Positions 1 through 64,000 of a DNA stretch of 64,000 nucleotides are shown one piece after another. Positions within the stretch are counted from its first letter, which is position 1; every line of letters begins with the position of its first letter. The notes under the pieces were generated by a model that did not search any database, was not told the origin of the DNA, and saw only the letters and a program-made list of their open reading frames with translations. Source of the stretch: Porticoccaceae bacterium. Its GTDB lineage: Bacteria > Pseudomonadota > Gammaproteobacteria > Pseudomonadales > Porticoccaceae. Both the position numbers and the translations under genes were made by a program. The stretch lies in contig JAQWGK010000050.1 of the NCBI GenBank assembly GCA_029238255.1, positions 124,001-188,000 on the forward strand, written 5' to 3'.

Positions 1-1730
<1,730 letters not shown>

Positions 1731-2819
1731 TTAATCAACTGAAGCAACACCCTGTTCCATATGGAACATCTTATGGGGCACTGCCTGCACTAAATCCTCG
1801 AAATCCTGCTTATCCACCCCAGTAATAAAATACTGGCAACCAAGATCGTTTAAATACGAAATCACCTGCCCGCGATGCTGGTAATCCAGCTCAGCCGGCA
1901 AATCATCTAAAAGGAAAAGACAAGATTCCCCCGTATGTTCTCGATAGTGGCTGGCTTGCGCTAACTTAAGCGCATAAACCAAAAGCTTTATCTGCCCTCT
2001 CGAGAGATGATCAGCAGCAACCTGACCATCGACCTTAATTTTTATATCAGCACGGTGTGCGCCGTGACTGGTGGTCTTGGTACCTATATCGCGCCCATGG
2101 TCAGCAGTATAAACATCTGCCAGAGAGCGCTCTTCATCCCAGCCGCAGTAGTATTCAAGGGTAACCTTCCCCAAACCTTCAAACGCCCCAACAGCCCTAT
2201 TTAACTGGCCAGAGAGCGCGGATAAATACTGTCGCCTAAACTGGGTTATTTGTTCACAGAGTGGAATTAACTCCGCCGTCCAGGTACGCAATAAATCTTC
2301 GTCTATTCTACCATGGCGAAGGAGTTGATTGCGCTGTTTTAGTGTTTTTTGAAAGCGTCGCCATAGATTGGTGTAACCATGTTCCACGTGGAACACGCCC
2401 CAATCTAAAAACTGTCTGCGCTGAAGGGGCCCACCCTCTAAAAGCATAAAGCTATGGGCATCAATTAACTGCAAGGGCAACTCAGAAACCAGCTGTGCCG
2501 CGGACTGCAGCGACTTACCGTCAAGCCGAGCCTCAAACAAGCCTTTTGGTGTGCGTTTAATACCCAGTTGATGGGCTGTTGATCCCTGGTCGCGTAAGAG
2601 GCGCGCTGAAACCACTAGCTCATCCGCATCATTATTAACCACCACACGGAGATCGCGGTGGCGAAATGATCGGCCACGGCCCAGAAGATAGATAGATTCA
2701 AGAAAGCTGGTTTTTCCGCTACCGTTGGCACCGAAAATAATATTGGCTTGGGGATGACAGGCGGTTTGGATATTTTTCAGATTTCTAACCTGAAAAATAT
2801 CCAATTGAGATAAATGCAT
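1731..2819 (-). CDS. recF: DNA replication and repair protein RecF
   Basis: SMC-like ATPase that binds gapped DNA and, with RecO and RecR, loads RecA at stalled forks. The 362 residues match the family length. Walker A is GANGSGKT (about residues 30-37), the ABC-type signature LSRGQIKLL lies near 272 and Walker B LFLLDDLPAELD near 301. It lies between dnaN and gyrB, as in most gammaproteobacteria. Oddity: the coding sequence contains a perfect parS palindrome at 2380-2395 and a near-match at 1753-1768, so this gene probably doubles as a chromosome-partition site. Both palindromes encode an FH(V/M)E(H/Q) peptide. Confidence 0.97.
   Translation of the reverse strand: MHLSQLDIFQVRNLKNIQTACHPQANIIFGANGSGKTSFLESIYLLGRGRSFRHRDLRVVVNNDADELVVSARLLRDQGSTAHQLGIKRTPKGLFEARLDGKSLQSAAQLVSELPLQLIDAHSFMLLEGGPLQRRQFLDWGVFHVEHGYTNLWRRFQKTLKQRNQLLRHGRIDEDLLRTWTAELIPLCEQITQFRRQYLSALSGQLNRAVGAFEGLGKVTLEYYCGWDEERSLADVYTADHGRDIGTKTTSHGAHRADIKIKVDGQVAADHLSRGQIKLLVYALKLAQASHYREHTGESCLFLLDDLPAELDYQHRGQVISYLNDLGCQYFITGVDKQDFEDLVQAVPHKMFHMEQGVASVD
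1753..1768. promoter_or_regulatory. parS-like palindrome, altered centre
   Basis: TGTTCCATATGGAACA is a perfect 16-bp palindrome identical to the parS at 2380 except that the central CG is TA. It sits in the last codons of recF. It may be a weak or degenerate second ParB site. The central CACGTG is usually important for ParB, so function is uncertain. Confidence 0.45.
2380..2395. promoter_or_regulatory. parS: parS centromere-like site inside recF
   Basis: The 16-bp perfect palindrome TGTTCCACGTGGAACA matches the conserved chromosomal parS sequence bound by ParB. It lies within recF, about 11.7 kb from parAB and 3.5-8.4 kb from the two origin-like regions, the expected origin-proximal position. 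Binding is inferred from the sequence match. Confidence 0.88.
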
Positions 2820-2860
2820 AAATTAGCGGCAGTGACTGCGGGTAAACGGCAAGTTAGCCG

Positions 2861-3961
2861 TTATAACCGCATCGGCATAACAACGTAAACCGCCGAACCA
2901 TCCGCTGCATCTTCAACCAATGCGCTGCTGCTTGAGTCAGAGAGCGTTAAACGAACACCCTCACCCTTGAGCACATTGAGTACATCCAGCAGATAGCTAA
3001 CATTGAAGCCAATTTCCAGCTCTTCGCCAGCGTAATCAACGCCGACCACTTCCTCAGCCTCTTCCTGCTCAGGGTTGTTGGCAACCATTCTAATCGCGCC
3101 ATTTGAAAGCATAATGCGCACACCGCGGTATTTCTCATTGGAGAGAATCGCCGTACGGCCAAACGCCTGCTTCAGCTCGGCACGCTCACCGACCACCTGC
3201 TTGTCGCCACCCTTGGGCAGAACTCGGTCATAATCAGGGTAAGCGCCATCGACCAATTTGGAGGTGAAACAAAAATCAGAGCCATTAACGCGGATATGGT
3301 TAGAGCCCATAGCCACACGCACTGTGCCCTCATCGCTGACCAAACGCGCCAGCTCCATAACACCTTTGCGCGGCAAGATAGCCTTGGTGAGCTCAGCAAT
3401 CTCAATCTCACAGGCTGCATCGCAGAGCGCCATTCTATGGCCATCTGTAGCAACGGCGCGGAGTTTATTGGCACTCACTTCCCAGAGCATTCCGTTTAGG
3501 TAGTAACGAACGTCCTGCTGAGCCATGGCAAATGAAGTCGACTCAATAAGGTTTTTCAATGTCTCAGCTTCGACATCAAATTCAATATTGTTTTCACCAT
3601 TATCCACCGAGGGGAACTCGTTGGCTGGAAGGGTTGCCAGTGTAAAGCGGCTGCGGCCACTCTTTACATGAGCCTTGCCATCACTGCTGGAAAAATCCAC
3701 TTTTGCCCCATCCGGTAAAGAGCGGCAAATATCCAACAGTTTGCGCGCTGAAACCGTCACTTCACCACCCTCTTCTGCGGCAGTCACCTCAGAGTGACCA
3801 ACGATTTCAACTTCAAGGTCAGTACCGGTTACCGAAAGGCGTGAACCTTCCAGGCTAAGCAATACATTGGAAAGGATTGGCAGGGTCTGGCGTCTCTCAA
3901 CCACACCAACAACCAACTGCAAAGGCTTGAGTAACACTTCACGGGAAAGGCTAAATTTCAT
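2861..3961 (-). CDS. dnaN: DNA polymerase III beta sliding clamp
   Basis: Ring-shaped processivity clamp that tethers the replicative polymerase and other DNA enzymes. The protein has 366 residues, the normal length for three repeated clamp folds. It begins MKFSLSREVLLKPLQLVVGVVE and ends with the typical YVVMPMRL. The N-terminal motif RRQTLPILSNVLL is characteristic. It sits 100 bp downstream of dnaA and 41 bp upstream of recF on the same strand, the standard origin operon order. The start is the ATG complementary to 3959-3961. Confidence 0.98.
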   Translation of the reverse strand: MKFSLSREVLLKPLQLVVGVVERRQTLPILSNVLLSLEGSRLSVTGTDLEVEIVGHSEVTAAEEGGEVTVSARKLLDICRSLPDGAKVDFSSSDGKAHVKSGRSRFTLATLPANEFPSVDNGENNIEFDVEAETLKNLIESTSFAMAQQDVRYYLNGMLWEVSANKLRAVATDGHRMALCDAACEIEIAELTKAILPRKGVMELARLVSDEGTVRVAMGSNHIRVNGSDFCFTSKLVDGAYPDYDRVLPKGGDKQVVGERAELKQAFGRTAILSNEKYRGVRIMLSNGAIRMVANNPEQEEAEEVVGVDYAGEELEIGFNVSYLLDVLNVLKGEGVRLTLSDSSSSALVEDAADGSAVYVVMPMRL

Positions 3962-4061
3962 GGTAAATTCGTATCTCCGACACGGTTAATGGCTCTTAAT
4001 ACTCTCTAATTACTATTCTGTAATTCTATTATTTAATGTGCTGCAATTGCCAACAAGCATT

Positions 4062-5588
4062 CTAACTGGAAAGTGTTCGGTAGAGGTGCTTTAAATCACG
4101 CTCGACTTCCCGATCACTACTCTCAAGCTCTTTCACCTTGCGGCAGGCATGCAGAACCGTTGTGTGATCACGGCCTCCAAACGACTCACCAATTTCCGGA
4201 AGGCTATAGTTGGTCAGCTCTTTAGCCAACGCCATAGCAACCTGTCTGGGCCGCGCAACCGAGCGACTGCGGCGCTTGGAAAGCAGATCTGACATCTTTA
4301 ATTTGTAGTAGTCCGCCACCACTCTCTGAATATTGTCTATGGTAACTAGCTTGTCCTGCAGCGCCAACAAATCTTTCAGTGATTCACGAATTAAATCGAT
4401 ATCGATAACCCGCCCGCTAAATTGTGCGTGGGCCATAACTCTTTTCAGTGCACCCTCCAACTCGCGAACATTAGAGCGTATGCGCTGGGCGATAAAGAAT
4501 GCCGCATCTCTCGACAGATCCATACCGACCTGCTCAGCCTTGTTGATCAAAATCGCAACACGGGTCTCAAGCTCAGGTGGCTCAACGGCTACAGTCAAAC
4601 CCCAACCAAAGCGAGACTTTAGGCGCTCCTCGACACCGTCAATCTCTTTGGGGTAGCGATCAGAGGTTAGAATCATCTGCTGGCCACGCTCCAATAGCGC
4701 ATTATAGGTGTGAAAAAACTCTTCCTGACTACGATCCTTACCCGAGAAGAACTGAATATCATCAATCAAAAGTGCATCTACCGAACGATAGAACTGCTTA
4801 AACTCATCAATCGCCTTAAGCTGCAGAGCTTTTACCATATCGGCTACAAAACGCTCAGAGTGCAGGTAGACAATTTTTGCATCGGGCTTACGCTGACGAA
4901 GGGCATTACCGACGGCGTGCATTAAGTGGGTTTTACCCAAGCCAACGCCACCGTATATAAACAGCGGGTTATAGGAACCACCGGGATTCTCAGCGACCTG
5001 CTGAGCGGCTGCCAGAGCCAACTGATTGGACTTACCCTCAACAAAGCTATCAAAGGTAAAGGCGCTGTTGAGATTACTTTTTAAACTGTGCTCTGCGGCA
5101 GAGGTGATAATTTCCGGGGCAGAAATACGAGTGGCAGTCTGTATCTGAGATGAGGGTATTACCAGAGCTGGGGCTTCCGCTGACTCGATAATTGGCGAGG
5201 CAGAAGGCTGTTGAAGTTGTGCTTGAGGCTGGTTATTAGCCGTATCCACTGAGTTATCTCTAACCACTGCCGCCGGCTGAGCTTTAAAAGCGGGCGCCTT
5301 TTCTGATTCAGAGACAACCGCAACCGTGCACTGTTCAGCGCCAAACTGTGAAAACAATGCCTCAATACGCAGCAGGAACTTATTTTTCACCCAGTCTTCA
5401 ATAAAGCGGTTAGGTGCGACCAACTGAACACGCTGCTGAGCCGCAGCACTATCGCCAAGTGCCGAGTCGCCCGCAAAAAATTGTATTTTTAGAGGTCTTA
5501 TCCAGGTATTAAACTGCTGAAGAGGCAGTTCATCGGAGAGCTGCTTTGTACAATCTGACCAGATTGTCTGAAGAGCATTAAAATCCAT
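4062..5588 (-). CDS. dnaA: Chromosomal replication initiator DnaA
   Basis: AAA+ initiator that binds DnaA boxes, melts the origin and loads the DnaB helicase. I start it at the ATG complementary to 5586-5588 ([17 protein letters not shown]), giving 508 residues with a family-like N-terminus. The ORF track adds 28 residues from a GTG at 5672 that have no domain I character. Domain I ([10 protein letters not shown]) is followed by a Gln/Ala/Pro-rich linker. Walker [11 protein letters not shown] lies near residue 213, Walker [10 protein letters not shown] near 272, and the DNA-binding signature [15 protein letters not shown] near 471. Neither candidate start has a strong Shine-Dalgarno sequence, so the N-terminus is the only uncertainty. 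Confidence 0.97.
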
Positions 5589-5912
5589 AGTTTCACGACC
5601 ATTTAAGCCTGGAGAGCTACCGGTCACAGAACCGGCTACGGAAACATGCTCAAAAGAGTTACTTAATTCCACCTATTATTCATCCCAACTCAAGATAACC
5701 CTAAGGGCAGTTTTACTAAATTTTCATCAAGTTTTTTTATAAAGTGATTTAACAGATCAGGGATCTGACCGCTCAAAAACGCGTATCAAAATTTCTATAA
5801 AAAACCGAAAAAAAGCACAACTACCAACCAAGCTATATTATTTTTATTAGTTATATTATTCGAAAATACGATTAATTTTCGTTGAGAAAGATTCTATCCG
5901 CTTAAAATCATT

Positions 5913-5921
5913 TTATCCACA
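5913..5921 (+). promoter_or_regulatory. Consensus DnaA box TTATCCACA
   Basis: Exact match to the high-affinity DnaA binding 9-mer, in the AT-rich region upstream of dnaA. Confidence 0.8.
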
Positions 5922-6047
5922 CAGATTAAAAACCCGTATTTTGTGTAATTTTATTTATATCGTTTAATATCAATAAGTTAACTAATATCAATATTTTTTT
6001 TATTAACAGGGCAACAACAAATTGTTGGTTATATTTCAACCAACTTC

Positions 6048-6056
6048 TGTGCATAA
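6048..6056 (-). promoter_or_regulatory. DnaA box TTATGCACA
   Basis: TGTGCATAA on the + strand reads TTATGCACA on the - strand, matching the TTATNCACA consensus. A weaker box (TGTGTATAT) follows at 6059-6067. Confidence 0.65.
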
Positions 6057-6163
6057 CCTGTGTATATCCAGTTGGAAACCAGTGTTTAAAGGAATATCAG
6101 CGGTGATTATCAATGGCTGTCAGAAGCAGATCAATTGGTTGGTGACCTAAAAAAGAAAAATAG

Positions 6164-7558
6164 TCACTTTCCAATGCAGAAGGACGAAAAGATATGCCCT
6201 AACAGATCGTCAGAGGTGAATTGACCTGTAATTTCCGAGAGCTGATTTTGGGCCTGCCTGAGATCTTCAGCCAACAATTCACCAGCACCGCTAGCACTCA
6301 ATTGACGGCGGCCGGTATCGACCAACTGCAGCGCTTTTTCCAGTGCATCTAGATGACGGCGGCGAGCGGAAAAAAGCCCCTCATCCTGCCCGTGAAAGCC
6401 CATACTGGCTTGCAAGTAGGCAACCAACTCATCGAGACCGGTTCTATGCTTGGCAGAGATAGCAAAGGTGCCCGCCTCTGTATCAGCAGCTACTCTGCCA
6501 GCCAGGTGTTCGGTTTGATCAATTTTATTTAACACAACGGTGATTGGCTGTTGTGAATCTCCAAAGCGAGCAAAGTATTCAGGCCAGATGGTCTGCAGAT
6601 CTGGGTGATCTGTCTCACAGGCATCAACCAAAAATAAAATCTGATCGGCTCGCTCGATCTCCTGCCAGGCCCGGCGAATACCCTCCCGTTCAACCTCGTC
6701 ATCACTGTCGCGCAAACCGGCGGTATCTACTATGTGCAGAGGCATTCCATCGAGGGTGATTTTCTCTCGCAGAACATCGCGGGTAGTTCCTGCTACAGAA
6801 GTCACAATAGCCGCATCGCGGCCAGCCAATGCATTGAGCAGACTGGATTTTCCGGCGTTGGGTTTACCCGCAAGCACCACCGTCATACCGTCGCGCAACA
6901 ATGAGCCCTGCTGAGCTTTGTTGAGAGTATCAGTGAGTTCTGATGAAAGCCTTTCAAGGTTAGCTGAAAGCCGCTCATCGGCGAGAAAATCGATCTCCTC
7001 TTCAGGGAAATCAATGGCCGCCTCTACATACATCCGAATATGGATAATCTGATCGACCAACTCATTGACCAAACGGGAGAAGTCACCCTGTAGAGAACGC
7101 ACCGCACAGCGCGCCGCCTGAACCGAAGAGGCATCAATTAAATCGGCGATCGCCTCAGCCTGTGTCAGATCAAGTTTATCGTTGAGAAAGGCTCGCTCGC
7201 TAAACTCTCCCGGCCGCGCCATACGCGCACCAAGCTGCAGACAGCGCTGCAGGAGACTGTCGAGAATAATCGGGCCACCGTGACCCTGTAACTCAAGCAC
7301 ATTTTCACCGGTAAACGAGGCAGGACCGGGAAAGTAGATCGCCACACCCTCATCGAGTATCTCGTTATCGGCCCCTTTAAAGCGACTAAAAGCCGCTTCG
7401 CGAGGTACAAGAGATCTACCGATAATATCGACAATAATAGGCTCAATATTGGAACCGGATACACGCACAATACCCACACCACCGCGACCGGGTGGAGTGG
7501 CAATAGCAACTATGGTATCCAGATCATTTTGCACTGTATATTCGCTCAAGCTATTCAC
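6164..7558 (-). CDS. mnmE: tRNA uridine-5-carboxymethylaminomethyl GTPase MnmE
   Basis: GTPase that works with MnmG to install the cmnm5 modification on the wobble uridine of several tRNAs. The 464 residues fit the family. The N-terminal folate-binding domain starts [21 protein letters not shown]. The G domain carries G1 [11 protein letters not shown] (about 229) and the G3-region DTAGLRD (about 275). The protein ends with the essential FCIGK motif, whose Cys is conserved. A hairpin terminator separates it from yidC upstream. In the usual order this gene is adjacent to and co-directional with mnmG. Here mnmG is 3.2 kb away on the opposite strand, the result of the local inversion. Confidence 0.97.
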
Positions 7559-7562
7559 TCAA

Positions 7563-7592
7563 TCAAAAAAGGCCCTTGGAAGGGCCTTTTTT
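7563..7592 (-). terminator. Rho-independent terminator between yidC and mnmE
   Basis: The stem GGCCCT-TGGA-AGGGCC at 7571-7586 is flanked by A and T runs on both sides. On the - strand it follows the yidC stop and ends in a U run, so it can terminate the rpmH-rnpA-yidD-yidC transcript just before mnmE. Confidence 0.8.
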
Positions 7593-7604
7593 ATTACTTT
7601 TAAA

Positions 7605-9305
7605 CTATTTTTTAACGGCTTTTTTAGCTGACCCTGGGGACTTTTTCGAGGCCTCTAATTGCCGGTTAACATACCACTGCTGAAGCATCGATAGCAGGTT
7701 GTTGACCGTCCAGTAAAGAACCAGTCCTGAAGGGAAGATCATAAAGAAGAAGGTAAAGGCGATAGGCATAATTTTCATCACCATGGCCTGAGTAGGATCT
7801 GTTGGCATCGGCTGCATTTTCTGCATTAACAGCATGCTCGCACCCATCACCAGAGGCAGAATAAAGTAGGGGTCTTTAGCCGAGAGGTCAGCGATCCAGA
7901 ATATCCAAGGTGAATGTCTAATCTCAACACTCTCCAACAGCACCCAGTAAAGGGAAAGGAATACCGGCATCTGCAATAGCATAGGGAAGCAACCACCAGC
8001 GGGGTTAACCTTCTCCTTTTTATACAGCCCCATCAATTCCTGAGACATCTTTTGACGATCGTCGCCGTAAGTCTCCTTCAAGCGCTCCATCTTCGGCTGC
8101 AAGCTACGCATTTTCGCCATAGATCGAAGACTTGCGGCAGACAGCGGATAGAGCAGAATTTTAATACCGATAGTTAGCAGAATAATTGACCAACCCCAGT
8201 TGCCGACAACCTCATGAATAAACTTCATGGCAGCAAAAATTGGTTTGGCTAGCATCCACAAAAAACCGTAATCAACGGTTAATTCGAGGTATTCAGCCAT
8301 AGATTCCAGCTTTTCCTGATCCTTGGGACCCACATAAAATTGGGCGCCGTACTCACCAGAACTTCCCGCAGGAACAGAAATCTTTTCGCCTGTAAAACCA
8401 AATAGATAGACATCCTGACCAGACAGCTTACGCAGGCTAAAGCTATTAAAGTCATTAGTGGGTGGAACCCAGGCACCAACGAAATAGTGCTGAACCATGG
8501 CCACCCAGCCGCCTTTGATTTCAGCCTTAACAGACCCTTCACTAATATCACCAAAGTCATGCTTGGAAAAATTCTTTTCCGGCTCTCTTAATGCGGCACC
8601 CAGATATGGCTGAACACCACCACTTGATTCAACGATAGGTTCGTGGGAGTCCCGTTTAATTTGGCCGTAGAAGGTCGCTTCCCAGGGCTCGTAACCCATA
8701 TTTTCAACCAAATAGTTAACACCGATAACATATTCGTTTTCAGTGAAACTAAAGCGCTTAACGATGGTGGCACCGTTTTGGTTGAGGGTTAGATCTACAT
8801 CGAGGCTTTGCTGGCCTGGAGACAGGGTAAAGTTAGACTGAGTGACGGCATAAACCGGACGCCCCTCTCTGGTATCTGTACCGTTTTTTCCAATCAAACC
8901 ACTCTGGGCAATATATTCATTGTCCTTTGAGCGGGTCAATAGAGTGAAAGGTTCGCCACCATCATCAGCCATGCGGGTTAAATGCTTAAGCAACCTAACC
9001 TGAACAATATCGCCACCTAGGGTGTCGATAGTCACTTCAAAGGTATCGGTGGTAACAGTAACCAGGCGGGTATTAACCGGCTTTTCGATAACGGCAACTG
9101 GCGTTTCTACCAATGAAGGCAGTTCTTCATTATAAGTAGTCTGCTGTTGAGCCGGGATAGCTGTCTCTGGAATAAGAATATCAGCAGTAACTGTTGCAGC
9201 TCGTTGTTCAGCATCGCGATGCTCACTAAAGTTATTCCACTCGACAACCAACAACCATGCAACTAAACCAATAGCTGTAATATTTAACGTTTTCTTCCAG
9301 TCCAT
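7605..9305 (-). CDS. yidC: Membrane protein insertase YidC
   Basis: Inner-membrane insertase that integrates and folds membrane proteins, alone or with SecYEG. The ATP synthase c subunit encoded downstream is a classic substrate. The protein has 566 residues, typical of the long Gram-negative form: an N-terminal anchor (ITAIGLVAWLLVV, about 9-21), a large periplasmic domain, and a conserved C-terminal five-helix core. The core contains GNWGWSIILLTIGIKILLYPL, PAGGCFPMLLQMPVF and GLVLYWTVNNLLS. The tail is Lys-rich. It lies 15 bp after yidD in the rpmH operon. Confidence 0.98.
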   Translation of the reverse strand: MDWKKTLNITAIGLVAWLLVVEWNNFSEHRDAEQRAATVTADILIPETAIPAQQQTTYNEELPSLVETPVAVIEKPVNTRLVTVTTDTFEVTIDTLGGDIVQVRLLKHLTRMADDGGEPFTLLTRSKDNEYIAQSGLIGKNGTDTREGRPVYAVTQSNFTLSPGQQSLDVDLTLNQNGATIVKRFSFTENEYVIGVNYLVENMGYEPWEATFYGQIKRDSHEPIVESSGGVQPYLGAALREPEKNFSKHDFGDISEGSVKAEIKGGWVAMVQHYFVGAWVPPTNDFNSFSLRKLSGQDVYLFGFTGEKISVPAGSSGEYGAQFYVGPKDQEKLESMAEYLELTVDYGFLWMLAKPIFAAMKFIHEVVGNWGWSIILLTIGIKILLYPLSAASLRSMAKMRSLQPKMERLKETYGDDRQKMSQELMGLYKKEKVNPAGGCFPMLLQMPVFLSLYWVLLESVEIRHSPWIFWIADLSAKDPYFILPLVMGASMLLMQKMQPMPTDPTQAMVMKIMPIAFTFFFMIFPSGLVLYWTVNNLLSMLQQWYVNRQLEASKKSPGSAKKAVKK

Positions 9306-9320
9306 TCTATTTAACTCTGT

Positions 9321-9581
9321 TTAATTTTTATTTGAGGGATCAGCCTCATCCGATTTACCAGAATGTTCTACCGGTAACACCGGATCGTAACCCCCTGAAT
9401 GGAAAGGTTGGCATTTTACAACCCTACGCAGCGTAAGATAACCCCCTTTGAAAATTCCGTAGCGCCTAAAAGCCTCTTCAGCATAACTTGAACAGCTTGG
9501 GTAGAACCTGCAGTTGTTTCCCAATAGAGGGCTTAGAGCATATTGGTAGCCGCGAATAATGGCTATCGCTATCCTACGCAT
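9321..9581 (-). CDS. yidD: Membrane protein insertion efficiency factor YidD
   Basis: Small protein thought to assist YidC-dependent insertion. The 86 residues carry the family pattern [23 protein letters not shown], the conserved Cys positions, and a GGYDPV motif near the end. The start overlaps the rnpA 3' end by 8 bp, indicating tight translational coupling in the rpmH-rnpA-yidD-yidC operon. Confidence 0.96.
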
Positions 9582-9978
9582 TGGTTTTTAACCCACCGTT
9601 ATTTGAAGAACCTTTATTAGAGTCAGCATTTAGACGAGCGGACAGTCTAACCCATGATTGCTGCAGCAGGGAGGTCATTTCAAAAGAAGGGAGTTTGTCA
9701 GCGTCTTTGCGGGCCAGAAAGATAATATCCAGCGCAACCGGTAATAAGCTATTACGAAAGGTTTCACGCACTATGCGCTTGACCTGATTGCGGCCAACAG
9801 CAGTGGGAACGTTTTTCTTGCCGACCACTAAACCTAATCGAGACACACTGGTGCCATTAGGTTTAGCTAAAATTAGATACTTGGGATGAGCAACCCGAAC
9901 ACTATTGTTATCAAAAACCTCTTTATATTCAGAAGCTTTGAGTAAGCGTCGATCTTTGCCGAAGGTTGCTCTGGGCAT
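9574..9978 (-). CDS. rnpA: Ribonuclease P protein component
   Basis: Basic protein subunit of RNase P, which matures the 5' ends of tRNAs together with the M1 RNA. The protein is 134 residues. The signature [13 protein letters not shown] is intact, and the N-terminus ([21 protein letters not shown]) is typical. The C-terminus ends in a Ser/Asn-rich tail ([11 protein letters not shown]-like) of no known role. It is encoded 17 bp after rpmH and overlaps yidD. Confidence 0.97.
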
Positions 9979-9995
9979 TGGAAGCCCCTTTGGTA

Positions 9996-10130
9996 TTAGG
10001 CAGCTAAACGCTTACGGCCTTTGGCTCTACGGCGATTCAAAACGGCACGGCCATTTTTAGTTGCCATACGAGATCTAAAACCATGAGTGCGCTTACGCTT
10101 TAATACGCTTGGTTGAAATGTTCTTTTCAT
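9996..10130 (-). CDS. rpmH: 50S ribosomal protein L34
   Basis: Small basic large-subunit ribosomal protein, too short for the ORF track. The - strand ATG complementary to 10128-10130 opens a 44-residue frame, [18 protein letters not shown] and on to KGRKRLAA. This matches L34 in length and sequence. It is the first gene of the rpmH-rnpA-yidD-yidC operon. A good sigma-70 promoter lies about 80 bp upstream. Confidence 0.98.
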
Positions 10131-10210
10131 AACGTCAATTCCGAATTAATGTCTACTGTACCCATATAAAATGCTTCATTAAGCCCATGAGTACCGTTCT
10201 AGGGCGCGGG

Positions 10211-10239
10211 AGTTTAATGAAAATCCCCCCTCAATTCAA
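10211..10239 (-). promoter_or_regulatory. Probable sigma-70 promoter of rpmH operon
   Basis: On the - strand, TTGAAT (10239-10234) and TAAACT (10216-10211) are separated by 17 bp, and rpmH follows about 80 bp downstream. Confidence 0.6.
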
Positions 10240-10706
10240 CGCTTTATTTAAAATACAGCAGCTAATTTAAGGTTATTTTTTAAATACAGCTTTGTAACAA
10301 CAAGTTAACAGGTTATCCCGAATATCAATCCAACAAAAACCCAAAACAGCAAAAACTGTGGGAAAGCTCTGTATAAATCAAACAATTATCCCCAGATAAT
10401 CAGGGAAATTTAAAAATAGTTGAAATCCGTGTTTTTTTGTACATTTTCAAACAGAGTTGATAACCGCTTAAGCCGCTACTAAACACTGCTTTATACAGAG
10501 TAAAATACTACTTAAACCATTGATTATTATGTACTTTTAAACCTTATCCCCATAAACTGGGCTGCCTAATAACAATAACAATAATCTCTATATACTATAT
10601 ATAGGTATATTTAATTAATAACTTAACTATTAATAAGCACAGACAAAAAACACTTCAACAAAACTAAATTCTAAAATAAGTTGCTTAAACTTTAATCAAC
10701 CGCACG

Positions 10707-10712
10707 TATAAT
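10707..10712 (+). promoter_or_regulatory. Probable -10 element for mnmG
   Basis: A perfect TATAAT lies 36 bp before the mnmG ATG. No good -35 hexamer stands at 16-18 bp, so the assignment rests on the -10 alone. Confidence 0.45.
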
Positions 10713-10748
10713 GGCGACCCTTAAATTTTAACCCTGTCGCAAATACTT

Positions 10749-12617
10749 ATGCGTTACCCAGAATCTTTTGATGTGATCGTTGTTGGCGGTGGCCATGCTG
10801 GAACAGAAGCCTGTTTAGCGGCTGCGCGCATGGGCTGTCGCACCCTGCTGTTAACTCACAATATTGAGACCCTTGGACAGATGTCCTGTAATCCTGCCAT
10901 TGGTGGGATTGGTAAAAGCCATCTGGTCAAAGAAATTGATGCACTGGGTGGGGCTATGGCCGAGGCCACGGATCTCGGTGGTATTCAATTTAGGGTGCTT
11001 AATTCACGCAAAGGCCCGGCTGTTCGCGCAACTCGCGCTCAGGCTGACCGCATTCGCTACAAGGCAGCGATACTGTCTATTTTGGAAAACCAAGAGAATT
11101 TAACTATTTTTCAGCAGTCGGTTGATGACCTGGTTCTTGAGGGTGAAAGGGTCACCGGCGTTATTACCCAGATGGGACTTATTTTCTCGGCTAAAACTGT
11201 GGTGGTAACCGCTGGAACCTTTCTCGCTGGAAAAATCCATATTGGCATGCAGAACTACTCAGCGGGCCGCGCCGGTGATCCGCCATCAGTGAATTTATCC
11301 GAACGACTAAGATCGCTCCCGTTTAGGGTTGAGCGACTAAAAACCGGAACACCTCCGCGCATTGATGCCCGTTCAGTGGATTTCACCCACCTGCAGGAAC
11401 AGTGGGGCGATAAGCCTGAGCCGGTGATGTCTTATCTGGGCTCTGTCGAGCAGCATCCACAGCAAACTTGCTGTTGGATTACGTACACCAATAAAACGAC
11501 CCATGAAATTATTCATCAGGGGTTGGATCGCTCACCCCTTTACACCGGTGTTATCGATGGTGTGGGGCCTAGGTACTGCCCTTCTATTGAGGATAAGATT
11601 GTTCGCTTTGCCGACAAGGATCAGCATCAGGTCTTTATTGAGCCTGAGGGACTAAATACCTACGAACTCTATCCCAATGGAATTTCCACCAGCCTGCCTT
11701 TTGATGTGCAGCTTGATTTGGTGCGATCAATTCAGGGCTTTGAAAATGCCCATATCACCCGTCCCGGTTACGCGATTGAGTATGATTATTTTAATCCTCA
11801 GGATCTGAAGTACTCTCTTGAGACAAAGGCCGTAAGCGGGTTGTTTTTTGCCGGCCAGATCAATGGCACCACCGGTTACGAAGAAGCGGCAGCTCAGGGA
11901 TTACTGGCGGGCACTAATGCGGCCTTGCAGGTTCAGGATAAAGACAGCTGGTGCCCGGGGCGAGATACGGCCTACACCGGTGTTCTGGTTGATGATCTAA
12001 TCAGTATGGGAACTCAGGAACCCTACCGGATGTTTACCAGCCGTGCGGAATATAGATTATTACTTCGCGAAGATAACGCCGATATGCGTCTGACCGAAAA
12101 AGGCCGTGAACTGGGTTTGGTCAACGATGAGCGCTGGCGCCAGTTTAGTGAAAAGCGTGAAGCTATTGAGATCGAGCAGCAGCGCCTGAAAGATACCTGG
12201 GTGCAGCCTGGCAGCAGTGTTGCAGAACAGCTGTCTAACCATATTGAGAAAAAGCTCTCCCGCGAGTACTCGCTGTACGATTTACTTAAGCGCCCAGAGT
12301 TGGATTATAAAATTCTCGGTAGCCTCTACCCTGAACATAAAGTTGAGCAAAATATCGCTGAGCAGGTTGAGATCGATGCCAAGTACTCCGGTTATATCAA
12401 CCGACAGCAGGATGAAGTTGATCGCTTAAAGCGCCATGAAAAAACTCGCATCCCTGAGGGGTTTAATTATCAGGCGGTCAGCGGTTTATCCAACGAGATC
12501 AAGCAAAAGCTCAGTGAGGCAACACCCGAAACCCTGGCTCGGGCGAGCAGAATTCCCGGTGTTACACCCGCGGCCATCTCATTGTTAATTGTGCAGTTGA
12601 AAAAGCATGTCGCGTAA
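10749..12617 (+). CDS. mnmG: tRNA uridine-5-carboxymethylaminomethyl enzyme MnmG (GidA)
   Basis: FAD-dependent partner of MnmE in wobble-uridine modification. The 622 residues fit the family. The N-terminal FAD-binding motif is [20 protein letters not shown]. Conserved GidA segments include [30 protein letters not shown]-like [11 protein letters not shown] and [19 protein letters not shown]. It overlaps rsmG by 11 bp and heads the rightward mnmG-rsmG-parA-parB cluster. Confidence 0.98.
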
Positions 12618-13266
12618 TTTGAAATCTGAGCCTGCACTGCGTGCACAGCTCGAAAAAGGCATTGAAGACCTGGGTATTGAGTGCAGCGCTGATCAGGTTG
12701 AACTGTTACTTGATTATGTGGGTTTGCTGGTGACCTGGAATAACGCCTACAACCTGACCGCTATTCGCCAACCCGAGCGAATGATTGCGCTGCATATTCT
12801 GGATAGTCTGGCTATTCTGCCCTATGTTACTGGCGATCATTTGATCGATGTTGGCACCGGTCCCGGGTTGCCTGGCATACCGCTGGCCATTATGTGTCCA
12901 GAGAAAACCTTTAAGTTGCTCGACAGCAATGGCAAGAAAACACGATTCCTGTTTCATGCCCGCTGTCAGTTAAAACTGCAAAATCTGACTGAAGTGCAAT
13001 CCCGAGTCGAACAATTTATTCCTGAACAAACCTACGATACGGTATTGAGCCGAGCCTTTACCTCTGTGGCTGAAATGGTTGATAAGTGCAAACACCTTCT
13101 CAACGAGGAGGGGCGCTTTTTGGCGATGAAAGGAAAATTTCCTCAATCAGAGTTGAGCCTGCTGGAGAAAGACTATAAGGTCGATGTTTCCCATCGTTTG
13201 GTGGTACCAGATGTTGAGGGTGAGCGGCATCTGATTGAAATCAGCAAAGCTAAAATTACAGAATAA
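12607..13266 (+). CDS. rsmG: 16S rRNA (guanine527-N7)-methyltransferase RsmG
   Basis: Methylates G527 of 16S rRNA using S-adenosylmethionine. The protein is 219 residues. The SAM-binding motif [15 protein letters not shown] lies at about residues 81-95, and [11 protein letters not shown] is a typical family segment. The start codon lies inside the 3' end of mnmG. parA begins 20 bp after the stop. Confidence 0.97.
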
Positions 13267-13286
13267 GCAAAAATAAGGTCAGAGCA

Positions 13287-14090
13287 TTGTCGCGAATTAT
13301 TTCAATAGCCAATCAGAAAGGCGGCGTAGGTAAAACTACCACCAGTGTAAATCTGGCCGCCTCTCTTGCCGCTTACAAGCAGCGAGTTCTGTTGATTGAT
13401 CTGGATCCTCAAGGCAATGCAACCATGGGTGCCGGCATTGATAAGCACCAGTGCAAAACCACGGTTTACGATGTTTTAACCGAAAAACAAGAGATAGAAA
13501 CGGTTATCGTCAGCTGTGACAAGGCTAAAATTCACCTGTTGCCCGCCAACGGTGATCTGGTCGCTGCCGAAGTTGAGTTGATGCAAGAGATCGGTCGTGA
13601 AACTCGACTGCGTCATGCTCTGCAGCGAGTCGACAGCGAATACGACTATGTAATTATTGACTGCCCTCCCTCGTTAAATATGCTCACCGTTAATGCGTTG
13701 GTGGCCAGTGATAGTGTGATAATTCCGATGCAGTGTGAGTACTACGCGCTCGAGGGACTGTCTGCACTCAACAACACCATTAAGCAGATTGCCAAGCTGA
13801 TTAATCCCAAGCTAAAAATCGAAGGTATTCTGCGCACCATGTACGATCCGCGCAGCAGCTTAACCAATGCGGTGTCTGCCCAGTTGCGCAAATATTTCGG
13901 CAATCGTGTTTACCGTGTCAGCATTCCGCGCAACGTGAGACTGGCGGAAGCCCCCAGTCACGGCCTGCCGGCGCTGATGTACGACAGAAATTCAAAAGGC
14001 TCAGTCGCTTATCTGGCACTGGCGGGAGAAATTATCCGCAAGGCAAAAGAGAAAAGTGAAGAGCAACAACAAGCAGATGCAGGACAATAA
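13287..14090 (+). CDS. parA: Chromosome partitioning ATPase ParA (Soj)
   Basis: Deviant Walker ATPase that, with ParB bound to parS, drives origin segregation. It uses a TTG start preceded by AAGG: TTG TCG CGA ATT gives MSRIISIANQKGGVGKTTTSVNLAA. The deviant Walker A KGGVGKTT begins near residue 11, DLDPQGNATMG follows, and Walker B is DYVIIDCPPSLN. The 267-residue length matches chromosomal Soj-type ParA, without the N-terminal HTH of plasmid forms. It is 3 bp from parB. Its target sites are likely those inside recF. Confidence 0.97.
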   Translation: MSRIISIANQKGGVGKTTTSVNLAASLAAYKQRVLLIDLDPQGNATMGAGIDKHQCKTTVYDVLTEKQEIETVIVSCDKAKIHLLPANGDLVAAEVELMQEIGRETRLRHALQRVDSEYDYVIIDCPPSLNMLTVNALVASDSVIIPMQCEYYALEGLSALNNTIKQIAKLINPKLKIEGILRTMYDPRSSLTNAVSAQLRKYFGNRVYRVSIPRNVRLAEAPSHGLPALMYDRNSKGSVAYLALAGEIIRKAKEKSEEQQQADAGQ

Positions 14091-14093
14091 TCG

Positions 14094-14978
14094 ATGAGTG
14101 CAAAACGACAGAGCCTCGGCAAAGGGTTGGACGCGTTACTGGGAATGGCTGATGAATCCAGTTTGGATGGTCAGAGCCCAGCGGCTAGCGAATCGAATGA
14201 GGGTCAGTTGCTCAATCTTGCTGTTGAGTTTTTGCAGCGCGGCAAGTATCAACCACGCCGTGATATTAATCCTGAAGCCCTCGAAGAGTTAGCCAGTTCA
14301 ATTCGTACTCAGGGTGTGATGCAGCCGTTGGTGGTTCGCAAAGTTGATCATGAAAAATACGAGATTATTGCCGGCGAACGCCGCTGGCGCGCTGCTCAGC
14401 AGGCCGGTCTGGATGTAGTTCCGGTTATTGTGCGTGAGGTTTCGGATGAAGCGGCCATTGCCATGGCGCTTATCGAAAATATTCAGCGCGAAGATTTAAA
14501 TGCTATGGAAGAAAGTCTGGCGCTGATTCGTCTACAGAAAGAGTTTCAGTTAACTCAGCAACAGGTCGCAGATGCGGTTGGTAAATCTCGCTCAGCAGTG
14601 ACCAACCTGATGCGCCTTGCCAGTTTAGAGCCTGAGGTTCAGCAATTGTTGGAGCGTGGCGACCTTGAACTTGGCCATGCGAAATGTCTCTTGGCTCTGG
14701 AAGGCGCCAAGCAAATTAACGCCGCCAGAACCGTTGCCAGTGTCAATATGACTGTCCGTCAAACAGAGGCGCTGGTGAAGAAACTTCAATCTGGCACTGC
14801 AGGAAAGTCCAGTTCTGATATTAATACCAGCCCGGATATCAAGCATCTGGAAGACCAGATATCGGAAAAAATAGGCGCGCCGGTGCAGATACAACACAGC
14901 GCCAAAGGGGCTGGCAGGTTGATTTTAAAATATAATAGCGTTGATGAGCTCGATGGTATTCTCGCCCATATAAAGTAA
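14094..14978 (+). CDS. parB: Chromosome partitioning protein ParB (Spo0J)
   Basis: parS-binding CTP-dependent clamp that spreads along DNA near the origin. The protein is 294 residues. The N-terminal tail AKRQSLGKGLDALLG is the ParA-interaction region. The GERRWRAAQQAG box is the CTP-binding motif. The HTH segment LTQQQVADAVGKSRSAVTNL recognises parS, and a C-terminal dimerisation domain follows. It is the last gene of the par cluster; the atp promoter lies about 60 bp downstream. Confidence 0.97.
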   Translation: MSAKRQSLGKGLDALLGMADESSLDGQSPAASESNEGQLLNLAVEFLQRGKYQPRRDINPEALEELASSIRTQGVMQPLVVRKVDHEKYEIIAGERRWRAAQQAGLDVVPVIVREVSDEAAIAMALIENIQREDLNAMEESLALIRLQKEFQLTQQQVADAVGKSRSAVTNLMRLASLEPEVQQLLERGDLELGHAKCLLALEGAKQINAARTVASVNMTVRQTEALVKKLQSGTAGKSSSDINTSPDIKHLEDQISEKIGAPVQIQHSAKGAGRLILKYNSVDELDGILAHIK

Positions 14979-15036
14979 TCGCCCAAAGGCTGTTTTCACG
15001 GCAAAAAAATTTCCACGATATACGTTGTTTCGCGTG

Positions 15037-15065
15037 TTGAATATCAACAGCACTATACCTATAAT
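15037..15065 (+). promoter_or_regulatory. Probable sigma-70 promoter of the atp operon
   Basis: TTGAAT at 15037-15042 and a perfect TATAAT at 15060-15065 are separated by the optimal 17 bp. They lie in the 152-bp gap between parB and atpI. Confidence 0.75.
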
Positions 15066-15130
15066 GCGCACCCGTCGGACACAGGCCACAAATTTGTCTG
15101 GCAGGGCCGGAGAAAAGGTGTCGACCACGT

Positions 15131-15502
15131 ATGACGACCATTTCATTACCACCAGTTAGAAGAGTAGCGCTTTACCAGCTAGCCTGTTTGCTGCCTGGCT
15201 GTGCAATCCTTTTACTCTGGAGTTCCGTGTTAGCTTACTCTGCATTGATCGGCGGATTGATTCAAATTTGCCCGCAGGCATGGTTTACACGGCAAGCGTT
15301 TAGATACGCCGGCGCAAGAAAAGTACAGTCCATTGTGCGAGCAATGTACTGGGGAGAGACGGGAAAGATTGTTTTAACCACCGTGTTATTTACAGTCAGC
15401 TTTATGATGATAAAGCCGCTTTATGTGAGTGCCCTGTTCGCCTCCTTTGTAACAATGATTTTGGTGCAGTATCTGACAGTAATCATATTACTGAAACATT
15501 GA
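15131..15502 (+). CDS. atpI: ATP synthase subunit I
   Basis: Small accessory membrane protein of the F1Fo operon, implicated in c-ring assembly. The 123 residues contain about four hydrophobic segments, such as LACLLPGCAILLLWSSVLAYSALIGG and TVLFTVSFMMI. The family is poorly conserved; the call rests on position at the head of the operon, size, topology and the pattern ALIGGLIQICPQAWFTRQAFRYAGA. It is followed 40 bp later by atpB. Confidence 0.88.
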   Translation: MTTISLPPVRRVALYQLACLLPGCAILLLWSSVLAYSALIGGLIQICPQAWFTRQAFRYAGARKVQSIVRAMYWGETGKIVLTTVLFTVSFMMIKPLYVSALFASFVTMILVQYLTVIILLKH

Positions 15503-15539
15503 TACGGCATAAGTTAACGACCTAACTAGTTGAGAGTGA

Positions 15540-16610
<1,071 letters not shown>

Positions 16611-16637
16611 ATTTTTTATTAATTTTTAAATGACTGA

Positions 16638-16892
<255 letters not shown>

Positions 16893-16953
16893 CAACAACG
16901 GTTAAAAGAATTTTAGCTAGAAATATTAATCCACTCTTTAATGAGGTAATGGC

Positions 16954-17424
16954 GTGAATATTAATCTAACGCTTTTTGGTCAAATGGTGACCTTTGCATT
17001 CTTCGTGTGGTTTTGCATGAAGTTTGTATGGCCAGTGATCATTGAATCAATGGAAGAGCGACAGAAGAAAATCGCCGATGGTCTTGATGCGGCTGATCGT
17101 GCACTGCGTGATCTTGAACTGGCTCAGAACAAAGCGACTGACCAGATGAAAGATGCGAAGCAGGAAGCGGCCGGCATTATTGATCAGGCCAGCAAGCGCG
17201 CAGGTCAGATTGTTGACGAAGCGAAAAATCAAGCTCGAGTTGAAGGCGACCGCTTAAAAGTAGCCGCTGAAGCTGAGATTGAACAGGAAATTAATCGTGC
17301 AAAAGAAGAGTTGCGTGCCTCTGTGGCAGGTCTGGCTCTAGCTGGTGCCGAGAAAGTTCTTGAAGCTTCTATCGACGAAAAGGCCAACCGCAAGTTGGTT
17401 GACAATTTAGCAGCGCAGCTTTAA
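16954..17424 (+). CDS. atpF: ATP synthase Fo subunit b
   Basis: Peripheral stalk subunit linking Fo to F1. The 156 residues match the E. coli length: one N-terminal membrane helix ([21 protein letters not shown]), then a long Glu/Lys/Ala-rich coiled coil. It starts with GTG at 16954, preceded by ATGAGG. Gene order atpE-atpF-atpH is standard. Confidence 0.97.
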
Positions 17425-17436
17425 CCGAGGTTAATC

Positions 17437-17973
17437 ATGGCAGAATTGAGCACATTAGCCCGACCCTATGCCAGGGCAGCGTTTGAATACGCTGCTCAGG
17501 CGGGTGAGTTGCAAAGCTGGTCAGACAGCTTATCTACAGCCGGAACTGTTGCACAACAGCCGAGTGTCGTTAAGTTGTTGAGTTCGCCCAGCTTCACTGC
17601 ACAACAGCAGGCAACTGCGTTGATAGAAATTTGTGGTGATGCGCTCGACGAACGTGGTCAGAACTTTTTGACCGTTCTGTCTGAGAATCACAGGTTGCAA
17701 CTGCTACCTGAGATTTCTCTTCAGTTTGATATTTTAAAAGCCAACCGTGAAAAAGCGGTTGATGTCGAACTGGTTGCAGCACATGAGTTGGATGCTGAAC
17801 TTCAGCAGAAACTCAGTGATGCATTGAGCGCAAAGCTAGAACGTAAAGTAAACATGCAGGTTAGTTTAGATAAGAGCCTGCTGGGTGGTGCGGTAATACG
17901 TGCCGAAGACACCGTTATTGAAGGGTCTATTCGTGGCCGTTTGGCCAAACTCGCTGAGTCATTACACTCCTAA
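17437..17973 (+). CDS. atpH: ATP synthase F1 subunit delta
   Basis: Caps the F1 hexamer and joins it to subunit b. The 178 residues show the family beginning LARPYARAAFEYA and the conserved C-terminal region LLGGAVIRAEDTVIEGSIRGRLAKLAESL. It lies 12 bp after atpF and 17 bp before atpA. Confidence 0.97.
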   Translation: MAELSTLARPYARAAFEYAAQAGELQSWSDSLSTAGTVAQQPSVVKLLSSPSFTAQQQATALIEICGDALDERGQNFLTVLSENHRLQLLPEISLQFDILKANREKAVDVELVAAHELDAELQQKLSDALSAKLERKVNMQVSLDKSLLGGAVIRAEDTVIEGSIRGRLAKLAESLHS

Positions 17974-17990
17974 GGATTTGAGGCCTAAGC

Positions 17991-19535
17991 ATGCAGCAAC
18001 TGAATCCATCAGAAATTAGCGAAATTATTAAGGGTCGTATCGACAACCTTAATGTTTCGTCAGAAGCCCAAAATGAGGGCACCATTGTATCCGTATCCGA
18101 CGGTATCATTCGTATTCACGGTCTAGCTGACGTGATGTACGGTGAAATGATCGAGTTCGACGGCGGTGTTTACGGTATGGCACTTAACCTCGAGCGCGAT
18201 TCAGTTGGCGCCGTGGTATTGGGTGACTACCAAACATTGGCAGAGGGCCAGAAAGCCCGCTGCACCGGTCGAGTTCTCGAAGTACCTGTAGGTCCTGAAC
18301 TTGAAGGTCGCGTTGTCGACGCACTGGGTAACCCTATCGACGGCAAAGGTCCAATCAATGCCGCGATCACCGATCCGCTTGAAAAAGTAGCCCCTGGTGT
18401 AATTGATCGTCAGTCAGTAGATCAGCCAGTACAGATCGGTCTTAAAGCAATTGACGCCATGGTGCCGATTGGTCGTGGTCAGCGTGAGCTGGTTATTGGC
18501 GATCGCCAGATTGGTAAGTCAGCAATTGCCGTTGATGCAATCATTAACCAGAAAGGTTCTGGTATTAAATGTATCTATGTGGCGATTGGCCAGAAAGCTT
18601 CTTCTGTAGCTGCGGTAGTTCGCAAGCTCGAAGAGCACGGCGCCATGGAACACACTATCGTGGTTGCGGCTACCGCCTCTGATCCTGCAGCTATGCAGTA
18701 TCTGGCACCCTTTGCTGGTTGCACCATGGGTGAGTACTACCGTGACCGCGGACAAGACGCACTGATTATCTATGATGACCTGACCAAGCAAGCTTGGGCA
18801 TACCGTCAAATCTCGCTGCTATTGAAGCGTCCTCCAGGCCGTGAAGCCTACCCTGGTGATGTATTCTATTTGCACTCCCGTCTACTTGAGCGTGCTGCTC
18901 GTGTAAATGCGGATTACGTTGAGAAGTTCACCAACGGTGAAGTAAAAGGCCAAACCGGTTCATTGACTGCACTGCCAGTGATTGAAACTCAGGCTGGTGA
19001 CGTATCTGCATTCGTACCTACTAACGTGATTTCGATTACCGATGGTCAGATCTTCCTTGAAGCTGACATGTTTAACGCCGGCGTACGTCCAGCGATGAAC
19101 GCAGGTGTATCTGTATCTCGAGTTGGTGGTGCTGCACAGACCAAGATCATTAAGAAACTGTCTGGTGGTATTCGTACTGCACTGGCTCAGTATCGTGAAC
19201 TGGCAGCATTCTCGCAGTTCGCTTCGGATCTGGATGATGCCACTAAGGCACAGCTTGATCACGGTGAGCGAGTGACCGAATTGATGAAGCAGAAGCAGTA
19301 CTCACCGCAGAGCATCGCGGAAATGGGTCTGATGATTTATGCAGCGGATAACGGCTTCTTGCAAGACGTTGAAGTGAACAAAATCGGTGATTTCGAAGCA
19401 TCCGTGCTCTCTTACATGAAAGCTGAGCACAGTGATCTGATGGATCAAATTAATCAGTCGGGCGATTACAACGACGATATAGCTGCAGGCTTTAAAGCTG
19501 CACTAGATAAGTTTGTTGCAACTCAAACCTGGTAA
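17991..19535 (+). CDS. atpA: ATP synthase F1 subunit alpha
   Basis: Non-catalytic nucleotide-binding subunit of F1. The 514 residues match the family. The P-loop GDRQIGKSA is at about residues 170-178. The sequence [14 protein letters not shown] and the arginine-finger region [18 protein letters not shown] are intact. Codon use is regular, as in the rest of the operon. Confidence 0.98.
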
Positions 19536-19557
19536 GTCACTGAAGCAGGCATAAGAA

Positions 19558-20418
19558 ATGGCAATCGGAAAAGAAGTAAGAACCAAAATTGCTAGTATTG
19601 GCAGCACGCAAAAAATCACCAGAGCCATGGAAATGGTTGCTGCGAGTAAAATGCGTCGTGCCCAGGATCGAATGGCATTGGGGAAACCCTATGCCCTTCG
19701 CATCCGTGATGTGGTCAGCCATATCGCCAACGCAGTTTCCGAGTACAAGCATCAATATCTCGAACAGCGAGATATTAAGCGCGTAGGTTTTATCGTGATT
19801 TCAACAGACCGCGGTCTCTGCGGCGGCTTGAATATCAACCTGTTTAAAGAAGCTCTTAAATCAATGAAAGAGTTTTCTGATCAGGGTGTAGAGATCGATA
19901 TCTGCGCAGTTGGCAACAAAGCCGGCGGATTCTTTAACAGCGTAGGCGGCAATATTGTTGCAGCGGTTAAAGATGTTGGTGATGAGCCCAGTGCAAATGA
20001 CTTAATTGGTGGCGTAAAGGTAATGCTGGACGCCTATGACAAGGGTCGTATCGACCGGTTGTTAGTGGTCAACAATGTTTTTGTAAACACCATGACCCAG
20101 CAGCCAGCTGTTGAACAGCTGTTACCGTTAAAGCCGAGCACCGATGAAAAGCTGTCTCACCATTGGGATTATATCTATGAGCCCGATGCTAAGGATTTGC
20201 TAGATGGACTCTTGATTCGCTACATCGAATCTCAGGTTTATCAAGGCGTGGTAGAGAACAAAGCCTGTGAGCAAGCCGCGCGAATGCTCGCTATGAAGAA
20301 TGCCACCGACAATGCCGGTGAAATGATCGACGAATTGCAACTGCTTTATAACAAGGCTCGTCAGGCAGCGATTACCCAAGAGCTGTCAGAGATTGTTAGC
20401 GGCGCAGCCGCAGTATAA
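19558..20418 (+). CDS. atpG: ATP synthase F1 subunit gamma
   Basis: Central rotor shaft of F1. The protein is 286 residues. The N-terminal helix [28 protein letters not shown] and the C-terminal helix [35 protein letters not shown] pair as the coiled coil, and [11 protein letters not shown] is conserved. It begins 22 bp after atpA. Confidence 0.98.
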
Positions 20419-21858
<1,440 letters not shown>

Positions 21859-21883
21859 TACCAGATAAGCAGGCGCTATAATT

Positions 21884-22309
21884 ATGGCTATGACAGTTCA
21901 TTGCGACATCGTAAGTGCAGACGAATCAATCTTTTCCGGATTGATTGAGATGGTGGTTGCCACAGGTTCTCTGGGAGAGCTTGGTGTAACCGCTGGTCAC
22001 GCCCCACTGCTCAGCGATCTTAAGCCCGGCCCAGTCAGGCTTATCAAGCAGAATGGTGAAGAAGAGATCTACTACCTCTCTGGTGGTTACCTGGAAGTAC
22101 AGCCAAATATGGTTTCCATACTGGCAGATACAGCAGTGCGTGCTGGTGATATCGACGAAGCTGCAGCAGCGGAAGCGATGAAAGATGCCGAGCAGGCAAT
22201 TGCCAATCAGAGCGGTGAGATCGAGTATTCGAAAGCAGCGGCAATGTTGGCAGAAGCATCTGCTCAGCTTAAAACCATTGCTCAGTTACGCAAGAAGCTC
22301 GGTGGCTAA
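21884..22309 (+). CDS. atpC: ATP synthase F1 subunit epsilon
   Basis: Rotor subunit and intrinsic inhibitor of ATP hydrolysis. The 141 residues comprise a beta-sandwich domain ([36 protein letters not shown]) and a C-terminal helical hairpin. It closes the atp operon and is followed 20 bp later by a strong terminator. Confidence 0.97.
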
Positions 22310-22329
22310 CAGCCACTTGAGTATAAAAG

Positions 22330-22361
22330 AAGGGTGGCTATGTATGCCGCCCTTTTTTTTT
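22330..22361 (+). terminator. Terminator of the atp operon
   Basis: The stem AAGGGTGGC-TATGTAT-GCCGCCCTT (22330-22354, one G-U pair) runs straight into a run of eight or more T. Confidence 0.9.
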
Positions 22362-22406
22362 CAGCTGAAAAAAGTTGTCCTCAAGATAGCTTGTACTGAC
22401 TACCTT

Positions 22407-22435
22407 TTGACAGTAACGTAAGCCTGAAAAATATT
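22407..22435 (+). promoter_or_regulatory. Possible promoter of glmU-glmS
   Basis: A perfect TTGACA at 22407-22412 is followed after 17 bp by AATATT, or ATATTA at 18 bp. The element lies between the atp terminator and glmU, so the glm genes likely have their own promoter. Confidence 0.5.
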
Positions 22436-22463
22436 AATAACCTGTAAACCGGACCCTAAATCG

Positions 22464-23828
22464 ATGAAAACGACTGATATTGTTATTCTTGCAGCCGGCA
22501 AGGGAACGCGAATGAAATCCCTACTGCCAAAAGTGCTGCATAAATTAGCCGGTAAACCCATGTTGGGCCATGTTTTGGATGCGGCCAGTGCCGTTGGTGA
22601 CTCGAAAAAAATTATTGTTACCGGGCATGGCGCTGAAGCCGTTCGAGCGATTTACAGTGATGATTCGATCAGCATGGTTGAACAGGCAGAACAGCTCGGC
22701 ACCGGCCACGCCGTCCATATGGCCCTGCCAGAACTGCGCAACAATTCAAAAGTAGTGATCCTGTACGGTGATGTGCCCTTAATTACTCCCGACACTATCA
22801 GCCAGATGCTCGCTGCAGTGGATGATAAAAGTATCGGACTGCTTACGATCCAGCTGAACAACCCTCAGGGTTATGGACGGATTATTCGCGATGCCGACGG
22901 CCAGATCGAAGCGATTGTTGAGCAAAAAGATGCCAACCCGGAGCAATTAAAAGTCGACGAAGTGAATACCGGTGTTATGTCATTAACCTCGGAACAGCTT
23001 GCCGAGTGGCTGCCATTAATTGGTAACAGCAATGCTCAGGGTGAGTACTATCTCACCGACCTGATCGCCATTGCCAGAAAAGCCGGCTGCAGCATTAATG
23101 GTATACAGCCGAGCTCGGTGGCTGAGGTTGAAGGCATTAATAATCGTCAGCAACTGGCAGCATTAGAGCGGGTATATCAGGCCCAACTAGCCGATGCCCT
23201 AATGGTCGCTGGCACTAGTCTGGCAGATCCAGCGCGTTTTGATCAGCGCGGAACCCTGCAGGCCGGCACCGATAACTTTATTGATGTGAACTGTATTTTT
23301 GAAGGGGATGTAAAAATTGGTTCAGGGGTGAGTATTGGACCCAACTGCCATATTACTAACAGCACCATCGGCGATGGCGTCGAGATAAAAGCCAATACAG
23401 TAATCGACCAATCTATTATTGGCGACCGCGCTGTTTTAGGACCCTTTGCGCGAATTCGCCCGGGAACCGAACTGGGTACAGATACCAAAGTCGGCAACTT
23501 TGTCGAGACTAAAAAAGCCATTGTTGGCAATGGCAGTAAAATTAATCATCTCAGTTACGTTGGCGATGCCGAGCTGGGTGAAAAAGTAAATGTAGGTGCA
23601 GGCACAATTACCTGTAACTACGATGGTGTGAATAAATATAAAACCAATATTGGCGATAACAGCTTTGTTGGATCGAACAGTACATTGGTTGCGCCCCTGA
23701 ATATAGGTGAGTGTGGCTTTGTCGCTGCAGGTTCCACCGTGACAGTTGAAGTACCAACAGACACGCTTGCCGTTGGCAGAACCAAACAGCGCAATATACA
23801 GGGCTGGAAACGCCCAATCAAAAAATAA
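22464..23828 (+). CDS. glmU: Bifunctional GlmU (uridylyltransferase / GlcN-1-P acetyltransferase)
   Basis: Makes UDP-N-acetylglucosamine in two steps for peptidoglycan and lipid A. The 454 residues cover the N-terminal nucleotidyltransferase ([25 protein letters not shown]) and a C-terminal left-handed beta helix with hexapeptide repeats. The acetyltransferase segment [29 protein letters not shown] is intact. It sits 28 bp upstream of glmS, which supplies the precursor pathway, a common pairing. Confidence 0.98.
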
Positions 23829-23856
23829 AACGGACTTAATAACACGGACTAAGAAT

Positions 23857-25686
23857 ATGTGTGGAATTGTAGGTGCAGCATCCCAGAGAAATATTTATAA
23901 AATATTAATTGAAGGTTTACGTCGCCTTGAATACAGAGGCTATGATTCCGCAGGCCTATCGATTTTAGATGGTGAACAGGCGCTACAAACCCGCAAAACG
24001 ATCGGCAGAGTTGCCGACCTGGAAAAGCTCACAGCCCAACAGAGCATTGCGGGTAGCACTGGTATTTCCCACACCCGCTGGGCCACTCATGGTGAGCCGA
24101 GCAGCGTTAACTCTCATCCACACACCTCTTCTGGTGTGTCCGTTGTCCACAATGGCATTATTGAAAATCATGAGCAGTTGCGCGCTGAAGTCAAAGCCCT
24201 GGGCTACGAAATTCTGTCGGCAACCGATACCGAAGTCATTGCGCATTTAGTACATCATCAATTAAAAACTGATGCTGATTTACGCACCGCAGTAGAGAAA
24301 ACAATTTCCAAGCTAGAAGGTGCCTATGCGCTGGGAGTAATTTCAGATACTCAACCAGAGACAGTGATCGGCGCTCGTAGCGGCAGCCCATTGGTTATTG
24401 GCCTTGGCATTGATGAAAACTTTATCGCCTCAGATCAGATGGCACTGCGTCAGGTAACCGATCGCTTTGTATTTCTGGAAGAGGGAGATCTGGTAGAAAT
24501 CTCTAGCGCCAGTTACAGTATTTTTGATCAGTCAGGCAGTGAAGTTGAACGGCCAATTAATCAATTAGATGAAAAAGATCTGATTGCAGAAAAAGGCCAG
24601 TACCGACACTTTATGCAAAAAGAAATTTTTGAGCAGCCAACGGTTTTAGCCAATACAACCGCAGGCCGAATAGCCGGGGATCATATCCGCGAAGCGATCT
24701 TTGGCTATCAGGCAGAAGCGCTTTTTGCGCAGACCAATAATATTCATATAGTCGCCTGTGGCACCAGTTTTCATTCCGGTCTGGTCGCCAAATACTGGTT
24801 GGAAGAAAATACTGGCCTACCCTGTCAGGTAGAAGTCGCCAGTGAATACCGTTACAGAACAGTGCCAGTTCCTGCCGGCACATTGTTTGTCACTATCTCC
24901 CAGTCCGGGGAAACCGCGGATACACTAGCCGCACTGCGCAAAGCAAAAGACAGTGGCTATCTGGGCTTTGTAGCGATCTGTAATGTCGCCAACAGCTCAT
25001 TGGTTCGTGAATCCGATATCTCCTTAATGACGATGGCCGGCCCGGAAATTGGCGTGGCATCGACCAAAGCATTTACCACTCAGTTAGTCGCCCTTCAGTT
25101 GCTTACTCTCTCACTGGGTCGCCATAAAGGATTGGATTCAAAAGTTGAAAAAGAGCTGGTGGAAAGTCTTCATAAGCTACCAGAACTCTGTACGGCCGTA
25201 CTCGAATTGGACTCTGTTATTCAGCAGATGTCAGAGTCATTTGCCAACAAACATCACGCACTATTTTTGGGTCGTGGCGAGCAGTATCCCATCGCCCTTG
25301 AAGGCGCACTAAAGTTAAAAGAGATCTCCTATATCCATGCCGAGGCCTACCCTTCCGGCGAATTAAAGCACGGCCCACTGGCACTGGTCGATGAAGATAT
25401 GCCGGTGGTTACAGTGGCACCAAATAATGAATTACTTGAAAAATTAAAATCCAATTTACATGAAGTTCGCGCTCGAGGTGGAGAGTTATTTGTCTTTGCC
25501 GATGCCGATGCTGGCTTTGTTAGCGAGCCCGGAACAACCGTTATCGCCATGCCCCATGTGCCAAAAAGTTTGGAGGCAATTATTTATACGCTGCCATTAC
25601 AGATGCTCTCTTATCATGTGGCTTTGCTGAAAGGCACTGATGTGGACCAACCACGAAATCTAGCAAAGTCAGTGACTGTGGAATAG
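23857..25686 (+). CDS. glmS: Glutamine-fructose-6-phosphate aminotransferase
   Basis: Converts fructose-6-phosphate and glutamine to glucosamine-6-phosphate, the first step of amino-sugar synthesis. The true start is the ATG at 23857, because the catalytic Cys must follow the initiator Met ([12 protein letters not shown]). The ORF track start at 23746 lies inside glmU. It has 609 residues, the normal length. The glutaminase domain includes [18 protein letters not shown]. Two SIS domains contain [18 protein letters not shown] and [13 protein letters not shown], and the end is LAKSVTVE. No glmS ribozyme is expected in this group and none is evident. Confidence 0.98.
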
Positions 25687-25738
25687 TCTTAACCCTATAT
25701 AAAAAGTAAAATTTATTTTCCGATACTGAGGTTACATT

Positions 25739-26029
25739 ATGAATAAATTCACTCCGATCTTTTGGGCATTAATTTTGTTTCTTTCCATCTCAGGATGCAC
25801 AAAGCCTGAGCAAGCCGATATAGGATTTTGGAAGAGCGAAGATTGTAAAAAAGTTAGTGAGGCAGCAGGGTTTTTCCTATACACCTCTGGAGAATTATTG
25901 AAAGCTGCAGACAAAGAAAGACAGGCAGGAAGCGAGAAAAAATCCGAAAAGACCTATGCTGCTGCAATGTATTTTTCACAGTTGTCCGAGCATTCGGCAA
26001 AGAATTTTGAAGTATTCTGCAAGAAGTAA
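25739..26029 (+). CDS. Small predicted lipoprotein, unknown function
   Basis: I do not recognise a family. The 96-residue product starts MNKFTPIFWALILFLSISGC. That is a short basic start, a hydrophobic core and a lipobox-like ISGC with Cys20, so a lipid-anchored envelope protein is likely. The mature part is charged and probably helical (ELLKAADKERQAGSEKKSEK), with two further Cys (KSEDCKK, EVFCKK) that could form a disulfide. The start has a GAGG-like purine stretch 8 bp upstream. It is the first of four small genes of lower GC between glmS and hexR. Confidence 0.65.
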   Translation: MNKFTPIFWALILFLSISGCTKPEQADIGFWKSEDCKKVSEAAGFFLYTSGELLKAADKERQAGSEKKSEKTYAAAMYFSQLSEHSAKNFEVFCKK

Positions 26030-26188
26030 TAACAAATAAAAAAACGCTTTAATCCGAATCAGCTCAGTTACTGTCGAGTAATTAATAGTCACGATATTTA
26101 ATCGGTGTTCTATAAAAATACTCAATCAGTAAAATAGTCTTTGCACTACACTTTACAAATTAAAACTATTTTTAGGAAGGGAAACATT

Positions 26189-26350
26189 GTGGGCGGGCTA
26201 ACGACAGCAGGATTTATGTTTGGAATTATGGGAATGTCTTTTGGAATAATAGGGTTTGCTTTTGGTGTAATTTCTTTAAGCAGAGTTGGCAAAATTTCAA
26301 GACAACTGGAAGAAAAGGGAATTCTGGAAGAGCCTTCTAAGACAGATTAA
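26189..26350 (+). CDS. Small one-helix membrane protein, paralogue of downstream gene
   Basis: I choose the GTG at 26189 because AGGAAGGGAAA precedes it. The ORF track extends 16 codons upstream without a ribosome site. The 53-residue product has a Gly/Phe-rich hydrophobic helix (AGFMFGIMGMSFGIIGFAFG), then a charged tail with VGKISRQLEEKGILEE. The 42-residue product at 26711 has the same plan (VVGFVFGLMGM, LEKLVKTLKEKGVLDE). The two look like diverged tandem copies. Function unknown. Confidence 0.6.
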   Translation: MGGLTTAGFMFGIMGMSFGIIGFAFGVISLSRVGKISRQLEEKGILEEPSKTD

Positions 26351-26377
26351 ATTGCTTTTTTATTAGGTAATTATCGA

Positions 26378-26698
26378 GTGACAGCATTTTTTAAAAACAC
26401 TTATTTTTTATTACCAATAATTTATTGGCTGGGAGCGTTACTTGAATCTGGTGATGCTCTAATAAGAGATGCGTGGTTTGGGATGCCTTTTTTTGCATTA
26501 GGAATCTACTTCCTTTTTAAAAAAAATATTAGCAATAAGTTTTTATCCTGCGCTTATTTAGCTCATGTCCTGTTTGATCTTTTGTATTTAGTTTTAATCA
26601 AAGAATCTTATATGCTCAATTTTTACGAAGAGATATGTATTGTTTATGATCTAGCGGTCGGCATTATTCTACTCAATTTAAGAAAATCACAAAAATAA
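26378..26698 (+). CDS. Small multi-pass membrane protein, unknown
   Basis: A 106-residue frame starting with GTG at 26378 (MTAFFKNTYFLLPIIYWLGALL). It is strongly hydrophobic, with about four predicted membrane segments: FLLPIIYWLGALL, MPFFALGIYFLF, CAYLAHVLFDLLYLVLI and ICIVYDLAVGIILLNL. I do not recognise the family. Its base composition is more AT-rich than the flanking housekeeping genes. It sits between the two paralogous one-helix genes, so the three may form one transcript. Confidence 0.55.
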   Translation: MTAFFKNTYFLLPIIYWLGALLESGDALIRDAWFGMPFFALGIYFLFKKNISNKFLSCAYLAHVLFDLLYLVLIKESYMLNFYEEICIVYDLAVGIILLNLRKSQK

Positions 26699-26710
26699 AA
26701 AGGAAAACTT

Positions 26711-26839
26711 ATGGATGGGTTAGCAGTAGTCGGATTTGTCTTTGGGCTAATGGGTATGATCGCCTTTGTAAGGCTGGAAAAGTTGGTAAAAACACTTAAG
26801 GAAAAAGGCGTTTTAGACGAAGATTACAAAGACGAGTAA
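26711..26839 (+). CDS. Very small membrane protein, paralogue of 26189 gene
   Basis: A 42-residue frame below the ORF-track cut-off: MDGLAVVGFVFGLMGMIAFV, followed by a charged amphipathic tail ending DEDYKDE. The AGGAAAA at 26701 is a good ribosome site. Similarity to the 53-residue product upstream supports that it is coding. The stop is 5 bp from the convergent hexR stop. Confidence 0.6.
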   Translation: MDGLAVVGFVFGLMGMIAFVRLEKLVKTLKEKGVLDEDYKDE

Positions 26840-26844
26840 TCAGT

Positions 26845-27498
26845 TTATTGGCTGCGCAGTGATGCTAGCCCAGCCTGTAGCTGTTGCAAATGCTCTTCCA
26901 ACTGTGGCCCTTTCTTTTGCGCGACACCAATCGCCAGTACATCGAGAACTGCAAGATGAGCAATTCTTGAAGATAGCGGTGTATAGATTTGAATATCCTC
27001 TTCGGCGTTTACCTCAATAGCAATATCGGCTTTTCTGGCGATTGGCGAATTACTTGGCGCCAGACTAATAACAAGACCCCCCGCTCTCTTAACCAGATCC
27101 ATAGAATCCAGTAGCGCTTTGGTGCGGCCGGATTGCGAGATCGCCACCACCATGCTGTCGCGAACCTTGAGTAAGGTGTCGACCGTTGAATCAAATACCT
27201 TGTGGGTGTACTCGCGGGTTGAGTCTGTATCTGTTACCGCAATTTGACCATAGCTAGGACTTGAAGCCAGCTGCTGTGCCAGCGCCAGTTTAAAATCCTG
27301 AAAACCGTGACAGCCAACAGCCCGACAAAAACGTACCACCGTAGGCTCACTAACACCCGCCTGCTGAGCCAGATCGACAATCCGCATACGGATAACCCCT
27401 AAAGGTTCTTTAAGGACAAATTCAGCGACTTTACGCTCGGACTTGCGCAGTTTGGTTAGGGTGTCGCTAATGGTTTGTGTCAGCTGTGCGGGTTTCAT
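26845..27498 (-). CDS. hexR: HexR/RpiR-type regulator with internal SIS deletion
   Basis: RpiR-family repressor. HexR controls Entner-Doudoroff and related sugar genes and responds to 2-keto-3-deoxy-6-phosphogluconate. The N-terminal HTH (RIVDLAQQAGVSEPTVVRFCRAVGCHGFQDFKLALAQ) is complete, and the C-terminus (DIQIYTPLSSRIAHLAVLDVLAIGV) is typical. The protein has 217 residues against about 285-290 for HexR. VDTLLKVRDS runs directly into MVVAISQSGRTK, skipping the first half of the SIS domain with its phosphosugar-binding GLGAS-type motif. The frame is preserved. It may be a ligand-insensitive repressor or a decaying gene. A HexR-box-like palindrome lies 73 bp upstream. Confidence 0.85.
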   Translation of the reverse strand: MKPAQLTQTISDTLTKLRKSERKVAEFVLKEPLGVIRMRIVDLAQQAGVSEPTVVRFCRAVGCHGFQDFKLALAQQLASSPSYGQIAVTDTDSTREYTHKVFDSTVDTLLKVRDSMVVAISQSGRTKALLDSMDLVKRAGGLVISLAPSNSPIARKADIAIEVNAEEDIQIYTPLSSRIAHLAVLDVLAIGVAQKKGPQLEEHLQQLQAGLASLRSQ

Positions 27499-27570
27499 GG
27501 ATAGTCCTTGTCGACAAACTTATCAGAACCACTTTTATAGACCAGTTTTAAAGCTTTACCAAAGTGATTA

Positions 27571-27585
27571 TGTAAAAAATTTACA
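27571..27585. promoter_or_regulatory. HexR-box-like palindrome
   Basis: TGTAAAAAATTTACA is a perfect inverted repeat (TGTAAA-AAA-TTTACA) resembling the known HexR operator pattern TGTARTWWWAYTACA. A half-match TGTAGTAAAA follows at 27600-27609. The site lies between divergent hexR and uvrD, consistent with autoregulation. Confidence 0.65.
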
Positions 27586-27708
27586 AGAAATCCCGATTTT
27601 GTAGTAAAAAGTTCGAAGGTGGCCTAGATTGCCGCAACAAAAATAAACTCAACATAAACATTATTTTGCCCAACAACTGCTCGGGACATATTGTTAGAAT
27701 ACGGCTCT

Positions 27709-29868
27709 ATGGATGTTACCTCGATACTCAATCAGCTAAACCCAGCCCAGGAAGAAGCGGTTACCAGCGACAAGCAGCACCTACTGGTGTTGGCCGGCGC
27801 AGGCAGCGGCAAGACTCGAGTGCTGGTGCACCGCATCGCCTGGAAAATACAGGTCGACAATATTTCACCCTACGGCCTATTGGCAGTGACCTTTACCAAT
27901 AAGGCGGCTCGGGAAATGCGCGAGCGCATCGATGAGCTGTTGGGCATGTCCCTGCGAGGAATGTGGGTTGGTACCTTCCACGGTCTGGCTCACCGCCTGC
28001 TCAAGGCCCATTGGCGCGATGTTAATCTGCCGGAGAACTTCCAGATACTGGACTCGGATGATCAGCTGCGGCTGGTAAAGCGAGTGATGCGCAGTATGGA
28101 TCTCGACGAGCAGCGCTGGCCGCCCAAGCAGGCTCAGTGGTGGATCAATGGTCAAAAAGATGAGGGTCTTAGAGCGGTACATATTCAGGAGACCGGTGAT
28201 CCGCATCTGTTAACCATGCTGCGTATTTACCGCGAGTATGAAGAGGTCTGTAATCGTCTCGGGGTTATCGACTTTGCTGAACTTTTACTGCGCGCACTGG
28301 AATTATGGAAAAACAACCCTGCAGTGCTCGATCATTATCAGCAGCGCTTTCAGCATATTTTGGTCGATGAGTTTCAGGATACCAACGCCGTTCAGTACGC
28401 CTGGTTGCGACTGCTAGCGGGCAAGGTCAGTGGTGTTACTGCCGTCGGCGATGACGACCAGTCTATCTATGGTTGGCGCGGGGCAAAGGTCGAAAATATT
28501 CTTAGCTATGAGCGCCATTTTGCCGATACCCATACGGTAAAGCTCGAGCAAAATTATCGCTCCACCTCTAATATTCTCGGTGCCGCCAACGCGGTTATCG
28601 CCAAAAATGCCGAGCGTCTCGGCAAGAACCTGTGGACCGATTCTGGTGAGGGCGAACCCATTGCCCTGTATGCCGCCTTTAATGAACACGACGAGGCGCG
28701 CTATATCGCCGACCGTCTGCACAGCTGGGTTCAGCAGGGCAACCGCCGTGAAGACTCGGCGATTCTCTATCGCTCCAATGCCCAGTCACGAGTTCTTGAA
28801 GCCGCCCTATTACAGGCGGATATTCCCTACCGGATTTATGGCGGACAGCGTTTTTATGAACGTCTGGAAGTTAAAAATGCCCTCTCCTATCTGCGCCTGA
28901 TGATGAACTGTCACGATGACACCGCGTTTGAGCGCGTGGTTAATGTTCCTACTCGGGGTATTGGTGATCGCACCGTTGAGATGATTCGTGAAGTGGCTCG
29001 CGATGGACAGATCTCCCTGTGGAGTGCAGCGGAAAAAATTGTCACCGAAAAACGTATGGCTGCGCGAGCGACCAACGCAGTTGCTGGGTTTATGCAGCTG
29101 ATTAATGAAATGAGTGGTCAGCTGGATGAGTTGCCACTCCATGAACAGGCCGATCATGCTATCGACCGCAGTGGTCTGATAGAGATGCACCGCCGTGAAA
29201 AAGGCGAGCGCGGACAGGCGCGGGTGGAAAACCTTGAAGAACTGGTTGGTGCCTGCCGCAACTTTGAGCCGGAAGATGCAGATCAGCCGATTCTGCCGCA
29301 GTTCCTCGATCAGGTGGCACTGGATTCTGGCGATCGTCAGGCTGATGAAGATCAGGATGCGGTGCAGTTAATGACCCTGCACAGTGCCAAAGGCCTCGAG
29401 TTTCCATTAGTGTTTCTGGCTGGCATGGAGGAGAATTTATTCCCCCATAAAATGTCTCTGGAAGAGCCCGGGCGACTTGAAGAAGAGCGACGACTGGCCT
29501 ATGTTGGTATCACTCGAGCGATGCAAAAACTCTATCTGACCTTTGCTGAAAGCCGCTCTATTTACGGTAGCGAGTCATTTAACTCGGTATCGCGCTTTGT
29601 ACGGGATATCCCCAAAGAAGTGATCGAAGAGGTGCGCCTACAGAGTACGGTGAGCCGACCGACCAGCTATGCACGGGGAGCTCTGAGCAGTGATCAGGGC
29701 GACGACACGGGTTTCACCCTGGGGCAGGGAGTTAATCATCAGATCTATGGTGAGGGCGTTATTCTCAACTTTGAGGGCAATGGTCCCCGCGCCAGAGTGC
29801 ATGTTAGTTTTGCCGATGTGGGGACCAAGATATTAATACTGGCATCAGCTAATCTGGTCGCCCTGTAA
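27709..29868 (+). CDS. uvrD: DNA helicase II UvrD
   Basis: 3'-5' superfamily 1 helicase used in nucleotide excision repair and mismatch repair. I take the ATG at 27709 (MDVTSILNQLNPAQEEAV, close to the E. coli start). The ORF-track TTG adds six residues. The 719 residues match the family. Walker A is GAGSGKTRV (about 30-38), Walker B DEFQDTN (about 221-227), motif III GDDDQSIYGWRGA, and motif VI VGITRAMQKLYL. No LexA-type operator is obvious in the 210 bp upstream. Confidence 0.97.
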   Translation: MDVTSILNQLNPAQEEAVTSDKQHLLVLAGAGSGKTRVLVHRIAWKIQVDNISPYGLLAVTFTNKAAREMRERIDELLGMSLRGMWVGTFHGLAHRLLKAHWRDVNLPENFQILDSDDQLRLVKRVMRSMDLDEQRWPPKQAQWWINGQKDEGLRAVHIQETGDPHLLTMLRIYREYEEVCNRLGVIDFAELLLRALELWKNNPAVLDHYQQRFQHILVDEFQDTNAVQYAWLRLLAGKVSGVTAVGDDDQSIYGWRGAKVENILSYERHFADTHTVKLEQNYRSTSNILGAANAVIAKNAERLGKNLWTDSGEGEPIALYAAFNEHDEARYIADRLHSWVQQGNRREDSAILYRSNAQSRVLEAALLQADIPYRIYGGQRFYERLEVKNALSYLRLMMNCHDDTAFERVVNVPTRGIGDRTVEMIREVARDGQISLWSAAEKIVTEKRMAARATNAVAGFMQLINEMSGQLDELPLHEQADHAIDRSGLIEMHRREKGERGQARVENLEELVGACRNFEPEDADQPILPQFLDQVALDSGDRQADEDQDAVQLMTLHSAKGLEFPLVFLAGMEENLFPHKMSLEEPGRLEEERRLAYVGITRAMQKLYLTFAESRSIYGSESFNSVSRFVRDIPKEVIEEVRLQSTVSRPTSYARGALSSDQGDDTGFTLGQGVNHQIYGEGVILNFEGNGPRARVHVSFADVGTKILILASANLVAL

Positions 29869-29922
29869 GTTTTTGCAGACCGATCAAAATACGTTAGGAA
29901 TTATCAAAATAAGGGGAATACC

Positions 29923-31011
29923 ATGCGTTTAATCTCTCTGGCACTGATGTGCACACTGCTTATTGGTTGCGGCAGCGAAACTACCACTAGCACTGAGGCC
30001 ACATCCGCACAGCCGGAAAAGACCTACAACTGGAAACTGGTCACCACCTGGCCAAAAAATTTCCCCGGCCTCGGTTTGGCACCAGAGAATTTTGCCAAAG
30101 ATGTTGAGCGCATGAGCAATGGCCGCTTAAAAATTAAAGTCTATGGTGCAGGACAGATGGTGCCCGCCCTTGAGGTTTTCGATGCGGTATCTCAGGGGAC
30201 TGCTGAAGTGGGCCATGGTGCAGCCTACTATTGGAAAGGTAAGATTCCAGCCGGAGTCTTTTTTACGGCGGTTCCCTTCGGTCTCAACGCACAGGAGATG
30301 AATGCCTGGATTCATTATGGTGGCGGGCTTGAGTTGTGGCGTGAACTCTACGAGCCATTTAATTTAATTCCCTTTGCGGGGGGCAATACGGGTGTGCAGA
30401 TGGCCGGCTGGTTTAATCGCGAGATTAAATCAATGGATGATATCCGTGGACTAAAAATGCGTATTCCCGGATTGGGCGGTGAAGTGATTTCCCGCGCTGG
30501 CGGTATCGCGGTCAATATTCCCGGCGGTGAACTCTACACGTCTATGCAGACTGGTGTGATCGATGCGACTGAATGGGTTGGCCCCTACAATGATCGGGCC
30601 TTTGGCCTGCATCAGGTTGCCAAGTACTACTATTACCCAGGCTGGCATGAGCCGGGTCCGACTCTTGAGTTGATTATTAATAAGCAGGCCTATGAAACCC
30701 TGCCCGCAGATCTGCAGGCGATTGTCGAAGTTGCTGCCCGCGCCGCTAATCAGGATATGCTTGATGAGTACACGGCGAGAAATAATGCCGCCTTGGTCGA
30801 GTTGGTGGAAAATCACGGTGTTGAGGTTAAACAGTTACCCGATGATGTGATTGCTGAACTACAGCGATTATCCGTTGAAGTGGTAGAGGAGGTAGCGGCT
30901 GTAAACCCTCTCTCTCGTCGCATTGCCGATTCGTTGAAAGAGTTTGCCAAGCAGTCAAAATCCTACCATGCAATCTCTGAAGAAGCCTTTTATAACGCGC
31001 GACAAAAGTAG
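29923..31011 (+). CDS. TRAP transporter solute-binding lipoprotein, DctP family
   Basis: Periplasmic substrate receptor of a TRAP-type secondary transporter. The 362-residue product begins MRLISLALMCTLLIGC, a lipoprotein signal with lipobox LIGC. Family features are WKLVTTWPKNFPGLG, GLKMRIPGLGGEV and the substrate-contact segment IDATEWVGPYND. The Glu-Trp pair resembles 2-oxoacid-binding TakP proteins, so an organic acid ligand is plausible. No DctQ or DctM membrane subunits are adjacent: uvrD lies upstream and convergent trkH downstream. It is an orphan receptor that must pair with a permease elsewhere. A good AAGGGGAA ribosome site precedes the start. Confidence 0.9.
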   Translation: MRLISLALMCTLLIGCGSETTTSTEATSAQPEKTYNWKLVTTWPKNFPGLGLAPENFAKDVERMSNGRLKIKVYGAGQMVPALEVFDAVSQGTAEVGHGAAYYWKGKIPAGVFFTAVPFGLNAQEMNAWIHYGGGLELWRELYEPFNLIPFAGGNTGVQMAGWFNREIKSMDDIRGLKMRIPGLGGEVISRAGGIAVNIPGGELYTSMQTGVIDATEWVGPYNDRAFGLHQVAKYYYYPGWHEPGPTLELIINKQAYETLPADLQAIVEVAARAANQDMLDEYTARNNAALVELVENHGVEVKQLPDDVIAELQRLSVEVVEEVAAVNPLSRRIADSLKEFAKQSKSYHAISEEAFYNARQK

Positions 31012-31050
31012 CTGGCAATCAGCGATTTACTGGAAATATTAGATATTAAT

Positions 31051-31080
31051 TAGCGGCTTATCAAAGCCGCTATTAATTGT
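31051..31080. terminator. Possible bidirectional terminator hairpin
   Basis: The perfect 9-bp stem TAGCGGCTT-ATCA-AAGCCGCTA (31051-31072) is flanked by ATTAAT on both sides, between the convergent TRAP receptor and trkH genes. The T tail is poor. Confidence 0.5.
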
Positions 31081-31088
31081 GCGTGTAT

Positions 31089-32537
31089 TTAGTTGCGCCA
31101 GAACGTGGGTGTAAACAGCACTAGCAGAGTAAAGATTTCCAATCGTCCGAGCAGCATTCCCCAGCACAGAACCCATTTGGCAAAGCCATTAATATCAGCG
31201 AAATTAATCGCCACCTCACCCAAGCCGGGGCCGAGATTATTCAGCGATGCCGCCGTTGCAGACCAGGCGGTGACATAGTCGAGGCCCGACGCTAACAGCA
31301 GTAAAACCATCAGATAGAAAATCGCCAGATAGGCACCAAAAAATGCCCAGATTGCATCGACAACGCGGCTTGGCACGCGGCGATTATGAATCTTGATCGG
31401 CAGTAGCGCATTGGGATGCACCAGTCGATAGATCTCACGAATACATTGCTGGCCGAGAATCAGCATACGCCCTATTTTGATACCACCACCGGTGGATCCT
31501 GCACAGGCACCAAAGAAGGATAGGAACAACAGGAAGAATGGCAAAAAGCTTGGCCAGCCACTGAAATTGTCGGTGGTAAATCCGCTGGTGGTCATAATCG
31601 AAATAAGATGGAAACCGCCCTGTCGAATACTCTCACTCCAACCGTAAGTACCGCTGTAATAGAGGTACAGGCAGGTGATCAAAATACCGATCAGCAACAG
31701 GTAGATATACATTCTCGCTTCAGGGTCTGACCAGTAATGGGAGAGCTTTCGGTCGTGCCAGACATGAAAGTGCAGGGCAAAGTTAATACCTGAAATCACC
31801 ATAAAAAAGGCACAGACGGCCATAATCGCTGAACTGTCGAAGAAGCCGATACTGGCATCATGGGTCGAGAAGCCGCCGATAGACACGGTCGAGAAGCTGT
31901 GACTGATAGCATCAAATGCCGACATCCCCGCCAGCCAATAGGCCAACCCACAGGCAACCGTAAGCGCCAGATAGATTTTAAACAGCACATTGGCCGTCTC
32001 TCTAATGCGCGGCGTAAGCTTGGAATCCTTCATTGGGCCCGGTGTTTCGGTGCGATACAGCTGCATACCGCCGACCCCGAGCATAGGCAGAATCGCCACC
32101 GCGATAACCACAATACCAATACCGCCGAGCCACTGCAGTTGCTGACGATAGTAGAGAATCGATTTCGGCAGATCATCCAGTCCGGAGATCACGGTGGCAC
32201 CGGTGGTGGTTAAACCAGAGACAGACTCAAACAGCGCATTGATAAAGCTCAGGTTAGCGGTCTCAGAGAGCATTAGCGGCAATGCACCAAAAGTACTGAG
32301 TACCAACCAGAAAAATACTGTGATCAAAAAACCATCGCGGGTGCGCATTTCCGCCGTCACCCGTTTCGAGGGCAGCCAAAATACCAGCCCGACAATCAGG
32401 GTAATGGCAAATGCCAGAGCAAACATTGATGAGGTATCGTCGCCGTAGATAGCGGCCACAACGATCGGTGGCAACATGGTCAGGCTGAAAATCATCAGCA
32501 GAATGCCAAGTACTCGAGCAACGATATTGAGATGCAT
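31089..32537 (-). CDS. trkH: Potassium uptake membrane protein TrkH
   Basis: Membrane subunit of the Trk potassium uptake system, with TrkA as its cytosolic gating partner. I start at the ATG complementary to 32535-32537 (MHLNIVARVLGILLMIFSL), giving 482 residues as in E. coli. The ORF-track start lies inside trkA and adds 29 non-membrane residues. The selectivity-filter loops are visible as SGLTTTGATV, STVSIGGFSTHD, TTSGFTTDN and a last loop near SLNNLGPGLG. It starts 13 bp after the trkA stop, so the two form one leftward transcript. Confidence 0.95.
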   Translation of the reverse strand: MHLNIVARVLGILLMIFSLTMLPPIVVAAIYGDDTSSMFALAFAITLIVGLVFWLPSKRVTAEMRTRDGFLITVFFWLVLSTFGALPLMLSETANLSFINALFESVSGLTTTGATVISGLDDLPKSILYYRQQLQWLGGIGIVVIAVAILPMLGVGGMQLYRTETPGPMKDSKLTPRIRETANVLFKIYLALTVACGLAYWLAGMSAFDAISHSFSTVSIGGFSTHDASIGFFDSSAIMAVCAFFMVISGINFALHFHVWHDRKLSHYWSDPEARMYIYLLLIGILITCLYLYYSGTYGWSESIRQGGFHLISIMTTSGFTTDNFSGWPSFLPFFLLFLSFFGACAGSTGGGIKIGRMLILGQQCIREIYRLVHPNALLPIKIHNRRVPSRVVDAIWAFFGAYLAIFYLMVLLLLASGLDYVTAWSATAASLNNLGPGLGEVAINFADINGFAKWVLCWGMLLGRLEIFTLLVLFTPTFWRN

Positions 32538-32550
32538 AAGTCGATAAGTC

Positions 32551-33933
32551 CTAGAAGAAGGTAAAGCCGACGGCAAAGAGTTTTTCAACCGCCTTGGTAT
32601 TGGCCTTGTCGACCACAAAGACAATTACGTGATCACCACTTTCAATCACCGTGTCATGGTGGGCAATCAGCACTTCGCCATTGCGCACCAACGCTGCCAG
32701 CGTCGAGCCCGGTGGCGATTTGATATCACCGATTGCACGGCCCACGACCTTGGAACTTTTTTCATCGCCATGGACAATAATTTCCAGTGCTTCAGCAGCG
32801 CCGCGACGCAGTGAGTGCACGCTGACCATATCGCCCTGACGAACATGGGCGAGCAGTGAGCTGGTGGTTGCCTGCTGGGGCGAGATCGCAATATCAATGG
32901 CCCCGCCCTGCATCAGATCTGCGTAGACCGGATTGCTGATCAGGGTCATCACCTTGCGCGCGCCGAGCTGTTTGGCCAGCAGTGAGGCGAGGATATTCAC
33001 TTCGTCATCATTAGTTAGGGCGAGGAATACATCGGCTTTATCAATATTCTCGTCGAGCAGTAATTCCTGATCGGTTGCAGAGCCGTTAAGCACCACGGTT
33101 TTATTTAGCTTCTCAGAGAGATGGCGGGCGCGCTCGGTGGAGAACTCAATAATTTTAATGTTGTAGTCGTTCTCAAGTGCCTTGGCGAGACGGAAGCCAA
33201 TATTGCCGCCGCCAGCGATCACCAGACGATGATAGGGCTTTTCAAGGCGGCGCAGTTCACTCATCACCTTGCGAATATTTTTTCGTGCGGCGACAAAGAA
33301 CACCTCATCGCCATCTTCTATTACCGTGTCCCCGGTGGGGAATATGGCGCCCTCTTTGCCGAAGACAGCCGCCACTCGAGCATCCACATTGGGCATATGA
33401 TCTTTTAACGTGCGCAGTTGTTGGCCGACCAGAGGACTGTCTTTAACCGCGCGCAGGCCAACCATCTGAATACTGCCATCGGCAAAATCCAAAACCTGCA
33501 GAGCCCCGGGCTGTTCAACTAGCTTTTGGATGTAGTCCGTAACCACCTGCTCTGGGGTGATCATTACATCCACTGGCATATGGTTGGCGTTAAACAGTTT
33601 CTCTTTGTATTTTGGGTTGGTGTAATTGCGTGAGCGAATGCGGGCAATTTTAGTTGGCGTGTGAAACAGTGAGTAGGCCACCTGACAGGCAATAATATTG
33701 ACCTCATCGCTACTGGTCACCGCGACCAGCATATCGGCCTCTTCAATGCCAGCGTTGACCAACACATTGGGGTGCGAGCCAGTCCCTGCAACGGTGCGGA
33801 TATCAAGGCGATCCTGCAGTGCGCGCAGAGCCTGTTCGTTGATGTCGACAACGGTAATATCGTTGTATTCCCGAGCTAAATTCTCTGCCAGAGTCCCGCC
33901 GACCTGACCTGCGCCAACAATTACTATTTTCAT
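32551..33933 (-). CDS. trkA: Trk potassium uptake NAD-binding protein TrkA
   Basis: Peripheral nucleotide-binding subunit that gates TrkH. The 460 residues form two tandem RCK halves. The first Rossmann motif is VGAGQVGGTLAENLA at residues 6-20; the second, AGGGNIGFRLAKALE, lies near 240. Each is followed by a TrkA-C domain. It lies between rsmB and trkH, as in Pseudomonas and E. coli. Confidence 0.97.
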   Translation of the reverse strand: MKIVIVGAGQVGGTLAENLAREYNDITVVDINEQALRALQDRLDIRTVAGTGSHPNVLVNAGIEEADMLVAVTSSDEVNIIACQVAYSLFHTPTKIARIRSRNYTNPKYKEKLFNANHMPVDVMITPEQVVTDYIQKLVEQPGALQVLDFADGSIQMVGLRAVKDSPLVGQQLRTLKDHMPNVDARVAAVFGKEGAIFPTGDTVIEDGDEVFFVAARKNIRKVMSELRRLEKPYHRLVIAGGGNIGFRLAKALENDYNIKIIEFSTERARHLSEKLNKTVVLNGSATDQELLLDENIDKADVFLALTNDDEVNILASLLAKQLGARKVMTLISNPVYADLMQGGAIDIAISPQQATTSSLLAHVRQGDMVSVHSLRRGAAEALEIIVHGDEKSSKVVGRAIGDIKSPPGSTLAALVRNGEVLIAHHDTVIESGDHVIVFVVDKANTKAVEKLFAVGFTFF

Positions 33934-33973
33934 TATTATTCCGGGTTGTTATCAGCCTTGGTTTAGCAACTTT

Positions 33974-35272
33974 TTACGCCTTTTTACCTAGCCGTGAGTA
34001 GTAAAAGCCATCGTTGCCATTGATTGTGGGAAACAGCTGTCGCCCATAATCTGTTTTGATTCCCCAGCTGCCATCTATGGTATCAATACTGGCATCCGCG
34101 GTTTCAGCTAAAAATTTCTCTATTACCTGATCGTTCTCATCCGGAAGAACCGAGCAGGTTGCATACAGCAAAATACCGCCTTCTTTTAATGTTAGCCAAA
34201 GGCTGCGCAATAGCTGCAGCTGTATTTCGGCTAGCTTAACAATATCTGTGGGTTTGCGCAGTAGTTTGATATCCGGGTGGCGGCGGATAACACCGGTCGC
34301 CGAACAGGGAGCGTCGAGCAAGACCCGATCAAAGGCCTGCTTATCCCACCAGCCCTCGGGATCACTGGCATCGGCAACTTTTAATTCCGCTTCGAGACCC
34401 AGACGAGCAAGGTTCTCTTCAACCCGCTGAATACGTCGGCTCTCCAGTTCAACCGCAACCACTCTGTTTAGGTCTGGCTGCGTTTCGAGAATATGGCAGG
34501 TTTTGCCCCCCGGTGCGCAGCAGGCATCTAATACCGACTGATCTTTTTCCAGGGTTAATAAGGCGGCGGCAAGTTGCGCCGCCTCGTCCTGAACACTGGC
34601 ATAGCCGTTGTCGAAATTTGGTAGCTCGGCAACATCCATTGGCGCGGCCAGTAAAACGCCCTGCGAACTAAACTCTGTGGCTGTGGCCTCAATGCCCGCG
34701 GTCTTTAACTGTTCGAGATAAGCATCTCTGGATATCTGCTTTTGATTCACCCGCAGCACCATTGGCGCCCGCTGATTATTGGCAGCAATAATATCCAAGG
34801 CTATTTTTGAGCCCCAACCATTAAATAAAATATCCAGCAGCCACTGGGGATGAGCGCGGGTAAATATTGGGTTTTTATTGAGTTTTTTCTCTAATTCTTC
34901 ACGCTGGCGAAGGTAGTTTCGCAGCACGGCATTAACCAACCCCTTAGCCCAGAGGCGGTTGAGTTTTGCCACTGCGGCCACAGTTTCATTGATGGCAGCG
35001 TGATCGGCGATTCGAGTATAGATAAGCTGATAGAGCCCGCTGGCTAAAAGACCCTGAATTTCAAACTCCTTCTCGCGCAGGGGTTTTTGCATCAGCTCTT
35101 TGAGCAATAACTCGATAGCGGGATACCAGCGCAGGGTGCCAAAGCAGAGCTCTTTAAACAGGCCGACATCTTTCTCGGCCACTTTTGGAGCGTATTCTGG
35201 CAATAGTGCCGAGAGTGATTTGCCGCGCAATACCTGAGCAATAACTTCGGCGACAGCGACTCGAGTATTCAT
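33974..35272 (-). CDS. rsmB: 16S rRNA (cytosine967-C5)-methyltransferase RsmB
   Basis: Methylates C967 of 16S rRNA. The 432 residues comprise an N-terminal NusB-like RNA-binding domain and a C-terminal SAM methyltransferase. The latter contains DACCAPGGKTCHILE, DAPCSATGVIRRHPD and the catalytic-Cys motif YATCSVLPDEN. It overlaps the fmt stop by 4 bp, so it is translationally coupled in the def-fmt-rsmB-trkA order. Confidence 0.97.
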   Translation of the reverse strand: MNTRVAVAEVIAQVLRGKSLSALLPEYAPKVAEKDVGLFKELCFGTLRWYPAIELLLKELMQKPLREKEFEIQGLLASGLYQLIYTRIADHAAINETVAAVAKLNRLWAKGLVNAVLRNYLRQREELEKKLNKNPIFTRAHPQWLLDILFNGWGSKIALDIIAANNQRAPMVLRVNQKQISRDAYLEQLKTAGIEATATEFSSQGVLLAAPMDVAELPNFDNGYASVQDEAAQLAAALLTLEKDQSVLDACCAPGGKTCHILETQPDLNRVVAVELESRRIQRVEENLARLGLEAELKVADASDPEGWWDKQAFDRVLLDAPCSATGVIRRHPDIKLLRKPTDIVKLAEIQLQLLRSLWLTLKEGGILLYATCSVLPDENDQVIEKFLAETADASIDTIDGSWGIKTDYGRQLFPTINGNDGFYYSRLGKKA

Positions 35273-36210
35273 TCGCGACCCAGCAGGGTTTGCGCGGTAA
35301 AGAGTTCAGCGCGGGACTTAAGAATTTCCGAAACCGGCATACGGGATTTACCGGGCAGCTGTATCACTGTTAACAGGAGTGACTGTTCGCCACAGCTGAC
35401 TAGCAGCCCGCGATTATCAGCGCTGATTATCTGCCCAGCGGGCTGGGTTGAAGCCGGCCCCAATTCCGCCTGCCAAACTTTAATACGCAGATCGCCGAGC
35501 GTTGTATAGGCTGCAGGGAAAGGGTTAAAGGCGCGAATCTGTCTATCCAAAACCGCCGCAGATTTTGACCAGTCGATCAGTGCTTCTCTTTTATCAATTT
35601 TTGCCGCGTAGCAACTCTGGCTGTCATCCTGAACAACCGCCAGTGCTTTATTGGCCTGCAGATTGTCCAATGTGCTCAGCAGCGCAGGTGCGCCCAGCTC
35701 TTCAAGTTTTTTATACATGGTTGCGCTGCTGTCAGCACTGTCGATAGGACGGCGTGAAATACACAGCATGGCACCCGTATCCAGACCCGCATCCATTTGC
35801 ATAATAGTCACGCCAGTTTCCTCGTCCCCCGCTTCTATGGCGCGCTGAATCGGAGCCGCACCCCGCCAGCGAGGCAGGATTGAACCGTGAACATTAATGC
35901 AGCCGAGTTTTGGGGTATCCAGAATGGTCTGCGGCAGAATCAAACCATAGGCCACAACCACCATAATATCCCCCTGCAAATCCGCTAGTATTTGCTGCTG
36001 TTCCGGATCTTTGAGAGATTGAGGTTGGAAGACCGGCAGGCTGTTAGCTTCTGCTAGGACTTTAACAGGACTTGCCTTGAGTTTTTTACCGCGACCGGCG
36101 GGCCGATCGGGCTGAGTGTAGACTGCGATCACCGAGTGATGCGGGCTGTCTATTAGCGCCTGCAGGTGTGCCGCGGCAAAATCTGGGGTTCCCGCGAAAA
36201 TAATCTTCAA
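35269..36210 (-). CDS. fmt: Methionyl-tRNA formyltransferase
   Basis: Formylates initiator Met-tRNA with 10-formyl-tetrahydrofolate. The 313 residues match the family. The N-terminus MKIIFAGTPDFAAAHLQALI and the catalytic motif CINVHGSILPRWRGAAPIQRAI are intact, and the C-terminal OB-like domain begins around IRAFNPFPAAYT. It is 12 bp from def, the enzyme that later removes the formyl group. Confidence 0.98.
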   Translation of the reverse strand: MKIIFAGTPDFAAAHLQALIDSPHHSVIAVYTQPDRPAGRGKKLKASPVKVLAEANSLPVFQPQSLKDPEQQQILADLQGDIMVVVAYGLILPQTILDTPKLGCINVHGSILPRWRGAAPIQRAIEAGDEETGVTIMQMDAGLDTGAMLCISRRPIDSADSSATMYKKLEELGAPALLSTLDNLQANKALAVVQDDSQSCYAAKIDKREALIDWSKSAAVLDRQIRAFNPFPAAYTTLGDLRIKVWQAELGPASTQPAGQIISADNRGLLVSCGEQSLLLTVIQLPGKSRMPVSEILKSRAELFTAQTLLGRE

Positions 36211-36222
36211 GCTGAAATTTTC

Positions 36223-36729
36223 CTATGCATTCTGTTTATGGATTTTTTCGAGCTTTTTACGAATTCGCTGACGCTTAAAAGACGACAGGTAATCGACAAA
36301 TAACTTGCCTTCAAGATGGTCGATCTCATGCTGTATACATACCGCCAGCAGGCCATGAGCCTCTTCTTCAAAGGCATTGCCCTCGCCATCAAGGGCGCGA
36401 ATCATCACGTGGGCCGGGCGGTCGATAGTCTCGTAAAACCCGGGCACTGACAGGCAGCCCTCATCATAGGGGCTGGTGCTCTGATCCAGAGCTTCAATCT
36501 CTGGATTGATAAACACCCGTGGCGGCATATCCTCTTCACCCAGATCCATAACAATAACTCGCAGATGAACATCCACTTGCGAAGCGGCAAGGCCAATACC
36601 CTGCGCATGCTTCATGGTGTCGAACATATCGGCGACAAGAGTCTTGATCTTGTCGTCAACTGCGGTGACCGGTTTGGCTACGGTGCGCAGCCTGGGGTCG
36701 GGGAATTCGAGAATCTTTAATATAGCCAT
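36223..36729 (-). CDS. def: Peptide deformylase
   Basis: Metalloenzyme that removes the N-formyl group from nascent proteins. The 168 residues contain the three family motifs: [10 protein letters not shown] (about 45-54), EGCLSVPG (metal-ligand Cys) and HEIDHLEG (two His ligands and the catalytic Glu). It is the first gene of the leftward def-fmt-rsmB-trkA-trkH run and is divergent from the LysM gene. Confidence 0.98.
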
Positions 36730-36920
36730 AGCGAATGTGATAGATTTTTAAAAAAAAGTTAAAAGCACTGCTACCATTAAGTTAGCTCGGCGGCATTTTG
36801 CTTGGTACACCTTATCTTAAAGCTTTTAATTAAGAGCCATATGAACTGGCTAATAAGTTGAGAAACTCAAGGATGTTGGAAATTATACACTAACCCCGCC
36901 AAGAGAAAGGACTCACAGAT

Positions 36921-37967
36921 ATGAAAAAAATCCCATTCGTTGCAACTTTGCTAACGCCCCTGATAATACTGATGGCTGGGCTGCTCAGTATATCCAATGT
37001 CACGGCGCAGGCAGTTGTACTCAATGAAGATGTACCCGATAAGTATGTGGTTAAACGCGGTGACACCCTGTGGGATATCTCCGATGTTTTTCTTCAGGAT
37101 CCGTGGATGTGGCCAGAAATCTGGCACGCCAATCAGCAGATCGAAAACCCCCACCTTATATACCCCGGCGATATCATTAGCTTGGTCTATGTCGACGGTG
37201 TGCCAACCCTGATCGTCAAACGCAGTCGCGACCTAAAATTGTCACCGCAAATTAGAGCCGTAGATCATATTGAGGCGATCAGTGCATTGCCCTTGGAGAC
37301 GATTGATAATTTTCTATCGAAAAATCGCGTTACTGATGACGCAACACTGCGCAGTGCGCCCTATGTACTGGGTGGAACTGAGCGGCGGATACTGGTGGGC
37401 ATGAAGGATGACTTCTATGCCCGCGGTGATTTCTCGGCCAACCGCCTGAACTATGGCATCTACCGTCGCGGTGACCCCTACCTTGATCCTGAAACCGGTG
37501 AACTTTTGGGTATTCGGGCAATAGATGTGGGATCGGCCAAAGTCAAAGCCCTTAAAGATGATATTGCGACTCTGGGAGTCAATCGTGCGGCGGGAGAGAT
37601 TCGCATTAAGGATCGCCTGTTGGTCAGTGAAGAGCGCACATTGGCCTCAACCTTTTATCCCCGTGCACCGGCAACGGAGATTAAGGCTTCGGTACTCAAT
37701 GTTGAAGATGGCGTGCGTAATGCCGGTGCCCTTGATGTTGTGGCGATCAACCGTGGCCAGCGAGATGGATTGCAAGCCGGTGATACGCTGGCTATTTCGA
37801 AGCGCGGTGATATGACTAAAGACCGCGTCGCCAATCAGCGGGTGCAACTGCCGGACGAGCGCATTGGGCTGCTAATGGTCTTTTACACCTATGAAAAAAT
37901 GAGCTTTGGGCTGGTTATGGAAGCCGACCGGCAGGTGGATATTGGGGATTTGCTAAGCAATCCATAA
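36921..37967 (+). CDS. LysM-domain secreted protein
   Basis: Exported peptidoglycan-associated protein of unknown precise role, conserved between def and dprA in Pseudomonas-like genomes. The 348-residue product has a signal peptide (MKKIPFVATLLTPLIILMAGLLSISNVTAQA). One LysM domain covers about residues 42-90 (YVVKRGDTLWDISDVFLQDPWMWPEIW, HLIYPGDIISL). The rest is a conserved beta-rich region with RILVGMKDDFYARGDF and INRGQRDGLQAGDTLAI. An AGAAAGGACT ribosome site precedes the ATG. Confidence 0.9.
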   Translation: MKKIPFVATLLTPLIILMAGLLSISNVTAQAVVLNEDVPDKYVVKRGDTLWDISDVFLQDPWMWPEIWHANQQIENPHLIYPGDIISLVYVDGVPTLIVKRSRDLKLSPQIRAVDHIEAISALPLETIDNFLSKNRVTDDATLRSAPYVLGGTERRILVGMKDDFYARGDFSANRLNYGIYRRGDPYLDPETGELLGIRAIDVGSAKVKALKDDIATLGVNRAAGEIRIKDRLLVSEERTLASTFYPRAPATEIKASVLNVEDGVRNAGALDVVAINRGQRDGLQAGDTLAISKRGDMTKDRVANQRVQLPDERIGLLMVFYTYEKMSFGLVMEADRQVDIGDLLSNP

Positions 37968-38024
37968 AGGGCAATCCATAAAGGACAGTCAATAGCACCC
38001 ATCTATCAGGACAAGGAGTGTCCC

Positions 38025-39155
38025 GTGGACAAGGAATCACATTACGCGCTGGTTTCCCAGCAGCTTGAAAAATTCACCACCAAACTGCAGCGCCAACTTC
38101 TCGAGTATTCGAATAGCTACAGAACTATCTTTGAGCGGCCGGCCGGTGATTATCCCGAGCAACTGTGGCCGCTGATAGAAAATCTTCAGGATCAATACCA
38201 GCAGCAAGGCTGGCGCGATCGAATAGACAGTATCGAGCAGCGCATAGAAAAAGCGGATGCATCCATTATTCCCATTACCAGCACAGATTATCCCCCCCTG
38301 CTCAAGCAGATTGTCGGTGCCCCGGCGCTGCTCTATGTGCGCGGCAATCGCGAAAATTTACATCTGCCTCAAATAGCGGTTGTCGGCAGTCGTCGTATGA
38401 CCAGAGGCGGTGAAACCAATGCTTTCGAATGGAGTAAATTTCTCGCCGCTGGCGGTTTTGTTATCACCAGCGGTTTGGCTCAGGGGGTCGACGGGGTTGC
38501 GCATGCCGGAGCGCTTGCGGCTATGGGCAAGACTATTGGAGTGATGGGCACGGGTATAGATACCATTTATCCGCGGGAGCATCGGCGGCTGGCAGAAAAT
38601 ATTATCGATCAGGGCGGCACTCTCATTAGCGAGTTTGATCCGGGCACGCCTCCGCTTCCGACGCACTTCCCAAGTAGAAATCGAATTATTAGCGGTCTGA
38701 GCCTTGGAGTTTTGGTGGTTGAAGCCGCGCCGCGAAGTGGTTCGCTGATTACTGCGCGGCTTGCTCTTGAACAGAACCGCGAAGTGTTTGCGATCCCGGG
38801 CTCTATCCACAATCCCCAGAGTCGTGGCTGCCATCAAATTATTAAACAGGGCGCCCATTTGGTTGAGCGAGCTGAGGATATTATCCATGAGTTGCAAGGG
38901 GCGCTTGCCGGACTTGCGGTGTTGCCTGAGCAGTCGATGCCCCTGGCGCCCTCTCCGTTACCGCCAACCGAGGAGAAAAATTTACTGGCAGATGAATTAA
39001 AGCTTTTATCCGTGCTTGGCTTTGAACCTGTGAACATGGATAGCTTGGCAATTGACGGGCTGTTTTCAACGGCAGAATTGTCGCGCTTACTGGTTTCTCT
39101 AGAGCTAAAAGGGCTGATCGAAAATAACAGCGGCTTCTACCAGCGCCTGAGTTAG
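38025..39155 (+). CDS. dprA: DNA processing protein DprA (Smf)
   Basis: Loads RecA on single-stranded DNA taken up by natural transformation; widespread also in bacteria not known to be competent. It starts with GTG at 38025, with AAGGAG 9 bp upstream. The 376 residues contain the Rossmann-like core (AVVGSRRMTRGG, FVITSGLAQGVDGVAHAGAL, HFPSRNRIISGL, EAAPRSGSLITA). A C-terminal winged-helix domain ends SLELKGLIENNSGFYQRL. Confidence 0.97.
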   Translation: MDKESHYALVSQQLEKFTTKLQRQLLEYSNSYRTIFERPAGDYPEQLWPLIENLQDQYQQQGWRDRIDSIEQRIEKADASIIPITSTDYPPLLKQIVGAPALLYVRGNRENLHLPQIAVVGSRRMTRGGETNAFEWSKFLAAGGFVITSGLAQGVDGVAHAGALAAMGKTIGVMGTGIDTIYPREHRRLAENIIDQGGTLISEFDPGTPPLPTHFPSRNRIISGLSLGVLVVEAAPRSGSLITARLALEQNREVFAIPGSIHNPQSRGCHQIIKQGAHLVERAEDIIHELQGALAGLAVLPEQSMPLAPSPLPPTEEKNLLADELKLLSVLGFEPVNMDSLAIDGLFSTAELSRLLVSLELKGLIENNSGFYQRLS

Positions 39156-39336
39156 AAAAAAGTTTAGCAGTTTAAAAAACTTGTCTTGAGAATGATCTAT
39201 CATGTAGTTGCTGATGCGGTCTGATGGCGTTAAAGAATGTCCGTTGAAAGCGAATGTTTTCCTAATCTTTAGCTACAGTTGCGTCGGGCTAAAAGTTACG
39301 GTAGCCTGCGCACCTTTCCTACATGGTGACCAAAAA

Positions 39337-39843
39337 ATGACCAAGCCGTTTGTTGCAATTCTAATGGGTTCCGATTCCGATTTACCGGTAATGGAAGCCA
39401 GCTTTAAAATTCTTAAAAAATTCGATATTCCGTTTGAAGTAAAGGTGACCTCTGCTCACCGTACTCCAGCGGCAACACACAGCTATGTGACTGATGCGGA
39501 CGCCCGCGGCTGTGCAGCATTTATCTGTGCAGCTGGTATGGCTGCCCATTTGGCCGGCGCTGTATCTGCGACGACTCTGCGCCCGGTTATCGGTGTGCCG
39601 ATCAATGGTTCTCTGGACGGTTTGGACGCTCTGCTTTCAACAGTACAGATGCCTGGTGGAATTCCAGTTGCGACCGTAGCTATCGGCAGTGCTGGTGCTA
39701 AGAATGCCGCTTACCTTGCCGCACAGATTATCGGTGTTTCCGATAAGTCTATGCACGAAAAGCTGCTCAAAGAGCGCGCTGACAATGCTGCGGCAATTAT
39801 TGCCAAAGATGCTGCATTGCAGGAATCGCTTCAAAACGGATAA
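39337..39843 (+). CDS. purE: 5-(carboxyamino)imidazole ribonucleotide mutase PurE
   Basis: Converts N5-CAIR to CAIR in purine synthesis. The true start is the ATG at 39337 ([19 protein letters not shown]), giving 168 residues. The ORF track adds 43 residues with no homology character. SAHRTP and [23 protein letters not shown] are class I PurE motifs. Its usual partner purK is not adjacent. Here it sits between dprA and tsaC, which are normally next to each other in Pseudomonas. Confidence 0.97.
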
Positions 39844-39850
39844 TCTATCC

Positions 39851-41327
<1,477 letters not shown>

Positions 41328-41341
41328 TACCGGAATATAAG

Positions 41342-42160
41342 ATGACTGATAAATACGCTGTTTTTGGAAACCCGGTTAGTCACAGCCGATCGCCACAGAT
41401 TCACGCGGCATTTGCTGCGGCAACTGAGCAGGATCTCAACTATGAAAAACAGCTTGTGGCTGTGGATGGTTTTGAGGCTGCGGCTGATGAGTTCTTCGCT
41501 GCTGGCGGCAAAGGTTTGAATATTACCGTTCCATTTAAGCAGGAAGCCTACTCCTATGCGGCTCGCCTAACACCGCGCGCCCGCCATGCAGGTGCAGTCA
41601 ATACGCTGACTATGCAGGATGATGGCACGGTACTTGGTGATACTACCGATGGTGTCGGGATGATCGCAGATATAGTCGACAATCTCGGCTGGCAAATTCG
41701 CGCCAAGCGGGTTTTGGTGCTCGGTGCTGGTGGTGCGGTGCGCGGTATTTTAGAGCCGTTGATGGCTGAGCAACCCCAGCATGTGGTGATAGCCAACCGC
41801 ACGCTGGAAAAAGCACTGCAGCTATCCAAGGGTTTTGCTGAACTGGGTTATATTCTCGGCTGTGGTTTCGACATGTTGCCCGGTCAGGAGTTCGATCTGG
41901 TTATCAATGGCACTAGCACTAGCTTAAGTGGTGGTATGCCGCCCTTGCCGGACGACCTGATTCCGGCGGGATCCGCCTGTTACGATATGATGTACGCTGC
42001 TGAGCCGACGCCGTTTATGAAGTGGGGTCAGCGCTTGGGTGCAGAGACTGCCGATGGTTTGGGCATGCTGGTTGAGCAGGCCGCTGAATCATTCAATATC
42101 TGGCGACAGGTTAAGCCGCAAACTGCCGAAGTTATAAAAATTCAGCGCAGTTCTCTCTAG
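41342..42160 (+). CDS. aroE: Shikimate dehydrogenase
   Basis: NADP-dependent reduction of 3-dehydroshikimate in the aromatic amino acid pathway. I start at ATG 41342 (MTDKYAVFGNPVSHSRSPQIH), giving 272 residues. The ORF-track start is inside hemF. SHSRSP binds substrate, NITVPFK carries the catalytic Lys, and GAGGAVRGIL is the nucleotide-binding loop. Its stop overlaps the convergent carbonic anhydrase stop by 4 bp. Confidence 0.97.
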   Translation: MTDKYAVFGNPVSHSRSPQIHAAFAAATEQDLNYEKQLVAVDGFEAAADEFFAAGGKGLNITVPFKQEAYSYAARLTPRARHAGAVNTLTMQDDGTVLGDTTDGVGMIADIVDNLGWQIRAKRVLVLGAGGAVRGILEPLMAEQPQHVVIANRTLEKALQLSKGFAELGYILGCGFDMLPGQEFDLVINGTSTSLSGGMPPLPDDLIPAGSACYDMMYAAEPTPFMKWGQRLGAETADGLGMLVEQAAESFNIWRQVKPQTAEVIKIQRSSL

Positions 42161-42699
42161 TTATTTTCCGCCAGATACTGATCTTTGAGTTTGACGTAGT
42201 TGGCTGCGGAGTAGCTGAAAAAGGCTTTTTCCTTTTCTGACAGTGCGCGCATCTGCTTGCAGGGATTGCCGACATAGACATAGCCGCTGACCAGGGTCTT
42301 GCCCGGCGGTACCATGCAGCCGGCACCGACAATCACTTCATCTTCAATGACTGCACCATCATTAACAATGGCTCCATTGCCAATTAATATGCGGTTGCCA
42401 ACGGTGCAGCCGTGGAGAACGGCGCGGTGGCCAATAACGACATCGTCGCCGATATTCAGTGGCCAGCCATTGGGGTTAAAGTCGCTGGCGTGGGTAATAT
42501 GAAGTACGGCATTGTCCTGTACATTGGAGCGATCGCCGATTCTTATAGAGTGCATATCGCCGCGAATAACGGCGCCGGGCCAGACTGATGCGTCGTCACC
42601 CAGATGCACATCGCCGATTACGGTTGCGGCGGGGTCGACGTAGACGCGTTGGCCGAGTTTTGGAGAAATACCTCTGTGACTGCGAATTGAGTGATCCAT
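42157..42699 (-). CDS. Gamma-class carbonic anhydrase family protein (YrdA-like)
   Basis: Left-handed beta-helix protein of the gamma carbonic anhydrase superfamily; the biochemical activity of the YrdA branch is not settled. The 180 residues contain hexapeptide-type repeats, such as VIGDVHLGDDASVWPGAVIRGD and VQDNAVLHI. HRAVLHGCTVGNRILIGNGAIVNDGAVI includes His ligands of the trimer-interface metal site. Adjacent to aroE, as in Pseudomonas and E. coli. Confidence 0.93.
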   Translation of the reverse strand: MDHSIRSHRGISPKLGQRVYVDPAATVIGDVHLGDDASVWPGAVIRGDMHSIRIGDRSNVQDNAVLHITHASDFNPNGWPLNIGDDVVIGHRAVLHGCTVGNRILIGNGAIVNDGAVIEDEVIVGAGCMVPPGKTLVSGYVYVGNPCKQMRALSEKEKAFFSYSAANYVKLKDQYLAENN

Positions 42700-42748
42700 A
42701 TGCTCTAATGCCCGATATAATAAAGACTCCTATTGTGGTGATATTTAG

Positions 42749-42988
42749 ATGGCTTTTTCAACCCAAAAACGATTTATCGCAGGTGTTACCTGTCCCAAGT
42801 GCGCGAAGATGGATAAGCTTCAGGCCTATTCTCTGGATGGCGTTGATTACCGCGAGTGCGTTAGCTGCGGGTTTCGCGATGAGATGCGGGTTTTTTCTGA
42901 GCCCCGCGAGTTGGAGACTCGGGTTAATAGTGCGGCTGATTTGCCGGAGAATAAGGTTTCTACGGTTAAGTTGGTTGATCCTAGCTAG
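42749..42988 (+). CDS. YheV-type putative zinc-ribbon protein
   Basis: Small conserved gammaproteobacterial protein of unknown role, 79 residues. Two CxxC pairs (VTCPKCAKMD, ECVSCGFRDEM), 22 residues apart, form a likely zinc ribbon. This matches the YheV family of predicted metal-binding proteins. It is divergent from the carbonic anhydrase gene. Confidence 0.85.
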   Translation: MAFSTQKRFIAGVTCPKCAKMDKLQAYSLDGVDYRECVSCGFRDEMRVFSEPRELETRVNSAADLPENKVSTVKLVDPS

Positions 42989-43204
42989 TCTTGTGACTCT
43001 TTGGTGTTAATGTTTCTGCCACTCTGCCCGGCCCGCATTCCCCGGTACGCACTATCAGGGAGCAATTTCCGCTTTCAAATATACAGGTTCAGTGTGTTCT
43101 GGCAGTGCTTGCTGCTAAGGATTTGTCTTGGCTGTGTGACGAGTTTCTTGCGAAAATTACCCCCTGACATTGCGCCCCTGCTTCGTCGTTTGCTGAGAGC
43201 GCCT
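42989..43204. other. Intergenic stretch with no supported gene
   Basis: The only long frame (43001-43207, 68 codons) has no ribosome site and a residue composition unlike a real protein. I see nothing else up to the toxin-antitoxin operator. Confidence 0.4.
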
Positions 43205-43233
43205 TAAAATGACCATTGATGATAGTCATTTTA
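43205..43233. promoter_or_regulatory. Inverted-repeat operator of toxin-antitoxin pair
   Basis: Perfect 9-bp arms TAAAATGAC (43205-43213) and GTCATTTTA (43225-43233) are separated by 11 bp. The repeat covers a likely promoter -35 (TTGATG 43216-43221), with TATCCT 17 bp later (43239-43244). This is the arrangement expected for antitoxin autorepression. Confidence 0.65.
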
Positions 43234-43282
43234 GTTGCTATCCTTTATGAGTATTAATCTAGGATCAGAATTAGGAGGTCTT

Positions 43283-43513
43283 ATGCAGCATCTTTCCAAG
43301 TCCCAATTTAAGCCGAAAGCACTGGAAATCATGCGCTCAGTTGAGCAAGGCGGCGAGCCCATTATCATTACCGACCATGGCAAGCCTGTGTTAGAGCTAA
43401 AAGCCTATGTGTCTAATGATATTGACCCGATTGAACTCCTTAAGGGTAGCGTCGTTGAGTTTATAGATCCCTTTGAGCCTATTGCAGAGGATGAATGGGA
43501 GTCTGCCAGTTGA
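43283..43513 (+). CDS. Type II antitoxin, Phd/YefM family
   Basis: Antitoxin that should neutralise the downstream PIN toxin and repress the operon. The true start is ATG 43283 (MQHLSKSQFKPKALEIMRSV), just after a strong AGGAGG. The 76 residues show the Phd/YefM fold features: N-terminal SKSQFKPKALEIMRSVEQGGEPIIITDHGKPVLEL, then an acidic C-terminal toxin-binding part (EPIAEDEWESAS). The ORF-track start at 43235 falls inside the promoter. Confidence 0.88.
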   Translation: MQHLSKSQFKPKALEIMRSVEQGGEPIIITDHGKPVLELKAYVSNDIDPIELLKGSVVEFIDPFEPIAEDEWESAS

Positions 43514-43908
43514 TCGTACTCGATACTCATGTGTTGCTCTGGTGGATGTCTGATGATGGTAAGCTTTCAACGAAGGCCAAAAGGGCGATTGCCAAACATC
43601 TGGATCAGGAGCGCAGCATATTGGTTTCATCAATTTCCGCGTGGGAAATTGGTATGCTGGTTCACCGAGGCCGTCTAACGCTAAATATGGATGTTGATTC
43701 CTGGTTGGCCGAGGTAGATAAGATTCCAGCCGTTGAATTTGTGCCTGTTGATAATTCGGTGAGCGTTAGGTCGACTTGCCTTCCTGGTGAGTTTCACAAA
43801 GATCCGGCAGACAGAATGATTGTTGCCTTGGCCAGACACACCTCCTATCCTTTGATTACAGCAGATGAGAAAATCTTAGCCTATAAGCACGTAAAGACGC
43901 TGTGGTAG
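43495..43908 (+). CDS. PIN-domain toxin (VapC-like)
   Basis: Predicted ribonuclease toxin paired with the preceding antitoxin. The ATG at 43495 overlaps the antitoxin by 19 bp; a TTG at 43510 is an alternative. The up-to-137-residue product has the PIN acidic residues: the N-terminal Asp in LIVLDTHVLLWW, Glu in SAWEIGMLV, and Asp in KDPADRMIVALARH and LITADEKIL. These would form the metal site. It resembles PIN toxins paired with Phd-type antitoxins. The RNA target is unknown. Confidence 0.88.
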   Translation: MGVCQLIVLDTHVLLWWMSDDGKLSTKAKRAIAKHLDQERSILVSSISAWEIGMLVHRGRLTLNMDVDSWLAEVDKIPAVEFVPVDNSVSVRSTCLPGEFHKDPADRMIVALARHTSYPLITADEKILAYKHVKTLW

Positions 43909-43924
43909 TTTTAATAAAAAGCAG

Positions 43925-43944
43925 TTTGAGATTTAAGTCTCAAA
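43925..43944 (-). terminator. Weak terminator hairpin
   Basis: TTTGAGA-TTTAAG-TCTCAAA is a perfect 7-bp hairpin between convergent genes. On the - strand a T-rich stretch (CTGCTTTTTATT) follows after four bases. Confidence 0.4.
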
Positions 43945-43975
43945 AAAATCAATAAGTTGCATTTTAGGTTCGATT

Positions 43976-44605
43976 CTAATGCAGCCGCACCCGAGAATTC
44001 TGGCTTTTAAACAGCAGACGAATATTTGAAGATTCAGTTAAGCAGGGGAAGCGCTCGGTGGGATCTTTGCCAAGGGCGCTGCTGTATTCAAACAGCTTTA
44101 CGCTCAGGGCTTTATCTTTGGCTATAAATGCCAGCAGTTTATCGTTGAGCAGTTGGATGGCGCCGTCGATCTGATTGGCGAAGGGTTCGCCAATAATATG
44201 GTGAACAATCAGGTTTGATCTGGTCATATTGACTGGGATAACCGGGCAGTTGTAATTGGCGCTTAAAACATCATTGAGTTCTTCGAGCAGCCGGTGAGCT
44301 AGGTAGGCCTGATACATATTGGCTTCTAGGCTCTCTTCCACAGACATAATACCCTCGGGCACATCGAGAAACTCTTTGGCGGTCACTATCTGTTGGGCAA
44401 TGGCGCCGCTAACGCCTGCGGAACTCAGAAAATCTTCAAAGGCAGTAATCAGATCTGGCACCAATTCCACATAGCGTTCAATAAAAGATGCCAGAGCAGT
44501 AGTCCCATCACCCTCTCTCAGCCGTATAGACGCGTGTAGGTGCTGTACTCGTTCGTTTAAGTATGCAACCAAAAAGTCGCTACTCTGTGCCGAAAGTGGA
44601 GCCAT
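43976..44605 (-). CDS. Conserved-looking hypothetical protein upstream of cox cluster
   Basis: I do not recognise the family. From the ATG complementary to 44603-44605 (MAPLSAQSSDFLVAYLNERVQHL) it has 209 residues. The ORF track extends it to 251 residues (start 44731), which is possible because no ribosome site is decisive. The protein is mostly helical, soluble and acidic, without signal peptide or membrane segment. A central NYNCPVIPVNMTRSNLIVHHIIGEPF and a C-terminal RFPCLTESSNIRLLFKSQ look like structured segments. It is divergent from coxB. Confidence 0.7.
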   Translation of the reverse strand: MAPLSAQSSDFLVAYLNERVQHLHASIRLREGDGTTALASFIERYVELVPDLITAFEDFLSSAGVSGAIAQQIVTAKEFLDVPEGIMSVEESLEANMYQAYLAHRLLEELNDVLSANYNCPVIPVNMTRSNLIVHHIIGEPFANQIDGAIQLLNDKLLAFIAKDKALSVKLFEYSSALGKDPTERFPCLTESSNIRLLFKSQNSRVRLH

Positions 44606-44937
44606 GGGCAACTCTCTGTTGATGTTTTTGTCGAGGAAATATCCGTTCTCAGGGCGTATATCCGCTTGAGGTCGCAGGTTTAGCTTTAACGACCATGATC
44701 TAAATCTAGCAGAAAATGCGCTCTGCGCCACATAGTTTGGTCATTTTTTGTAGTTAGGCTTTGAGTGAACTGTGTACAGACAGTACCCCTATGGTCGGCA
44801 ATTCAAGCGGTTTTTCAGTAGTGATAACAGGTTTGCTTTGCTATACTGCCGCCGCTTTTAAACTGCTCGGTAAGATTAACTGGGTAAATTTAAAAAGTTT
44901 TGGCTTAAAAATCACAATTACCACGGAGAAACAAGCG
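44606..44937. other. Upstream region of the cox operon
   Basis: No convincing gene on the + strand before coxB. An extended -10, TGCTATACT (TATACT at 44842-44847), is the best promoter candidate for the cox operon. It leaves a leader of about 85 bases. No good -35 is present, as is usual for extended -10 promoters. Confidence 0.45.
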
Positions 44938-46083
44938 ATGTTGAAAAGAGCGAAAGCACTTTTCTTGAGTCTGTTGAGCCTTGTTGTTTCATTGCCCGCA
45001 CTGGGCAGCGCAGTCGTCGAAACGTCGACTAGGCAACTCAATATGCCCCAAGGTGTTACCGAAGTTAGTCAGGCCGCATATGACATTCATATGATTATGG
45101 TTTGGGTCTGTACCGTTATCGGTGTCGGCGTTTTTGGTTTTATGTTCTACGTGATGTATGCGCACCGCAAATCTCGTGGCGCAGTAGCTGAGAACTTCCA
45201 TGAAAATTTAGTTGTAGAGCTGCTTTGGACAATTGTTCCAGCCATTATTTTGATCATTATGGCGTTCCCAGCAACGACTGCACTGTTAAAAGTCTACGAT
45301 ACAGACAATCCTGATATCGAGATCAAGATTACTGGTTACCAGTGGAAATGGCAGTACGAGTACCTCGGCGAAGGCGTTAAGTTCATGAGTGAACTCAACA
45401 CCTCCCTCGACGAAGTCTACGGCCGTGCGCCCAAGGGCGAGCACTACCTCCGCGAAGTCACTGAGCCGCTGGTTCTGCCTGTCGGCAAAAAGATTCGCTT
45501 CCTGGTAACAGGCAATGACGTAATTCACTCCTGGTGGGTTCCCGACTTTGGCGTTAAGCGCGATGCTATTCCAGGTCTGTTCACCTCCGGTTGGGCAAAG
45601 ACTGACGAGCCTGGCATCTATGTCGGTGAATGTACTGAGCTATGTGGTCTTGGCCACGCCTTTATGCCTGTAGTAGTAGAGGTTAAGGAAGAAGCTGAGT
45701 ACAACGAATGGTTGGCGGGCAAAAAAGCTGAAGCAGTCGAGTACGCTTCCACTATCGGTAAAGAGTGGACAGCTGAAGAGCTTATGACCAAAGGCGAAGG
45801 CGTCTACCTGCAGAGTTGTGCAGGCTGCCACCAGGCTGACGGCGGCGGTATTCCCGGCGTATTCCCAGCAATTAAAGGCAGTCCAATCGCCTTGGGACCT
45901 CAAATAGGCCACATTGCAGTATTGATCGACGGTGTTCCCGGCTCAGCCATGCAGTCATTTGCTGACCAGCTTTCCGAAGTCAATATAGCTGCGGTTATTC
46001 ACTATCAGCGAAATGCCTGGGGCAACAATGTTGGCGATGTAACTCAGCCGATTGATGTTCTCAACTACAAGCAAAGCAAATAA
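44938..46083 (+). CDS. coxB: Cytochrome c oxidase subunit II with fused cytochrome c
   Basis: Electron-entry subunit of an aa3/caa3-type terminal oxidase. The true start is ATG 44938, with GGAGAAA upstream; the track start is 59 codons too early. The 381 residues begin with a signal-like segment (LFLSLLSLVVSLPALGSA). Two membrane helices follow (IMVWVCTVIGVGVFGFMFYVM, LLWTIVPAIILIIMAFP), then the CuA domain with VGECTELCGLGHAFM (about 229-243). A C-terminal cytochrome c domain has the heme motif CAGCH (294-298). The fusion means electrons pass through a covalent heme before CuA. Confidence 0.97.
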   Translation: MLKRAKALFLSLLSLVVSLPALGSAVVETSTRQLNMPQGVTEVSQAAYDIHMIMVWVCTVIGVGVFGFMFYVMYAHRKSRGAVAENFHENLVVELLWTIVPAIILIIMAFPATTALLKVYDTDNPDIEIKITGYQWKWQYEYLGEGVKFMSELNTSLDEVYGRAPKGEHYLREVTEPLVLPVGKKIRFLVTGNDVIHSWWVPDFGVKRDAIPGLFTSGWAKTDEPGIYVGECTELCGLGHAFMPVVVEVKEEAEYNEWLAGKKAEAVEYASTIGKEWTAEELMTKGEGVYLQSCAGCHQADGGGIPGVFPAIKGSPIALGPQIGHIAVLIDGVPGSAMQSFADQLSEVNIAAVIHYQRNAWGNNVGDVTQPIDVLNYKQSK

Positions 46084-46096
46084 GGGAGATACGAAT

Positions 46097-47671
46097 ATGG
46101 CACATGGTCCCGCAACTCTAGCAGACGGCTGGAAGGCTTATATAAGCCGCTGGGTGTTTACTACTAACCATAAAGATATCGGTACACTGTACCTGTGGTT
46201 CAGCTTTGCAATGTTTATTCTGGGTGGTGCGTTTGCAATGATCATCCGCGCCGAGCTGTTCCAGCCCGGCATGCAGCTGATTAAGCCCGAATTTTTCAAT
46301 CAGATGACCACGATGCACGGACTGGTCATGGTATTTGGCGTGATTATGCCGGCCTTTGTGGGTCTGGCTAACTGGATGATTCCCCTGATGATCGGGGCAC
46401 CGGATATGGCGCTACCTCGCATGAACAACCTGAGCTTCTGGATCCTACCTTTCGCGTTTGCGATCCTGACTTCAACACTGTTTATGGAAGGCGGCGGTCC
46501 TAACTTCGGTTGGACATTCTACGCACCACTGTCGACCACCTATGCTCCTGAATCGGTTAACTTCTTCATCTTTGCGATCCATATTATGGGTGCCTCATCA
46601 ATTATGGGCTCCATCAATATTATCGCGACCGTAATGAACATGCGCGCACCTGGCATGACTTACATGAAGATGCCGCTGTTCGTGTGGACCTGGGTAATTA
46701 CTGCATTCCTGCTAGTTGCTGTTATGCCAGTACTGGCCGGCGCAGTGACTATGATGCTGATGGATATCAACTTCGGTACCAGCTTCTTTAACGCCGCTGG
46801 TGGCGGTGATCCGGTTCTGTTCCAGCACGTGTTCTGGTTCTTCGGTCACCCCGAGGTATACATCATTATCCTGCCAGCATTTGGTGTGGTATCGCAGATT
46901 ATCCCAACCTTTAGCCGCAAGCCTCTGTTTGGTTACTCGTCAATGGTTTACGCCACTGCAGCGATTGCCTTCCTGTCGTTTATCGTTTGGGCTCACCACA
47001 TGTTTACTGTAGGTATGCCAATCGCCGGTGAGCTGTACTTTATGTACGCAACCATGCTGATTGCTGTGCCAACCGGTGTGAAAGTATTTAACTGGATCAC
47101 CACCATGTACAAAGGCTCGCTGACCTTTGAAACCCCAATGCTATTCAGTATTGCTTTTGTAATCCTGTTTACCTTTGGTGGCTTCACCGGTTTGATGTTG
47201 TCGATTGCAGCAGCGGATATGCAGTATCACGACACCTACTTTGTTGTGGCCCACTTCCACTATGTAATGGTTGCGGGTGCGGTATTTAGTGGTACAGCTG
47301 CTATCTACTACTGGCTGCCAAAGTGGTGTGGAAAGATGTACAACGAAACTATGGGTCAGGTTCAGTTCTGGGTAGCATTTATCGGCTTTAACATTGCCTT
47401 TATGCCACAGCACTTCCTGGGTCTGGCTGGTATGCCACGTCGCTATGCGGATTACGGTCTGCAGTTTGCTGACTGGAATATGGTTTCCAGTGTTGGAGCA
47501 TTCATCTACGGTGGCGCTCAGATCATGTTGTTATTCAATGTGATCATGACTATAAGAAAGGGCAAGCCAGTAGTTGAAGATAAAGTATGGGAAGGCGCTG
47601 AAGGTCTCGAGTGGACTGTAGCAACACCTGCGCCTTACCACACTTTTGAAAAGCCGCCACTTTACAAGTAA
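46097..47671 (+). CDS. coxA: Cytochrome c oxidase subunit I
   Basis: Catalytic subunit holding heme a, heme a3 and CuB; reduces oxygen and pumps protons. The start is ATG 46097 (MAHGPATLADGWKAY), with AGGGAGA upstream, giving 524 residues. The heme-copper signature WFFGHPEVYIIILPAFG (His-Glu-Pro-Glu-Val-Tyr cross-link motif), HHMFTVG and FVVAHFHYVMVAGA (heme ligands) are intact. The D-channel region GLANWMIPLMIGAPDMALPRMNNLSFW is also present. It is an A-type oxidase. Confidence 0.98.
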   Translation: MAHGPATLADGWKAYISRWVFTTNHKDIGTLYLWFSFAMFILGGAFAMIIRAELFQPGMQLIKPEFFNQMTTMHGLVMVFGVIMPAFVGLANWMIPLMIGAPDMALPRMNNLSFWILPFAFAILTSTLFMEGGGPNFGWTFYAPLSTTYAPESVNFFIFAIHIMGASSIMGSINIIATVMNMRAPGMTYMKMPLFVWTWVITAFLLVAVMPVLAGAVTMMLMDINFGTSFFNAAGGGDPVLFQHVFWFFGHPEVYIIILPAFGVVSQIIPTFSRKPLFGYSSMVYATAAIAFLSFIVWAHHMFTVGMPIAGELYFMYATMLIAVPTGVKVFNWITTMYKGSLTFETPMLFSIAFVILFTFGGFTGLMLSIAAADMQYHDTYFVVAHFHYVMVAGAVFSGTAAIYYWLPKWCGKMYNETMGQVQFWVAFIGFNIAFMPQHFLGLAGMPRRYADYGLQFADWNMVSSVGAFIYGGAQIMLLFNVIMTIRKGKPVVEDKVWEGAEGLEWTVATPAPYHTFEKPPLYK

Positions 47672-47688
47672 TAAAGAAGAGCAAGCAT

Positions 47689-48243
47689 ATGAGCTTAGCA
47701 GTCTCTAATCGCAAGTTGCTGATTAAACTCCTTTTAGGGGCTGTTGCTATGTTTGCATTTGCGATCTTTGTATTGCCACCAATCTATACGCTGTTTTGCG
47801 AAATCACCGGACTCGGTGGCAAGACAAGCAGCGAATATACGGCGGTTGATGTCAGGGTCGATACATCGCGCGAGGTGACGGTCAGATTTGTCGCCTCAAA
47901 CAATGCGCTGATGCCGTGGGAGTTTAGGCCCACGATGGACAAGGTTGTGGTGCACCCGGGCGAACCTACGGAAATTACGTATTTTGCTCGCAACACAACT
48001 TCCGAAGATATGGTTTCCCAAGCGATTCCAAGTCTGGTGCCAAACAATGTGGCCGATTATTTCCACAAGACAGAATGTTTCTGTTTTGACAATCAGCCGT
48101 TGGCAGCAGGAGAGCAGGCAGAATTGAAGCTTGTATTTATAGTAGATCCGGATTTACCGGCTAGCGTTAACAGCATGACGCTATCCTATACGCTGTTCGA
48201 TATTACCGATCGCACAGCTTTTCCGGTAGCACAGATTAAGTAG
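47689..48243 (+). CDS. ctaG: Cytochrome c oxidase assembly protein CtaG (Cox11)
   Basis: Membrane-anchored copper chaperone that helps form the CuB centre of subunit I. The 184 residues have one N-terminal membrane helix (LLLGAVAMFAFAIFVLPPIY) and a periplasmic immunoglobulin-like domain. The copper-binding Cys pair lies in KTECFCFDNQPL. It lies between coxA and coxC in the usual order. Confidence 0.96.
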   Translation: MSLAVSNRKLLIKLLLGAVAMFAFAIFVLPPIYTLFCEITGLGGKTSSEYTAVDVRVDTSREVTVRFVASNNALMPWEFRPTMDKVVVHPGEPTEITYFARNTTSEDMVSQAIPSLVPNNVADYFHKTECFCFDNQPLAAGEQAELKLVFIVDPDLPASVNSMTLSYTLFDITDRTAFPVAQIK

Positions 48244-48283
48244 TTTTCAGTGAGAGCTGGAAACAGATAAACGGAGAGTAACG

Positions 48284-49228
48284 ATGTCAGACGAAAGTAC
48301 TTATTACGTACCAGAACAGAGCAAGTACCCCATTGCAGCGGCTACTGGCTTTGGTCTTATGGCCTATGGTGCGGCAAGCTGGGTTATTGATAGCAGCAAC
48401 CCATACATCCTGATACTTGGCACCCTGGTCATGACGGTTGTTATGTGCATGTGGTGGAACACAGTAATCACAGAAAATATGCAGGGTCTGGCCAATGCCC
48501 AGCTCAAACACTCCTATGTACTGGGTATGCTGTGGTTTATTTTCTCTGAAGTAATGTTCTTTGCCGCGTTCTTTGGTGCGCTGTTTTACCTGCGTGTAAT
48601 CGTCAACTCCTGGTTGGGCGGTGATGCAGCTATTGGTATTTTTGACGATACGCCAACAGATGCAGCAGTGGCTAACAACGAACTGCTATGGCCTGGCTAC
48701 CAAGCCCAGTGGCCAGTAATGGAGACCCCGGATCAAGCCGCCAATGGCGATGCAGCGATCTTTAAAGGCCCGGATCAAGCCATGAGCTTCCCCGGCTGGT
48801 CAAATATCCTCAGCTGGTTACCACTCTGGAACACCGCTGTTCTGCTGACATCAAGCTTCACTGTGCATATTGCGCACACGGGCTTAAAGAACAACAACCG
48901 CAAGCAATTTGTTACCTGGTTAGGTATCACTGTAGCGCTTGGCCTGATCTTCTTGGTTTTGCAGGCAGAAGAATATATCGAAGCCTACCAGCATATGGGT
49001 CTGACTCTAGACTCAGGTATCTACGGTACAACCTTCTTTATGTTGACCGGTTTCCACGGTGCTCACGTAACTCTGGGTACGATTATGTTGATGGTCGCTT
49101 TCTTTAGATCATTAAAGGGACACTTTACAAACGACGACCAGTTTGGCTTTGAATCAGCGGCCTGGTACTGGCACTTTGTCGATGTAGTTTGGGTCGGCCT
49201 GTTCCTCTTCGTCTATGTTCTAGACTAA
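48284..49228 (+). CDS. coxC: Cytochrome c oxidase subunit III
   Basis: Third core membrane subunit; stabilises the oxidase and supports proton uptake. The 314 residues contain WFIFSEVMFFAAFFGALFYLR, TSSFTVHIAH, EYIEAY, TGFHGAHVTLGTIML and a closing AAWYWHFVDVVWVGLFLFVYVLD. A hydrophilic insert of about 60 residues (LGGDAAIGIFDDTPTDAAVANN and following) separates helices, as in the Pseudomonas-type protein. It is the last gene before the cox terminator. Confidence 0.97.
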   Translation: MSDESTYYVPEQSKYPIAAATGFGLMAYGAASWVIDSSNPYILILGTLVMTVVMCMWWNTVITENMQGLANAQLKHSYVLGMLWFIFSEVMFFAAFFGALFYLRVIVNSWLGGDAAIGIFDDTPTDAAVANNELLWPGYQAQWPVMETPDQAANGDAAIFKGPDQAMSFPGWSNILSWLPLWNTAVLLTSSFTVHIAHTGLKNNNRKQFVTWLGITVALGLIFLVLQAEEYIEAYQHMGLTLDSGIYGTTFFMLTGFHGAHVTLGTIMLMVAFFRSLKGHFTNDDQFGFESAAWYWHFVDVVWVGLFLFVYVLD

Positions 49229-49280
49229 TTTGGGGTGCTGTGGACAGTAAACAGTCCACGCAGAAACAAGACCAAAAAAA

Positions 49281-49309
49281 ACGGCCAGACAGTTTGTCTG
49301 GCCGTTTTT
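49281..49309. terminator. Strong terminator after coxC
   Basis: A perfect 11-bp stem, ACGGCCAGACA-GTT-TGTCTGGCCGT, is followed by TTTTTG and preceded by an A run. It can therefore end both the cox transcript and the convergent small gene. Confidence 0.92.
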
Positions 49310-49345
49310 GTTTAACGCTAAAGTTTAAGTTCTATAAAAAACTGG

Positions 49346-49600
49346 CTATTTGGGCGCCGGTGCAGCATTTTGTGGGTGCAACTGACGATCCCATGGTGCC
49401 TGACTTTTGATCTGCCCTGTATATGCACCGTATATAATGGTGGCGATCAGAAGACCCGCCAGAGTGATACGAATGCCAAGGGCGTAGAGCAGGCGCTTTT
49501 TATTGTCGCCACCCAAGTCTTTAACGAGAAAATTCAGCCCGCCAAACAGGCTGATCAAAATGGCAATAAACAACAAGACGATAATAGTCTTTAAAAGCAT
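49346..49600 (-). CDS. Twin transmembrane protein, DUF2909 family
   Basis: Small membrane protein conserved in the cox cluster of Pseudomonas-like bacteria; role unknown. I start at the ATG complementary to 49598-49600 (MLLKTIIVLLFIAILISLFGG), with GGAG 7 bp upstream; the track TTG start adds four residues. The 84 residues have two hydrophobic segments separated by a charged loop (KDLGGDNKKRLLYALGIRITL). It is on the opposite strand to all surrounding cox genes. Confidence 0.85.
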   Translation of the reverse strand: MLLKTIIVLLFIAILISLFGGLNFLVKDLGGDNKKRLLYALGIRITLAGLLIATIIYGAYTGQIKSQAPWDRQLHPQNAAPAPK

Positions 49601-49637
49601 GACAAACTCCAAAACTGAAAACAGAATTTAAACACAA

Positions 49638-50402
49638 ATGACAGATCAGCCACAGCAAACAGCAGATAAATTTTTATGGCAGCCCAATGCCAAGTTGCTG
49701 CTGTTCGTCTGTCTTATGACCCCGCTGCTAATTAGCCTCGGCTACTGGCAGCTGGACCGCGCTGAAGAAAAGCGTCAGATACTGGCTGAATTTGTCGTCA
49801 ATCAGCAGTCGGCACCAGCGGCACTGGCCGATCTCAGTGGCGACACCAACTTACAGTATCGAGCCGTGCAGTTGAGCGGCAAACTGGATGCAACGCGCCG
49901 TCTTTTACTGGATAATCGCGTCCGAAATGGCCGGCCCGGTTACGAAGTCTTTGAAGTGCTAACACCTGTAACCGGTAGCCACATGATACTGGTTAACCGC
50001 GGCTGGGTTCAGGCATCGCTAGATCGCAATCAGTTGCCAGAGATTGAGCCGGTAGCAGGTCAGGTGCGACTGAGCGGCTCACTCTACCGAGTGCTAAAAG
50101 GCGGCTTACAGCTCGACGACGGTATCGATGTTGTCAGCAACTGGCCGGCTCGAGTCGGCTGGGTTTCAGCAGTGCGAGCCGAGCGGCTCTTCGGCGATCA
50201 ATTTTTCGCCTATCAACTGCGCCTCGACAGTGACTCACCGGGCGCACTGGAGACAGGCTGGCCAACCGTAGCGGTACAGCCGGAAAAACATACAGCTTAC
50301 GCTGTGCAGTGGTTTGTAATGGTATTGGTGTTATTGATAATGACCCTCAATGCCAACTCCAATATCGCAGCATGGTTAAAATACAAAATGGGAAATCGCT
50401 AA
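49638..50402 (+). CDS. SURF1-family cytochrome oxidase assembly protein
   Basis: Membrane assembly factor implicated in heme a insertion into subunit I. The 254 residues have an N-terminal membrane helix with the family pattern LISLGYWQLDRAEEK. A large periplasmic part contains LDNRVRNGRPGYEVFEVL and LVNRGWV. A C-terminal helix contains HTAYAVQWFVMVLVLLIMTL. The last base of its stop codon is the first base of the next gene. Confidence 0.95.
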   Translation: MTDQPQQTADKFLWQPNAKLLLFVCLMTPLLISLGYWQLDRAEEKRQILAEFVVNQQSAPAALADLSGDTNLQYRAVQLSGKLDATRRLLLDNRVRNGRPGYEVFEVLTPVTGSHMILVNRGWVQASLDRNQLPEIEPVAGQVRLSGSLYRVLKGGLQLDDGIDVVSNWPARVGWVSAVRAERLFGDQFFAYQLRLDSDSPGALETGWPTVAVQPEKHTAYAVQWFVMVLVLLIMTLNANSNIAAWLKYKMGNR

Positions 50403-51037
50403 TGAGTGAACAATCTTCAAACAGCCAAAGCTCTGGCAGTAACAGCCCGCGCAATAAGGGAATGAAAATCCAGATCTGGATTATGTTGATTATGGTCGGC
50501 AGCGTGATGCTGGCCGGCACGTTGATGGTGCCCACCACCGAAGAAGAGCGCGAGCGTATGATCGAGCTGTTGGGCACCACCAATCAGGGCAAATTGATCA
50601 AGCCGGCAATTGATATTAGTAGCGCCCTTGAAGAAGAGACTGCCAGCTCCCTGAAGTGGAAGATTCTGGTCGCTGGTGGACAGAGCTGTGATGACAGCTG
50701 TCAGCAAGTGATACTCGATACCCGGCAGGTTCATATCCTCATGGGCAAGCTGGTTCGTCGCGCCGAACGTGTCTATCTGGCCGATTCTGCGCAGCTTGAT
50801 GGCGAGGAATTTGACCAGTTGGCGCTGGCCCATCCGCACCTGAGTATTCAGCGCAATGGATTGAGCGAATTAAGCACACTGTTAGCCAACAGCTCTATGG
50901 ATTGGGATCTCAGCGATACCCGCTATATGGTTGTAACACCAGACAATGATGCGATTCTCTACTACACACAAGATGACGACGTTATGGGTTTGCTGGACGA
51001 TCTAAAGCACCTATTAAAATATTCACCAGATCGTTAA
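50402..51037 (+). CDS. SCO-like thioredoxin-fold oxidase assembly protein
   Basis: Conserved cox-cluster protein without an assigned function. The start is ATG 50402, overlapping the SURF1 stop (TAATG); the track start is inside SURF1. The 211 residues have a single N-terminal membrane helix (WIMLIMVGSVMLAGTLMVP) and a periplasmic domain resembling a reduced SCO/thioredoxin fold. KILVAGGQSCDDSCQQVIL gives a CxxxC motif, and near the end YMVVTPDNDAILYYTQDDDVMGLLDDLKHLL resembles the LVDPxGNLM segment of such proteins. A copper or thiol role is a reasonable guess. Confidence 0.8.
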   Translation: MSEQSSNSQSSGSNSPRNKGMKIQIWIMLIMVGSVMLAGTLMVPTTEEERERMIELLGTTNQGKLIKPAIDISSALEEETASSLKWKILVAGGQSCDDSCQQVILDTRQVHILMGKLVRRAERVYLADSAQLDGEEFDQLALAHPHLSIQRNGLSELSTLLANSSMDWDLSDTRYMVVTPDNDAILYYTQDDDVMGLLDDLKHLLKYSPDR

Positions 51038-51069
51038 TAAAAAAAGCCGAATAACGGGAGTGCAGCACA

Positions 51070-51975
51070 ATGCCGCAAACTGATACAAAAATAACAGGCG
51101 TAAGCTGGCGCGACTATTTAGAGTTGTGCAAGCCGAACGTCGTCGCGCTGATGATACTGACCTCATTGATCGGCATGCTGTTAGCCACAGATCAAATGGT
51201 GTCACTAGACGTGCTTATTCTCGGTAATTTGGGAATCGCCCTCTGCGCTGGCTCAGCTGCCGCGGTCAATCATATTGTCGATCGTCAGATCGATGACAAA
51301 ATGGCCCGCACCCACAACCGACCTATAGCCCGAGGCCGTATCGAGCCCTATCAGGCAATAATCTTTGCGCTGGCTACCGGTGTGGCCGGTATGGCGATAC
51401 TGTTAGTTTATATCAATCAGATCACCGCCTGGCTCACCCTCGCCTCCTCTATTGGTTATGCCTTCGTCTACACCATGTATTTAAAGCGTGCCACGCCGCA
51501 GAACATTGTGATTGGTGGCCTTGCCGGCGCAGCCCCTCCCCTGCTGGGCTGGACCGCGGTCACGGGTGAGATTCACTACAACGCCCTACTGCTAGTATTG
51601 ATTATTTACGCTTGGACGCCGCCGCACTTTTGGGCGCTGGCGATTCACCGCAAGGACGACTACGCTAAAGCAGAAATCCCCATGCTGCCGGTAACCCATG
51701 GCGAGCAGTACACCAAGATCAATATTGTGCTCTACACATTGTTGCTAATTATTATCACCGTACTGCCCTTTTTGACCGGAATGTTTGGCTGGCTGTACCT
51801 CGCGGGTGCCCTGCTGTTGGGTGCAGGTTTCCTCTACTGGTCGCTGGTGATGCTGCTCGGTGAAGATGACCAGTCGGGAATGAAAACGTTTAAATACTCA
51901 ATCACCTATTTGATGGTGCTGTTCTGCATTATGTTGCTCGACCATTATTTGATTGAAACGGTAAGAATTATTTAA
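51070..51975 (+). CDS. cyoE: Protoheme IX farnesyltransferase (heme O synthase)
   Basis: Attaches a farnesyl chain to heme b, giving heme O, the precursor of heme A (also called CtaB). The 301-residue polytopic protein has the prenyltransferase Asp-rich motif NHIVDRQIDDKMARTHNRP and a second conserved loop HFWALAIHRKDDYAKAEIPMLPV. It follows the SCO-like gene by 32 bp. The heme A synthase gene ctaA, which usually precedes it, is absent. Confidence 0.96.
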   Translation: MPQTDTKITGVSWRDYLELCKPNVVALMILTSLIGMLLATDQMVSLDVLILGNLGIALCAGSAAAVNHIVDRQIDDKMARTHNRPIARGRIEPYQAIIFALATGVAGMAILLVYINQITAWLTLASSIGYAFVYTMYLKRATPQNIVIGGLAGAAPPLLGWTAVTGEIHYNALLLVLIIYAWTPPHFWALAIHRKDDYAKAEIPMLPVTHGEQYTKINIVLYTLLLIIITVLPFLTGMFGWLYLAGALLLGAGFLYWSLVMLLGEDDQSGMKTFKYSITYLMVLFCIMLLDHYLIETVRII

Positions 51976-52073
51976 GCACCTTTAGCAAGAGGCGCTATTT
52001 TTTTAATAGCCAGATTTGCCAGTTAACTATTAAGTAAGGCCGCTGTTAGGCGAGCCATTTTGGAGATTAAGCC

Positions 52074-52712
52074 ATGAAACAACAGACAAGAATTAAACTG
52101 ACCGTGGTCGCCGTACTCGGCTTTATCGTACTGGTAACCCTCGGCTTTATCTGGCGCATGAATCAGCCAGTGCAGATGTCTGCTGCCGAATTGCGTATTA
52201 ACGGTGCCATTGAACTGAGCACCCCAAGAATCTTTAGCGACTTTCAGTTAACCGATCACCGCGGCGCACCGTTTAGTCTCGAGAACCTGCAAGACAAATG
52301 GACGATTTTGTTTTTTGGTTTTACCAACTGCCCTGATATCTGCCCAACCACCATGGCCACCCTTGCTGAAATGTATCAGGATCTCGGCGATGGAGAAAAA
52401 GAAGAGCTGCAGATAGTGATGATATCCCTTGATCCGGAGCGAGATACCGTAGAGAAAATGGCCGATTATGTGCCCTACTTCAACGAAGATTTTATCGGTG
52501 TTACCGGCGATCCCAACTTTGTTCTGCGCCTCACCACTCAGCTCAATGTTGCCTACACAGAGGTACCCCTCGGTGAAGATAACTACACGGTTGATCACAG
52601 CACTCAGCTAGTACTGATTAACCCCAAAGGGCACTACCACGGCTTCTTTAAAGCGCCCCATGCGGAAGTTGCTCTAAGACAGACCTGGCGTTCAATCAGC
52701 AACGCATTTTAA
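52074..52712 (+). CDS. SCO1/SenC family copper chaperone
   Basis: Delivers copper to the CuA centre of subunit II. The 212 residues have an N-terminal membrane anchor (VVAVLGFIVLVTLGFIWRM) and a thioredoxin-like domain. The copper-binding CxxxC is in FFGFTNCPDICPTTMATL, and the distal His ligand is in VDHSTQLVLINPKG. It ends the oxidase assembly run. Confidence 0.95.
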   Translation: MKQQTRIKLTVVAVLGFIVLVTLGFIWRMNQPVQMSAAELRINGAIELSTPRIFSDFQLTDHRGAPFSLENLQDKWTILFFGFTNCPDICPTTMATLAEMYQDLGDGEKEELQIVMISLDPERDTVEKMADYVPYFNEDFIGVTGDPNFVLRLTTQLNVAYTEVPLGEDNYTVDHSTQLVLINPKGHYHGFFKAPHAEVALRQTWRSISNAF

Positions 52713-52745
52713 GTACTAAGTAGCCCTGCTTCGCCGGCGGCCTAA

Positions 52746-53531
52746 TTAGCTGCGCTGGCGAAACAGTAGAGAGAGAATAAACAGCAGCGCGGCGCAGACC
52801 ACCACCGATGGCCCAGCGGGCGTGTCGGCATACCAAGACATTCCCAGCCCCATAATCACCGTTAACATTGCGATTGCGCTGGCAGTGACTGCCATTTGCT
52901 CCGGGGTATTGCTGATTCGCCGCGCAGTTGCTGCAGGAATAATCAGCAGCGCGGTAATCAGTAGAACACCGACAATCTTCATCGCAATTGCGATAACCAG
53001 CGCAGTGATCAGCATCAGCGCAGTGCGCACCGCACCAACTCTAACCCCCTCCACTGCCGCTAAATCTGCATGCACAGTAATATTGATCAGCGGCTTCCAC
53101 AGCAGAATCAGCAGCAGCACAACCGCGCTCGCCACCCCATAGATAACCCAGAGATCATTTAGCGTCACCGAGAGAAGGTCGCCAAATAGCAGCGACATCA
53201 GATCGACACGTACATCCGGAAGCAGTGAAATAAGCACCAGACCGGTAGCCAGTGCGGAATGAGAGAGAATTCCGAGTAGCGTATCCAGCGACAGAATCCC
53301 GCGCTGCTCCAAATACACCAGTCCCAGCGCCATCAGCAGCGGAATAGCCGCCACGGTAATGCTCAGATTAATATTCAGCAGAACACCAATAGAAACCCCG
53401 AGCAGTGCCGAGTGCGCCAGTGTATCGCCAAAATAAGCCATGCGCCGCCAGACCACAAAACAGCCGAGAGGCCCTGCAACCAGAGCAACGCCGAGTCCCG
53501 CGAGTAAGGCGTACAAAAGGAAATCAGTCAT
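52746..53531 (-). CDS. znuB: Zinc ABC transporter permease ZnuB
   Basis: Membrane subunit of the high-affinity zinc importer. The true start is ATG complementary to 53529-53531 (MTDFLLYALLAGLGVALVAGPLG), giving 261 residues; the track adds 36 residues inside znuC. About seven or eight hydrophobic segments are visible. Family motifs are GCFVVWRRMAYFGDTLAHSALLG and LLITALLIIPAATARRISNT. It overlaps znuC by 8 bp. Confidence 0.95.
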   Translation of the reverse strand: MTDFLLYALLAGLGVALVAGPLGCFVVWRRMAYFGDTLAHSALLGVSIGVLLNINLSITVAAIPLLMALGLVYLEQRGILSLDTLLGILSHSALATGLVLISLLPDVRVDLMSLLFGDLLSVTLNDLWVIYGVASAVVLLLILLWKPLINITVHADLAAVEGVRVGAVRTALMLITALVIAIAMKIVGVLLITALLIIPAATARRISNTPEQMAVTASAIAMLTVIMGLGMSWYADTPAGPSVVVCAALLFILSLLFRQRS

Positions 53532-54291
53532 GATTACAGCCCTCCCCGTGTTGGTGAACACCCTGACTGTCCAACACCTCACCGTGAATACTGTGTTGAT
53601 GATCGTGGTGATGAGAGTAAATAGCCGTGGTTTGGCCAAAGATATCTATATAGGCGGGATCCTGAGTCACCTGCTCTGGATGACCCTGACAGCAAATATG
53701 CTGATTCAGGCAGATAACCTGATCAGTTGCCGACATCACCAGATGTAAATCGTGGGAGACCATTAATACACCACAGTTTAGAGACTTCGAAAGCTCGCCA
53801 ATCATCTTATACAGCGCATTTTGTCCAGTCACATCAACACCCTGCACCGGCTCATCGAGCACTAAAAAGTTGGGTTTGCGCAAAATGGCCCGCGCCAACA
53901 GCGCTCGCTGAAGCTCGCCACCGGACAGCGTCTGAATAGGTGACGCAGCCAGATGGCTTATCCCAACCATGTTCAGTGCCTCATGGCAGGCGCTATGAGA
54001 GGCATTGGCCAGCTGGAGAAAACGACAGGTGGAAATCGGCAGGCTGGGGTCAATGCTGATTTTTTGCGGCATATAACCAATCTTTAAGTCACTGGCCGGC
54101 GTAATTAAACCGCTATCAGGGCGTATAAGCCCGAGAATAAGTCTTACCAGAGTGGATTTTCCGGCACCATTGGGGCCGATCAATGTGGTAATCTCTCCCT
54201 GCATCAGGCGCATGGAAATATTTTGCAGTACGGGGCGCTCGTTAAAGGACTTATTGACCTTATCCAGGGTAATCAGTGGATGGCTACTCAT
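53524..54291 (-). CDS. znuC: Zinc ABC transporter ATPase ZnuC
   Basis: ATP-hydrolysing subunit of the zinc importer. I start at ATG complementary to 54289-54291 (MSSHPLITLDKVNKSFNERPV), giving 255 residues; the track start lies in zur. Walker A is GPNGAGKSTLVRLIL, the ABC signature LSGGELQRALLARAI, and Walker B FLVLDEPVQGVD. The His-rich C-terminus (YSHHHDHQHSIHGEV, HQHGEGCNHD) is a likely metal-binding tail. It overlaps zur by 8 bp, so zur-znuC-znuB are translationally coupled. Confidence 0.96.
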   Translation of the reverse strand: MSSHPLITLDKVNKSFNERPVLQNISMRLMQGEITTLIGPNGAGKSTLVRLILGLIRPDSGLITPASDLKIGYMPQKISIDPSLPISTCRFLQLANASHSACHEALNMVGISHLAASPIQTLSGGELQRALLARAILRKPNFLVLDEPVQGVDVTGQNALYKMIGELSKSLNCGVLMVSHDLHLVMSATDQVICLNQHICCQGHPEQVTQDPAYIDIFGQTTAIYSHHHDHQHSIHGEVLDSQGVHQHGEGCNHD

Positions 54292-54811
54292 GATCTTGCT
54301 TCCCGTCTTCGGCGAAATCTTGTTCTTGCTCTGAACTACAGTTAGGGCATAGACCAAAAAGCTCAAGAGACTGGTCTTGCAGTGTAAAATTGGCTTTTTC
54401 GCAAGCGCTCTCAAGCAGGCCGTTAATACTGTTTAGCGCCACTTCGGCGGCACTTCCGCACTGGTTGCAGATCATAAACAGATTGCTGTGATCACTGGTC
54501 GGAAAAGGGCAGCCGATATAGGCATTAAGGGAGGCAATACGGTGTATTAAGCCAACCTTAAGCAGAAATTCAATGGCCCGATAAATAGTCGGTGGGGCTA
54601 TAGACTTGCCAGAGATTTTCGCCAGCTGATCCTGAAGCTGATAGGCACCCATTGGACGGTGGCTCTGCCACAGAAGACGCAGAACGGACTCGCGCGTTGG
54701 CGTAAGACGGTGATTTTCTGCGGCACAGAGGTCGTTAGCGCGGGCCAGCGCAGCATTGATACAGCGGCGATGGTCATGGGGAGAATGAACTAATTTCGCA
54801 TTGGTAAGCAT
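54284..54811 (-). CDS. zur: Zinc uptake regulator Zur (Fur family)
   Basis: Zinc-responsive repressor of znu genes. The 175 residues have a winged-helix DNA-binding domain (RLTPTRESVLRLLWQSHRPMGAYQLQDQL, APPTIYRAIEFLL). A structural zinc site uses two Cys pairs (MICNQCGSAAEV and LCPNCSSEQ), typical of Fur proteins. It heads the zur-znuC-znuB operon and is divergent from znuA. A Zur-box-like palindrome lies between them. Confidence 0.95.
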   Translation of the reverse strand: MLTNAKLVHSPHDHRRCINAALARANDLCAAENHRLTPTRESVLRLLWQSHRPMGAYQLQDQLAKISGKSIAPPTIYRAIEFLLKVGLIHRIASLNAYIGCPFPTSDHSNLFMICNQCGSAAEVALNSINGLLESACEKANFTLQDQSLELFGLCPNCSSEQEQDFAEDGKQDHE

Positions 54812-54863
54812 AATTTTTCTATTTCAAGGTTAGTCTTAAATTTCTAGCCTAATTAAATGTTAA

Positions 54864-54876
54864 GTTATAACATAAC
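54864..54876. promoter_or_regulatory. Zur-box-like operator between zur and znuA
   Basis: GTTAT-AAC-ATAAC is an inverted repeat within an AT-rich stretch. It closely matches the core of the gammaproteobacterial Zur box (TGTTATAWTATAACA). It lies 53 bp from both starts and could control both directions. Confidence 0.7.
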
Positions 54877-54929
54877 AATGATAAAAACAATTAAACTTCA
54901 GCTACTTAGCTTGAATGTAAGGAATAATC

Positions 54930-55853
54930 TTGTCAACAGTTAAAAAGATACAGTATAACGTGAAACTGACTGCGTTAGCTTTAATGGCGCTTTTTTTCAG
55001 CGCTTCGTCATTGGCGGGGGAGCCAGATAAAACAGGGCTCACAGCGCAAAAGCCGTTAATTATCACTACCATTAAGCCGCTGGCGATTATTGCCAAATCT
55101 GCGGTGGCTGATAATGCCCGAGTTGAATATCTGCAAGCCGCAGTGCAATCCGCTCATGAAGTCTCGTTTCCTGTCTCTGCCTTAAACAGAATAGAGCAGG
55201 CAAATCTTATTATTTGGATTGGCGATGGATTCGAAGCGCGCATCGCCAAGCCGATGGCGCTGTTGTCAGAGGCCAGGCGGCTGACGGTTATGGAGCTAGA
55301 CCTGTTAACCGCTAACAAAAATCAGTCTGAAGAAATAGATAAAGAGGCCGGCTCAGATGATGATCACCATCATAACCTGAGGTTTGATCCCCATGTCTGG
55401 CTAAACCCGGCCAATGCCAATATTGTCGCAAGCATTATTCAGCAGCGGCTGGGGCTGGCAATCTCTCCAATAATGGAATCTGCGCAGATAGAACAACTTA
55501 AAGCCGATCTCGAACCCTACAAAAACAAAAGTTTCCTCACCCACCATGATGCCTACGCCCATTTCTACAAGGCTTTTGGTCTTGGGGGCGGTCTTTCTAT
55601 TCGCGATGCTAGCGGTGCCAGTCAGGGTGCCAGAAGCCAGTATAGGCTTCGCCAGCGCGCTCAGGAAGTTGACGCCAGTTGCATTTTTATCGAGCCGCAA
55701 TACGCTGATAAAGACGCACAGGTGTTAGCCCGAGAGCTGCAATTGCCGCTGACGATTCTAGATCCGCAGGGATTTGACCAGCCATTAAATAACAACAGTT
55801 ATGGTGAGTTTATGACCGGACTGGTGGCGCAATTTAAGGTCTGTTTTGACTAA
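54930..55853 (+). CDS. znuA: Zinc ABC transporter substrate-binding protein ZnuA
   Basis: Periplasmic zinc receptor for ZnuBC. It starts with TTG at 54930, with AAGGA upstream. The 307 residues begin with a signal peptide (LTALALMALFFSASSLAG). The typical acidic/His loop is short here (SDDDHHHNL, about 148-156), followed by FDPHVWLNPANA. Further His residues lie in THHDAYAHFYKAFGL. It is divergent from zur-znuC-znuB and shares their likely operator. Confidence 0.93.
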   Translation: MSTVKKIQYNVKLTALALMALFFSASSLAGEPDKTGLTAQKPLIITTIKPLAIIAKSAVADNARVEYLQAAVQSAHEVSFPVSALNRIEQANLIIWIGDGFEARIAKPMALLSEARRLTVMELDLLTANKNQSEEIDKEAGSDDDHHHNLRFDPHVWLNPANANIVASIIQQRLGLAISPIMESAQIEQLKADLEPYKNKSFLTHHDAYAHFYKAFGLGGGLSIRDASGASQGARSQYRLRQRAQEVDASCIFIEPQYADKDAQVLARELQLPLTILDPQGFDQPLNNNSYGEFMTGLVAQFKVCFD

Positions 55854-55915
55854 ATCGTGTATCCTCTGGGCAGCGAAAAATTACCTTCACAAGCCACTAG
55901 ATCATATTAAAGATT

Positions 55916-58708
55916 ATGGAAAATATGGACACTAAAACTCCGCTGATTCTCGTTGATGGATCCTCCTACCTGTACCGCGCCTTTCATGCGTTGCCGCCGC
56001 TAACTAACAGCAAAGGTGTGCCCACCGGAGCGGTAAAAGGTGTGATTAACATGATGCGCAGAATGCTCAAGGATTACCCCGAGAGCACGGTAGTGGTGGT
56101 GTTCGATGCCAAGGGCAAAACATTTCGCGATGAAATATACAGTGACTACAAGGCTCAGCGTCCGCCAATGCCCGACGATCTGCGAGTACAGATAGAGCCA
56201 ATCCACAATATTATTAAAGCCATGGGCTTGCCGATGCTGATTATTGACGGCGTTGAAGCCGATGATGTTATTGGCACCTTGGCCGTGCAGGCCACAGCAG
56301 CCGAGCAGCCGGTGGTTATTTCCACCGGTGACAAAGATATTGCCCAGCTAGTGAATGAACATATCACTCTGATCAACACCATGAACAACTCGACCCTGGA
56401 TAGGGCAGGGGTGATTGAAAAATTTGGTATCCCACCAGAGTTGATTATCGATTATCTCGCCCTGCTGGGCGATAAGTCCGACAATATTCCCGGAGTGCCC
56501 GGTGTCGGAGAAAAAACTGCTCTCGGTTTACTGCAGGGAATAGGGGGGCTGGATGATATTTATGCACGCCTCGACGAAGTCGCAGGCCTCGCCTTCCGCG
56601 GTGCCAAAACCATGTCACCAAAACTGGAAGAGCACAGAGAGCTTGCCTACCTCTCCTATCTGTTGGCAACCATCAAGACCGATGTAGAAATGCCTCTGCA
56701 ACTGGACGAGCTCAAAAACGGCGAGCCAGATCAGGCAGAGCTTTTGAGTCTGTTCAGAGATATGGAGTTTAAAACCTGGATTGAGGAAGCTTCTTCAGCC
56801 ACGGCGGCAAACGGCACCGCTGAGCCTAAGCAGTCGGCTTCGGAAAAATCAGAATCTGATGCAACTAGCGCAGCAGAGGTCGTGGAAAAGGAAGAGATCA
56901 ACAAAGATTATCAAACCGTTTTAACCGAAGCAGAGTTTAATCTGTGGATTGATAAGATAAAGTCTGCCGAGCTGGTAGCCGTGGATACCGAGACAACCAG
57001 TCTCGATTATATGCGTGCCAAATTGGTCGGAATCTCGCTGGCAGTTGAGCCGGGAGAGGCCGCCTATATCCCCTTTGGTCACGACTATCTGGGTGCCCCA
57101 GAGCAGTTATCTCAAGAGTTTGTACTGGAAAAAATTAAGCCGCTGCTAGAAGACCCCGCAATCGCAAAAGTGGGTCAAAACCTTAAATATGATATGGGTG
57201 TACTGGCCCAGCACGGCATTGAACTGCAGGGTATCGCCTTTGATACCATGCTCGAATCCTATGTCCTCGACTCCGTGGCCACCCGTCACGATATGGACAG
57301 TCTGGCACTAAAATATCTCGATCAAGAGACCATTAAATTTGCCGATGTTGCCGGCAAAGGCGCAGCACAAATTACCTTTAATCAGGTGCCTTTAGAGCAG
57401 GCAGGCCCCTATGCTTCCGAAGATGCCGATATAACGCTGCGTCTGCATAACCAACTCTGGTCGCAGGTCTCCGCTGAGGCATCTCTTGCCAAGGTCTTCA
57501 ATGAAATTGAACTGCCATTGATTGAGGTGTTGTCGAGAATTGAGCGCACCGGCGCGCTGGTCGACGACACGCTGTTATTTCAGCAGAGTCAGGAATTATC
57601 TGAGCGATTGGCGGAGCTTGAAACTCAGGCATGGGATCTAGCCGGCCAGCAGTTTAATCTCGCCTCCCCCAAGCAGCTTGGGGAAATAATGTTTGAAAAG
57701 CTCGAAATTCCGGTGCTCAAGAAAACCGCCAAGGGAGCGCCTTCGACAAAAGAAGAGGTGCTGCAGGAATTGGCGCTGGACTACCCGCTGCCAAAAGTGA
57801 TTTTAGAGCACCGCGGTTTAGCCAAGTTAAAGTCCACCTATACCGACAAACTACCGGTAATGATCAACCCCGAAACCGGGCGTATTCACACCTCCTATCA
57901 TCAGGCGGGAACCGCGACCGGACGGCTTTCATCCTCCGATCCCAATCTACAGAATATTCCAATCCGCACCGCGGAGGGCCGCCGTGTTCGCCAGGCATTT
58001 ATCGCCAAGCCGGGCTCTGTGTTGGTGGCTGCGGATTACTCTCAGGTCGAGCTGCGGATTATGGCTCACCTTTCAGAAGATCCAAGTCTGTTAGCCGCGT
58101 TTAACGCCGGTCAAGATATTCACCGCGCCACAGCGGCAGAGGTATTTGGTGTCGAGACTGACGCGGTAACCACTGAACAGCGGCGCAGCGCCAAGGCCAT
58201 TAACTTTGGTCTTATCTACGGGATGTCAGCCTTTGGTCTGGCCCGTCAGCTGGGGATTAATCGCAAGCAGGCCGCTGAATATATCGAGCTCTATTTTGCC
58301 CGCTATCCCGGCGTGCAAAACTATATGAATAATATTCGCTACACCGCCGCCGAAAATGGTTATGTCGAAACCTTCTTTGGTCGTCGCCTCTATCTGCCAG
58401 AAATAAATTCCAGAAACGGTATGCGTCGTCAGGCTTCCGAGCGCACGGCGATTAATGCGCCAATGCAGGGAACCGCCGCCGATATTATTAAGCGAGCGAT
58501 GATTTCCGTCGATAGTTGGCTGCAAAACAGTGACTTGGAAAGCCGCATGATTATGCAGGTACACGATGAGCTTGTACTGGAGGTGCCGGAGTCAGAACTG
58601 GAAGCCGTTAAGCAGGGGCTGATGGAGCACATGGAATCAGCCGCCGAATTGCTGGTTCCACTGGTGGTGGATGTAGGTGTTGGGGATAACTGGGACGAGG
58701 CTCACTAG
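55916..58708 (+). CDS. polA: DNA polymerase I
   Basis: Repair polymerase that processes Okazaki fragments and fills excision gaps. The 930 residues include three domains: an N-terminal 5'-3' exonuclease ([38 protein letters not shown]), a 3'-5' proofreading exonuclease with [12 protein letters not shown] and an intact acidic site, and the polymerase domain. The last has [39 protein letters not shown] and [13 protein letters not shown]. Start ATG 55916 or ATG 55925 (MDTKTPLIL). The candidate sRNA and engB lie downstream, as in Pseudomonas. Confidence 0.98.
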
Positions 58709-58811
58709 CAGTTTTCTTGTCTTTGGGGCAGTAAAAATAATCATTAATGTGAAGATGCAACGGCACTAGTCAGCAAGGTTTAAAAGTTTTTTCACTTTTT
58801 TGTAATTATTT

Positions 58812-58840
58812 TTGAACTATCTGGTTTTGGCCTGTCTTAC
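58812..58840 (+). promoter_or_regulatory. Possible promoter of the polA-engB small RNA
   Basis: TTGAAC (58812-58817) is followed after 17 bp by TCTTAC, a modest sigma-70 match. The same bases also read GAACTA-15-TCTTA, resembling a sigma-E/AlgU-type promoter. The sequence alone cannot decide. Confidence 0.35.
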
Positions 58841-58842
58841 TA

Positions 58843-58949
58843 AGTGCAAGACATGATTGCTTACTCTCCCCCAAATTAAGCAACCTGCAAAGCTAAACTC
58901 CCAAGCAAAGCAACGCATACCCCGGTCCATCTTGGATCGGGGTTTTTTT
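58843..58949 (+). ncRNA. Candidate small RNA at the Spot 42/ErsA locus
   Basis: The 296-base gap between polA and convergent engB has no supported protein gene. It contains a possible promoter, then about 75 bases with C-rich, unstructured-looking segments (TTACTCTCCCCCAAATT, AAACTCCCAAGC), and a strong terminator at 58920-58949. The same gap holds Spot 42 in E. coli and ErsA in Pseudomonas, both Hfq-dependent regulators. C-rich loops are typical of sRNAs that pair with Shine-Dalgarno sequences. The 5' end is a guess from the promoter. The call rests on position and architecture, not on sequence identity. Confidence 0.5.
58920..58949 (+). terminator. Rho-independent terminator
   Basis: The 10-bp stem CCCCGGTCCA-TCT-TGGATCGGGG (one G-U pair) is followed by seven T. 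It is 211 bp past the polA stop, too far for a simple polA terminator, and fits the 3' end of a small RNA. Confidence 0.9.
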
Positions 58950-59004
58950 ATATCTGTTGATAAGGCGTTTGAATTAGAGGAGAAGGTAGAGGGTTTAAGC
59001 GAAA

Positions 59005-59667
59005 TTAAGCTTTGGCTGGGCCGCTGGAAGAATCACTGGAAGGATCGACAAAGTCGGCACTCAGCCAATGGCCTAAAACGGATTCTAGTTCTGGAAGACC
59101 CTGTTTCTTGAGCGAAGAAAAGGTTTGCGCACTCATTAGAGTGCAGCCGGGATCCATATCGCGCAGATGTCGCTCGACCATCAGCAGGGAGTTCTGAGCG
59201 GGACCGCGCTTAAGCTTATCCGATTTGGTTAACAGAATATGAACGGGCAGTCCGGCCTGTGCCGCCCAGTTAAGCATCTGCAAATCAAACTCCTGAAGCG
59301 GATGGCGAATATCCATGAGCAATACCAGTCCAGCCAGACTCTGACGCATCTGCAGATATTCAGCGAGGTGTTTATCCCACTCCCGTTTCATGGCGATGGG
59401 CACTTTCGCATAACCATAGCCGGGCAGGTCGACTAGGCGTTTGCCGCCATGCAGCTCAAAGAAATTAATCAGCTGTGTTCGACCCGGCGTCTTACTGGTT
59501 CTGGCCAGGCCTCTATTGCGAGTCAGAGTATTTATGGCACTGGATTTACCGGCATTTGAGCGGCCGGCAAAGGCAATTTCACAGCCGCTATCAGCCGGAC
59601 ATTGCTTCAGAGAGGGTGCGCTAGTCAGAAATGAGACGCGCTTATAATCAATATGATTCGAATCCAT
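59005..59667 (-). CDS. engB: Ribosome biogenesis GTPase EngB (YihA/YsxC)
   Basis: Essential GTPase in large ribosomal subunit assembly. The 220 residues contain G1 [14 protein letters not shown], the conserved [14 protein letters not shown] switch I, G3 DLPGYGYA and G4 [11 protein letters not shown]. It is convergent with polA and the candidate sRNA, and divergent from the cytochrome c4 gene. The C-terminal tail [13 protein letters not shown] is low-complexity. Confidence 0.96.
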
Positions 59668-59713
59668 GGCTAAAGGGTCATTATCTCGCTGTAAGAAGTG
59701 CTACTTATTAGTA

Positions 59714-59719
59714 TATAAT
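59714..59719 (+). promoter_or_regulatory. Probable -10 of cytochrome c4 gene
   Basis: A perfect TATAAT lies 110 bp before the start; no clear -35 is visible. Confidence 0.4.
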
Positions 59720-59755
59720 GCGCCGGCTTTAGCCGACGTGGCTAATGTTAATGAT

Positions 59756-59782
59756 TCCAACCTGCAAGTTATTCAGGTTGGA
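59756..59782 (+). repeat. Inverted repeat in cytochrome c4 leader
   Basis: TCCAACCTG (59756-59764) and CAGGTTGGA (59774-59782) form a perfect 9-bp stem with a 9-base loop, in the untranslated leader after the probable -10. No T run follows, so it is not a terminator. It may be an mRNA structure or a regulator site. Confidence 0.55.
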
Positions 59783-59829
59783 GTTCATATATAAGTTCTA
59801 TTCTAGCGGATTGCACGAGTTGATTAACC

Positions 59830-60471
59830 ATGAAAAAAAGCTTTTTTAGTATTATTTGTCTGATGGCTGCACTGACAGCAAATCAGGCCCTGGCATCTGG
59901 TGATGCTGTAGCGGGAGAATCGAAGGTAGCTGTATGTGCTGGCTGCCACGGTGGTGACGGTAACAGCATGGTTGCTTCATTCCCTAAACTGGCCGGTCTG
60001 GGCGAGAACTATTTAGTTCGACAGCTACGTGATATCAAGTCTGGCGAGCGCGCTATTGCCTCGATGACGGGTATTCTGGACGCTTCTTCAGATCAGGATC
60101 TGCAAGATATGGCGGCCTATTACAACAGCCAGACCAGACAGATCTCCGGTGCTCAAGAGATTACTCTTATTGGTTACAGCGATCCCGACGAAGCGCTTCA
60201 GCTCGGCGAGAATATCTACCGCGGTGGCAATCTTAAGACCGAAGTAGCAGCCTGTATCGGTTGTCACTCACCCGCCGGTAAAGGCAACGACCCTGCTGGT
60301 TACCCAGCCCTGGGCGGCCAACATGCTGACTACATTGAGAGCCAGCTATTGCAATACCGCAGCGGCGAGCGCGCCAGCGGTGGTAACGCAAAAATTATGC
60401 AAGGTGTTGCTGAGCGTATGAGCAACAAAGAAATTAAGGCAGTGGCCAATTATATTTCTGGGCTTAACTAG
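59830..60471 (+). CDS. Diheme cytochrome c4
   Basis: Periplasmic electron carrier, likely donor to the cox oxidase. The 213 residues begin with a signal peptide (MKKSFFSIICLMAALTANQALA). Two homologous cytochrome c domains follow: the first heme site is CAGCH at residues 36-40, the second CIGCH at about 142-146. Each is followed by conserved YLVRQLRDIKSGERA-like and YIESQLLQYRSGERA segments with downstream Met ligands (ASMTGI, KIMQGV). It is followed by dsbA, as in Pseudomonas. Confidence 0.96.
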   Translation: MKKSFFSIICLMAALTANQALASGDAVAGESKVAVCAGCHGGDGNSMVASFPKLAGLGENYLVRQLRDIKSGERAIASMTGILDASSDQDLQDMAAYYNSQTRQISGAQEITLIGYSDPDEALQLGENIYRGGNLKTEVAACIGCHSPAGKGNDPAGYPALGGQHADYIESQLLQYRSGERASGGNAKIMQGVAERMSNKEIKAVANYISGLN

Positions 60472-60491
60472 TACTGAGTTAAAACGTTGAT

Positions 60492-60525
60492 GGAGTGGGC
60501 TGGAAGATCGGCCCCTCCAATTTTT
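60492..60525 (+). terminator. Terminator after cytochrome c4 gene
   Basis: GGAG(T)GGGC pairs with GCCCCTCC around a loop of about ten bases, with one bulged T, and is followed by AATTTTT. Confidence 0.7.
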
Positions 60526-60550
60526 ACCAATGGTTGTAAGGGAGTTTCCT

Positions 60551-61192
60551 ATGTTGCGTCGTGTTTATAGCTATTTCTTTTTGTTGCTGATGTTGCCCGC
60601 CTCTCTGGGTTGTGCTGAATCAGAGCAATACAAAGCTGGTATTGACTACGAAGTTCTGCCACAGGCTGTCAGAACAGCGAACCCAAATAAAATCGAAGTT
60701 AACGAAGTCTTCGCTTATACCTGCAATCACTGCTTCGACTTTGAATCGGTTCTGCACCCCTGGGAAGAAACTCTGGCTGACGATGTGGATATGCAGCGCA
60801 CACCAGCCGTCTGGCAGCCAGCGATGGAACTCTATGCCCGCGCCTACTTCAGCGCCGTAGCACTGAAGGTTCTAGATAAGGTTCATATGCCGATTTTTGA
60901 AGCCATCCATGTTCGCAAAGAAGCGGTTAGAAGCGAGCAGGATGTGGCCAAGTTTTTTGTTGCAGCAGGTATCGACAGCGTTAAATTTTCTAAAGTATTC
61001 AACTCCTTTGGCATGACCAGCATGGTCAATCAGGCCAAAGCCAGAATGCGTAGCTACCGCACTCAGGGAACCCCTGAAATGGTTGTAAACGGCAAGTACA
61101 GAATTAGCAGCAGAATGACGGGTGGTTTTGATGGAATGATCAAAGTCGCCGACTTCCTGATTGCAAAAGAGCGCGCTGCCGCCGCTAAGTAA
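60551..61192 (+). CDS. dsbA: Thiol:disulfide interchange protein DsbA-like
   Basis: Periplasmic oxidant that introduces disulfide bonds. I start at ATG 60551, with AAGGGAG upstream; the track start is seven codons earlier. The 213 residues have a signal peptide (YSYFFLLLMLPASLGCA) and a thioredoxin fold with helical insert. The active site is FAYTCNHCFDFES (Cys58 and Cys61). The dipeptide is Asn-His rather than the Pro-His usual in DsbA. The cis-Pro loop GTPEMVVNGKYR is intact. Position after cytochrome c4 matches Pseudomonas dsbA. Confidence 0.92.
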   Translation: MLRRVYSYFFLLLMLPASLGCAESEQYKAGIDYEVLPQAVRTANPNKIEVNEVFAYTCNHCFDFESVLHPWEETLADDVDMQRTPAVWQPAMELYARAYFSAVALKVLDKVHMPIFEAIHVRKEAVRSEQDVAKFFVAAGIDSVKFSKVFNSFGMTSMVNQAKARMRSYRTQGTPEMVVNGKYRISSRMTGGFDGMIKVADFLIAKERAAAAK

Positions 61193-61223
61193 CCATTAAA
61201 GCCTCAATTGTTTAGAGTGAAAC

Positions 61224-61254
61224 TTGCAGCCCCTATCAGTGCAATGGGCTGCAA
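61224..61254 (+). repeat. Inverted repeat between dsbA and serC
   Basis: TTGCAGCCC (61224-61232) and GGGCTGCAA (61246-61254) form a perfect 9-bp stem with a 13-base loop. No proper T run follows. It could be a weak dsbA terminator or a structure in the serC leader. Confidence 0.5.
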
Positions 61255-61303
61255 TATCAAGTTTATTTAAAAACGTTATTTTAAAAGAAGTTATCAGGAA
61301 AAT

Positions 61304-62419
61304 ATGAAACCGACGATTAAACCGAACAACCCGAATTTTTCCTCAGGCCCCTGCTCCAAGCGTCCCGGCTATGATGTAAACAATCTCGATATTGCCACAC
61401 TGGGCCGTTCACATCGCTCAAGTCTGGGAAAGGTTGCACTGGGTCGAGCATGTACTGACACCGCCGAAATTCTTGGGCTGCCAGAAGGCTACCGAGTCGG
61501 TGTAGTGCCCGCATCTGATACAGGTGCTGTAGAAATGATTATGTGGTCAGCGCTGGGTGCGCGACCGGTAGATATTTTTGCCTGGGAATCCTTTGGCAGC
61601 GGCTGGCTTACCGACGCGGTAAAGCAGCTCAAGCTCGACAACCTGAACAGCTACACTGCCGATTACGGCAAATTACCTGACCTCAGTCAGGCCAACCCGA
61701 ATAACGATATAGTCTTTACCTGGAACGGCACCACTGCCGGCGTAAAGGTAGAGAATGCAGACTGGATTAGCGACGATCGCACTGGACTGACTATCTGTGA
61801 TGCAACCTCCGCCGTATTTGCCATGGAGATGCCCTGGGAAAAGCTCGATGTTGTTACCTTCAGCTGGCAGAAAGTGCTCGGCGGTGAAGGCGCTCACGGT
61901 ATGTTGATTCTCAGCCCAAGAGCGGTTGAGCGTCTTGAGAGCTACACTCCTGCCTGGCCTCTGCCGAAAATTTTCCGCATGACCAAAGGTGGAAAATTGA
62001 TCGAAGGTATCTTCCGCGGCGAGACGATTAATACACCCTCAATGCTCTGTGTTGCTGACTATCTGGATGCACTGGATTGGGTGCGTTCGATTGGTGGATT
62101 GCCCGCAGCGATTGCCAAATCAGAAGGCAATCTTGAAGTTCTAAAAAGTTTTGTCGCCACCCGTGACTGGGCGCACTTTTTGGCAGAGGTTCCCGAGCAG
62201 ATTTCCAATACCAGTGTCTGCCTGACCCTCGATCTCGACGCAGATCAAGTTAAGCAAATTGTTAAGCTGTTGAACGCTGAAGGGGTTGCCTACGATATTG
62301 GCGCCTACCGCGACGCTCCGGCTGGACTGCGAATCTGGTGTGGTGCCACTGTTGAAGAATCTGATCTTGAAGCACTGCTGCCATGGCTCGATTGGGCTTA
62401 TGAGCAGGTGTCTCAGTAA
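61304..62419 (+). CDS. serC: Phosphoserine aminotransferase, alphaproteobacterial-type
   Basis: PLP enzyme that converts 3-phosphohydroxypyruvate to phosphoserine. The 371 residues begin [20 protein letters not shown] and continue [11 protein letters not shown] and [16 protein letters not shown]. This is the subfamily common in Alphaproteobacteria and some archaea, not the E. coli SerC type. The PLP-lysine region is [20 protein letters not shown]. It lies 92 bp upstream of serA, with which it forms the first two steps of serine synthesis. Confidence 0.93.
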
Positions 62420-62511
62420 GTAGCGCTGCGGCTATAAAAGCGCCGCTGCTAATAAACAACCAAAAATTTAATTGATAGAAACCAAGAACATAAAGCGAGA
62501 AGAAAACAGCT

Positions 62512-63681
62512 ATGTATAAAATTCGTACCTACAACGCAATCTCATCAAAAGGTCTAGAGCGCTTCCCGGCAGACAGCTATCAGGTATCCAGCGAGTGCGC
62601 TGACCCCGTTGGCGTTTTGCTGCGCAGCCAGAAGTTGCACAGTGAAGTTCTACCTGAATCCGTAGTTGCTGTTGCCCGTGCCGGTGCTGGTACCAACAAT
62701 ATTCCCACTGCCGATTACACCGAGCAGGGTATTGTTGTATTTAACACCCCTGGCGCCAACGCCAACGCGGTAAAAGAACTTATCGTTGCATCACTGTTGA
62801 TGGGTTCGCGAGATATCTATGGCGGCATGAACTATGTTCAGGGCCTCACCGAGATCACTGACTCCGGAGAGATGGGGCAGCTTTTGGAAAAAGAGAAAAA
62901 GCGTTTTGCCGGTGGCGAAGTACAGGGCAAAACTCTGGGTGTGATTGGTCTGGGTGCGATTGGCTCAATGATCGCCAATCTGGCCCTTGAGCTGGGTATG
63001 GATGTTGTGGGTTACGACCCGGCAATCTCTGTCGAAGCCGCTTGGCAGCTGTCGAGCAATGTTGAACGTATGGACAGCATTGAAGCTCTATTGGGCCGCT
63101 CTGACTTTATTACTCTGCACGTACCTGCAATTGCTGCCACCAAGCACCTGATTAACAGCAAGACCCTCTCTATTATGAAGAGCGGCGCAAAGATTCTTAA
63201 CTTTGCCCGCGAAGAGATTGTCAGCTCAGCCGACGTGGTTGAAGCACTGGATAAGGGCGTAATCAGCGGTTATATCACTGATTTCCCTGCCCCTGAATTA
63301 CTCGGCCGCAAAGATGTACTGCTGATGCCACATATTGGCGCCAGCACTGCAGAAGCGGAGGAGAACTGTGCGGTTATGGCCGCCAACCAGCTGATGGATT
63401 TCCTTGAGAACGGAAATATCCTCAACTCGGTTAACTACCCCCAGATCAAAATGGCCCGCAATGGCGGCACGCGCATTACCTTCACTAACAAGAATGTGCC
63501 TAAAGTTCTGGGTAATGTTCTGTCGATACTGGCGGATAGCAACTTGAATGTTGTCGATATGGTAAACAAGAGCCGCGATGAAATTGCCTACAATATTATT
63601 GATATCGAAGGTGACTTCAACGACAGCCTGCAGGCAAAGATTGCCGAGGTTGAGGGTGTTGTTCAGGTTCGCATTATCTAA
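62512..63681 (+). CDS. serA: D-3-phosphoglycerate dehydrogenase
   Basis: NAD-dependent oxidation of 3-phosphoglycerate, the first step of serine synthesis. The 389 residues include the substrate loop VAVARAGAGTNNIP, the Rossmann motif LGVIGLGAIGSMIANLALELGMDVVGYDP, the catalytic region NFAREEIV with LMPHIGAST, and a C-terminal ACT domain (VPKVLGNVLSILADSNLNVVDM). The ACT domain suggests serine feedback. It is the short form without the extra intervening domain of long SerA. A clear terminator follows. Confidence 0.95.
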   Translation: MYKIRTYNAISSKGLERFPADSYQVSSECADPVGVLLRSQKLHSEVLPESVVAVARAGAGTNNIPTADYTEQGIVVFNTPGANANAVKELIVASLLMGSRDIYGGMNYVQGLTEITDSGEMGQLLEKEKKRFAGGEVQGKTLGVIGLGAIGSMIANLALELGMDVVGYDPAISVEAAWQLSSNVERMDSIEALLGRSDFITLHVPAIAATKHLINSKTLSIMKSGAKILNFAREEIVSSADVVEALDKGVISGYITDFPAPELLGRKDVLLMPHIGASTAEAEENCAVMAANQLMDFLENGNILNSVNYPQIKMARNGGTRITFTNKNVPKVLGNVLSILADSNLNVVDMVNKSRDEIAYNIIDIEGDFNDSLQAKIAEVEGVVQVRII

Positions 63682-63700
63682 TTCGGTAATGCTGAACTGA

Positions 63701-63726
63701 AAAAAGCGCCTTCGGGCGCTTTTTTT
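63701..63726 (+). terminator. Terminator after serA
   Basis: AGCGCC-TTCG-GGCGCT stem with a UUCG tetraloop, preceded by an A run and followed by seven T. It is usable in both directions. Confidence 0.93.
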
Positions 63727-63728
63727 AT

Positions 63729-63761
63729 GGGCTAGATTTACGGGCTAGATTTACGGGCTAG
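63729..63761. repeat. Short tandem repeat at 3' end of AraC gene
   Basis: The 13-bp unit GGGCTAGATTTAC occurs twice in tandem, followed by a partial third copy GGGCTAG. The third partial copy contains the stop codon of the leftward AraC gene, so the array looks like slippage duplication just past the coding end. Confidence 0.8.
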
Positions 63762-64000
63762 GTTTTCTCGGCAGAGAACAACTTCGCACGCACTGTGCGC
63801 CGGTATTCCTTTGGGCTATTGCCAGACCATTGCTTAAACCGCGATGAAAACCAGCTGGCATCTTTATAGCCACTGTAGTTGGCAATCTCCAAAATCGACA
63901 GATCGGTATTTTTAAGAAGATCACAGGCAAAGGTCATACGCACCTCAGTCAGATAATCCCCCGGCGTCTTACCCACCGCAGCCATAAAGCGCCGGTTAAA
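63758..64000 (-). CDS. AraC-family transcriptional regulator (5' part beyond window)
   Basis: C-terminal part of an AraC/XylS-type regulator. The frame is open to the window end, so the track start at 63985 is only an internal Met. The visible 80 residues are FNRRFMAAVGKTPGDYL, then EVRMTFACDLLKNTDLSILEIANYSGYKDASWFSSRFKQWSGNSPKEYRR. This is the second helix-turn-helix with the classic family signature. The effector domain and target are unknown. It is convergent with serA. Confidence 0.9.
   Translation of the reverse strand, partial: FNRRFMAAVGKTPGDYLTEVRMTFACDLLKNTDLSILEIANYSGYKDASWFSSRFKQWSGNSPKEYRRTVRAKLFSAEKT

Follow-up and report, generated by a model that had tools for sequence, protein, structure and literature searches.

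The gene at positions 26845-27498 of the window (the whole 64-kb stretch of DNA that was analysed) is probably a recently disabled copy of rccR, a paralogue of hexR whose product senses KDPG; the single species concerned belongs to the SAR92 clade (Porticoccaceae). An in-frame deletion of 195 bp has removed the initial half of the SIS fold along with four KDPG contacts, and another deletion, of 11 bp, has removed a conserved promoter element. In the scenario that we propose, the 217-aa product would misfold and fail to bind DNA properly, transcription would be lowered by the weakened promoter, and the loss would be tolerated, with HexR still controlling the Entner-Doudoroff genes. The relevant features of the locus are the following:

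26845-27498, minus strand: shortened rccR-type gene of the MurR/RpiR family, with ATG start, 217 codons and a stop
27262-27486, minus strand: HTH_6 (RpiR) DNA-binding domain, intact, residues 5-79; AlphaFold pLDDT mostly 83-96
27151-27154, minus strand: deletion junction at codon 116, with 195 bp (65 codons) gone in frame
26848-27150, minus strand: SIS remnant, comprising the third beta strand (VVAISQSGRTK) and everything C-terminal to it
27571-27585, no strand: conserved palindrome TGTAAATTTTTTACA, intergenic towards uvrD, retained in the window
27597-27605, no strand: conserved element ACTACAAAA (gene sense), retained and now 11 bp nearer the palindrome
27599-27600, no strand: site of the 11-bp deletion, from comparison with relatives

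A first-pass annotation had described an open reading frame of 217 residues at this place, with its HTH kept and about 70 residues of the SIS domain, including the phosphosugar loop, lost in frame. The reading frame, its ATG start and its minus-strand orientation were confirmed, and alignment and Pfam agree on the nature of the loss, which is specific to this genome. The size of the loss is, however, 65 residues, and the relatives are longer as anticipated but measure 282 aa instead of 285-290. The junction had been expected near 27150; DNA alignment with the nearest genome, G018, against which 195 bp are absent, places it at 27151-27154, with an ambiguity of 3-4 nt and without a long repeat. 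In protein alignments with relatives, the 65 residues are missing between VRDS and VVAISQSGRTK as a single gap, the rest being colinear and in register on both sides. Codon 116 is ATG (Met) in the window gene and encodes Leu in all six relatives compared. Residues 5-79 match PF01418 (HTH_6) with 83.1 bits. Of the Pfam SIS model, which has 131 positions, the window protein covers no more than 53-130; coverage in the G018 orthologue begins at position 3. Because both halves match one orthologue (96% and 93% identity), the truncated gene is not a product of chance. Elsewhere in the genome, the missing segment has no counterpart other than a part of the true HexR with 40% identity. The junction 18-mer had one match in viral contigs, in the integrase gene of a phage contig, which was dismissed as chance.

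The 195-bp deletion is restricted to one genome within the genus. Named relatives of the source genome are SAR92-clade Porticoccaceae such as HTCC2207. When 50 genomes of this genus were surveyed, the gene was unbroken across the junction region in 37 others and the gap was found in none of them (one of the 37, G015, has a gene that stops at residue 263, where the contig ends). The idea that all relatives might share the short form, contemplated in the first-pass annotation, is thus at odds with the data. Loci in the GTDB collection are either full length or cut by contig ends only. Seven congeners without a detected gene (G010, G013, G022, G025, G027, G029 and G030) were left out of the count because an absent stretch of a bin is indistinguishable from gene loss; none of them shows a close uvrD match and most lack a close glmS match, and gene loss was not accepted as the explanation. 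A split match in G031 was rejected as a frameshift, as it reflects a run of N in the scaffold.

An allele found in no other genome, in a draft of 2.2 Mb (98% complete, 79 contigs) and with flanks that evolve as if functional, might also be an artefact of assembly or strain variation; the species would then have a full-length rccR, and the contig would be a chimera or carry a minority allele. This explanation seems unlikely. The junction lies mid-way in a 327-kb contig, and an ambiguity of a few bases is too short for k-mer assemblers to collapse. Furthermore, the promoter carries a second, separate deletion, and the other genes of the window match G018 without comparable internal gaps: when the 64-kb window is aligned to G018 by blastn, only three other gaps reach 8 bp or more, all of 9-10 bp, which makes the rccR locus unusual.

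In the model of the full-length protein, the lost part comprises helix 118-130, strand 134-137, helix 141-155, strand 160-163 and helix 166-174. The SIS fold thereby loses its first half, with three helices and two strands. With it are gone the KDPG-pocket residues S139, H148, R152 and H164 (RccR numbering), all present in relatives, and the window copy does not have a complete SIS domain with a KDPG pocket. The remnant keeps S121, S123 and R215, which are equivalent to RccR S183, S185 and R277. In the RccR-KDPG structure, these seven residues are among nine contacts, and each of the substitutions S139A, H148A and H164A alone abolishes DNA binding by P. aeruginosa RccR (PMC10810197). AlphaFold predicts the HTH of the window protein with high confidence, but the mean pLDDT beyond the junction is about 50; in the full-length orthologue, most of the SIS domain reaches 85-96. 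The Foldseek TM score to RccR falls from 0.63 for the full-length orthologue to 0.34 for the window protein. Because AlphaFold is no stability test, these models are taken as supporting evidence only.

The first-pass annotation had proposed a constitutive or re-purposed repressor. Such a regulator would dimerise through its HTH and bind the operator whether or not the ligand is present, either repressing constitutively or interfering with intact regulators as their dominant-negative partner. We find this quite improbable: RccR no longer binds DNA when any one of S139, H148 or H164 is replaced by alanine, the window protein has lost all three residues, its SIS remnant is deprived of three helices and two strands and models poorly, and its promoter is damaged. 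A functional truncated protein would, on the other side, agree with the confidently modelled, intact HTH, with the strong purifying signal on the remnant and with the palindrome kept before the gene. Loss of function is favoured by the combination of lost DNA-binding residues, a poorly modelled SIS remnant and a damaged promoter. Counting against it are the intact palindrome, the occurrence in one genome only, the preserved reading frame and a dN/dS like that of functional genes; the latter two fit a recent event, without proof of loss. More generally, an intact HTH does not justify calling a short RpiR protein a constitutive repressor, since RccR needs its sensor domain for DNA binding.

The promoter lesion became apparent when upstream regions were compared. 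In 37 of 47 relatives, ACTACAAAA, usually followed by a CTRGCA element, is separated from TGTAAATTTTTTACA by a variable stretch. These two blocks lie 22 bp apart in 32 relatives and 21 bp apart in five, but 11 bp apart in the window. The lost 11 bp, which read CTGGCATTAAA in G018 (gene sense), include the conserved CTRGCA element; among the 50 genus members searched, the window genome alone has the shortened form. The TGTAAATTTTTTACA palindrome is likely an autoregulatory operator overlapping the promoter; CTRGCA is a candidate -35 box, in which case the -10 box would overlap the palindrome. One might speculate that the 11-bp change, about one helical turn, is compensating rather than damaging, and that the 217 residues form a functional mini-regulator (HTH plus half a SIS domain) that acts on an rccR/hexR-type operator without sensing KDPG. 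We give very little credence to this view.

The window gene is RccR-type, a sister paralogue of HexR and not HexR itself, as it had initially been named. Among solved structures, 8ju9 and 8k3b come closest to it, and both are P. aeruginosa RccR. In phmmer, the full-length orthologue scores 312 bits to 8ju9, compared with 233 for the paralogue on contig C57. In the tree, the window clade groups with 8ju9 (95/89, then 100/97); E. coli HexR and the C57 gene are placed elsewhere. With the NCBIfam HexR model PRK11302, whose cut-off is 296 bits, the window protein scores 198.9 and the full-length orthologue 288.3, both below the cut-off, while the C57 gene reaches 416.2. The latter is an intact HexR of 285 aa (C57:42852-43679), the second copy that the first-pass annotation had suggested looking for, and sits in an Entner-Doudoroff cluster with pgi, edd, glk (glucokinase), eda, zwf, pgl, pyk (pyruvate kinase) and gap. 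The window gene has as neighbours uvrD on one side and, on the other, small ORFs that follow glmS; it is unlinked to zwf, edd, gap or pyk, and the gene of this type also directly adjoins uvrD in G044, a genome of another family. With HexR (E. coli YebK type) it shares membership in the RpiR family, the HTH plus SIS architecture and about 40% identity.

RccR and HexR are paralogues with 43% identity, and both sense KDPG in Pseudomonas (PMC5489143). The full-length SAR92 orthologue is 54% identical to RccR (PA5438 in P. aeruginosa, PFLU6073 in P. fluorescens) and shares with it the domain order, the tree clade, the conserved S183, S185 and R277, and the presence of a 15-bp palindrome upstream of the gene itself. 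The palindromes differ, however, as TGTAAATTTTTTACA stands in SAR92 where RccR has TGTAGT-N3-ACTACA, and the window copy departs further from RccR by lacking the 65 residues with their four KDPG contacts. In the SAR92 orthologue, residue 273 (window residue 208) is Gln at the place of the KDPG contact K270, and Thr replaces S188; ligand contacts or response may therefore differ.

RccR binds KDPG and controls aceE, aceA and glcB. In G000, TGTAGT palindromes are not enriched (42, compared with 80 for a control pattern), and no evident RccR site was found upstream of aceA. Isocitrate lyase is present in 10/10 genomes tested; loss of a presumed target was rejected as the cause, since G000, G017 and G018 have this enzyme alike. 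TGTAAT-N3-ATTACA sites at the edd/pgi region were likewise discarded as sites of the window gene and credited to HexR because genomes in which no window-type gene was detected have them too.

The same gene is damaged in the sister species G017, which belongs to the same subclade as the window genome according to HexR-based placement. In G017 (L046:4850-5846), the gene as assembled has an in-frame premature TAA at codon 270, and the TGTAAATTTTTTACA palindrome is lost. These lesions are a second set, independent of those in the window, so that two separate decays of the gene appear to be under way within this small subclade. Compared with G018, the remnant has a dN/dS of about 0.03, within the range of other window genes, and normal synonymous divergence, so that either the lesions are recent or the remnant is still constrained. 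The window lineage has five amino acid changes of its own, none of them before the junction; they are too few to weigh. With true HexR intact in the same genome, the rccR copy is most likely falling out of use as a tolerable loss. The window case, most likely an ordinary decaying gene, shows a metabolic regulator that is probably on its way out in a marine lineage that retains the paralogue.

Additional observations were made in the window. The glmS gene (23857-25683) has 86.7% amino acid identity to its G018 counterpart and a dS of 1.86, whereas genes upstream are mostly at 94-99%; this divergence suggests allele replacement by recombination in one lineage. Between 47689 and 52709, protein identity to G018 is mostly 66-80%, with dS of about 1.2-2.9, compared with about 88% identity in the surrounding synteny, and the segment is likely recombined or fast-evolving. 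About 470 bp at 26233-26701 do not align to G018 and hold a small membrane ORF (26378-26698). Two look-alike short ORFs flank this stretch, at 26141-26350 and about 26711-26840, and may represent a duplication.

Follow-up and report, generated by a model that had tools for sequence, protein, structure and literature searches.

A predicted small RNA gene with a sigma-E-type promoter between polA and engB in the Porticoccaceae

The authors who described sX13 raised the question of whether small RNAs are also encoded at the polA locus in other bacteria (PMC3771888). In this analysis the question is considered for a Porticoccaceae bacterium, in a window of 64,000 nucleotides (the whole stretch of DNA that was analysed), where the original prediction had proposed a Spot 42/ErsA-like small RNA between polA and engB. 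The claimed position, which is that of Spot 42 and ErsA, was correct: polA ends at 58708 and engB ends at 59005, leaving a gap of 296 bases (58709-59004). By polA, the nearest relatives that have names are Porticoccaceae MAGs, and the bacterium is a marine gammaproteobacterium of Porticoccaceae type. The locus contains the following features.

55916..58708, + strand: polA, the upstream neighbour and synteny anchor
58814..58839, + strand: sigma-E/AlgU-type promoter, conserved in the genus copies and the sole such match in the window
58845..58949 (approximate), + strand: predicted small RNA of ~105 nt, its start deduced from the promoter and its end from the T-run
58846..58850, + strand: conserved 5'-end GCAAG, from the genus alignment and at the same place in Microbulbifer
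58857..58883, + strand: probable 5' hairpin with stem TTGCTTA/TAAGCAA (58857-58863 and 58877-58883) and loop CTCTCCCCCAAAT
58864..58872, + strand: C-rich loop motif 1, CTCTCCCCC, a candidate pairing seed in which CCCC is invariant in alignment A1
58897..58902, + strand: C-rich motif 2, ACTCCC, mostly unpaired, reading CTCTCC in sister subgroups
58919..58949, + strand: intrinsic terminator with an 11-pair stem, a 3-base loop and 7 T
59005..59667, - strand: engB/yihA, the convergent neighbour, a ribosome-assembly GTPase gene

A promoter scan gave no match to a sigma-70 promoter. Instead, the gap contains a sigma-E-type element with a -35 sequence GAACTA (58814-58819), a 15-base spacer and a -10 sequence TCTTA (58835-58839), so that the promoter-like element of the original prediction is present and its type is sigma-E/AlgU, not sigma-70. 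The pattern occurs once in the 64-kb window, and because 39 of 100 shuffled sequences also have a match, this occurrence in one sequence alone is unremarkable and is not proof of a promoter. The element gains weight from its fixed conservation, as GAACT...TC with a spacer of exactly 15 bases is found in 33 of 33 aligned copies from the same genus and the flanking DNA, including that further upstream, diverges. The promoters of relatives read GAACTT-N15-TCTAA, -TCAAA or -TCCAA, often with an extra G in front. RpoE/AlgU is encoded in the genome (308 bits against a cut-off of 236); reading its surroundings by eye, a divergent gene lies upstream of rpoE, an anti-sigma-like gene lies downstream, and a GAACTA-containing site stands ahead of rpoE itself. 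Judged from sequence, sigma-E-type control of the RNA gene is likely. Separately, an inverted repeat, TGTCTT...AAGACA (58833-58853 of the window), spans the predicted start; it is conserved in most members of the window's subgroup and absent from sister subgroups, and could be an operator or a chance occurrence.

The terminator consists of the hairpin ACCCCGGTCCATCTTGGATCGGGGT (58919-58943) with its T-run at 58943-58949, and its C-rich stem begins 211 bp 3' of polA. One terminator-like site was found in the 700 bp scanned against 0.8 expected, indicating that the significance of the terminator does not come from scanning a single sequence. Comparison does support it, because the stem is kept genus-wide and consensus folding of the alignment revealed changes on both sides in 8 of 12 consensus pairs. 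The terminator that had been claimed at this distance past polA, with its seven T, is accordingly real, and the C-rich segments claimed upstream of it, CTCTCCCCC and ACTCCC, are both present.

The predicted fold of 58850-58952 begins with the 5' hairpin, continues through a stretch of loose structure that contains ACTCCC, and ends in the terminator; none of 200 shuffled sequences was as stable (z -3.95). In RNA form, the loop of the 5' hairpin is CUCUCCCCC and the open segment is ACUCCC. The 5' stem varies by subgroup (TTGCTTA/TAAGCAA, TGCAT/ATGCA or ATTCTC/GAGAAT), always with CCCC in the loop. Consensus folding of the full alignment did not show this hairpin, because its arms do not align between subgroups. 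Compared with shuffles in a stability test where only the C-run was held unpaired, it gave a modest mean z of -1.36 over copies that are non-independent, and because of this modest stability the 5' hairpin is rated probable, not proven.

Using the gap as a query, blastn returned strong same-genus matches in 14 genomes, the window's own included. A covariance model was then built from 24 copies, and the window, being a member of this training set, matched it with 96.8 bits at 58840-58952. Matches of at least 38.9 bits were located downstream of polA in 40 of the 43 assessable same-genus genomes (16 of these 40 were outside the training set). Weak matches elsewhere in the order (E about 1e-3) were often terminator-only and were left out of these counts. 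Three of the 43 genomes had no recognisable copy in the covariance search (L133, L149 and L152), which argues that the RNA gene is not essential. L133 still has a GAACT element and a terminator, as though its copy were decaying.

Could the locus hold only the terminator and 3' untranslated region of polA, with no independent RNA? In the stretch scanned, no terminator-like site other than this hairpin follows polA, and for this reason it would also end polA transcripts; moreover, the terminator scan found no second terminator ahead of the RNA on the polA side, and read-through from polA could therefore contribute further transcripts. Against this reading, the promoter is conserved with fixed spacing and stays with the RNA when the locus is rearranged. 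The promoter-RNA unit is intact ~0.5 kb from polA in L134 and L142-L144, where it lies behind inserted DNA that in L134 includes an opposite-strand ORF, and it is found ~1.25 kb from polA in G016. In a sister genus (g31) the RNA is duplicated in tandem, each duplicate with its own GAACT element, and an unlinked copy in a further genome likewise has its own promoter-like element. Because the promoter is kept when the unit is distant, duplicated or unlinked, the RNA is not just the end of a polA transcript, and we regard the polA-terminator explanation as highly unlikely. An independent small-RNA gene is very likely.

Several of these loci have further features. The insert of L134 contains an ORF of ~130 codons on the opposite strand, with the look of a GFA-type enzyme, between polA and the RNA, and the start of this insert is common to L142-L144. 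The tandem copies of the sister genus lie between polA and engB at 2173-2282 and 2361-2468 of L219, corresponding to C1:643172-643281 and C1:643360-643467 of G286, where each has its own GAACT-type promoter element; G343 and G125 have tandem copies too. The second, unlinked copy is in the same-genus genome G019 (L213 1507-1608, corresponding to C1:254706-254807); its promoter-like element reads GGAACTT...TGTCCTA and its middle part differs.

The region might alternatively encode a small peptide, either from the short frame ATG ATT GCT TAC TCT CCC CCA AAT TAA (58853-58879) or from an 84-codon TTG frame (58857-59111). In the window and several close relatives the short frame is uninterrupted, but among the closest relatives it is shifted by insertions of 1-2 bases that follow the C-run and one of them lacks the ATG, and the long frame crosses the conserved terminator and diverging DNA. 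A coding function is thus extremely improbable.

With good confidence, we read 58814-58949 as an independent gene whose product is a small regulatory RNA acting in trans, most likely as an envelope-stress-induced repressor of translation. The gene, its sigma-E-type promoter, its terminator and its C-rich motifs are supported by comparison; actual transcription, RpoE dependence, use of Hfq, targets and repression are what we infer, taking the stress induction and pairing steps from ErsA and sX13. Under envelope stress, RpoE/AlgU would be released and transcription would start ~6 bases past TCTTA, ending at the hairpin-T7 terminator. The loop CUCUCCCCC and the segment ACUCCC could then base-pair with target mRNAs at G-rich sequences in or near the Shine-Dalgarno element, and this pairing would lower their translation by antisense repression. 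The U-tail is a likely Hfq site, and an hfq gene is present in the genome. By analogy, repression through pairing near ribosome-binding sites is somewhat favoured. In a crude target search, GGGGGAG near ATG was not enriched genome-wide (9 matches against 15 for a reversed-pattern control), and consequently no target is supported.

The layout of the locus extends beyond the genus. Outside the genus, a sigma-E-type motif follows polA in 36 of 74 named loci, compared with a mean of 0.87 in shuffles and with 1 on the reverse strand; these loci were selected for similar polA and some come from related species, so they are not independent. Among one-per-family genomes the motif follows polA in 8 of 26, against a shuffle mean of 0.33. 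All parts of the layout together, namely a sigma-E promoter, a C-rich stretch that is not in the arms of the terminator stem, and a terminator, follow polA in 28 of the 98 loci from beyond the genus; 60 shuffles gave a mean of 0.017 and a maximum of 1. In Microbulbifer the Porticoccaceae model matches full-length at the syntenic place, weakly (E 0.02-0.3), and in Pseudomonas-type loci it touches the terminator only. A sigma-E-driven, C-rich small RNA after polA may, tentatively, be an old gene shared by much of the Gammaproteobacteria, namely Pseudomonadales and lineages such as Woeseiaceae and Sedimenticola. Were this so, both ErsA and the Porticoccaceae RNA would descend from that gene with rapid divergence, retaining its location, its promoter and its C-rich seeds but not its sequence.

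The relationship to the known families was assessed with Rfam covariance models. The Spot 42 model (RF00021) scored 14.1 bits (E 1.8) against a cut-off of 80, and the ErsA model (RF01719, Pseudomon-1/ErsA), for which at least 50 bits was required for membership, found nothing in the window up to E 10, nothing in the rest of the genome to which the window belongs and nothing in any Porticoccaceae genome of a 245-genome sample of the order. The ErsA search works as a control, since it recovered ErsA in Pseudomonas and Halopseudomonas gaps with 79.6-135.6 bits; in the same sample, matches above cut-off were confined to one family. Because neither model matches, the RNA falls outside the ErsA and Spot 42 sequence families. 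What stands of the label ErsA-like is the position, the promoter type and the C-rich character; the covariance check that had been proposed went against membership of either family. Other Rfam families gave chance-level matches only, e.g. PyrR, KCNQ1OT1_3 and anti-hemB. In another family of the order, sub-threshold RF01719 matches occur in pairs ~200 bp apart (G209 C64:68185-68505 and G231 C1:7304805-7305128), possibly representing tandem ErsA-like RNAs.

The RNA might nonetheless share an ancestral gene with ErsA, and perhaps with Spot 42, having diverged too far for the models to recognise it. The same gap, the ErsA-like sigma-E-type promoter, the C-rich stretches and the intermediate-looking Microbulbifer copies, weakly matched at the right place, are in keeping with such descent; the failure of RF01719 throughout the Porticoccaceae, the terminator-only contact of the Porticoccaceae model in Pseudomonas-type loci and the placing of the Pseudomonas C-rich stretch in the terminator loop, which is not so here, count against it. 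Shared ancestry is possible, if rather doubtful; as it concerns descent, it is compatible with the preferred explanation, a free-standing gene for a stress-induced regulatory RNA.

ErsA is encoded in the polA-engB gap, depends on AlgU and is aided by Hfq (PMC8575079, PMC8395346). The Porticoccaceae RNA lies in the same gap, has by its sequence a promoter of the same sigma-22 (AlgU) type (GAACTA-N15-TCTTA), and shares C-rich unpaired stretches and a terminator of similar make. It differs in length (~105 nt, compared with 132 nt for ErsA) and in promoter spacer (15 bases, compared with 17), and whereas Pseudomonas loci have a C-rich stretch in the terminator loop, here that 3-base loop is not C-rich and the C-rich motifs lie upstream, the first in the 5' hairpin loop. 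As compared here, the RNA is thus a separate sequence family whose position, promoter type and seeds are like those of ErsA, and it would be expected to function in a similar way. Spot 42 of enterics and Vibrio likewise occupies the gap downstream of polA and is of similar length; in contrast to Spot 42, the RNA described here has C-rich motifs and a sigma-E-type promoter and no CRP-like site was found, the best match having 6 of 10 consensus bases.

These comparisons add a further polA-adjacent RNA family, absent from Rfam, in marine Porticoccaceae, and tie the polA locus to a sigma-E-type promoter. The RNA can serve as an outgroup when the origin of ErsA is traced, and it provides defined elements to test experimentally. 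sX13, an RNA of about 115 nt encoded 175 bp past polA and reported only in Xanthomonadaceae, acts without Hfq, its C-rich loops repressing targets that are G-rich (PMC3771888). The Porticoccaceae RNA also lies downstream of polA and has C-rich motifs, but these are a single apical loop and an open segment, whereas sX13 has three stems with three C-rich apical loops. The alpha-r7 RNAs of alphaproteobacteria, as described in PMC3771888, are similarly polA-adjacent with C-rich apical motifs, and the comparison as a whole suggests that sequence is lost sooner than position, promoter type and C-rich seeds.
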